In this document: positions 1 to 32,162 of the stretch, in pieces | Numbering within the stretch: position 1 is the first letter of the stretch | How the letters are laid out: every line of letters starts with the position of its first letter | Assembly (NCBI GenBank): GCA_022821875.1 | Contig: JAJECV010000037.1 | Coordinates: 1-32,162, forward strand | DNA length: 32,162 nucleotides | Reading direction: 5' to 3' | Source of the DNA: Rhodothermales bacterium | GTDB taxonomy: Bacteria > Bacteroidota > Rhodothermia > Rhodothermales > Bin80 | Translations under genes and position numbers: made by a program | Notes under the pieces: generated by a model | Databases searched by the model: none | What the model was told of the DNA's origin: nothing | Seen by the model: only the letters and a program-made list of their open reading frames with translations

Positions 1-66
1 AATATGCCCACCTTAGAAGCCTGTCTCGACGAACTGAAAAAGAAAGGCGAAACGTCAGCCCCGTGA
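1..66 (+). CDS. C-terminal tail of a protein entering from the left edge (uncertain)
   Basis: An open frame runs from base 1 to a TGA at 64-66 and gives 21 residues ending in LDELKKKGETSAP. The charged, helical tail looks like a real protein end, and no other frame here suggests a gene. It is convergent with the truncated methylase that ends at 96. Too little is visible to name a family, and it could be chance reading. Confidence 0.3.
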   Translation, partial: NMPTLEACLDELKKKGETSAP

Positions 67-95
67 TACAGTAGAATGGAGATGTCGGGGAGCAT

Positions 96-1373
96 CTAAT
101 GAAACCAAGATGGGTAATTTATTTTTTGGTGAGCCCTAAGATTCTCATTTTTCTGTTCCATCTCACTCCAAGAACTAGTATCTGCTAATCCATCTGTTAA
201 GCCAAAATCGCTTCGTAGCAAAGCATCAATTGACTTTACAATGTAGGATACCACTGGACGAGGGGTGTAGAAGACCCCGCGTTTCACCTTCTTCTCCTTA
301 TCATATTCTGCGAGGAAGTTTTCATAGAAATGAATTACTGGGTCCTCTCTTGGATTTTGGTCTCCAAAATCTCGTACAACCGATTCCATATTGGTATGAT
401 TTAGAAAATCCTCAATCTCAACTATTCCTAATTCGTCAAAATTTATCGCATTTTCCCCTGTACCTATGCTTAGAAAAACAGACATCAATTCGTTCAGGAG
501 CGGGTTCGTGCGCAGATAACGAGTAAAATCATTAGCCGCACTCTGTTTTGGGTTAGTGATACGGGCCGATAGCAACCCATAAGTGATAGTCTGAGCGACC
601 ATGTCTGCAAAACTACTGTGATCAATATCACCAACTAGGGTTTCCTGGAAACTCTTCAGAAGCATGGTTACATAACCGTCTTCTGTTTCTATCTCAAGTG
701 CTTTCTTAATCCGTTCGCGTATCTCTCGGGCGAGTTCAGCTAAGCGAATTGAAAGGTCGCGAGAAGTGTTAACAGTGTGTCTATACTGGACTGTAAAGGC
801 TTTTTTCCATTGTTTACGCCATGCCGCTGCATTATCTGGATTGCTAGGCCAAGTTAAGCATCTCGTTAACTGCTGATTGATGTGCTCCAAATGTAGATGT
901 GTGTCTCTTGAGTCCCAGTCAAGTACCTTGAGCACAGGTGCCCTTTGACTTTCTGGAGCCGGCGTGAAGTGCGCAAAGGTAATTCGCCTTTGTTCATCTT
1001 GGCCATAATTTGAAACAAACAATAAATCTTCAATCTCCCATCTACGCAGTTGTCCTCTGTTGGATAAGGTATGTCTTTTGATTGCAAATCGTCCAAGAAT
1101 ACTCCTCAACGCTAAAACTGGTAGACTTTTAGGTTCAAATTTAACGAAGAAGATCCCCCATGGCTGTTTTGGATGAAATGGTCGAAGACGCTTTATTTCT
1201 TGAATTTTCGCCGCATTCTTCGCATCAATTCCTAATTCATCAAGTCCGTAGTCAAAGGTGCTGTCCTCAAAACTTTCTGTGCTGATTGGCCAGTCCATCT
1301 CATCCCGAAGATATTCGACCAGTGTGTCGAAATCCTGAATTTGAGATAGACGAGCATGTTGATTACGCTTCAT
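96..1373 (-). pseudogene. Truncated adenine-specific DNA methylase of a restriction-modification system (N-terminal part only)
   Basis: The 425-residue product resembles the N-terminal half of large Type ISP/Type IIG-like N6-adenine methylases. Near residues 363-390 it has the GVFYTPRPVVSYIV segment that normally precedes SAM-binding motif I. The expected catalytic domain (an FxGxG-type SAM motif and NPPY) is absent. After about residue 400 the family-like sequence gives way to a short unrelated tail ending at a stop at 96, so the gene was probably cut near positions 96-130. The start is well supported: ATG at 1373 follows a strong AGGTGAGGAG ribosome site (1374-1383) that overlaps the helicase stop codon. 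It is the second gene of an operon with the PLD-SNF2 helicase. The remaining protein could still be a recognition or scaffold part, but methylation activity is not expected. A chimeric assembly could also explain the truncation. Confidence 0.7.
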
Positions 1374-1377
1374 CTCC

Positions 1378-4300
1378 TCACCTATTATTTAATTCCATCC
1401 AGCAACGTAGCCTTGGTTTCACTCCAATCGGGGCATCAACCCGCTTGAGGTAAGTGTTCTTAATACGACGTTCAATCTGTTCTCGTATCTGAATCAATCT
1501 CGTTTGTTCAAGTCTACACTTTCGTGGGGTATCTGGCCTGCTGCGAATATGATTCACAATCTCCTCGGGCTTATCAAGGACTCGTTCACTTTCAAGGTCG
1601 TAGAGATACCAACGAGTGATGCCAGCCTCATCTGTAAATTTGCCCTTCAATTTATCCAGAGCCGGCAGTGTATAGCAGAAAAAAATCTCTGAACCTTGCG
1701 GTGAAATACTCTCTCGTCCGCTAAATACACTTCCAGGAAGCTGCTTTAGTTTCGTCTCAAGTTTTGGATCGGACATAAGCAATTCCTGATACTCTAGCTG
1801 CATTTCCTCAACCGAGGTTTTTGAGCCTTCGTATTCTTCATTGAATTCATTCCAGTTTTTCAATTCGTCGTACTCATCATCGGGATGGAGCAGCTTTTTC
1901 CCCTCAATGCCTAGTGTCTTAGAAATGATCAGGGTTTTCTGTGTGACCTTCTTATATAACGAAAGAAGATCGTCTAATTCATTGGGTGGTAGAAAATTCC
2001 AAAATGCAACCTTGTTACGTGAGTCTGCTAATTCGGGCATGTCGGCCAACATCTTTTTCTCTGTTTCCGGATTCATACGTCGATCCACACGTCCAATTCG
2101 CTGCATCAGACGTACCGGGTTCCAGTGTATATCATAGTTGATTAGCCGGGATGCATCTTGGAGATTCAATCCCTCAGAAAGGACATCCGTAGAAATGAGT
2201 ACTTGGATCTCTTGTAACCCCTGCGATTGCAACTCGGGAACAGACAGACCATTGTAGTAAGGCGAAAATCGTTTAATGACATCTGCACGATTGCGCCCGG
2301 TTGCACTATCTACTTGTTCAACCCCCTCAATACCAGACTTTTGTAACTGCCCCTTTAGATAGCGTGCAGTGTGGGCAAATTCTGTAAAAATAAGCACCTT
2401 CTCATTCCGTAGATCGTCTGAGTTAAGTAAACAAATCAGATGCTGTAACTTATCATCATCCTTTGAATCAAATTTCCGGGCCTCGTTAAGGAATAGTACA
2501 ATCTGATCAAGGTCTTGGAAAATCTCGGACATCATTTCGTCCACCTTGTATTCCATTCGGCTAAGCTTTTCAACTTTATCAAGCATTTCGTGAGGGACGA
2601 TATCCTCATCGTCCTGTTCATCGTCAACCTCAAGTTGCGACTGACGTGAAATCGCATAGGTTAAGGCTTCTTTGTTGCTAATTTTCCATTGTTTGAGTTG
2701 CGACCGTTCAATTTCGGTTTCGCTGTGGACATCCAAAAATGCCAATAGCTTTAAGAGTAGTCGGATACAGGAAAGTTCGAAGGATGCCACAGAACTTTCA
2801 AACCTTTTGAGGAAATTCGTCCGAATCAATCCTACGACCTGCCTTTGACGATTCTCTTCAAAGGCATCAATATTTTTGTCATCTCCTATGTACCAGTGTA
2901 GAGGATAGTACAGGGCCAGCGTAAAGAGTGGATTTTCTTTTGCAAAGGCAATTTCAAGAATATCCAGCATTCCTCCATAAGTCTTGCGAATGGAGTAATC
3001 TGCGACTTGCGGTGGCAGCCTTTCAGGGAATATGGCAGCGGTTTTGTGTTCGCGCATTTGGCTTTCGCGGGCGTACGCTCGACTTCGCTGCACTACAAGT
3101 TGGCGAAAAATCTCTTGACTGCCTAGGATCTCCTGAGCATCGGCTAAGTGATCGGCTACGTCAACGCCATGCTGATGAACACGATCACGTAACTTCCTTT
3201 CCATTTGGTTAAAGTGGCCTCTTAGATGATTTACTCCGATAGTCTGGGCGAAATAGTTTTCATTTTTTCGAGTAAACAATTCCATCATATGCCGAAAATC
3301 ACTCAAGCGGTTATTAATTGGTGTTGCCGTTAACAGAAAGACCATTTTTTGGTGAATGGTATCATCCAGTAGATCAAATAAGCGATAATATCTGGATGGA
3401 CTCTTACCCGTATTATCATCTCCAGGAGTACCAGGATTGCGAAAGTAATGTGCCTCGTCAATGATTACTACATCTGCGAGATCTGCAATACGTTTGAATC
3501 GTTCCAGAAAATCTCCTCTTCGTCCAAGATCTGTGTGATTGAATACGGCAAGGTTACTGAAGTCCTCGCTGCCTCCAATGCCACCAATATGATTGAGATA
3601 TTTTTTCAGACTTGGCTCCCAGACACCTTCCCTTACCGCCTTAGGAGCAAACAAAACAACTCGTTTACGTTCATGTAGGGTCAATCTCTCGATCAGCATG
3701 AGACCTACAAAGGTTTTGCCAAGCCCCACTCCGTCACAAAGAAATGCTCCTCCGTGCTGGCGGGCTATTCTCATAAGCGTCCAGTACGCTTCTTTCTGAT
3801 AGCGATCCAATATCTTGAAGATTACAGATCTCGTCTCATCCCATTCGGTTGCAGTTAACTCGTGACCACGAAAGAACTCCTGCAATGCCTTTGCATAGAT
3901 TTCAAATGGTGCATATTCGTGGGTGTGTCGCTGGATCGTCTGAACGACAGTATCTGTTACATCTACTGCATCCTCCCAATACTCGTCAAACCATTCTTGA
4001 AGCTGTGCAACCTCTCGTGCACTCTGAATCTGGACGTTCAATTCAATATTCTGTGTAAGCCCTGGGCGTGTGAAATTACTAGAGCCCACAAGTGCCTGAG
4101 CACCAACTACTTCCATTCTGGCGTGTGTGATATAGGCTTTTGCGTGAAATTTTTCCCTGTTATATATGCGGCACTCAATTCTACCGGTGCGTAATGCATG
4201 AAGGATACCAGCTACTCCCCGCAGGAAAGGATTCAGATCTTTTTCTTCCTCAATTCTGTTCTCTAACTCATCGAGAGCCCGCTTACGTACTGCTTCAAGG

Positions 4301-4545
4301 ATTGCCTGCCGGGTGCGCTCAGTAGTTTCCGATCCCATGAGGATTCGGATCCTATCAAGTTTCTGCCAACTACCATCTAATGCCAGGAGTGCACCAATTT
4401 CAAAGTATCCTGTTGCAATGTCGAAAGATTTAGCAATAGTAGACCATTCCGAAAGGTAGCGTAGTCCAGTCCATCCTTCTATGCTGTTGTCAACAATAAA
4501 AAGTTCATGACCCTGACGACTGCGAGACGATTTACCCATGGCCAT
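1378..4545 (-). CDS. PLD-nuclease/SNF2-family helicase, restriction or defence component
   Basis: The 1055-residue protein has two parts. The N-terminal ~190 residues form a phospholipase-D-type nuclease domain with one HxK motif (His134, Lys136) followed by GSSNFT (about 154-159). Such domains usually act as dimers. The rest is an SF2/SNF2 helicase: DGVGLGKT Walker A at about 271-278, DEAH at about 363-366, LLTATP at about 414-419, and a C-terminal lobe with STDVLSEGLNLQ and QRIGRVDR. The expected role is ATP-driven movement on DNA coupled to cleavage in a restriction or anti-phage complex. It is the first gene of an operon with the truncated methylase and is divergent from the Res-type gene. 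PLD and SNF2 proteins also occur separately in DISARM (DrmC, DrmD), but drmA and drmB are not visible here, so I do not call DISARM. Two Met codons (4545, 4539) are possible starts. Confidence 0.8.
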   Translation of the reverse strand: MAMGKSSRSRQGHELFIVDNSIEGWTGLRYLSEWSTIAKSFDIATGYFEIGALLALDGSWQKLDRIRILMGSETTERTRQAILEAVRKRALDELENRIEEEKDLNPFLRGVAGILHALRTGRIECRIYNREKFHAKAYITHARMEVVGAQALVGSSNFTRPGLTQNIELNVQIQSAREVAQLQEWFDEYWEDAVDVTDTVVQTIQRHTHEYAPFEIYAKALQEFFRGHELTATEWDETRSVIFKILDRYQKEAYWTLMRIARQHGGAFLCDGVGLGKTFVGLMLIERLTLHERKRVVLFAPKAVREGVWEPSLKKYLNHIGGIGGSEDFSNLAVFNHTDLGRRGDFLERFKRIADLADVVIIDEAHYFRNPGTPGDDNTGKSPSRYYRLFDLLDDTIHQKMVFLLTATPINNRLSDFRHMMELFTRKNENYFAQTIGVNHLRGHFNQMERKLRDRVHQHGVDVADHLADAQEILGSQEIFRQLVVQRSRAYARESQMREHKTAAIFPERLPPQVADYSIRKTYGGMLDILEIAFAKENPLFTLALYYPLHWYIGDDKNIDAFEENRQRQVVGLIRTNFLKRFESSVASFELSCIRLLLKLLAFLDVHSETEIERSQLKQWKISNKEALTYAISRQSQLEVDDEQDDEDIVPHEMLDKVEKLSRMEYKVDEMMSEIFQDLDQIVLFLNEARKFDSKDDDKLQHLICLLNSDDLRNEKVLIFTEFAHTARYLKGQLQKSGIEGVEQVDSATGRNRADVIKRFSPYYNGLSVPELQSQGLQEIQVLISTDVLSEGLNLQDASRLINYDIHWNPVRLMQRIGRVDRRMNPETEKKMLADMPELADSRNKVAFWNFLPPNELDDLLSLYKKVTQKTLIISKTLGIEGKKLLHPDDEYDELKNWNEFNEEYEGSKTSVEEMQLEYQELLMSDPKLETKLKQLPGSVFSGRESISPQGSEIFFCYTLPALDKLKGKFTDEAGITRWYLYDLESERVLDKPEEIVNHIRSRPDTPRKCRLEQTRLIQIREQIERRIKNTYLKRVDAPIGVKPRLRCWMELNNR

Positions 4546-4848
4546 TAAACCTCAGTATACCACACACGAATGCTCTACAAGGTACATGTTGTAGTTCAGG
4601 CAGATATGAAATCACTCGCATAAGATTGCTTATCATATATTTGAGGAGATACGCAGCGGTACTGCGAGACTTATTGGCTAAAACTTGTTTACTTTACTCC
4701 CAATGCGATTATCTGAAGATGTAAAGGTGATCCTGCTTCTGACGGCAGATTGGAGTAAGGATAACCGTCCAAATATAAGCTTTTGACCTCTTATGAATGG
4801 CATCGGAACAGGTTGCACATCAATCGAACACATAGATTGCGGAAGAAC
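4546..4848. promoter_or_regulatory. Divergent intergenic region between helicase and Res-type gene
   Basis: These 303 bases separate two divergent defence genes and must hold both promoters. A TATATTTG at 4636-4643 matches the Bacteroidota -7 pattern TAnnTTTG for the rightward gene, but no TTTG stands at the usual distance upstream, so it is weak. A GGAAG just before ATG 4849 is a plausible ribosome site. I see no gene here. Confidence 0.35.
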
Positions 4849-7404
4849 ATGATTTTGAAGGATTATCAAAAGCGAACCCTGACCACGGTTACTCACTTTC
4901 TTCGGAGTTTAACACAGGCCAAGGAGGATGACCGTCAGGCCAGAATTCGTGATCCTGAAAGGAGCCTCAACTGGGCAGAGATGGCTTGGGAAAAAATCTT
5001 GCCCATGAAGAAGTACAACAATCGCCTCAATGGATTGGGGGAATGTCTTCCTTCCTTTTGTCTTAAAATCCCGACCGGCGGCGGCAAAACGTTGATTGCA
5101 ACTCGAGTGATTGATCTTGTGAACGCACATTTTCGGTATAGTCGGCGTGGCTTAGTGCTTTGGATTGTGCCCACGAGCCAGATCTACAGGCAAACTCTCA
5201 AAGCACTCAAAGACAAAGATCATCCCTATCGTCAGCAACTTGATTTGTCATCAGGGCAACGTACTCGTATTTTCGAGAAAACTTCGTCTTTTAGCCCGCA
5301 GGATGTGGTAGAAAACCTCTGTATCCTCCTGTTGATGCTTCCTTCGGCCAATCGTGGACTTACTCAAAGGGACAAGCTAAGAATATATCGGGACAGTGGG
5401 GCATTTGATCAATTCTTCCCTGACTCTGGTGATCCATCAGCACATGAAAAACTGCTGAAGCATTTCCCGAACCTTGACACCTTTGAAGGATATGCAGGAT
5501 TTGGTGGTCGGTTGATTAAAACTTCTCTTGGAAATACCATACGCCTTTTGAAGCCGTTGATTATTCTCGACGAAGGGCATAAAGCGTACAGCGCCAATGC
5601 AAAAAGAACACTGGAGGGCTTTAATCCCTGTATGGTCGTAGAACTCTCTGCCACTCCAGACAAACTCTCAAATGTTCTGGTTGAGATCCAAGGTGTAGAA
5701 CTTAACGCTGAGGAAATGGTCAAGCTTGACCTTCACATTCGTAATAAAGAAGGTAGGGACTGGCGTGACACGCTATTGGAATCCATCCAACATCGTGAAA
5801 TTCTTGAATCGGAGGCACGGCGTTACGAAGCAGAGTCGGGGATCTATATTCGACCTGTCTGTGTGATACAGGTGGAGAGAACGGGGCGTGGACAGAGAAA
5901 ACCAGAGTATATCCATACGGAGGATGTACGAGAATATTTACTGTGGTGCGATGGAATTCAATTGGAGCATATAGCGGTTAAAACAAGTGAGAAGGATGAG
6001 CTCAAAGAGATGGATGAAATAGGTGGATTGATGTCTCGAAATTGCCCGATCCGCTTCATTATCACCAAGCAGGCATTGCAGGAAGGTTGGGATTGTTCGT
6101 TTGCTTATATCTTAACGATTCTCACGAATCCAATGTCTCGTACAAGCCTAACCCAGCTTGTAGGCCGGATCCTGCGTCAACCCTATGCACACAAGACTGG
6201 CAATCCTTGGCTGGATGAGAGTTATGTCTTCTGTTTTAATCGCCGTGCAAAAGACATTCTGCATGAAGTTAGGAAAGGTTTTGGGCTTGAGGGATTACAG
6301 GATTTGGAAGCGAGAATTGTGGCAGATGAGGATATGGTCAAACCCACGAAAAGGCTAAAAACCCGTCAAGGGAGTCATTATTGTACGGAAATCCGTAATC
6401 GGCTGCTTCCCGCTTTTATGATTCAAGATAGTGTCGGATGGAGACTTGCTCAATACGAGACGGATATTCTTTCACGGTTGCCATGGCAAGAAATTGATAT
6501 CTCAACACTCAGCACCCTGAATTTCAGCGAAAGGACATCAGGGAATGTCGTGTTACGTACGAATCTGGATAAGCTAGTACGGATTGAGAATGTAGTAGAT
6601 TCTGAGGATGGCCATGTCATTGATTACGGAACCGCAACGATTCATATTCTTGATTTGGTCCCCAATCCTTGGCATGGGTATCATTTGGTCGAGCGGACTT
6701 TCGAGGCACTACTTGAGCATCATCCATTTGAATATGTGGTAGCCAATTATGTCTTTGTCCTAGAACAGCTTCGTGATGTCCTAGAGCAAGAATGTGACCG
6801 CTTGTCTCGGATGGTTTTTGATTCCCTTATTGAGTCGGATACGATTCGATTTCTTGTTGTTGCGGAGGAGCTGGACTTCCATCGCCCGCCGGATGAAATT
6901 AGTATTCCGAAGGTGAAGCGAATGGGCCTGAAGGACAGCAATCCGAATCAACTGAGTCCATTTAATGCAATTCCAGAAGATGACTTGAACAAATCGGAGA
7001 ATAAGGTCGCTACCTATTTGGATCAGCAGGCGCGAATGTTTTTCTGGTACAGTAACCAACATCGCAAGGGCTACTTCACGCAGGGATGGAGACCTAGCCG
7101 GATCTATAAAGATTTTACTGCAACATTGAAAGACGAAGAATTGGTGAGCAAGGATGAATCCCATGAAGTGTTTGTGCTGGAAACGAAAGGGCTTTATCTG
7201 GATAGGTCGGAGGATCCTGATCCCGAACGTTCAGTATTTGATATTTGCAGTGAGCATACTCAGAAGGCAGACTGGGGCAGATTCGCTCCATCAATGTGCA
7301 GAGGGGGAGTTCGCTTTGAGATTGTAGATAAAGAAAAATGGGAGGCATGTTTGAATGAAATGCTCTTTTCCGATGCCCCCAATCCTGAAACGAAATACGA
7401 GTGA
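4849..7404 (+). CDS. Type III Res-like DEAD/DEAH helicase with C-terminal PD-(D/E)XK nuclease
   Basis: The 851-residue protein has the layout of the restriction subunit of Type III-like enzymes. Visible parts, numbered from ATG 4849, are Walker A PTGGGKT at about 75-81, DEGH at 241-244, LSATP soon after, and a motif VI region LVGRILRQPYAHKTGNP. The C-terminal nuclease has a likely PD-(D/E)XK core with Asp755 and Glu778-Thr-Lys780 (VLETKG). It may belong to the family NCBI calls BPTD_3080 restriction endonucleases; this is from memory. ATG 4849 is preferred over an upstream start at 4783 because GGAAG lies just before it and the sequence from MILKDYQ is family-like. It is divergent from the PLD-SNF2 helicase operon, which suggests one system. 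No intact methylase is visible in the window to protect host DNA. Confidence 0.85.
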   Translation: MILKDYQKRTLTTVTHFLRSLTQAKEDDRQARIRDPERSLNWAEMAWEKILPMKKYNNRLNGLGECLPSFCLKIPTGGGKTLIATRVIDLVNAHFRYSRRGLVLWIVPTSQIYRQTLKALKDKDHPYRQQLDLSSGQRTRIFEKTSSFSPQDVVENLCILLLMLPSANRGLTQRDKLRIYRDSGAFDQFFPDSGDPSAHEKLLKHFPNLDTFEGYAGFGGRLIKTSLGNTIRLLKPLIILDEGHKAYSANAKRTLEGFNPCMVVELSATPDKLSNVLVEIQGVELNAEEMVKLDLHIRNKEGRDWRDTLLESIQHREILESEARRYEAESGIYIRPVCVIQVERTGRGQRKPEYIHTEDVREYLLWCDGIQLEHIAVKTSEKDELKEMDEIGGLMSRNCPIRFIITKQALQEGWDCSFAYILTILTNPMSRTSLTQLVGRILRQPYAHKTGNPWLDESYVFCFNRRAKDILHEVRKGFGLEGLQDLEARIVADEDMVKPTKRLKTRQGSHYCTEIRNRLLPAFMIQDSVGWRLAQYETDILSRLPWQEIDISTLSTLNFSERTSGNVVLRTNLDKLVRIENVVDSEDGHVIDYGTATIHILDLVPNPWHGYHLVERTFEALLEHHPFEYVVANYVFVLEQLRDVLEQECDRLSRMVFDSLIESDTIRFLVVAEELDFHRPPDEISIPKVKRMGLKDSNPNQLSPFNAIPEDDLNKSENKVATYLDQQARMFFWYSNQHRKGYFTQGWRPSRIYKDFTATLKDEELVSKDESHEVFVLETKGLYLDRSEDPDPERSVFDICSEHTQKADWGRFAPSMCRGGVRFEIVDKEKWEACLNEMLFSDAPNPETKYE

Positions 7405-7797
7405 CAAAACGCTATGTATAATCTCATGCTATATATTTGAAGTCTGCTGAAACGTGATCAGATATATTGCAGGGTACTCAAGGGCTGAAATCAATGTTCT
7501 TCAGGAACGGCTACACTCTCACCAGACTTCTGGCGGTGTTTCTGTCTGTTGCAAAAGCGGAATCTACCTTTTCAGATCGAGCGGTAGTATCGTTGTCTGA
7601 TGCAATACACACGGGAGGATGTACATCCAACTGAGGCAAGTGATCGACAAGCCATATTGTAGGACACCTACGGATGACTAGAAGTATCTGGCGAAAAAAA
7701 AACCATCAATTTCACACACGGTCCCACACGGCTACTGATGATCCTATCCGTAAACCTTAATAAGTACTCCTTTGGGATTGATGGTCGTATACCTGCA
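7405..7797. other. Gene-free stretch after the Res-type gene
   Basis: This 393-base stretch contains no convincing gene. Short broken frames are present, for example about 20 codons from an ATG near 7600 that end at a stop, and an A9 run near 7694. They could be remnants of a lost gene but match nothing I recognise. The Res gene terminator should lie here, but I see no clear hairpin with a T run. Confidence 0.4.
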
Positions 7798-8034
7798 CTA
7801 TCCAGCGAAGAAGGTACCGTAGGCAACCATGAGGCTGATGAGTGTGAGGCCAATCCCCAGCATCCAGCGAATAGCGGTCAGTTGGGTGTAGACACGCTCA
7901 ACTACATTTTTTGCTGCCATGTTATAAATCTCATTTGTTGCTTCGTGAGTCTCCTCAGCGGAGACTTTATGTCCCTTGCCAAGTTTTCGCAAGAAGACGA
8001 ATAACTTGTTGGTGTCAGTAGTTGATTCAGACAT
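7798..8034 (-). CDS. Small tail-anchored membrane protein (78 aa)
   Basis: The 78-residue product has a polar, helical N-terminal part with heptad-like spacing (about residues 8-50) and one hydrophobic segment near the C-terminus (about 55-76, WMLGIGLTLISLMVAYGTFF). This shape resembles small coiled-coil plus C-terminal membrane-anchor proteins such as XhlA-like or DUF1640-like proteins. The similarity is of shape only. It is divergent from the double-DprA gene, with starts 82 bases apart, so the two may be co-regulated. In a defence setting a small membrane protein could be the effector that damages or depolarises the membrane, but that is inference. An opposite-strand frame (7738-8004) overlaps it; I prefer this one because of its clean amphipathic plus transmembrane layout. 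Confidence 0.6.
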   Translation of the reverse strand: MSESTTDTNKLFVFLRKLGKGHKVSAEETHEATNEIYNMAAKNVVERVYTQLTAIRWMLGIGLTLISLMVAYGTFFAG

Positions 8035-8052
8035 GAGAAACGATTTGCCTAT

Positions 8053-8058
8053 TATAAT
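8053..8058. promoter_or_regulatory. Possible shared -10 element between divergent genes
   Basis: TATAAT at 8053-8058 sits inside the perfect palindrome ATTATAAT, so it reads as a -10 box on both strands between the small membrane protein and the double-DprA gene. No good -35 box is visible at standard spacing on either strand. Confidence 0.25.
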
Positions 8059-8116
8059 GGGGTGGAGAGATCTTGGTTCCCTTTTTGAGCATTTTCCGGG
8101 ACAGCCCGAAAACTAA

Positions 8117-10183
8117 GTGGGTTACATCGTTAAGCTGGATGGATTTTTAGTAGCCCAACGCAGTACAAAATTCCTTCCTGAGGATATAGACATAAATCCA
8201 AAGGCTTTATCGCTGATGACATTTTCTGACGATGCCAGGGCAATCCTGATTTTGACAGGACATCTCAGAGCGAAGAAAAAATCTCGGGAGCTGGGATTAC
8301 TGAATCCAAAACAGTGGAACCGGCTTCGACTATATCTTGAGCAGATCGGAAAGTCTCCTGGAGATCTGTTTAGGGAGGAAGAAATTCTTCGCCAATGGGC
8401 GGATCAGGACAGGTGGTATCGGTTGGAGGATGCCGAGAAATGCGTAAAACGCCTGCAGCATGGGGCCGCTTTGGCCAATGCCGTAACACAGTGGGCGAAA
8501 TGGAATATTTGGGTCATGACCTATCTGGACCATGATTATCCCTGGAGACTCAAAGAACGATTATCGAACAGATCTGATTTTTCTCCAGTACTCTACGGAG
8601 TAGGAGACCGGTCATTGCTTCAAGATGGCGGGCTTGCCGTAGTGGGTTCACGTAAACCCCCTGCGGAGTTAGAGGCGTATTACCTTGACTATACCCAATC
8701 GTTAGGTGAGGCCGCTGCTGCTGAGGCGGTAACGGTTATTTCCGGCGGTGCCCGGGGAGTGGATACCAAAGCCATGACGGGGGCTCTTGAGAAAAACGGG
8801 AATGCCGTAGGCGTACTGACACATCAACTTCTGGAAAAGTCCAGCAGCCGGATATATCGTGATTCTTTGGAAGGAGGGCAGTTAGCGTTGGTGTCTTTGG
8901 TTGACCCGGAAATCAATTTGTTCAAGGTTGATCGTTACGCTTATGGCTCTGCCGCAATGCAGCGGAACAAGTACATTTACTGCTTATCCGATGCCGCTGT
9001 AGTGATTCGATCTGATAAGAAAGGCGGCACCTGGAGTGGAGCAGTAGAGAACTTGCAGGAGTCCTGGGTTCCGCTTTGGATGAAGAGGGATAGCGAGCAT
9101 GACACCGAAGCAGCAAACAAAATTATTGTAGAAAAAGGTGCAGAATGGTTTCCCGAGGATAAGGATGTAAATGACCATCTCCGATTGTCCCTTAGGCAAA
9201 GAGACATTCGCAGGGTGACCATTTTACTCACAGTCAATTTGAGTAGTGATCAATCCAATCGAGCAGATCCCCTGAATTTTAAGGAATGGGGGCAATTTGC
9301 CAGGGATCTGTTGAATAAAAAGAAAACCCCCGCAGATTTTATCTACGAGCCTTTTAGCCAAGTCCTTGAGGAGGGGGATCAAGGAGGTTTCTCAATCAGA
9401 CGAATTGAGGGACTGCTGAACCCGGATCGAATCAACCGGCTTTCTCAGGAAGAAGAAAGTTGGCGGGATGCAGGAATCTCAATATTAACGAGAGGGGACA
9501 GAAACTATCCACAGACACTGAAGATCAAGCTGCGGCATGACAGCCCCCCTCTGATGTTTGTGGTGGGGAATCTGGAACTGCTTGTTTCCGAACAAAAAAA
9601 AGTTGCCATTCTGGGATTGAGGAAAAATGACGGTAAAACGGATCTGAACTATGCCTATTCGTTCGGTGCTGCACTGGCCCAAAAAGGAGGAGTACTAGTT
9701 TCCACGAATCACAGTAAAATTGAGAAAGAGGCAGTAAAGGGTTCCCTTGAGAGTGATGGGAAATGCATCATTATACTGCCCGGAAGATTTCAGAGACTCT
9801 TATCTAGTGGTGAGTACAGTGAGTACCTGGAGAATCAGCAACTTGTACTTTTATCAATATCTGCACCCCATGCTAAAGTTCATCCGGCATCTAAGCAGGA
9901 CTGCGATATTGCGTGTGCTTTATCAAGTGCGGTGGTTGTTGTACGCTCAGGCAAGGAAGGTATCATCGCAAATTGTGTGAGTAAGTGGCGCAAAAGAGAG
10001 AACCTGCCCATCTGGATTAGAGAGACAGGTGAACCAATACCGGGCAATCAATTGATTTTTGAACGGGGAGGCGGATGCTGGCTGCCAAGTGGAGAAGATG
10101 TAGACACCCATATTCAATACACGGACAGGTCCGTTTCAGAATGGTTGCAGCAGCTTCAGGGTCCATTGTATGCAGGGAAGTGA
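8117..10183 (+). CDS. Tandem double DprA/Smf-like protein
   Basis: The 688-residue protein holds two full DprA/Smf-like modules. DprA binds single-stranded DNA and loads RecA during transformation. Relatives with other partners occur in defence islands. Module 1 (about 35-345) keeps the Rossmann-fold signatures: VGSRKP, SGGARGVDTKAM, and a late NLFKVDRYAYGSAAMQRNKY...LSDAAVVI segment that matches the family's FP-RNR-I-GLSD motif. Module 2 (about 365-688) has the same order, including a DRNYPQTLKIKL lead-in, but its glycine-rich signatures are eroded (VAILGLRKND, GGVLVSTNHSKIEKEAV, CDIACALSSAVVVV). The usual length is about 290-380 residues, so this is a duplication with one apparently degenerate copy. 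The frame opens with GTG 8117 right after an in-frame TAA. ATG 8216 is an alternative start; neither has a clear ribosome site. It follows the helicase/nuclease genes, which suggests a defence role rather than transformation. Confidence 0.8.
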   Translation: MGYIVKLDGFLVAQRSTKFLPEDIDINPKALSLMTFSDDARAILILTGHLRAKKKSRELGLLNPKQWNRLRLYLEQIGKSPGDLFREEEILRQWADQDRWYRLEDAEKCVKRLQHGAALANAVTQWAKWNIWVMTYLDHDYPWRLKERLSNRSDFSPVLYGVGDRSLLQDGGLAVVGSRKPPAELEAYYLDYTQSLGEAAAAEAVTVISGGARGVDTKAMTGALEKNGNAVGVLTHQLLEKSSSRIYRDSLEGGQLALVSLVDPEINLFKVDRYAYGSAAMQRNKYIYCLSDAAVVIRSDKKGGTWSGAVENLQESWVPLWMKRDSEHDTEAANKIIVEKGAEWFPEDKDVNDHLRLSLRQRDIRRVTILLTVNLSSDQSNRADPLNFKEWGQFARDLLNKKKTPADFIYEPFSQVLEEGDQGGFSIRRIEGLLNPDRINRLSQEEESWRDAGISILTRGDRNYPQTLKIKLRHDSPPLMFVVGNLELLVSEQKKVAILGLRKNDGKTDLNYAYSFGAALAQKGGVLVSTNHSKIEKEAVKGSLESDGKCIIILPGRFQRLLSSGEYSEYLENQQLVLLSISAPHAKVHPASKQDCDIACALSSAVVVVRSGKEGIIANCVSKWRKRENLPIWIRETGEPIPGNQLIFERGGGCWLPSGEDVDTHIQYTDRSVSEWLQQLQGPLYAGK

Positions 10184-10211
10184 TTTTTCTTAAGCAGGTA
10201 ATCGGTGAACT

Positions 10212-11177
10212 CTAACCTCCTGCCTGCTCCCAGGCCAATGCACCTGCCCCCAAGACCGCATTGAATGTGGCGATGTCAGATAATTCAATCCGTATCTCAT
10301 CGCCAGGAGGGTAGCGGAAGGTATGATGGTTTACATGGGTGCGCAGGTCGTCCAGAAAATAGGGGGCCGCAGACGCTGCCCCTCCACTGAGGATAACGAT
10401 CTCCGGTGCATACATGTGAACAACACTGACCAGAAACCATGCCAGTTCCATCTTCCAGGTGTTGAATGCGTCCAGACACAATGCATCGTCCTGTGCAACT
10501 CCCTCAATGACGGCCTCAAAATCCACACTTGCCGGGTCATTAAAATAACGTTCATTCAAGACGGAGGGGAGTCCACGGGCCAAACTGTCCCGGACAATGA
10601 CGGCCAGTGCGGTAGCGGAGCACAGGATATTTGCGGTTCCACGGGCCCGGGTGATACACAACCGGTCACTATTCGATTGCTGGACTACATGACTTGCCTG
10701 GGTTCCGAACTGAAGATGCGGATCCCTCAGAATCTTTCCGTCCAGCATCACGCCTGAACCAACACCGGTTCCTAAGGTAATCGAAACTGCCCAGCGATAC
10801 TCACGGGCTTTTCCATAATGGGCTTCCGCAATGATGGAGAGGCGGCCATCATTCTCAGCAATCACCGGCAGGCGCAATCTGTGAGCGAGATTGGGTACAA
10901 TCGGATAGCCCTCCAGACGGAGTTTGCCGGGCAGCAGGACAATGCCCTGTTCAGGATCTACAGCACCTGGAAATCCCAATCCTATTCCTGTCGGAGTACC
11001 GTCTGTATTGGACTGGGTTCCGATAATCTCTTCAATGATTGCAGTCTCCAGCGCTTCTGCTGACAATGCAAAGCCGGATGAACGCACGCGATGGTTTAGA
11101 AGTGTACCATCCCGAAGGACGGCCCCCGTTTTTATACGGGTACCACCGACATCAACCCCAATTACATATTCAGTCAT
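10212..11177 (-). CDS. ROK-family sugar kinase
   Basis: The 321-residue protein phosphorylates a hexose or amino sugar with ATP. The N-terminal ATP-binding loop is GVDVGGTRIKTG. The catalytic region AENDGRLSIIAEAHYG and the second phosphate loop SITLGTGVGSG follow. The usual ROK zinc site (GHxxx...CxCGxxGCxE) is not recognisable: the matching stretch reads ASHVVQQSN...CITRARGTANILC, so zinc binding is probably lost. I place the start at ATG 11177; an upstream in-frame start at 11321 would add 48 residues inside the SIS gene with no family match. The chosen ATG overlaps the SIS stop by 8 bases, so translation is coupled. With the SIS partner, the likely substrates are glucosamine, N-acetylglucosamine or related sugars; the exact one cannot be read from sequence. 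Confidence 0.85.
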   Translation of the reverse strand: MTEYVIGVDVGGTRIKTGAVLRDGTLLNHRVRSSGFALSAEALETAIIEEIIGTQSNTDGTPTGIGLGFPGAVDPEQGIVLLPGKLRLEGYPIVPNLAHRLRLPVIAENDGRLSIIAEAHYGKAREYRWAVSITLGTGVGSGVMLDGKILRDPHLQFGTQASHVVQQSNSDRLCITRARGTANILCSATALAVIVRDSLARGLPSVLNERYFNDPASVDFEAVIEGVAQDDALCLDAFNTWKMELAWFLVSVVHMYAPEIVILSGGAASAAPYFLDDLRTHVNHHTFRYPPGDEIRIELSDIATFNAVLGAGALAWEQAGG

Positions 11178-11946
11178 CTGCGAACAGGTGAGCAAGACTT
11201 TTTCGATAGGCTTCGTAGAACGCCTCAAGCTGCTCTTCCGCGGTTGTATCACCAATAAATTGGTGACTAGGGAGCAGGACGGGGGCATGTCCAAGCTGTA
11301 ATAGTTGCTCTGCGACCGCAACCCGCAACATGTTCATCAGCATTCCTCCGGTGACCGTAGAGACCGGACCGGTGCGCCATTGAAGCCCATCAAGTTCACT
11401 AATGCAGTCGCCAGGCGGGCATTGATTATCAAGAACGATATCTGCAACGTCAATCAGTTTTCTGCCGGACGAATGGGACGCAAGGGTAGCTTCAGAGTGT
11501 TCCCTTGAAACAACCGCAATCACAGGCATCCCCCGTTCTTTTACCCCGAGTGCCATCTCTACAATAAGCGGACGGATTCCACTGGTTGAGATAATAATAA
11601 AAGCATCATGGGGGCCAAAACGAAAATTTCGAAGAATCTCCTCCGCATACCCGTCAACCTTTTCAAGGTGAAGCGGCCCGCGCAATCCATTTGGTCCAAT
11701 GATTGCAGAATGATTGGAAAGTGCCTGCTCAACGAGTGCATAAAAGCCAACAAACCCGCCTTGCCGGGGAGTCATTTCTTCACACATCATGCGTGAATGG
11801 CCAGATCCGAAGCAGAAGATGAGACCGCCTCTGGCAATCCGAACTGCACACAATTCTGCCGCACACTCAATTTCTTGTGACTGTGTTTCTCGGAGAAGGT
11901 GCAGCCGCTCAATGGTTCGGTCAAAATAATCGGCAGCGGCCGTCAT
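11170..11946 (-). CDS. SIS-domain sugar-phosphate protein (UPF0309-like)
   Basis: The 258-residue protein has a sugar isomerase (SIS) fold: an N-terminal helix pair, then GGLIFCFGSGHSRMMCEEM (about 40-58) with the phosphosugar loop, and a second SIS strand AFIIISTSGIRPLIVEMA (about 114-131). The internal region NQCPPGDC...TGPVSTVTGGMLMNML is typical of the UPF0309/sugar isomerase-domain group, often found beside amino-sugar kinases. It may isomerise, dehydrate or sense an amino-sugar phosphate. It is the middle gene of the operon HU-SPOR > SIS > ROK kinase, starts 6 bases after the HU-SPOR stop and overlaps the kinase start. Its pairing with a kinase supports a shared salvage route for amino sugars, perhaps from peptidoglycan. 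Confidence 0.8.
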   Translation of the reverse strand: MTAAADYFDRTIERLHLLRETQSQEIECAAELCAVRIARGGLIFCFGSGHSRMMCEEMTPRQGGFVGFYALVEQALSNHSAIIGPNGLRGPLHLEKVDGYAEEILRNFRFGPHDAFIIISTSGIRPLIVEMALGVKERGMPVIAVVSREHSEATLASHSSGRKLIDVADIVLDNQCPPGDCISELDGLQWRTGPVSTVTGGMLMNMLRVAVAEQLLQLGHAPVLLPSHQFIGDTTAEEQLEAFYEAYRKSLAHLFADD

Positions 11947-11952
11947 AAAGCA

Positions 11953-13020
11953 TTAGAGGTCGTTGTTCAAAATATTGAGCACCCAGGCATCTGCCGGAAG
12001 TTCGGTCAGTCTCTCTTTTAAGGCCAGCGCCTCAGCAATTGTAGGAACCTGTCCAATGGCCACGCGATAGAGAGTGTTGTTACGGTTTTGAAGCGTGCTG
12101 ATCGGGACCGTAGGGTAGATATCCCGATATTGGGCAATCAGGATGGATGCCTGCGCCGATGTGTCAAATGAGCCAATAATGAGGGTGTAGCCCCCAGATT
12201 CCCGATTTATTGATGAAGGTGTCTCTGGATCCGCTTGTGTTGGCGGGGGCGGGGGTTCAACTGGCGGTGGATCTGCTGCATTCTCCAGGGTGATCGAAGG
12301 TTGCTCCGGATTTGGTTCCGGCCGAACCCGGAAGCCATCCGTAACAGGTTGATCTACAGGATCAAAATTGTCAATGGAGGTGATATTGACCGCGGAGTCC
12401 GCGGTCATGGAATCCGGGGCTATTGGCAGCAGGGCAGGGGATTCCGTATTGCTTGAAACCTGTTGAGAAGGGCGCAAATTATTTTGAACCGCAAAATAAC
12501 CGACGACTGCGGCCCCGACTGCAATCGGAATTGAGATTGCCCAGGCGAGTTTTCGTCTACGCGTTTTCGGCCTTGCGATGCTCTCTCGTTTAACCTCCAG
12601 GGAGTTCAAGTTTGCATGAGTTCCGAGGAGAAATGCCTCTAGTTCGGGATCAGATGAAAATTCAAGTTTGCCCTCCGATTGTTTGAGGATACCTATTTCG
12701 GGGATATGGACCGGGGCCTGAACTAAGATCTCCTTGATCAGAAGATCAAGGATTGCGGCAGCCTCCTCTTCAGATGTGCGCAGATTTGATGCCAGTTCCG
12801 CAATCAGCGCTGGATCGGTGGAATCGGATGGATCTCCCTCAAGCACGACACGCTTTCTGGGCGGATGAAGGAGGAACTTCTGATTTGTTATCTGCTCACG
12901 CTCACTCGAAAGAGATTCCACTTTCAGAGTCCCCAAGCCAGAAATATTCAATTGATCGTTCCGAAGCAGTACATCACGTATGACCACCGTGACCTCTCTG
13001 AGAACTGATTTACTGTTCAC
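11953..13020 (-). CDS. HU-like domain/transmembrane/SPOR-domain protein
   Basis: The 355-residue protein has two N-terminal HU-like (CCDC81-type) DNA-binding-fold domains at about 1-65 and 70-140. A basic stretch (RPKTRRRKLAW) and one membrane helix follow (about 158-178), then a proline-rich linker (PPPVEPPPPPTQ) and a C-terminal SPOR domain (about 278-355, starting GGYTLIIGSFDT). This layout is characteristic of Bacteroidota and relatives. The SPOR domain should bind denuded peptidoglycan glycan strands at the division site, while the HU-like part faces the cytoplasm. It is the first gene of a minus-strand operon with the SIS and ROK genes, which fits a link with cell-wall turnover. Confidence 0.85.
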   Translation of the reverse strand: MNSKSVLREVTVVIRDVLLRNDQLNISGLGTLKVESLSSEREQITNQKFLLHPPRKRVVLEGDPSDSTDPALIAELASNLRTSEEEAAAILDLLIKEILVQAPVHIPEIGILKQSEGKLEFSSDPELEAFLLGTHANLNSLEVKRESIARPKTRRRKLAWAISIPIAVGAAVVGYFAVQNNLRPSQQVSSNTESPALLPIAPDSMTADSAVNITSIDNFDPVDQPVTDGFRVRPEPNPEQPSITLENAADPPPVEPPPPPTQADPETPSSINRESGGYTLIIGSFDTSAQASILIAQYRDIYPTVPISTLQNRNNTLYRVAIGQVPTIAEALALKERLTELPADAWVLNILNNDL

Positions 13021-13165
13021 AATACCGACGAAATGGTTTGGATTAGCCTAGAATGCCGTAATTTAACTAAAGCTTTTGAATCTATCCTAGTTCAATCGCT
13101 CAATTTTACTTTCAGATGCACCTTTTAGGCATCATGGCTTTCAATAAATTGTTTTTTTTTTCTGA

Positions 13166-14092
13166 ATGAGTGTACTTGTTGTAGGGACATTAGCTTTGGA
13201 TGATATTGAAACCCCCTCGGAAAAAGCCGAACATGTACTTGGCGGGAGTAGCACCTATATTGCACTGGCCGCCAGATTACTGACGGCCCCGGTGGGAATC
13301 GTTGCAGTAGTTGGTGGAGACTTCCCCGATAAGTATCGGCAGCTGTTGCAGTCAAGTGATCTGGATTTAACGGGTCTCGAAACCCTGGAGAATCAGGATA
13401 CATTTGCCTGGGGAGGGCGCTATAGAACCAATATGAATATCAGGGACACCACGTTTACACATCTGAATGCCTTAGCAGAATTCAATCCGCTGGTTCCCGA
13501 TACCTACGTGGACAGTAACGTTATTTGTCTTGGGAACTTACCGCCAAAAACACAAAGTGATACTTTAGATCAAGTGAGTGACAAGGTTTTCTCCGCATGT
13601 GACACGATGAATTACTGGATTGAGAATATGCGGGAAGAATTAGACGGGGTGCTTTCACGGATAGACTGCCTGTTGATTAACGATGAGGAAGCGCGGCAGA
13701 TCACCGGAGAAGATAATCTGTATGCTGCGGGACGGCAGGTTTTAGCATTGGGTCCAAAAATACTGATCATAAAAAAAGGGGAGCATGGGGCAATCCTGTT
13801 CATTGAGGAGCAGGTTTTTATCGTACCCAGCTTCCCTCTGAAGGAGGTTCGGGATCCGACCGGTGCGGGAGATGTATTTTTAGGAGCTTTTGCAGGCAGC
13901 CTGTCAAATGAATCCGTGATCGGGCTGGATGCGCTCAAGCGTGCGGTGGTGTATGGTTCTACCGTTGCGTCCTTCTGCGTTGAAAATCTGGGGCCATACG
14001 AGCTGGCAGAGCTGACCAATGCGGATATTCGGGAGCGATCTAAATTATTTCGAGGAGTAACCGAATGGCCCGCTCTGCACGAGCACCTTTAA
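13166..14092 (+). CDS. PfkB-family carbohydrate kinase
   Basis: The 308-residue product has both PfkB signatures. Near the N-terminus, GTLALDDIETP and LGGSSTYIALAARLL correspond to the substrate-binding region. Near residues 229-240, RDPTGAGDVFLGAF carries the catalytic Asp and the ATP-binding anion hole. It should transfer phosphate from ATP to a sugar or nucleoside; the substrate is not evident. The start MSVLVVG at 13166 comes a few bases after a run of ten T (13152-13161), and no clear ribosome site is present, which is common in Bacteroidota. It is divergent from the HU-SPOR operon. Confidence 0.88.
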   Translation: MSVLVVGTLALDDIETPSEKAEHVLGGSSTYIALAARLLTAPVGIVAVVGGDFPDKYRQLLQSSDLDLTGLETLENQDTFAWGGRYRTNMNIRDTTFTHLNALAEFNPLVPDTYVDSNVICLGNLPPKTQSDTLDQVSDKVFSACDTMNYWIENMREELDGVLSRIDCLLINDEEARQITGEDNLYAAGRQVLALGPKILIIKKGEHGAILFIEEQVFIVPSFPLKEVRDPTGAGDVFLGAFAGSLSNESVIGLDALKRAVVYGSTVASFCVENLGPYELAELTNADIRERSKLFRGVTEWPALHEHL

Positions 14093-14329
14093 TGCGAACG
14101 AAAATCTGGGCACGATGGTTGATGGGATGCCTGTTTGCGGTGTGGTCTGAGTTAACTCTGATCAGAGAAAAATTAATGGGGCATCCCCGTTTTGTGTACA
14201 TGCTTCCAAATCGGCATTATGCGGGATATGGATGCAGGAACATCGGAATCAGACACCGGGATACAGTGAACAGATCTCTATTGAATTTTTCGCCGCTAAG
14301 TATGATCAGGTTATCTGGGATAATAGGGG
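14093..14329 (+). other. Short unexplained stretch, possible gene remnant
   Basis: Between the PfkB kinase and FolB there are 237 bases. An ATG right after the kinase stop opens a frame through 14337 (MRTKIWARWLMGCLFAVW...) with a signal-peptide-like start but no recognisable domain. A second frame around 14230-14340 looks equally protein-like. The pattern may be a frameshifted remnant of a small exported protein, or chance. Confidence 0.25.
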
Positions 14330-14710
14330 ATGGATAGAATCAGACTGGTCAACGCGATTTTCTTTGCGCACCACGGCGCAACCTCTGAAGAGCGGCAGAC
14401 AGGGGGGAGGTACGAGGTAGATGTAGAGGTGGGGTTTGATTTTGAGGCAGCTGCACAAGAAGACAACTTAGATGCAACATTGTGCTATGAAGCGGTTTAT
14501 CGTATCGCAGCGGAAGTGATGCAGGATAAAAAAATTGAACTCATTGAACGGATTGCCTATTTAATTGCGAATCAGGTTGCAGAATTATCCGCGCAGATAG
14601 AATACGTTGACGTTTGTGTCCGTAAACGGAATCCTCCCGTGGGAGGGAGCGTTGACTTTGCTGAGGCGGTATACCGAAGGGACAATGCTAAAACGTCATC
14701 AGATCGCTGA
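14330..14710 (+). CDS. folB: Dihydroneopterin aldolase
   Basis: The 126-residue product matches FolB over its full length. It converts 7,8-dihydroneopterin to 6-hydroxymethyl-dihydropterin and glycolaldehyde in folate synthesis. Seen in the sequence are the N-terminal FFAHHGATSEERQTGGRYEVDVEV strand-turn-strand with the conserved HHG and E, the central LDATLCYEAVYRIA, the LIERIAYLIA helix with the substrate-binding Glu, and the C-terminal VCVRKRNPPVGGSV strand. Its last 23 bases overlap the end of maf on the opposite strand, so the two genes converge. No other folate genes are visible in the window. Confidence 0.92.
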   Translation: MDRIRLVNAIFFAHHGATSEERQTGGRYEVDVEVGFDFEAAAQEDNLDATLCYEAVYRIAAEVMQDKKIELIERIAYLIANQVAELSAQIEYVDVCVRKRNPPVGGSVDFAEAVYRRDNAKTSSDR

Positions 14711-15281
14711 AATACTTTCGGAGCAGTGTATACAATCTCCGAAGTGGAAGCCCAACTACGTTATAGTAGTCACCATGAATTCGTTCAACAAATAAAGCTC
14801 CCCGATCATCTTGAATGCCATACGCACCAGCTTTATCAAGCGGTGCGCCAGTTTTGACATAATTGGAGATCTCTGTTTCAGTCAGCCGGCCAAATGTGAC
14901 TTCGGTAGACTCCACGGCGGTCACAATTCGGTTAGATTGCTTATGAACTAATGCGATTCCAGTATGCACTTTATGAGTGGAACTACTCAATTGTCGCAGC
15001 ATGTCCGCTGCCTCAAAAGCTCCCGATGGTTTCCCGAGGATCAATCCACGGGAAACCACGAGGGTATCTGCCCCAAGGATCAGCGCGTTGGTTTTTCTTT
15101 CCGCAACCGAAGTTGCTTTTCTGATTGCCAGATGTTCTACCAATTCTTCGGGGGTCAAATTCTTCGTGACGGTTTCGTCCACACGCGGGGAAACCTGAAT
15201 AAAGGATATTCCGATCTGTCGAAGGAGTTTACGTCTTCGCGGAGACTGGGAGGCAAGTATAAAGTCAGTGTTGCTTTGCAT
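14688..15281 (-). CDS. maf: Maf-family nucleoside triphosphate pyrophosphatase
   Basis: The 197-residue product matches Maf proteins, which hydrolyse non-canonical or excess nucleotides such as dTTP and UTP to monophosphates. Visible signatures are the N-terminal LASQSPRRRKLL, the metal-binding Glu in VDET, the catalytic GADTLVV with its Asp, and YVKTGAPLDKAGAYGIQ near the C-terminus. The length is normal. It converges on folB with a 23-base overlap and is divergent from parA, with 63 bases between starts. Confidence 0.92.
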   Translation of the reverse strand: MQSNTDFILASQSPRRRKLLRQIGISFIQVSPRVDETVTKNLTPEELVEHLAIRKATSVAERKTNALILGADTLVVSRGLILGKPSGAFEAADMLRQLSSSTHKVHTGIALVHKQSNRIVTAVESTEVTFGRLTETEISNYVKTGAPLDKAGAYGIQDDRGALFVERIHGDYYNVVGLPLRRLYTLLRKYFSDLMTF

Positions 15282-15344
15282 GAAGTGGACTTAGTGCACT
15301 GGTCTGAATTTTCCTGTATACGCGCAACTGAGCAATAATATATA

Positions 15345-16127
15345 ATGTCAGTCATTACGGTTTGCAATCATAAAGGTGGTACCGGCAAAACTACAACATC
15401 TATCCATATTGCCGCGGCATTAAATCTGGTGGGATACAAGACCTTGATCATGGATCTGGATCCACAGGCATTTTTGACATGCATGATGGATGTAGAGACT
15501 GCTGATATTTCCAGTACATCACTTGACTTGTTTCGTCTTGGCAGTCGCCTGTCTGATCTGGAAGTGCTGAAATTACCATCCTTTGATTTGCTTCCCTGCA
15601 CGGGAGGACTCGGTCACTTTGCACGCAAATTGACGCAGGCCCCGGATATGTTCAGGGTCAGGGAGGTTCTTCAGGATCAGAATATCTACGATACGATTAT
15701 TATAGATACGGCAGCCGCGGTTTCAGTGTATGTATTGAACGCCATGATTGCAGCAGATACATTGATGATTCCCGTGACCCCCGAACTTCAGTCGGTACAT
15801 GGTGCAGAGCAGACCTGGGATACTGCGAAAGAGGTTCGAAAAAAATGGAACCCCGGTTTGAAAACGGCGATGTTTCTTCTAACGAATGTGCACGGGCGCA
15901 AGAAAGTGCATCGTCAGTATGGTCAATACATGCGCAAGACCTACGGGAATCTTGTGATGGACACGGTCATTCGTACCTGTGCTTCGCTTGCGGTGGTATG
16001 CCAGAATGGGACAACGGTATTTGAGACATATCTGGATTCGCGCGGAGCCATTGACTATTCGTCCGTTGCGGATGAATTGATCAGGCATGTATTACCCCCT
16101 GCAAAATTGGGGCTCGAAGGTGGATAA
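15345..16127 (+). CDS. ParA-type (Soj/MinD-like) ATPase without a ParB partner
   Basis: The 260-residue product is a deviant-Walker-A P-loop ATPase. HKGGTGKTT (about 9-17) carries the signature and catalytic lysines Lys10 and Lys15, LIMDLDPQAFLT is the A' motif, and TIIIDTAAAVS is Walker B. Such ATPases move DNA or protein cargo over the nucleoid or membrane. No parB or parS-like site is visible, so this is an orphan that probably positions a protein cargo. Its TAA stop shares its last base with the ATG of the acylase gene, so the two are cotranslated. The functional link to that periplasmic-type enzyme is unclear. The start at 15345 is close to the divergent maf start. Confidence 0.88.
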   Translation: MSVITVCNHKGGTGKTTTSIHIAAALNLVGYKTLIMDLDPQAFLTCMMDVETADISSTSLDLFRLGSRLSDLEVLKLPSFDLLPCTGGLGHFARKLTQAPDMFRVREVLQDQNIYDTIIIDTAAAVSVYVLNAMIAADTLMIPVTPELQSVHGAEQTWDTAKEVRKKWNPGLKTAMFLLTNVHGRKKVHRQYGQYMRKTYGNLVMDTVIRTCASLAVVCQNGTTVFETYLDSRGAIDYSSVADELIRHVLPPAKLGLEGG

Positions 16128-18538
16128 TGTGGAAGTTTCTCCTGCATTTGATCTGGACAGTTGGTTTGCTCTGGGGATTGCATTACGGCCCGGGAGGCAT
16201 TGCACCGCTGGGCGATCTGATTGACCCTGCACGCGGATTTTACCATACTGCACGGATTGCTGAGCATGATGCAAGGGATACCCAGGTTGTATCTGTATTG
16301 AATGGCACTGTGACGATTGAACGGGATGATCGTGGAGTTCCTCACATTTTTGCGACCAGTGACCGGGAGGCCATTGCTGCACTAGGGTACGTCACAGCGC
16401 AGGACAGGCTGTTCCAGATGGATTTTATCAGCCGGGTAGCGGCAGGGCGAATGTCGGAAATTTTTGGTCCAGGTTCCATTGAGACCGATCAATATTTGCG
16501 GGCAACCGGCATGAACTGGGCCGCAAAACAGATCACGCAGGCGCACGCACAGGAGAAAAGTCTTGACTATGATCTAATGTCATGGTTCTCTGCCGGTGTC
16601 AATGCCTACATTAACCGCCTTTCGGATGCAGAATTGCCATTTGAGTTCAAGCTGTTTGGGTATACCCCCGAGCCGTATACGCCATTGCATACGGTTCTTC
16701 TGATGCAGTACTTCAATTTTGACTTGTCCTTTGGATCCGATGAGATGGCTTACGGTCTGGCACAGGATCGTCTGAGCCCTGAAGACTATGCAGACTTATA
16801 TCCGCGTAATGCTACACGCTATAAGCCGATTATTCCCTCTGAGGCGATGGCATCCATGGAATCTGTCTCGGCTTCCAGGAGTACTTCAATGGCTTCGCCC
16901 GATGCACTGGCATTACTGAGGCGCATGCACAGCACTTTGAGGGAGCATGGCATCGAGGGATATCAGCCCTCTAAGGGGTCTAATAACTGGGCAGTGACGG
17001 GAGATCGGTCTGCGACGGGTTCTCCGATGTTGGCGGGGGATATGCATCTGGCGCTGTCGTTACCGTCTATCTGGTACGAAGTGCATCTAGTCTCCCCTTC
17101 CATGAATACATATGGGGTTCTTGCACCAGGTGCACCGCTCCCCATTGAAGCATTCAACGATCATGTTTCCTGGACGTATACGAACTCGGGGCTGGATGGA
17201 ATTGATCATTATGTGCTCCGCTTAAGTGAGGATGAGCGCAGTTACGAATTTGACGGGAGTTGGAGGCCCCTGCAAATGCTGCCGGATACAATTCGTGTGA
17301 AGGGCGGGCCGGCCGTTATTGATACGTTGATCTTATCTCATTTAGGGCCGGTTGTGCGGGATTCCACGGCGGCCGTTGCGATCAAGTGGGTCGCACATGA
17401 AAAAAACTACATGATGACGGCTCTCTGGGAGATGAATCGAGCGGAGGATGCAGCGCAATTAGAACGTGCATTGGAGTATTGGCATTCACCGGCCCAGAAT
17501 ATACTGTATGCGGATACCCGGGGAACCATTGGAATTCGTGTAGCAGGGATCGCCCCGATTCGCGCTTCCGGCCACGGGGTCGGATTTCTGGACGGAAGCA
17601 CCAGTGCTACAGAATGGACGGGGAGTATTCCCTTTGCGGAGATGCCCCGTGCGGTGAATCCTGTCCGTGGATACCTTACCTCAACCAATCAGCAGCCCAC
17701 GACCGCAGATTATCCTTATTATCTGAACCATGACTGGCAGGCTGCATACCGTTCTCTGCGCATTGATACGCTGCTTTCTGGCAAGATGCAACACTGTATG
17801 GAAGACATGAAAGCCTATCAGTCAGATTTTTATGTTGGCCAATACGATGCGTTTGTACCGCTTCTCCATTCTATACGCTCACTTTCACCGCAGGCGGAAG
17901 CAGTCCGCAGTGCATTGATCCAGTGGGATGGTTTTGCCGAGGGCGAAACGACCGGCCCACTTGCCTTACATGAGTATTTGATTGCCCTGAAACGTCTCAC
18001 ATGGGATGAGCCCGTGTTTATGGATCTTCCAGTGCCAAGCGAAACCGTTCTGATCACTCTGTTACATCGTGAATCCAAATGGCTTGATATTCAGTCAACG
18101 CCAGCGATTGAAGATGCCGAGGCGCTCATGGCTACGGCCCTGGATGAGGCCGCAAGTGCACTGCGAAGTCAGTACGGAGAGGATTGGAGATGGACCTCCC
18201 GTCATCATGTAATTTTTCGGCATCTGACCCAGACACTGGCGCTGGATATGTTGTGGCGCGGACCGTACATCTATCCAGGTTACGACGAAACTCTCGGCCC
18301 GGGAGATGGACTGGAAGTCACGCACAGTGCAAGTTGGCGTGTGATTGTAGACTTTAGTTCCAGTCCGCCGGAGGGAGTTGGAATTTATGCCGGCGGGCAG
18401 AGTGGCAATCCGCTCAGCCGGTACTATGACCTTCATATACAGGATTTTTTGAACTATCAGTACTACCCTTTACATAAGCCCAGGAATTCCGGCGAAATGG
18501 AATCCATCTCTGCCATTCTTATGTTAGAGGGGCAGTGA
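16127..18538 (+). CDS. Penicillin acylase family (peptidase S45) N-terminal-nucleophile hydrolase
   Basis: The 803-residue precursor has an N-terminal hydrophobic segment (about 2-20) that should send it to the periplasm. VTIERDDRGVPHIFA and YVTAQDRLFQMDFI are typical of the S45 alpha chain. The precursor should cut itself before Ser285 in GSNNWAV, which becomes the nucleophile of the beta chain. The beta chain keeps GDMHLALSLPSIWYEVHL, an FNDHVSWTYTNS stretch, and LTSTNQQPTTADYPYYL. It hydrolyses amide bonds, possibly of acyl-homoserine lactones, beta-lactams or other N-acyl compounds; the substrate cannot be told from sequence. The ATG overlaps the ParA stop by one base. The gene converges on the DUF4143 ATPase. 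Confidence 0.9.
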   Translation: MWKFLLHLIWTVGLLWGLHYGPGGIAPLGDLIDPARGFYHTARIAEHDARDTQVVSVLNGTVTIERDDRGVPHIFATSDREAIAALGYVTAQDRLFQMDFISRVAAGRMSEIFGPGSIETDQYLRATGMNWAAKQITQAHAQEKSLDYDLMSWFSAGVNAYINRLSDAELPFEFKLFGYTPEPYTPLHTVLLMQYFNFDLSFGSDEMAYGLAQDRLSPEDYADLYPRNATRYKPIIPSEAMASMESVSASRSTSMASPDALALLRRMHSTLREHGIEGYQPSKGSNNWAVTGDRSATGSPMLAGDMHLALSLPSIWYEVHLVSPSMNTYGVLAPGAPLPIEAFNDHVSWTYTNSGLDGIDHYVLRLSEDERSYEFDGSWRPLQMLPDTIRVKGGPAVIDTLILSHLGPVVRDSTAAVAIKWVAHEKNYMMTALWEMNRAEDAAQLERALEYWHSPAQNILYADTRGTIGIRVAGIAPIRASGHGVGFLDGSTSATEWTGSIPFAEMPRAVNPVRGYLTSTNQQPTTADYPYYLNHDWQAAYRSLRIDTLLSGKMQHCMEDMKAYQSDFYVGQYDAFVPLLHSIRSLSPQAEAVRSALIQWDGFAEGETTGPLALHEYLIALKRLTWDEPVFMDLPVPSETVLITLLHRESKWLDIQSTPAIEDAEALMATALDEAASALRSQYGEDWRWTSRHHVIFRHLTQTLALDMLWRGPYIYPGYDETLGPGDGLEVTHSASWRVIVDFSSSPPEGVGIYAGGQSGNPLSRYYDLHIQDFLNYQYYPLHKPRNSGEMESISAILMLEGQ

Positions 18539-18678
18539 TCCTATAATTGGGATCATTGGCTGCAGCGCATGGGTTCAGAGTTTTATCATGGCGATAGCGC
18601 CCCGCTGAGCGGCTATATGCATTGCCATTTACTTCGCCTCTGTGTGTTCGATTACTGAATTTTCGGAGCGCGGAGCTC

Positions 18679-19938
18679 TCATGGGCTTGATTCGTTTTCC
18701 CAGAGCATGCGAATTGGAACGACATACATGTCATCCCCGAAACTTGCACAGGTTTCTCCGTCGTACAGCACGGCACCAAACTTGAATTTGTCAGGGTGGG
18801 CCGCCTTGATTTTTCGCAGCCCTTTGAAGTCGGAGTCAAATATTGTGGCTCCAGCTTTAACCTCAATACCGGCCAACTCAAAGGCACCGCGCTCAAAAAC
18901 CATGTCTACTTCAATTCCATCCCGGTCACGAAAATGATAGAATACATAGGGGTCGCCGGTGGCACTGGCCTGTCTTTTCAATTCCTGATAGACAAATGAT
19001 TCCACAAGTTGTCCAAGCAGGTTACGGTCTTTTAATAGAAACTTGCTGTTTACTCCCATCAGAGCACATGCCAACCCGGTATCTCCCACATGAATTTTGG
19101 GAGTTTTGATCAGCCTCTTCATTCGATTACTGTACCAAGGTGGGATGCGTTCAATCAGAAACTGATGTTCCAATAATGTGAGGTAGTCCAGAACTGTGTT
19201 GCGATTCATCTGCAACTTTGATGCCAGCGAAGAGGCATTGAAGAGTTGGCTAGACAAATTGGCGGTAGCAGCAAGTAGTTTGGGGATCATTTCAAGAGAT
19301 CGGATTTTCGCCAGATCTAGTATATCTTTCTGAACAATATTCGTTACATAGTTGCGGTACCAGGAAGAACGTTTTCGACCAGATGGGTGGTCAAAAACTT
19401 CAGGATAGCCACCGGCCACGATCCGATCAACCAGATTGCCTGCCAGCCGCTTTTTGGAGCGGGTTTTAAAATCACCCGCAAACAGTCGTTCCAGGAACGG
19501 GGTAGACTGTGACTGTTCAATTTCCTGTTGTGATAAGGGATGGAGACGTATGGTCGCCATCCGACCGACAAGTGCATCCGCCAATTCTGGCACAAGGAGC
19601 ATATTCGTTGAACCCGTCAGGATAAACCGACCGGGTTTTCTATTTCGATCCACGGAAAGCTTCAGGATACGGAACAATTCTGGTATGAGTTGAATTTCAT
19701 CAAGTATAACATGATCGGAACAATCACCAATAAACCCTACGGGATCGTTTTGAACCACCGCCCGGGTGTCCGTATCGTCAAAGGTGAAGTAGGAATACCC
19801 TAGTTGTTCCCCCACGCTTTTTGCCAAGGTTGTTTTGCCGCACTGGCGCGGCCCGTGAATTAATGTGACGGGTGAGTCCTCAATTGATTCTGCGAGCAAG
19901 ATTCTTAATTGTCGGGGGATACTCTCTTTTTTGTGCAT
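18679..19938 (-). CDS. AAA ATPase with C-terminal DUF4143 domain
   Basis: The 419-residue product has an N-terminal AAA-type ATPase domain (Walker A HGPRQCGKTT at about 28-37, Walker B HVILDEIQ, sensor LTGSTN) and a C-terminal DUF4143 region. That region ends in EVDMVF...AGIEVKAGA, an Asp plus ExK pattern like that of PD-(D/E)XK nuclease folds. Such ATPases are common, often horizontally transferred, and their role is poorly defined. The start codon lies 7 bases from the first unit of the 23-bp tandem array, so the array occupies the whole position where a promoter and leader would normally be. Any transcript starting upstream would carry array sequence at its 5' end. Confidence 0.85.
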   Translation of the reverse strand: MHKKESIPRQLRILLAESIEDSPVTLIHGPRQCGKTTLAKSVGEQLGYSYFTFDDTDTRAVVQNDPVGFIGDCSDHVILDEIQLIPELFRILKLSVDRNRKPGRFILTGSTNMLLVPELADALVGRMATIRLHPLSQQEIEQSQSTPFLERLFAGDFKTRSKKRLAGNLVDRIVAGGYPEVFDHPSGRKRSSWYRNYVTNIVQKDILDLAKIRSLEMIPKLLAATANLSSQLFNASSLASKLQMNRNTVLDYLTLLEHQFLIERIPPWYSNRMKRLIKTPKIHVGDTGLACALMGVNSKFLLKDRNLLGQLVESFVYQELKRQASATGDPYVFYHFRDRDGIEVDMVFERGAFELAGIEVKAGATIFDSDFKGLRKIKAAHPDKFKFGAVLYDGETCASFGDDMYVVPIRMLWENESSP

Positions 19939-19945
19939 TTGTGCG

Positions 19946-20704
19946 CAGATTGTTCTATAACTCTCCGTCAGATTGTCAGTTACTGCTTCGGCAGATTGTT
20001 CTACAACTCTCCGTCAGATTGTCAGCTACTGCTTCGGCAGATTGTTTCATAACTCTCCGTCAGATTGTCAGTTACTGCCTCGGCAGATTGTTCTACAACT
20101 CTCCGTCAGATTGTCAGCTACTGCTTCGGCAGATTGTTCTATAACTCTCCGTCAGATTGTTCTACAACTCTCCGTCAGATTGTCAGCTACTGCTTCGGCA
20201 GATTATTCTATAACTCTCCGGCAGATTGTCAACTACTGCTCCGGCAGATTGTCAACCATTGCCTCGGCAGATTGTTCTATAACTCTCCGTCAGATTGTCA
20301 GCTACTGCTTTGGCAGATTGTCAACCACTACTTCGGCAGATTGTTCTATAACTCTCCGTCAGATTGTTCTACAACTCTCCGTTAGATTGTCAGCTACTGC
20401 TTCGGCAGATTGTCAACCACTGCTTCGGCAGATTGTTCTATAACTCTCCGTCAGATTGTCAACCACTGCTCCGTCAGATTGTTCTACAACTCTCCGTCAG
20501 ATTGTCAACCACTGCTTCGGCAGATTGTTCTATAACTCTCCGTCAGATTGTCAGCTACTGCTTCGTCAGATTGTCAACCACTGCTCCGGCAGATTGTTCT
20601 ACAACTCTCCGTCAGATTGTCAGCTACTGCTTCGGCAGGTTGTTCTATAACTCTCCGTCAGATTGTCAGCCACTGCTTCGGCAGATTGTCAACCAGCACT
20701 TCGA
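19946..20704. repeat. Tandem array of 33 units of 23 bp
   Basis: The array has exactly 33 units with no insertion or deletion (33 x 23 = 759 bases). Every unit begins with the 8-base core CAGATTGT, with single changes in three units (12, 20, 31). The next 15 bases come in two types. Type T reads TCTAYAACTCTCCGT (15 units: 1, 3, 5, 7, 9, 10, 12, 15, 18, 19, 22, 24, 26, 29, 31). Type C reads CAGCTACTGCTTCGG or CAACCACTGCTYCGG (18 units). The first nine units strictly alternate T and C, and later the order is mixed. There are no unique spacers, so it is not a CRISPR array. Forward frames are partly open because 23 is not a multiple of 3, but there is no ATG. Functions such as protein-binding sites, structured RNA or a neutral satellite are all possible. 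Confidence 0.95.
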
Positions 20705-20997
20705 AATTTCTGGCGATGCTAGAAGAATTTTATGTTCTGTCGTCATAGTGTACCCGTGTATGTCGCACACTTACTTCTTCCAGAACCTGCGTTACTTAGA
20801 CGAATGGGCAGAGACATACGAAGTCCCATCCTTGAAGATCTCGTTATGGATTCAATCTATTCCAGTTTGGGCTTCAATTCCTGAAGATTGTCTGGCATTT
20901 ATTCGGCAATTTTTTACCGAATGTGGAGATTTTTAGTATTTTGCCAGATATCCAGTGGCAGTCAGTAGCCGGATTGCCAGATAGAACTGACTAATGA
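20705..20997. other. Gene-free stretch between array and transporter
   Basis: These 293 bases follow the array. A forward frame continues from the array to a stop at 20934 but has no start outside the repeats and no family match. A 10-base direct repeat TTGCCAGATA at 20941-20950 and 20974-20983, just before the transporter start, could be a regulator-binding pair; this is weak. Confidence 0.35.
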
Positions 20998-22506
20998 ATG
21001 CAAACGATGGACAGTAGCAAACAGCGCTTTACATCCCGATGGGGGATGCTTTTAACCGTTCTGGGAATGGCGGTTGGGACAGGAAATATCTGGAGGTTCC
21101 CCAGAATCGCAGCGACGAACAGTGGAGATGATGGGGCAGGGGCATTTCTTGTCGCATGGCTCGTTTTCCTGTTTATATGGAGCGTTCCCCTCATCATTGC
21201 AGAATATGCATTAGGACGGAAAGGCCGGTTGGGGGTCATTGGGACATTCACAAAGCTTGCGGGGGATCGTTTTACCTGGATGGGGGCGTTCTGTGTTTTT
21301 GTTGCGGCCGCTATTTTATTTTATTACACGGTTGTCGCCGGCTGGTGTGTGTTCTATCTCGGACGGATGGTTTTTCTTGGACCAGACCTTACGTATGAGG
21401 CTGCACAGGGTGCTTGGGATGGCTTTCAGAGTAGTTATTTTCCCGTATTATTTCATGCGCTGGTGATTGCGTTGGGGGCCTGGGCGGTATGGAAAGGCGT
21501 TGGCCGTATTGAGCGTGTGAATAAAATCCTGGTTCCGACGCTTCTGGTGATTGTGCTGATTGCACTGGTGCGGACACTGTTTTTAGAGGGTGCAGGCGAA
21601 GGGGTCCAATTTTTGTTCACCCCTGACTGGGCCACACTGGCAGATCCTAAGACATGGCTGGAAGCGTTGACGCAGAATGCCTGGGACACAGGTGCAGGGT
21701 GGGGATTGGTACTCACGTATGGAGCCTACATGCAAAGTAGACATGGAGCCGTTCAAAATGCATTTATTACCGGTGTAGGAAATAATACCGTCTCAATCCT
21801 TGCCGCAATCATCGTGTTCGGAACGGTGTTTGCAATCCTCGGACAGGAAATGTCCCGTACCGAAGTACTCGAAGTCATGCGCACCAGCGGGCCTGCAGCA
21901 ACAGGGTTGACGTTCATCTGGATGCCACAGTTGTTTGCAAAAATGCCGGCGGGCAATCTCCTGGCTGTTCTGTTCTTTCTGGGCCTGTCCTGTGCCGCAA
22001 TCAGTTCGCTGATTTCCATGGTTGAAATGGTTGTGCGCTCGGTAACGGATTATGGTGTTAAGCGCTCGCATGCCGTTGTCGGGGTTTCCATTGCGTCGCT
22101 GGTTCTGGGAGTTCCCTCCGCAATTAACCTCGGCTTTTTTGAAAATCAGGATTTTGTGTGGGGATTGGCACTGATTTTTTCGGGCGCTTTTATGGCGATC
22201 CTTGTAATCCGACAGGGCGTACGATCCTTCCGGGAGAACGAAATTGACAACATGATGGGAGATTGGAACTCCGGCAGGACCTGGGATACTTTACTGAACT
22301 ATGTCGTACCACTTCTGGCATGCGTGTTACTGGGATGGTGGTTGTGGTTGTCGGTAACGGTTTATGCTCCCGATACCTGGTATAATCCGACAGATCCATT
22401 TAGTCTGATGACATGCATTCTGCAATGGGGAGTCGCCATCGCAATACTGCTGATCTTCAATCAGGCAATGGCAAGGCGTATTCGCTCAAGTAACAATTTG
22501 GCATGA
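20998..22506 (+). CDS. Sodium-dependent transporter of the NSS (SNF) family
   Basis: The 502-residue product is an integral membrane protein with about 11-12 hydrophobic segments. The first helix carries the family signature GMAVGTGNIWRFPRIAATNSG (about 19-39), where backbone and side chains bind Na+ and substrate. The motif is followed by GAFLVAWLVFLFIWSVPLIIAEYALGRKGR. Helix 6 and 8 regions (TYGAYMQSRHGAV; FFLGLSCAAISSLISMVEM) also fit. It imports an amino acid or similar solute with Na+. ATG 20998 and ATG 21007 are both possible. The stop overlaps an ATG at 22503, so it may be coupled to the downstream redoxin-like gene. Confidence 0.92.
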   Translation: MQTMDSSKQRFTSRWGMLLTVLGMAVGTGNIWRFPRIAATNSGDDGAGAFLVAWLVFLFIWSVPLIIAEYALGRKGRLGVIGTFTKLAGDRFTWMGAFCVFVAAAILFYYTVVAGWCVFYLGRMVFLGPDLTYEAAQGAWDGFQSSYFPVLFHALVIALGAWAVWKGVGRIERVNKILVPTLLVIVLIALVRTLFLEGAGEGVQFLFTPDWATLADPKTWLEALTQNAWDTGAGWGLVLTYGAYMQSRHGAVQNAFITGVGNNTVSILAAIIVFGTVFAILGQEMSRTEVLEVMRTSGPAATGLTFIWMPQLFAKMPAGNLLAVLFFLGLSCAAISSLISMVEMVVRSVTDYGVKRSHAVVGVSIASLVLGVPSAINLGFFENQDFVWGLALIFSGAFMAILVIRQGVRSFRENEIDNMMGDWNSGRTWDTLLNYVVPLLACVLLGWWLWLSVTVYAPDTWYNPTDPFSLMTCILQWGVAIAILLIFNQAMARRIRSSNNLA

Positions 22507-22544
22507 TATCTGCTAAACGTACAGTAAAACCATACAACAGTATA

Positions 22545-23093
22545 ATGTATCGCTTTATTCTTCTCGCTTTATTTCTAGTCCCCGGTATGGTTGCAGCCCA
22601 GATATCCAGTGGTGGGGTGATGCCGGATATAGCACTCCAAAATATGCGTGGTGGTGACACATCAACGCATGCACTTTTTGGAGATCAGGGGGCAGCCTTT
22701 GTGTTCTGGAGCAATGACTGCAACTGGACCGATCAGTACGAGTCCCGTGTAGAGACGCTAAACACGGCGAATCTTCCGATAGCCCTGATAAACAGTAATG
22801 ATTCCGTGGTTTTTCCGAAAGAAGCAGAACCGGGGAAGCAGTATGATGTGGCATATGTTCGCGATTCCGGGGGGCAATTAGCGAAATTTCTGGGGGCTGA
22901 GCGAACCCCGCATGTATTTGTTTTTGATCAGAACAAAGCGCTTGTCTATGCAGGCGGGATTGATGATTCACCGGCAGATGCACAGGCCGCACAGCAAACC
23001 TGGCTAAGCGATGTCATTGCCCAGCTTTCGAGTGGGCAGTCGGTGAGCGTTCCTTCAACACAGTCCTTCGGCTGCCGGATCAAACTGCCGTGA
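22545..23093 (+). CDS. Secreted thioredoxin/redoxin-like protein
   Basis: From ATG 22545 the product is 182 residues, with a signal peptide MYRFILLALFLVPGMVAAQ. An in-frame ATG at 22503 would add 14 residues and give a 4-base ATGA overlap with the transporter; both are possible. After cleavage it shows a redoxin-like fold: the TSTHALFGDQGAAFVFWSNDCNWTDQYESRV strand-helix with one Cys at the usual active-site place (second position Thr instead of Cys), then the conserved cis-Pro loop GAERTPHVFVFD. Loss of the second Cys suggests a reductase-dependent or non-dithiol role. Its TGA overlaps the GTG start of the LuxE-like gene by 4 bases, so the two are cotranslated. Confidence 0.75.
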   Translation: MYRFILLALFLVPGMVAAQISSGGVMPDIALQNMRGGDTSTHALFGDQGAAFVFWSNDCNWTDQYESRVETLNTANLPIALINSNDSVVFPKEAEPGKQYDVAYVRDSGGQLAKFLGAERTPHVFVFDQNKALVYAGGIDDSPADAQAAQQTWLSDVIAQLSSGQSVSVPSTQSFGCRIKLP

Positions 23094-24025
23094 CGATTGC
23101 GGAGATAGAAGCCCGGTTCACGAGTTTGAATCGTGAGGACAATGCTTTTTCAGTGATTGAACGTGTGCTGGAGGCCTACCAGAGGACTCATTGCGAGGTT
23201 TATCGGCGCTTTGGAGAGAAATACCTGCCGGTAGCCGCATTCAAGCATGCGGAAGTTGTAACCTTTCCAGCTTCGGAAGCAGAGTGTGTATTTCAGAGCA
23301 GTGCAACCGGAAGCGGGTTACGAAGTCGACATTTTGTACGCCGATTGGCCGTGTATGAGGATTCTGTCTGCGCAGGCTTTGAAGCTGTCTTCGGGGAAGG
23401 CCCATACACGATTTGGGCGCATTTACCGGGGTATTCCACTGAGTCCTCTCTTGTTCAGATGTTGAAGATTCTTATTCGGCGGTATGGGGATGATCGGAGC
23501 CAGTTCTTTTTGACAGAGGGATTTCCTGGAGATCCAGATACGGGTTTTCCCCTCGTGCTTTTTGGTGCGGCATTCGGCCTTCTGGATCTGGCAGAGGCAG
23601 GACCTTGGCGACTGCCCCAGGATGCGCGAATCGTAGAAACCGGAGGAATGAAAACCCACCGCAGAGAGATCACCCGCAGGGAACTGCATGCATGTTTAGC
23701 GGAGGGATTCGGGATTCAAGAGAGTCAGGTGTGGAGCGAGTATGGGATGTGCGAACTGCTGAGTCAAGCCTATTCTCGGGGTGGACCTGTATATATGCCC
23801 CCACCATGGATGCATGTGCAGGTTGTTGACCCACACGATCCCAAACGGGTTCTTCCTGATGGAGAACCTGGACTTCTGACGATCACAGATTTGGCAAATA
23901 TGCATACGGTTTCCAGTATTCTTACCGAGGATCTGGGGGTGAGCAGCGGAGATGGGTTTGAAGTTTTGGGGCGCTTTCCTGGAAGTGCACTAAGAGGATG
24001 TAATTTTTTATTGGAGGGCAGATGA
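23090..24025 (+). CDS. LuxE-type acyl-protein synthetase / acyl-activating enzyme
   Basis: The 311-residue product matches LuxE-like acyl-protein synthetases. They activate a fatty acid as acyl-AMP and hand it to a LuxC-type reductase. FQSSATGSGLRSRHFVRR (about 68-85) is the Ser/Thr/Gly-rich AMP loop. ETGGMKTHRREITRRELH and SEYGMCELLSQAYS are hallmark stretches of the Bacteroidota branch. The start is GTG 23090, overlapping the previous stop by 4 bases. Its usual partner, LuxC, lies 2.6 kb downstream, separated by an inserted-looking cassette. No luxAB or luxD is visible, so bioluminescence is not implied; a fatty aldehyde or lipid-precursor route is more likely. Confidence 0.88.
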   Translation: MTIAEIEARFTSLNREDNAFSVIERVLEAYQRTHCEVYRRFGEKYLPVAAFKHAEVVTFPASEAECVFQSSATGSGLRSRHFVRRLAVYEDSVCAGFEAVFGEGPYTIWAHLPGYSTESSLVQMLKILIRRYGDDRSQFFLTEGFPGDPDTGFPLVLFGAAFGLLDLAEAGPWRLPQDARIVETGGMKTHRREITRRELHACLAEGFGIQESQVWSEYGMCELLSQAYSRGGPVYMPPPWMHVQVVDPHDPKRVLPDGEPGLLTITDLANMHTVSSILTEDLGVSSGDGFEVLGRFPGSALRGCNFLLEGR

Positions 24026-24355
24026 ATGTGCGCGGGCGGTTCGTATACTTAGGTGCATAAAGGGGCGGAAATGACATTAGCAGGGGAGTATTCAGCGACC
24101 AATCAACAAAGATTTCCCAAAGTATTACTGTTGCTCAAACCTCTGGCATGGCCTTGTTTACCGGCAAATGAGATGCAAGAATCTTCCTGTGATTCGCGGC
24201 GCAGGAAGCCTCAATGGTGGTGAGATGAATGGGATGGGGCGGAGATAGAGTTATGATGTAGAACAAAGGTATCGCTAATTCCCGTCGGGGTTTGTCAATG
24301 TGGGAAGTATTTCGTATGTTCCAGTTTCGTATCCTAAAATCTGATTCTAAAAATC
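24026..24355. other. Gene-free stretch at the left end of the inserted-looking cassette
   Basis: These 330 bases after the LuxE stop have no convincing frame on either strand and no recognisable element. They mark the left boundary of the segment that separates LuxE and LuxC. Confidence 0.4.
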
Positions 24356-24634
24356 ATGACAACTAGACTGAAGTACTGGTCCGTTCGCATTATCATAATT
24401 ATGGTCATATCATCGTTCGCTTATGTCGGTGGAGAATTGTTTAGCCGAGCTGCAGCTACCTCTGAAACGGTATTTTGCGAGAATGATGTGTGCTTGAAAT
24501 TATACCTGATAGGTTATTGCTTGGACGCTCCAGGCTCTAACAAGGGGTGTAATATGGACGGAACCCACTGCTCAACCTACAGATGCTCAAGTGGTGGTGG
24601 CCCTGGTGATGGGAAAGTTCCAATCCTCAGGTAG
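24356..24634 (+). CDS. Small secreted Cys-rich peptide (92 aa)
   Basis: The 92-residue product has a signal-peptide-like hydrophobic start (about 10-25, IIIIMVISSFAYVGG). Its short mature part has six cysteines (FCENDVC, YCLD, GCNM, HCSTYRC) and a glycine-rich end. The layout resembles NVEALA-type peptides of Bacteroidota, which also sit beside beta-propeller lipoproteins and thioredoxin-like proteins, but the NVEALA signature itself is absent. The next gene starts 19 bases downstream, so they form an operon. The six cysteines and the neighbouring thioredoxin-like protein suggest oxidative folding or redox maturation. It could be a signalling, bacteriocin-like or adhesive peptide. The function is unknown. 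Confidence 0.6.
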   Translation: MTTRLKYWSVRIIIIMVISSFAYVGGELFSRAAATSETVFCENDVCLKLYLIGYCLDAPGSNKGCNMDGTHCSTYRCSSGGGPGDGKVPILR

Positions 24635-24653
24635 TTGTACAATAAGGGCAATT

Positions 24654-25826
24654 ATGAACCTCATTTTACACAAATTTGCGATCAATTTCCAATGTTGGTT
24701 CAGATTTATTACGGTAGTGTTCTTCTGTGCTCTTTTTCAGGGAACGGGAAGGGCGCAAACCGTAATGCACCCAACAAAAGAGAATATCCCAATCTCTTCC
24801 GATCCTCGTTTCGAACTGAGGCACGAGGTGGATGGAGCTGGCTTCTGGCACTGGGATTCGTCAAGTATTTCAGAGATTGGGGTGAATGAGGGGGATGCAT
24901 CTCAGATGATCGGCTTGGTATTTGATCTGGAGACGGATCGAAAAGGAACCGTCTACTATTTGGACATGATTCACTCGGAGGTTCGCGCATATGATTACGA
25001 AGGGGATTGGATTGGCAACGTGGCAAATTCTGGGAGTGGTCCAGGAGAGCTTGAAAGCCCCCTTGGTTTGCTTGTAGTTTCAGATAGCAATCAGATAATT
25101 ATTGCGGATCAGTTCACCAATCATGTTTTTGAGCGCAATGAGGCAACATTTGAGTTAGTGTCCACGCAGTACCCTAAGTATCCCAGTTCAAACGGGCAAT
25201 TATGTGCGATGAATGGGCATTACTATCTGGTATTCTATGATATGACTACCCCTGCCTCGGAACAGAAAATCATCCATAAATACACTTTGGATGGTGAATG
25301 GCTAACTTCTTTCGGGGAGCCATACGTCTATCACGACCCGTTATCTGTATCTGAATTTGCGAGCGATACCTTTATTGCATGTAATTCAACGCATCAAACC
25401 ATTGCGGTAGTCACGAACCAAATACCGGCCATGACCGGCTATTCGGATCAAGGGGAACAACTCTGGCAAGTTACGTTCCCTGATTATCGGATAGATAGGC
25501 TGAAAGAGTATGTGAAGAATGGAGTTACATATATTTCTGCAATGTATGAGGCAGGCACTTCTATATTCAGCAGATCATTGTTTTCCGATGGGGAGTATTT
25601 TTATGTGACCTATGTTTTTCGTGAAAAAGTTTTTGGGTTATTGGGAGGTTTAGATTTTTCAGAAAGCCACACATTCATGGTAAACGCCCGTTCTGGAATT
25701 GGCGTTTATTTGGGGGCTGCCGGCCCTGAAATAGGGGAAGTGTTGGTTGCGATAGATGGGGAATATCGCTTTACCGTCACAGAAAATTCTGGTTTTCCCC
25801 AGATTCGGATACATAGTTTTCGATAA
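24654..25826 (+). CDS. Secreted 6-bladed beta-propeller protein
   Basis: The 390-residue product starts at ATG 24654 with a long signal peptide (MNLILHKFAINFQCW...LFQGTGRAQ). Repeating blade motifs follow, for example DLETDRKGTVYYLDMIHSEVRAYDYEGDW, GPGELESPLGLLVV and IIIADQFTNHVFE. This matches the 6-bladed beta-propeller family common in Bacteroidota, whose ligands are mostly unknown. An upstream in-frame GTG/ATG region (24591) overlaps the Cys-rich peptide gene and is less likely. It sits between that peptide gene and a thioredoxin-like gene in one direction, so they probably work together at the cell surface or in the periplasm. Confidence 0.78.
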   Translation: MNLILHKFAINFQCWFRFITVVFFCALFQGTGRAQTVMHPTKENIPISSDPRFELRHEVDGAGFWHWDSSSISEIGVNEGDASQMIGLVFDLETDRKGTVYYLDMIHSEVRAYDYEGDWIGNVANSGSGPGELESPLGLLVVSDSNQIIIADQFTNHVFERNEATFELVSTQYPKYPSSNGQLCAMNGHYYLVFYDMTTPASEQKIIHKYTLDGEWLTSFGEPYVYHDPLSVSEFASDTFIACNSTHQTIAVVTNQIPAMTGYSDQGEQLWQVTFPDYRIDRLKEYVKNGVTYISAMYEAGTSIFSRSLFSDGEYFYVTYVFREKVFGLLGGLDFSESHTFMVNARSGIGVYLGAAGPEIGEVLVAIDGEYRFTVTENSGFPQIRIHSFR

Positions 25827-25855
25827 AGTTGGGAGTATCACTAGTTCACTAAGAG

Positions 25856-26503
25856 ATGGGCCTTGGAAGTGTCGCTAGCAATAATCGGTGGTGGTTTTTG
25901 TCAGTTTGTGTCTTAATTACCGCTTTTTTTGTTTTGGGAATCAGCGGAAGATTCCAGTTAATCCCTGTAGTGGAGATCTATTGGCCAGAGCAATCGACTG
26001 AAATTGGATATGTGCCGTCGTACGAAAAAGCTTTAGGAAAGGAACTCGTGATGGTTTTTATCGGATCCTCTGCCTGTGCCTGTAGCAACCACGAAGCCCT
26101 GCCGAAATTAATTGAGGATGCAAAGCTAAAATTGCAAAGTAAATCTGTTGAACAAGGCTGGGCTTTCAATGTGATCGGTGTGTCAGTAGATTGGCGTACA
26201 TCAGATGGTATTGTCCATCTTAGCAGGTTTGGCCATTTTGATGAAATAATGACGGGGCGAAAATGGCATGGAACGGGAGCAGATATCTATTCAAGAAAAT
26301 TCCCAGGAATTAATGCGACACCCCAAATATTTGTGTTTGCCCGTGACTACACCTAGAATGCTGAAGAGGCAATAGCACCGGCCCCCAAAGAGATTTCCAT
26401 TTATCGTGTGGTAGGTCTATCACCGATTGAGAACTGGCTGAAGAGAGGGTGTCCATTACCTCAAGACGCACTGCAGGTTTTTTCAGGAACAGGTACAATA
26501 TAA
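25856..26503 (+). pseudogene. Membrane-anchored thioredoxin-like protein with an in-frame amber codon
   Basis: The first part (25856-26356, 166 residues) has an N-terminal membrane segment (about 12-30), then a thioredoxin-like fold with SSACACSNHEALP, a Cys-Ala-Cys near the usual active-site place, and ATPQIFVFARD, which fits the cis-Pro strand. A TAG at 26354-26356 then interrupts it. The same frame stays open for 48 more codons to a TAA at 26501-26503 and reads like the expected C-terminal helix of this type of protein (YRVVGLSPIENWLKRGCPLP). So either the gene carries a nonsense mutation, the TAG is read through, or the shorter protein is still functional. It lies 29 bases downstream of the propeller gene, in the same direction. 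Confidence 0.6.
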
Positions 26504-26642
26504 AAGCTTCGCCTTTGTGCCAGAAGAATAGGTGCGAGGTTTTGGGGTAATGATATCTCGGATTGGGGGGAAGTCGTTTCAACAACCCCAGATTCAGGGC
26601 GTTAGACGAAATTCATTGTGAACAACACCCGACCAAAGACGC

Positions 26643-27689
26643 ATGAACAAGTTGGTCATGGCGTTATCTGAGGCTGCTCGCATATGGAATGATTCCCGTA
26701 GTCAACCCTGCAGAGGTGAGGCAGTACAGACAACGCTGAGTGCACCCAATTCATTTACGGAGGAGGCCTTAGGGTATGCGATTGACCAACAAATGAGCGA
26801 GATGACAGAATCCGCTTTAATGAACTGGATTGGAGGGAGAGTGTCCAAACGGGTTCACCAAGTCGGCGTGATTAATGCAGGAAATGTACCCTTTGCCGGC
26901 TTACAGGATCTTCTTGCGGTTCTGCTTTGCGGGCATTCCTATGTTGGCGTACTGTCCAGGAAATCCCCTGATCTCCTGCCGGCCTTCGTTCAGACGGTTC
27001 GCAATCAGGGAGCAGAGATAGATGTGAACTTTACAGATCGCGAAATAATCTGGACGCAGATACAGGCGGTCATCGCGACCGGCAGTGATGCATCAATTGC
27101 CCAAATCCGCTCCCTTGCAACAACCCGAGGTCTGGATCCCCGGAAATGCCTGCTTCGCGGTAACCGGTATGGAATTGCAATCTTGGATGGACGCGAAACC
27201 GGTCATGATTTAGATGATCTGGCGATGGATGTACTCTTGCATGAAGGGATGGGATGCCGCAATGTAGCATTGATCTTTGCTCCGGCAGGTCTTGAGCTGG
27301 ATCAGTGTCTGGAACATCTTGCTCAGATGCGAGCGGTGTTTCCCGCGCATCCGTCAACCCCAGGAAGATTGAAAATGCAACAGGCCTATCTGGCTGCCGT
27401 CAATCAGCCGCACGCATATGGAGAGGGCCTGGAGTTTCTGATCAGCAAGGGGCCGCCGGAAGTGCAGATTCCCGGACATGTGCGCTGGGTGGTGTACAAG
27501 GACATGAATGAAGTCATCCACCTTATAGAAGAAATGCGCAACAAAGTGCAATGTATGGTCGCCCGGGGCGGATTATGTGAAAAACTGCCAAAGTCATGGA
27601 ATGCGCAGCTACTTGGTACAACACAGAGACCAAAGCTTGCATGGATGCCTGATGGGATGGATACCATAGATTTTCTGTGTAACTTGTAG
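26643..27689 (+). CDS. LuxC-type acyl-CoA/acyl-protein reductase
   Basis: The 348-residue product belongs to the LuxC family, which reduces an acyl group received from LuxE (or acyl-CoA) to an aldehyde with NADPH. The catalytic Cys is Cys205 in LLHEGMGCRNVALIF. VGVINAGNVPFAGLQDLLAVLLCGHSYVG (about 73-101) and the ATGSD loop are nucleotide- and substrate-binding regions. It is shorter than Vibrio LuxC (about 480) but matches the short Bacteroidota form. It lies in the same direction as LuxE, separated by the cassette at 24026-26642. The two normally work as a pair. Confidence 0.88.
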   Translation: MNKLVMALSEAARIWNDSRSQPCRGEAVQTTLSAPNSFTEEALGYAIDQQMSEMTESALMNWIGGRVSKRVHQVGVINAGNVPFAGLQDLLAVLLCGHSYVGVLSRKSPDLLPAFVQTVRNQGAEIDVNFTDREIIWTQIQAVIATGSDASIAQIRSLATTRGLDPRKCLLRGNRYGIAILDGRETGHDLDDLAMDVLLHEGMGCRNVALIFAPAGLELDQCLEHLAQMRAVFPAHPSTPGRLKMQQAYLAAVNQPHAYGEGLEFLISKGPPEVQIPGHVRWVVYKDMNEVIHLIEEMRNKVQCMVARGGLCEKLPKSWNAQLLGTTQRPKLAWMPDGMDTIDFLCNL

Positions 27690-27757
27690 CGGAACAACAA
27701 GTACTCCGGGTACGTTGCATGGTCATTAGGCAGCATAGCAACTGATGGACAAGGGAC

Positions 27758-28153
27758 GTGTGGAAAACAAGAAAGTCTGATCGCATTACACTGCACTCCA
27801 GAGAACTGGTCAGGAATCTTCAGGCCTGGCTGGATCTGAGGGTGCAATTTGCAGGCTGGCAGTATTGGGATACGGTCATGCAAAACCGGAAGACGATCTA
27901 CGTAGTGATCGCCACAGGTTTTTTTCTTGCCGTTTCTGTTATCTTTCTGCTACTCGCTGCGGCATTGGGAGCAGGGCTTTTACTGGGGCATGTAATATGG
28001 GGGTTTGTATCCGTTAGTGTGATGACAGGAGTTGGTGCCTGGCTTCTGTTCCGCTTGGCGGTTCGGTTAATAAACCCCGAAGTTGAACCTACAGATCGTA
28101 CGATTACAGAAACGAATGGACAAGATAGATCAGAAAAAGAGACGGACAAGTAG
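27758..28153 (+). CDS. Small phage-holin-family-like membrane protein
   Basis: The 131-residue product has a basic, helical N-terminal part, two membrane helices (about 47-68 and 75-98, IYVVIATGFFLAVSVIFLLLA and LGAGLLLGHVIWGFVSVSV) and an acidic C-terminal tail. This fits the holin-X/YqjE-like group of small membrane proteins that often stands beside YqjD/DUF883-like genes. The start is GTG 27758 with AAGGGA just upstream. Its end overlaps the next gene by 38 bases if that gene starts at ATG 28116. The function is unknown; a ribosome- or membrane-stress role is possible by analogy with YqjE/YqjD. Confidence 0.65.
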   Translation: MWKTRKSDRITLHSRELVRNLQAWLDLRVQFAGWQYWDTVMQNRKTIYVVIATGFFLAVSVIFLLLAAALGAGLLLGHVIWGFVSVSVMTGVGAWLLFRLAVRLINPEVEPTDRTITETNGQDRSEKETDK

Positions 28154-28583
28154 CGATGTTCGTGCCGCACTGGATGACCGTGCGCGCCAGATTGAACAGC
28201 ACCTGAGTGCGCTTCGCCGCGAAGTGACGGGGATGGTGCCTCCAGTGAAAGACCTGATTGTGAAGCATCCCATCGGCAGCGCATGTACGGTTCTTGGAAT
28301 CGGTATTGCACTAGGATATTTGATTGGAGGCGGCCGGCGTGAGGGAAGTTCTGGAGATGGTGCACTCCTTGATGCGGTGTTGGCACCGGTGATCGAATCG
28401 GTGAAAGAACGTTTAGGCCAAGGGGAAACCTCCGAGGAAGCCGTCCGCGGTGCTCTTCGTACGTATGTGGCCCCACAGCGAACCAGTACACTCAATGAAT
28501 TATTTCGATTACTTCTTCCTGTGGCGGTTGAGATGAGCCTAAAGGCACTTGATAAGGACGATGAAGAAACCGAAGAATCCTGA
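28116..28583 (+). CDS. Small membrane protein with coiled-coil N-terminus (YqjD-like shape)
   Basis: From ATG 28116 the product has 155 residues. A charged helical N-terminus (about 2-40, SSDVRAALDDRARQIEQHLSALRREV) leads to a membrane helix (about 52-72, IGSACTVLGIGIALGYLIGG) and a soluble tail. An alternative TTG start at 28083 would add 11 residues. It is not clearly in a known family. It overlaps both neighbours and lies in the same transcription unit as the holin-like gene and adenylate kinase. I infer a membrane-associated role, perhaps working with the upstream small membrane protein. Confidence 0.6.
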   Translation: MDKIDQKKRRTSSDVRAALDDRARQIEQHLSALRREVTGMVPPVKDLIVKHPIGSACTVLGIGIALGYLIGGGRREGSSGDGALLDAVLAPVIESVKERLGQGETSEEAVRGALRTYVAPQRTSTLNELFRLLLPVAVEMSLKALDKDDEETEES

Positions 28584-29229
28584 TATTGCCGGAGCGGATC
28601 ATCGACTTGTTTTTCTGGGTCCCCCTGGATCGGGTAAAGGGACACAGGCAAGACTGCTGGCAACCAGACGAGGACTGACGCACATATCCACAGGAGTAAT
28701 CCTCCGCGCAGAAATCAAAGCGGAGACCCCGGTTGGCCTCAAAGCAAGGAAGTACATCGTTACAGGACGGCTGGTCCCGGATGAGATGATACGCTCCCTT
28801 GCCGAAGATGCAGTCAGGGATGCAAATTTCAGCAAATTTATCCTGGACGGTTATCCGCGTACGATTCAGCAGGCACAGTGGCTGTGTGAATTTCTGGATG
28901 CGCAAGATGCATCTCTGACGGCCGTTATCCAGTTGATGATTGACGAGGACGATGTAGTGATGCGCTTATCGCAGCGGCGGATCCATTCTCTTACTGGAGA
29001 AAATTTCCATCTGTCCAATAAGCCGCCACCCGAAGAAGAGGCCGAATTCATGGTCTCACGCCCGGATGATCAGCCGGATGCAATTCGAAAACGATTAAAG
29101 GTGTATTATCGGGAGACCCATCCATTGATTGAGTATTATGACGCTCAGGGTCTGCTTTTGCCGGTTCAGGCCTTAGGTTCATTTTCTGAAGTGCACGCAC
29201 AGATACGCTCAACACTGCAAATACCGTAG
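28561..29229 (+). CDS. adk: Adenylate kinase
   Basis: The 222-residue product interconverts ATP + AMP and 2 ADP. Seen are the P-loop GPPGSGKGT (20-28), the AMP-binding THISTG and DGYPRT segments, and a LID region with RRIHSLTGENFHL and RPDD...IRKRLKVYYRETHPLIEYY. The LID lacks the four-Cys zinc site. ATG 28561 overlaps the preceding gene by 23 bases; an upstream TTG at 28549 is less likely. The N-terminus is about 10 residues longer than in E. coli Adk. Another nucleotide kinase of the same fold is possible, but the signatures favour Adk. Confidence 0.92.
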   Translation: MKKPKNPDIAGADHRLVFLGPPGSGKGTQARLLATRRGLTHISTGVILRAEIKAETPVGLKARKYIVTGRLVPDEMIRSLAEDAVRDANFSKFILDGYPRTIQQAQWLCEFLDAQDASLTAVIQLMIDEDDVVMRLSQRRIHSLTGENFHLSNKPPPEEEAEFMVSRPDDQPDAIRKRLKVYYRETHPLIEYYDAQGLLLPVQALGSFSEVHAQIRSTLQIP

Positions 29230-29252
29230 TTTCCAGAAATCAACCGTAACAT

Positions 29253-30242
29253 ATGGGAAGACGAAAGGACAGGGATCTGGAACGAACGCTTGAAGGACTT
29301 CGCACTGAGATCAATTCGGATCTCACAGATTTGGTCAGGGAGCATCAGCCCGGAGAACTCTATGACTCCGTACGGTATGTGATCGCAGGCGGAGGCAAGC
29401 GTATTCGCCCTGCCTTATTACTACTGTCTGCACGGGTGTTTGGAGTTGGGCTCCGGCATGCGATGCCGCTTGCACTAGCGGTGGAATTGATCCATAATTT
29501 TTCTCTCGTCCATGATGACATTATGGATCATGCCGACAGCCGCAGAGGACGAAAAACAGTTCACATAGTGTGGAATACGGACACTGCCATCCTGTGTGGG
29601 GATGTATTGGTTGCTTTAGCATCGGAGTGTATCGGGCAGGTAATTTCCGGTGATTCGTCGCGGTTGACCCAGGTGTTTGGGAGGATGACTAGAGAATTAT
29701 GCGAAGGGCAGGCATTGGATATGGTCATCGGAAGTCGTCAGGATCTTGCCACAGATGACTATCTGCGTATGGTTGACGGCAAAACTGGTGGGTTACTCGC
29801 CGCGTCGCTGGAGATGGGGGGGATTGTCGGTGATGCAGATGCCGCTTCCTGCCGGGCATTATGGGAGGCGGGCAAGTTTATCGGGCGGGCCTTTCAGATT
29901 AAGGACGATCTCCTGGATCTGACTGCGGAGGATCAGCGCTGGGGAAAGGTGCAGGGAGGCGATCTGATGGAAGGGAAAGGGACCTACCTGTTGACAGAGG
30001 CACGTCAGCGGGCAACTGGTGAGGATGCAGCATTTTTTGCCGAGATCTACCCAGGATCCGGGCTGTGCAAGGAGCAGATCCCGGAAGCGCGGGCACGGAT
30101 GGACGCACTAGGGGTACTGGATGCAGCACATGAGCGCGTCCAGAATTACACGCAGCGTGCACTGGAGCAGATCCACTCACTCTCAGGGAATACTGCGGAA
30201 CTCCATGAACTTATTCGACAGATCGGTTCCCGAATCTATTAG
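29253..30242 (+). CDS. Polyprenyl (trans-isoprenyl) diphosphate synthase
   Basis: The 329-residue product condenses isopentenyl diphosphate with an allylic diphosphate. The first Asp-rich motif is DDIMD (88-92) followed by DSRRGRKTVH. The second is DDLLD (218-222) in FQIKDDLLDLTAEDQRWGK, and the GGGKRIRP arm that binds IPP lies at about 46-53. Length and motifs fit geranylgeranyl/farnesyl-type or longer-chain synthases; the chain length cannot be read safely. It starts 23 bases after adk and probably shares its transcript. The product could feed quinones, carotenoids or undecaprenyl-type carriers. Confidence 0.9.
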   Translation: MGRRKDRDLERTLEGLRTEINSDLTDLVREHQPGELYDSVRYVIAGGGKRIRPALLLLSARVFGVGLRHAMPLALAVELIHNFSLVHDDIMDHADSRRGRKTVHIVWNTDTAILCGDVLVALASECIGQVISGDSSRLTQVFGRMTRELCEGQALDMVIGSRQDLATDDYLRMVDGKTGGLLAASLEMGGIVGDADAASCRALWEAGKFIGRAFQIKDDLLDLTAEDQRWGKVQGGDLMEGKGTYLLTEARQRATGEDAAFFAEIYPGSGLCKEQIPEARARMDALGVLDAAHERVQNYTQRALEQIHSLSGNTAELHELIRQIGSRIY

Positions 30243-30315
30243 CGCAAATCGTTCAGAATCCCAATCTTGAAGACTTTTGCTGGTATGCAGGCATCCGGGA
30301 GTACTTTTCAGCAAA

Positions 30316-30347
30316 TTTGCATAAAAACAACTTGGATCGTAAATTTG
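30316..30347 (+). promoter_or_regulatory. Bacteroidota-type promoter for the Ig-repeat surface protein
   Basis: TTTG at 30316-30319, a 20-base spacer and TAAATTTG at 30340-30347 match the Bacteroidota consensus (-33 TTTG, -7 TAnnTTTG, spacer about 19-21). Transcription would begin near 30354, leaving a leader of about 70 bases before ATG 30422. This is a sequence match only. A TATAAT at 30418-30423 overlaps that ATG and is probably chance. Confidence 0.5.
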
Positions 30348-30421
30348 GGATTATCCTGGTGAACTTTGTAAGGGTTGCTAGGGCTATCAACATTCATGTC
30401 TCTAAGAGAATCGAGATTATA

Positions 30422-32162
30422 ATGAGCAGTACATTCAATTTTATCCGTACATTGGGAAGAGTAAGTTTTTCAGCGGCAAAGCATCGTTTTAATCTACCTT
30501 TATTAGGGATTCCGTTTACCCCCCCCCCCCCCCATTTTTTGCTGGAAATGCCGATGGCCTTCTATCGCAAACAGGTGGATTCTATGTCTGATCGTAACGG
30601 CTTTTCTACTGGGGAGTGTTGAGGCATCTCCTGCGTCAGCTCAGACACCCAAGTTGATACTAACCCCGTCTCCTGTCCAAGTGGACAGGAGAGAGCCGCC
30701 GGTACTATACCGTGATGAAGTTGGTCATACGCTCCTTGGTCAACATGATCAGGAAGCCCCGCGGGATGATGGTATTTCTGATCCGCAAAGGGATCCAGCG
30801 GGCCGCCTAGCGTCAGGACACTCTCTCAAACCAATGCCCAATTATCTGGGAAGGGCAGCCGGGGGCAATGCAGCACCAACGGTGACGATCACTGGAGTGC
30901 CACCGAAGATCAATACCAGTACCTTTTCTATTAAGGTTACATTCACATTTTCGGAGAATGTAACCGGCTTTAGGGCAGATGATTTAACCATTTCTGGAGG
31001 TGTTGTTGGCGTTTTGGGCATTACTACGATTAATCAAAGTACCTACCAAGTGGATATATTTCCGCTAAACTCCGATCTGACGCTCACCGTGAAGGCGAAC
31101 TCGGCCATAGGCAGTGACGGCATCACCACCGGCCCGGCATCGGACGTTTCGAAAACCGCGATTTGGGATGTTACTGCACCGACAGTTATGATTACGGGGG
31201 TTCCAACCAAGATCAGTTCCACTGCCGATTTTACTGCAACCTTTACCTTCTCGGAAGCAGTGACAGATTTTGTAACAGGGGATGTGACGGTGACCGGCGG
31301 GACGAAAAGCGGTTTCACGGGAAATGGAGCCACCTATACACTGGATGTTACACCGGCGGGGGACTCCGATGTGACGGTCACGGTGGCGAAGGATGCGGCC
31401 ACGGATGGGATCAATACCGGCCCGTCAACGGCCGTTTCGGCCACCTCGACATGGGATGCGGCTCCTACCGTGAACATCACCGGTGTCCCGGCCCGTATCA
31501 ATTCCACGACCGCCCTCCCGGTCACCTTTACATTTTCGGAATCCGTGACGGATTTTGTGACGGGGGATGTGACGGCGACCGGCGGGACGAAAAGCAGTTT
31601 CTCTGGAAGTGGAAGCAGTTACAGCCTGGATGTCACGCCGGATGGTGGATCCGATGTGACGGTCACGGTGGCGGCGAACGCGGCCACGGACGGTTTCAGT
31701 ACCGGCCCGGCATCGGCGGTCTCGGCTACCGCAACCTGGGATGCGGCAGTACCAACCGTCGCCATCACCGGTGTCCCGGCCCGTATCAATTCCACGACCG
31801 CCTTCCCGGTCACCTTTACATTTTCGGAATCCGTGACGGGCTTTGTGACGGGGGATGTGACGGTGACCGGCGGGACGAAAAACAATTTCTCTGGAAATGG
31901 AGCCACCTACAGCCTGGAGGTCACGCCGGACGGTGGATCCGATGTGACGGTCACGTTGGCGGCGAACGCGGCCACGGACGGCCTCAATACCGGCCCGGCA
32001 TCGGCGGTCTCGGCCACCGCAACCTGGGATGCCGCCGCACCAACCGTTGACATCACGGGCGTTCCGGCCCGCATCAATTCCACGACCGCCTTCCCGGTCA
32101 CCTTTACGTTTTCGGAATCCGTGACGGGCTTTGTGACGGGGGATGTGACGGTGACCGGCGGC
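30422..32162 (+). CDS. Large secreted protein with bacterial Ig-like repeats, frame broken at a poly-C tract (partial)
   Basis: ATG 30422 opens a frame that, as given, ends after 66 residues at TGA 30620-30622. The neighbouring frame is open from 30507 to the window end. It encodes a signal-peptide core (ILCLIVTAFLLGS...ASAQ, about 30579-30644), a linker, and Ig-like domains of 95-101 residues starting near 30873, 31176, 31461, 31749 and 32037 (the last cut by the window edge). Typical motifs are PTVxITGVP, FTFSExVTxFVTGDVTVTGG and LDVTPDGGSDVTVTVA, close to the Big_12-type Ig family. The second frame has no ATG, GTG or TTG between its upstream stop (30504) and the signal peptide, so it must be entered from another frame. 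Fourteen or 17 C in the tract at 30519-30533 would join the two. The role is probably adhesion at the cell surface. Confidence 0.75.
30519..30533 (+). repeat. Poly-C tract of 15, probable phase-variation switch
   Basis: A run of 15 C lies within the 5' end of the Ig-repeat protein gene. With 15 C, reading from ATG 30422 ends after 66 residues. With 14 or 17 C it enters the signal peptide and repeats. Such tracts change length by slipped-strand mispairing and switch surface proteins on and off in many bacteria. It is also a typical place for sequencing length errors. Confidence 0.7.
30873..32162 (+). repeat. Tandem Ig-like domain repeats (about 288 bp each)
   Basis: Units begin near 30873 (303 bp), 31176 (285 bp), 31461 (288 bp), 31749 (288 bp) and 32037 (cut by the edge). 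The units starting at 31461, 31749 and 32037 are nearly identical at DNA level, while the first is clearly diverged. This points to recent copying from the 3' side and allows change of copy number by recombination. Confidence 0.85.

What the first reader, a model, noticed from the sequence alone, without database searches (positions are those of the whole stretch)
19946..20704. Exactly phased 33-unit, 23-bp array of two mixed unit types
The array is 759 bases with no indel in any unit, although the two unit types differ at roughly 9-10 of 23 positions. Keeping length while sequence diverges suggests that spacing matters, as in binding-site arrays or structured RNA. The unit order starts with nine strictly alternating units and then becomes mixed, which looks like unequal exchange acting on a T-C pair unit. 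It is not a CRISPR (no spacers) and not a coding repeat with a start codon. I know of no described element with this CAGATTGT core.
Basis: seen in the sequence. Interest (0 to 1): 0.8.

Follow-up and report, generated by a model that had tools for sequence, protein, structure and literature searches.

The report
Operator array of candidate defence gene
The 33 repeats sit directly in front of a gene from a very common but untested family of suspected anti-virus genes, and relatives of that gene in many bacterial groups carry the same kind of evenly spaced repeats over their promoter, so the repeats are most likely the gene's own control switch.

Summary
The array is real: 33 units of 23 bp, no indel, 19946-20704. 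It ends 7 nt upstream of the start codon of an AAA_14/DUF4143 ATPase gene (18679-19938, minus strand) that matches PADLOC's unvalidated defence candidate PDC-S01. Relatives 50-58% identical, from records labelled with many phyla, carry the same arrangement: in 67 of 67 loci outside the window's lineage a core TTDCAATYRGMCG lies within 150 bp upstream, and 157 of 175 neighbouring copies are exactly 23 bp apart. A motif-free test agrees: match at lag 23 is 0.467 against 0.254 background, with no such peak in three control regions. The last two units carry -35-like and -10-like hexamers 18 bp apart, ending at the ATG. Some plasmid relatives near 40% identity have a 22-bp period. No neighbour family is shared by more than 3 of 67 loci, so the likeliest reader is the ATPase itself. 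Best reading: an autoregulatory operator array over the promoter, expanded here to 33 copies. Binding, repression and defence are not shown. No description was found in the open-access library searched.

The parts
19946..20704 (-). 33 x 23-bp direct-repeat array, read in the orientation of the ATPase gene; C-type unit ...TGACAATCTGCCGAAG..., T-type unit ...GAACAATCTGACGGAG...
   Evidence: family core
18679..19938 (-). 419-aa AAA_14 + DUF4143 ATPase gene, PADLOC PDC-S01 (best model PDLC04790); start codon 7 nt from the array
   Evidence: Pfam; PADLOC (E 1.3e-152); AF2 model (mean pLDDT 91.3)
19519..19875 (-). AAA_14 ATPase domain (residues 22-140), Walker A and Walker B residues conserved
19087..19290 (-). 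winged-helix-like segment (about residues 217-284, named by eye from the predicted helices and strands) with conserved basic residues; candidate DNA reader (inferred)
   Evidence: secondary structure; N271 R272 R275 K278 K281 invariant or nearly so
18703..19026 (-). C-terminal part of DUF4143 (about residues 305-412) with a D345, E359, K361 pattern like that of PD-(D/E)XK nucleases (label recalled)
   Evidence: D345 and K361 invariant, E359 nearly so; fold of this part not tested
19939..19945 (-). 7-nt gap between the array and the start codon
20705..20997 (.). intergenic stretch between array and SNF-type transporter gene, alignable with G004 and in part with G006; not found between the flanking genes in six other genus members

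Best explanation
The array is a cis-regulatory binding-site (operator) array belonging to the adjacent PDC-S01 ATPase gene. Each 23-bp unit carries one copy of a core (TTDCAATYRGMCG in the wider family). In relatives the two units next to the gene double as promoter: a -35-like hexamer in unit -2 and a -10-like hexamer in unit -1, 18 bp apart, with transcription predicted to start at or within about 2 nt of the start codon (leaderless mRNA). The gene product most likely binds its own array cooperatively at fixed spacing and represses itself, keeping a potentially harmful nuclease low until something (presumably infection) removes it from the array. Extra copies in this lineage (33 here) would sharpen or buffer the response, or are partly neutral expansion. 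Shown: the array, its conservation, its fixed period, its linkage to the gene and the promoter-like hexamers in relatives.
For: Motif-free lag test on 65 distinct loci outside the window's lineage: 0.467 at lag 23 against a median of 0.254 (sd 0.018), also 46 and 69; no 23-bp peak downstream, inside the gene or far upstream. TRF arrays with period 23 or a multiple in 41 of 79 upstream regions (33 of 67 without the 13 near loci), 1 of 80 downstream, 0 of 58 far upstream. Core in 67 of 67 upstream regions, 231 hits, against 1 locus on the reverse strand, 1 shuffled, 4 downstream forward and 2 downstream reverse. TAnnnT at the -10 place: unit -1 49/67, unit -2 1/63, unit -3 8/56, unit -4 5/30; TT[GT]C[AG]A at the -35 place: unit -1 8/67, unit -2 51/63, unit -3 32/56, unit -4 11/30. 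Core end to start codon 0-2 nt in 47 of 67. In 16 genomes searched whole, 44 of 51 paired-core matches lie at the gene loci and 3 at paralogs. Neighbour families are shared by at most 3 of 67 loci. Array and protein distances correlate (63 loci, Mantel r 0.42, 0 of 999). Six of 20 other relatives have a palindrome ending 0-5 nt before ATG.
Against: No binding, expression or phage data. The core matrix was trained on the loci it was counted on; the lag test and TRF are free of that. The -35-like hexamer is also common in unit -3 (32/56), so it is less telling than the -10. Best solved-structure matches are archaeal AAA+ and STAND-type ATPases, in which the winged helix need not bind DNA (recalled). 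The relatives with 22-bp period do not keep the same promoter register (by eye), and promoter hexamers were not tested in the window's own lineage. Two arrays in the genus have no ATPase gene beside them. The close paralog G002:C144 has no clear array and G005:C100 only degenerate units. A co-transferred reader encoded elsewhere is not excluded.
Confidence: 0.6

Rival explanations
1. The array is a loading or assembly platform: the ATPase polymerises along 22/23-bp-spaced sites and the array is part of its effector, self-recognition or mobility function (for example a nuclease store, or the end of a mobile unit), with promoter overlap secondary.
For: Near-constant 23 or 22 bp period suggests contacts between neighbours; copy number up to 33 exceeds what repression seems to need; gene+array is present at this site in 3 of 10 genus genomes and absent in the others; relatives occur in records of many phyla and on plasmids.
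Against: Core copies on the 3' side in only a few loci; no target-site duplication could be read; 63 of 67 relatives have 2-6 copies by the script, 4 have one.
Confidence: 0.17
2. The array is an operator for a regulator encoded elsewhere in the host, not for the ATPase.
For: No experiment ties the ATPase to the array; direct-repeat operators read by small dedicated repressors of defence genes exist (RptR, PMC12255303, abstract and passages).
Against: Core conserved across phyla while neighbours are not; in 16 genomes the paired core is found mainly at this gene and its paralogs (47 of 51 matches).
Confidence: 0.12
3. Ordinary tandem satellite or assembly product without function.
For: Copy number differs strongly between close relatives; the two orphan arrays could be such expansions.
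Against: Conservation of core, period, strand and position next to the start codon in relatives outside the lineage (67 of 67; 47 of 67 within 0-2 nt of the start codon).
Confidence: 0.05
4. Structured or small RNA array.
For: Period and length constancy alone would allow it.
Against: No Rfam match in the window; folding no better than shuffles, z +2.07 and +0.96, 20 shuffles each; the inferred start of transcription is downstream of the array.
Confidence: 0.02
5. Transposon-end repeats: apparent insertion elements in the same genome have 23-bp terminal repeats beginning CAGATTGA.
For: Same period and a shared 7-mer in the same genome.
Against: Those units share CAGATTG with the array but not the rest of the unit, and sit at what look like element ends; one lies near a gene with DruA and transposase domains; genus arrays share the longer core CGGCAGATTNTCA beside the ATPase gene.
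Confidence: 0.02

Closest known systems
PDC-S01 (PADLOC single-gene phage-defence candidate; AAA_14 + DUF4143, COG1373 by recall)
   Same: The gene beside the array matches model PDLC04790 over its length, as do 8 of 8 relatives tested, with arrays or palindromes upstream. Described as the fourth most common defence across prokaryotes, with validation pending for most such candidates (PMC12988326, passages read).
   Different: No upstream array is mentioned in the passages read.
RptR operator of a defence island (PMC12255303; abstract and passages read)
   Same: Several direct repeats overlapping the promoter of a defence locus, read by an autorepressor.
   Different: RptR is a small dedicated helical regulator with 9-bp repeats around TAGCTA; here the gene that travels with the array is the ATPase, the units are 23 bp and reach 33 copies. 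Whether an RptR relative is near was not tested.
Iterons and partition-site arrays of plasmids (recalled)
   Same: About 20-bp direct repeats beside the gene for the protein that reads them.
   Different: The gene here is not a replication or partition gene by its domains; the array overlaps a predicted leaderless promoter in relatives.
CRISPR arrays
   Same: Many regular direct repeats.
   Different: No spacers; units are contiguous.

Membership tests
PDC-S01 | match to PADLOC PDC-S01 profile over the whole protein | tested here: met
   PDLC04790, E 1.3e-152, residues 5-415
PDC-S01 | AAA_14 ATPase plus DUF4143 with intact Walker motifs | tested here: met
PDC-S01 | nuclease-like C-terminal domain | tested here: inconclusive
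   D345 and K361 invariant, E359 nearly so; structure matches mainly span residues 1-311
PDC-S01 | protects against phage | not testable with these tools
   none here; validation described as pending in PMC12988326
Autoregulatory operator array | repeated sites overlap the gene's own promoter | tested here: inconclusive
   promoter-like hexamers in units -2 and -1 of relatives outside the lineage; not tested in the window's own lineage; no transcription data
Autoregulatory operator array | gene product binds the sites and represses | not testable with these tools
   inferred from co-inheritance
CRISPR array | repeats separated by unique spacers | tested here: not met
Transposon terminal repeats of the 23-bp CAGATTGA type | units match the element ends of this genome | tested here: not met
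   CAGATTG shared, the rest of the unit not
Known RNA family | Rfam gathering-score match | tested here: not met
   0 matches in the window

The most novel reading that the evidence does not exclude
A large clade of PDC-S01 ATPases assembles as a regular filament on its own 22- or 23-bp-spaced DNA array, which serves both as promoter switch and as a store or sensor: the array holds the nuclease inactive in a quantity set by copy number and releases it when infection disturbs the array or its transcription.
Probability: 0.15. Interest if true: 0.88.

Novelty: new variant of a known kind. Interest (0 to 1): 0.66.

Why it matters
[quoted passage not shown] A conserved array with a near-constant period, tied to one gene in records of many phyla, gives a concrete DNA ligand and promoter with which its binding, regulation and trigger can be tested. 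It also shows that a puzzling satellite-like array is an extreme form of a regular element beside a gene.

Tried and rejected
Structured RNA: no Rfam match in the window, no excess folding stability on either strand. Transposon-end repeats: shared 7-mer and period only. Exact three-unit pattern of the window in viral contigs: 0 matches. Viral contigs with the protein alignment: 3 relatives, one (41% identity, L198) with a 22-bp array, two (28-29%) without a clear one, of which L199 has a single core hit. Exact boundaries of the insertion: flanks of the empty sites are too diverged to place them. A relic ATPase gene beside the two orphan arrays: no convincing match (best E 0.003 over 43 residues about 2.4 kb away in L087). 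Structure search: C-terminal part barely covered, so no statement on its fold is made.

Controls and cases that did not come out clean. Among 17 distant paralogs of the genus (30-33% identity) 16 have no core at the threshold, one (G000:C62) has a single hit, and one (G003:C54) has lag 23 as its weak top lag, 0.33. Four of 51 paired-core matches in 16 genomes, each with three mismatches, lie away from the gene loci; one of the four was read (L196) and is not beside such a gene, three were not read; one more match lies in the reversed control. Of the two paralogs that account for 3 matches, one (L194) was run in PADLOC, the other (L195) was recognised by eye from its reading frame. In 8 of 67 loci the script found no start codon after the last core, in 11 it lay 4 nt or more away and in one it overlapped by 1 nt. 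Azotobacter (L207), 41% identical like the 22-bp set, has a palindrome and no array; Thioclava (L211), 35%, has its top lags at 46 and 23 without a core hit; T. thermophilus (L210), 38%, shows neither.

Rows left out. The genome scan kept the best 80 of 399 confirmed loci. Thirteen of these 80 (L114-L123, L125, L126, L128: records labelled Bacteroidota, Bacteroidetes, Rhodothermaceae or Rhodothermales, not all known to be of the window's genus) were left out of the counts on 67; two exact duplicates were also dropped (65), but not. Phylum labels are those of the record titles, mostly MAGs, and may be wrong in single cases. Six loci with stops or a frameshift were not put in alignment A2, and A2 holds 50 of the remaining 74 plus the window. 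Of 226 plasmid records 15 were read. The 11 records pooled for the 22-bp test (10 plasmids and L198) were chosen by eye from the 18 shown; lag 22 is first in 7 of the 11 and second in 4. The inverted-repeat check of the array clade used the first 30 loci and 50 shuffles, the others 200. The neighbour comparison used flanks of up to 3 kb and frames of at least 120 residues. In the genus, G008:C44 has only 48 nt of upstream sequence and could not be judged.

PMC4406477 was seen only as a listing.

Full report
From 19946 to 20704 there are 33 consecutive 23-mers without indel, of two types that differ at 9 consensus positions, strictly alternating for the first nine and mixed afterwards (TRF). 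The window is a whole contig of a 3.68 Mb genome in 147 contigs, and this array occurs once in it.

The surroundings explain it. On the minus strand the array ends 7 nt before the start codon of a 419-aa protein (18679-19938) with AAA_14 and DUF4143 domains. It matches the PADLOC defence candidate PDC-S01 at E 1.3e-152. Nine relatives of the same genus are held. A paired-core pattern search found 10 array loci in 9 of the 10 genus genomes: 8 lie within about 340 bp of a gene of this ATPase family (the genes in G004:C116 and G001:C57 are broken), and 2 (G003:C60, G007:C91) have no such gene beside them. The unit sequences differ from gene to gene, but the 23-bp pitch and the core, read along the gene as about TGACAATCTGCCGA, are largely kept; G002:C144 has no clear array and G005:C100 only degenerate units. 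At the window's own site, gene and array are present in G000, G004 and G006. In six genomes (G002, G003, G005, G007, G008, G009) the flanking genes align with only about 90-240 bp between them, and in G001 the transporter has another neighbour.

The arrangement is older than the genus. A scan of bacterial and archaeal genomes with the protein alignment returned 399 confirmed relatives, of which the best 80 were kept. After 13 near loci are set aside, 67 remain, 50-58% identical, from records labelled Proteobacteria, Acidobacteria, Nitrospira, Chloroflexi, Gemmatimonadetes and others. TRF found tandem arrays of period 23 or a multiple upstream in 41 of 79 of all loci (33 of the 67), against 1 of 80 downstream and 0 of 58 far upstream. 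In 65 distinct loci of the 67 the base-match frequency at lag 23 in the last 130 bp before the gene was 0.467 against a median of 0.254, with further peaks at 46 and 69 and no 23-bp peak in three control regions. A matrix trained on these regions found the core in 67 of 67 and 231 times in the last 150 bp, with 157 of 175 spacings exactly 23 bp and 11 of 22 bp. The same matrix hit 1 locus on the reverse strand, 1 after shuffling, 4 downstream forward and 2 downstream reverse. This count is in-sample; the lag and TRF results are not.

The position of the units is informative. The last core ends 0, 1 or 2 nt before the start codon in 47 of 67 loci; in 8 the script found no start codon, in 11 it lay 4 nt or more away, in one it overlapped. 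The last unit has TAnnnT at the place of a -10 hexamer in 49 of 67, the unit before in 1 of 63, the third in 8 of 56. TT[GT]C[AG]A stands at the place of a -35 hexamer in 51 of 63 of the second-last units, against 8 of 67 of the last, but also in 32 of 56 of the third. The two hexamers are 18 bp apart, and the predicted start of transcription falls on the start codon. So in these relatives the array appears to overlap the gene's own promoter and would not be part of its mRNA.

The array goes with this gene. In 16 whole genomes, 44 of 51 paired-core matches lie at the gene loci (two of them just downstream of the gene), 3 lie at paralogs of the family, and 4 matches with three mismatches lie elsewhere, one of which was read. 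No neighbour family is shared by more than 3 of 67 loci. Distances between arrays follow distances between proteins (63 loci, Mantel r 0.42), as expected if they are inherited together. The simplest reader that could travel with the array is therefore the ATPase. Its model is confident (mean pLDDT 91.3) and contains a winged-helix-like segment with conserved basic residues. Against a firm conclusion, the closest solved structures are archaeal AAA+ ATPases and STAND-type proteins (2qen Z 16.3, rmsd 4.3, 252 aligned; 2fna Z 15.3, rmsd 4.3, 255 aligned; plant NLR RPP1 Z 14.1, rmsd 5.1, 246 aligned), in which this segment need not touch DNA (recalled).

Relatives further away add to the picture. 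Eleven records (ten plasmids and one viral contig, 38.7-43.0% identical) show a pooled peak at lag 22 (0.409, median 0.248, lag 23 only 0.284), with a similar core in most but another promoter register. These eleven were picked by eye from 18, and an Azotobacter copy of 41% identity has a palindrome instead. Six of 20 other relatives (15 genus paralogs and 5 plasmid records) have a significant palindrome ending 0-5 nt before the start codon, against 0 of 30 in the array clade. So some other branches carry a different operator-like element at the same place; 14 of the 20 show none by this test.

Mechanism. I propose cooperative self-binding and repression at fixed spacing, with release as the trigger. 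Shown here are sequence, linkage and promoter-like elements. Binding, repression, nuclease activity, leaderless transcription and defence are inferred. RptR, a dedicated repressor that reads three direct repeats in a defence-island promoter (PMC12255303, abstract and passages), is the nearest worked example, but it is a different protein with different sites. PDC-S01 is described as the fourth most common defence across prokaryotes, with validation pending for most such candidates (PMC12988326, passages). In the searches made no paper describes the array.

The 33 copies are an extreme. In the 67 loci the script counted 2-6 copies in 63 and one in 4; in this genus the number runs from about 2 to 33, and the same locus has about 8 units in G004 and 5 in G006. 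Whether 33 is selected or drift by unequal exchange cannot be told from sequence, and this assembly cannot vouch for the exact count.

Noticed in passing
G000 contig ends and interiors: L030-L040: What looks like an insertion element of this genome has 23-bp repeats beginning CAGATTGA inside its ends, often near contig ends; near one copy (L036:5611-7926) lies a gene with DruA, Tnp_DNA_bind and DDE transposase domains.
   Followed up: partly
L087 (G003:C60:22450-22619) and L088 (G007:C91:9422): Arrays of the same type (about 8 units in G003 around a run of N, 2 in G007) without an ATPase gene beside them, both next to a gene that looks like a SusC/TonB receptor by eye.
   Followed up: partly
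L065, L072, L092, L093, L207, L213 upstream of DUF4143 genes: Long palindromes ending 0-5 nt before the start codon of other genes of the family.
   Followed up: partly
L194, L195: A second subfamily (GARQVGKTTL) with related, alternating 23-bp units upstream; L194 matches PDC-S01.
   Followed up: partly
L145 and L192 downstream of the gene: A short array of the same core and orientation also lies just after the gene.
   Followed up: no
L201-L206, L208, L209, L214, L215, L198: Relatives near 40% identity, mostly on plasmids of Alphaproteobacteria, with direct repeats of period 22 instead of 23.
   Followed up: partly
window 96-10183: Cluster of defence-like genes: type IIG-like methyltransferase part, HKD+Snf2 helicase, type III restriction-like helicase and a PsyrA/DprA-like protein.
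   Followed up: no
window 31239-32161: Tandem repeat of 288-bp units (3.2 copies) at the contig end.
   Followed up: no

Follow-up and report, generated by a model that had tools for sequence, protein, structure and literature searches.

The locus at the end of the window, the 32,162-nucleotide stretch of a Rhodothermales contig (JAJECV010000037.1) analysed here, raises the question of how a large Ig-repeat protein can be produced when its signal peptide lies in a different reading frame from the start codon upstream of it. The two frames meet at a run of exactly 15 C with A on either side (Table 1). Translation from ATG30422 passes through this run and stops at TGA30620-30622, giving a product of 66 aa (MSSTFNFIRTLGRVSFSAAKHRFNLPLLGIPFTPPPPHFLLEMPMAFYRKQVDSMSDRNGFSTGEC*), and the signal-peptide/Ig frame runs without a stop from 30507 to 32162, the end of both the window and the contig, which terminates inside the Ig repeats. 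A start-codon scan of the export frame found its first ATG, GTG or TTG at TTG30654, already behind the signal peptide. ATG30422 and the export frame are joined if the number of C residues (n) satisfies n mod 3 = 2, i.e., with 14 or 17 C, and one-base changes of the tract join or break the connection between this ATG and the long downstream frame. The original prediction had placed the frame offset across the 15-C run, had described the repeat frame as having no normal start before the signal peptide, and had assigned 14 or 17 C to the joined state and 15 C to a 66-residue stub, all of which was borne out by retranslation, the start-codon scan and the n mod 3 = 2 rule. TTG30317 and other upstream starts, the frame of which is open, are unlikely because they are located at or upstream of the putative -33/-7 promoter. 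The C15 run in the 5' coding region is not due to chance; under a first-order Markov model built from the window, the expected number of C/G runs of at least 15 is 0.00011 for the window and 0.012 for the 3.68-Mb genome. The count of 15 is a metagenome-assembly consensus and could be off by one.

Table 1. Coordinates of the features at the C-tract locus and of the upstream neighbour (window positions).
Feature	Position	Strand	Remarks
Polyprenyl synthetase (PF00348), upstream neighbour	29253..30242	+	profile match
Putative Bacteroidota-type promoter	30316..30347	+	-33 TTTG (30316-30319), 20-nt spacer, -7 TAAATTTG (30340-30347)
ATG start and 66-residue OFF-state stub ORF (at 15 C)	30422..30622	+	translation; start common to paralogue C115
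Leader, ATG to tract	30422..30518	+	32 codons ahead of the proline stretch; read whether ON or OFF
C15 contingency tract	30519..30533	+	n mod 3 = 2 (14, 17) predicted ON; 15, 16 OFF
A-T6 flank	30534..30540	+	with the tract, clade-wide composite C(9+)AT(5-8) = A(5-8)T-G(9+)
Signal peptide, Ig-repeat frame	30534..30641	+	conserved IFCWKCRW n-region, core WILCLIVTAFLLGSVEA, predicted cleavage between PASA and QT
Mature N-terminal segment ahead of the Ig repeats	30642..30869	+	C115 57% identical over query 30534-30875
Five Big_12 (PF19078) Ig-like repeats	30870..32162	+	last one cut by the contig end

Based on the anatomy of the locus, the frame offset, an ON paralogue with an OFF orthologue, and tract lengths that differ between sister species, the window gene is very probably a translational ON/OFF contingency locus operated by slippage in the C tract. 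Transcription would begin upstream of ATG30422 and translation at ATG30422, and the C15 tract would be situated within an N-terminal leader, before the signal peptide of a probable T9SS-exported protein. Strand slippage during replication could then alter the tract by single bases. At a joining length (14 or 17), the leader would be fused to the signal-peptide frame and the protein would be made and exported; at 15 or 16 C, only the short stub would result. In this scheme, we infer slippage within the population, use of the promoter, export and the adhesive role.

The promoter candidate was found by a scan with the Bacteroidota promoter consensus (PMC7366714). TTTG-N20-TAAATTTG lies 75 nt before ATG30422 and no other site in the window matches TTTG-N19-21-TAnnTTTG exactly (0.27 such sites are expected on the two strands together), and TTG-N23-TATCTTTG occupies the homologous position in paralogue C115. 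The view that this ATG is promoter-linked is plausible as regards the single match at this distance, and the linkage itself is a prediction. The upstream polyprenyl synthetase served to place the organism: its identity is 95% with the enzyme of "Rhodothermales bacterium jk18x9bins.87" and 62-71% with those of the MAGs CAR3, CAR4, RHO1, SB0661 and bin80. We take the names of these relative MAGs to be those of sponge metagenomes, and this Rhodothermales clade is probably sponge-symbiotic, the sponge origin of the MAGs being read from their record names.

The export frame of the window gene contains the signal peptide IFCWKCRWPSIANRWILCLIVTAFLLGSVEASPASA, followed by QT, as read by eye from the translation. 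The PF19078 profile matches five stretches with 176 bits against a cut-off of 27. The C-terminal half of the protein, including its C-terminus, lies beyond the contig end; the T9SS type A tail (TIGR04183) was found in paralogue C108, where it scores 24.1 bits (cut-off 23). The gene product is probably a T9SS-exported Ig-repeat surface protein, with export predicted, and the Big_12, fn3 and T9SS domains suggest a role as an adhesin.

Homologues had been proposed as a check on the switch, and the N-terminus, the tract and an equivalent start are common to three relatives, namely, C108 and C115, which are paralogues, and G004:C51 from a sister-species genome (G004). C108, from the same genome, possesses 8 C and is ON, with one continuous 1374-aa ORF from the equivalent ATG and the layout MRLDFIGKLEDKILSVEGPVFSLSFFDDLPC-TPP-IFCRRYRW-signal peptide, followed by Big_12, fn3 and the T9SS type A tail just over cut-off. 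In its orthologue G004:C51 the tract has 9 C, and the equivalent ATG is out of frame (OFF). C115 also has 9 C and is OFF; it shares the ATAATGAGCA start with the window gene and is 57% identical to it over the N-terminal query 30534-30875. The ATG lies at -94/-91 relative to the tract in C108 and its orthologue, versus -97 in the window gene, their leaders being almost as long. The length of the A/T run is variable too, with T6 in the window gene and T5 in C115. The residues just 3' of the tract, FC[WR][KR]xRW, are kept in the export frame in all four genes, and the leader in ON-state family members comprises about 17-31 residues plus the proline stretch. The conserved post-tract residues and the ON paralogue indicate that translation passes through the tract, that a long leader is normal and that no second indel is required. 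The original prediction had regarded a leader of about 50 residues as unusual and had offered a second indel near 30580, restoring the frame, as an alternative; the leaders of ON-state members remove the first concern, and the second indel is barely conceivable, since C108, C115 and G004:C51 align gap-free through 30541-30600 with a common export frame, even if the stub frame has ATG codons there. It is very unlikely that translation starts downstream of the tract at an unusual codon, with the tract in a 5' UTR acting on transcription or RNA stability. A leader of this length, long by the standard of signal peptides, would fit such an arrangement, but the export frame offers no ATG, GTG or TTG before the signal peptide, the IFCWKxRW block beside the tract is conserved in frame, and ON homologues are read from the ATG through the tract. 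The present OFF frame could also be that of a decayed pseudogene with a frozen frameshift; this carries very little probability, because the 1.6-kb downstream frame is open over its entire length and its repeats are conserved, one paralogue is ON, and dozens of genes show this architecture. In the sister genome, assembly of the orthologue of the window gene itself stops at the base matching 30374, probably because the tract and the repeats break assemblies.

Many tracts of this kind occur elsewhere in the genome and the clade. The window genome (G000; 3.68 Mb in 147 contigs), from which the stretches around tracts were taken, has eight runs of at least 11 (2.2 expected) and six of at least 13 (0.17 expected). 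Among seven orthologous tract pairs of G000 and G004, identified by their flanks, the lengths differ in six (16/11, 11/9, 12/9, 14/10, 8/9 and 9/10) and agree in one (9/9); the 8/9 pair is that of C108, the closest full-length homologue of the window gene. These differences, with the ON state of C108 and the OFF state of its orthologue, support the ON/OFF phase variation that had been predicted for this gene. They also bear on the explanation that the count of 15 is a homopolymer sequencing or assembly error, the true length being fixed (e.g., at 14 C) and the gene intact. A short-read consensus over 15 C is unreliable and the contig ends in repeats, but a length error would not create the run or the excess of runs of at least 13, and the sister genomes differ at 8 versus 9 and 9 versus 10, lengths that are fairly safe in short reads; such an error is therefore quite unlikely. 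Loss of mismatch repair as the source of the long runs was ruled out because MutS is present in the genome.

Counted from ATG starts, the clade's 27 poly-C export genes include about 10 in the ON state and about 15 that are OFF. A second surface family, with fn3 domains, keeps the leader MQFNHSxxxHxPFNxVI before its tract, as expected if the leader is translated, and a further tract is found in a lipoprotein (MNKI-P-HFLSKTSVLVLLFTVTGC). In another family, poly-G follows the ATG (MKHITKWGGG-signal peptide); its loci are C2, C18, C88, C136 and C139 in G000 and C87 in G004 (L039, L040, L034, L043, L044 and L223), and the neighbouring A-run also differs among them (A4 or A5), so that two homopolymers can shift the frame. 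Tracts interrupt DNA methylase genes as well (N6_N4_Mtase and Type ISP, the latter with Type_ISP_C), and in relatives they are also found in N6_Mtase/HSDR_N, Eco57I/MmeI and autotransporter/Calx-beta proteins. Methyltransferase and ISP genes are classical phase-variable classes. In a genome of the same genus, G006, three very long C-runs of about 25-39 bases are located near each other (G006:C3:10281-10390), the other tracts being far shorter. G006 and G012 both have very high poly-C counts, mostly without the A-T flank.

Nearly every long tract is followed by a second homopolymer, in the form C(n)-A-T(5-8) or C(n)-GA-T5-6. C9ATTTTT gave about 70 matches (forward plus reverse) in 59 relative genomes, versus one for the backward control, and only one match was obtained outside the order among 395 genomes over the phylum. 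ATTTT or GATTTT comes next in 0.3% of C-runs of 3-5 and never in the sampled runs of 6-7; in the window genome, it comes next in 10 of 13 runs of at least 10 (background 0.003; p about 1e-23), or in 7 of 10 when counted per flank cluster (p about 2e-16). Flank clustering leaves 48 clusters, 39 of them with the A-T motif, although most of these loci were retrieved by the motif itself, so that the unbiased figures are those of the window genome. Descent of all tracts from one copied cassette was rejected because longer flanks are common only within paralogue groups. The rule holds in unrelated genes and for coding on either the C or the G strand, and this occurrence in both orientations makes a DNA-level property more likely than a codon preference. 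Programmed slippage of RNA polymerase or the ribosome on the C-run plus T6, by which some full-length protein would be made at any length and the tract would tune the level, has to be considered here. A AAA AAT, the flank in the other orientation, is a slippery heptamer, and the near-constant joining of the tract to A-T5-8 speaks for such slippage; however, the same DNA motif in both coding orientations argues for a DNA-level cause, and the tract length changes in frame-altering steps. Programmed slippage is thus rather unlikely, and the translational switch remains the preferred reading. The flank may arise from a mutational bias toward the growth of G-runs next to A-tracts, from a dedicated factor or from selection for a double slippery unit. 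Tentatively, the A5-8T flank may reflect a clade-specific, sequence-directed process that makes, lengthens or keeps G-runs only beside an A-tract, which, if true, would provide a built-in means to seed contingency loci in new genes, in contrast to ordinary slippage on any G-run.

Elsewhere in the window, about 16 tandem copies of a 46-bp unit (with 69- and 115-bp registers as well) occupy 19945-20690, between ATPase-like and sodium-dependent transporter-like genes, with more than one frame open on the + strand. At the other end, 96-1373 (-) codes for the N-terminal portion of a Type ISP-like restriction-modification protein and stops just before the methylase motif; a full-length homologue in the relative G002 (L238) carries an A6T-G9 tract. 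It is followed by a PLD-helicase (NgoFVII-like; 1378-4545, -), a Type III Res-like helicase (4783-7404, +) and a double DprA/SLOG protein (8117-10183, +), in the order listed, and the cluster beside the ISP fragment looks like a restriction/defence island. As local GC skew in the window appears to track the direction of the genes, it was dropped as a guide to the replication strand.

Homopolymer phase variation is known mostly from pathogens. Here, a lineage probably living in symbiosis with sponges seems to use it on its Ig/fn3 surface proteins, lipoproteins and DNA methylases; an uncultured symbiont would in this way maintain standing diversity toward its host and phages. The composite A(5-8)T-G(9+) unit was not encountered in a search of the open-access literature, which omits some journals, nor was phase variation in sponge-associated Rhodothermales; the flank rule appears to be undescribed so far. 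Phase-variable Mod/R-M genes constitute phasevarions, and the clade genomes resemble them in having identical tract units in N6_N4_Mtase, Type_ISP_C and N6_Mtase genes; unlike in phasevarions, however, the methylase loci are companions of the window gene and not the window gene itself. In Bacteroides, phase variation reportedly proceeds by recombinase-driven invertible promoters, which is similar in that surface structures vary in a related phylum-level group and different in that inversion takes the place of homopolymer slippage. Big_12 is the element shared here with T9SS type A sorted Ig/fn3 surface proteins, and C108 adds fn3 and TIGR04183; the window gene is set apart from them by its phase-variable leader, in which a proline stretch precedes the signal peptide.

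Poly-G/poly-C loci of Campylobacter jejuni, e.g., capA, likewise possess an in-frame G/C run toggled ON and OFF by single bases, and surface proteins and restriction enzymes are among the switched genes (PMC4965091). In contrast to those loci, nearly all tracts here have the A5-8T flank, and the tract precedes the signal peptide. Repeat number, and not flanking sequence, was reported as the main determinant of slippage in C. jejuni (PMC4965091); contrary to that report, the A-tract flank in dozens of unrelated genes provides a testable clue that flanks can matter for tract origin. The homopolymeric tracts of Bordetella pertussis (PMC1891110) follow the same contingency mechanism in another phylum and other gene families. 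The mechanism is of a known kind, and what is new is the host lineage, the recurrent leader-proline-signal peptide design and the A(5-8)T-G(9+) unit.
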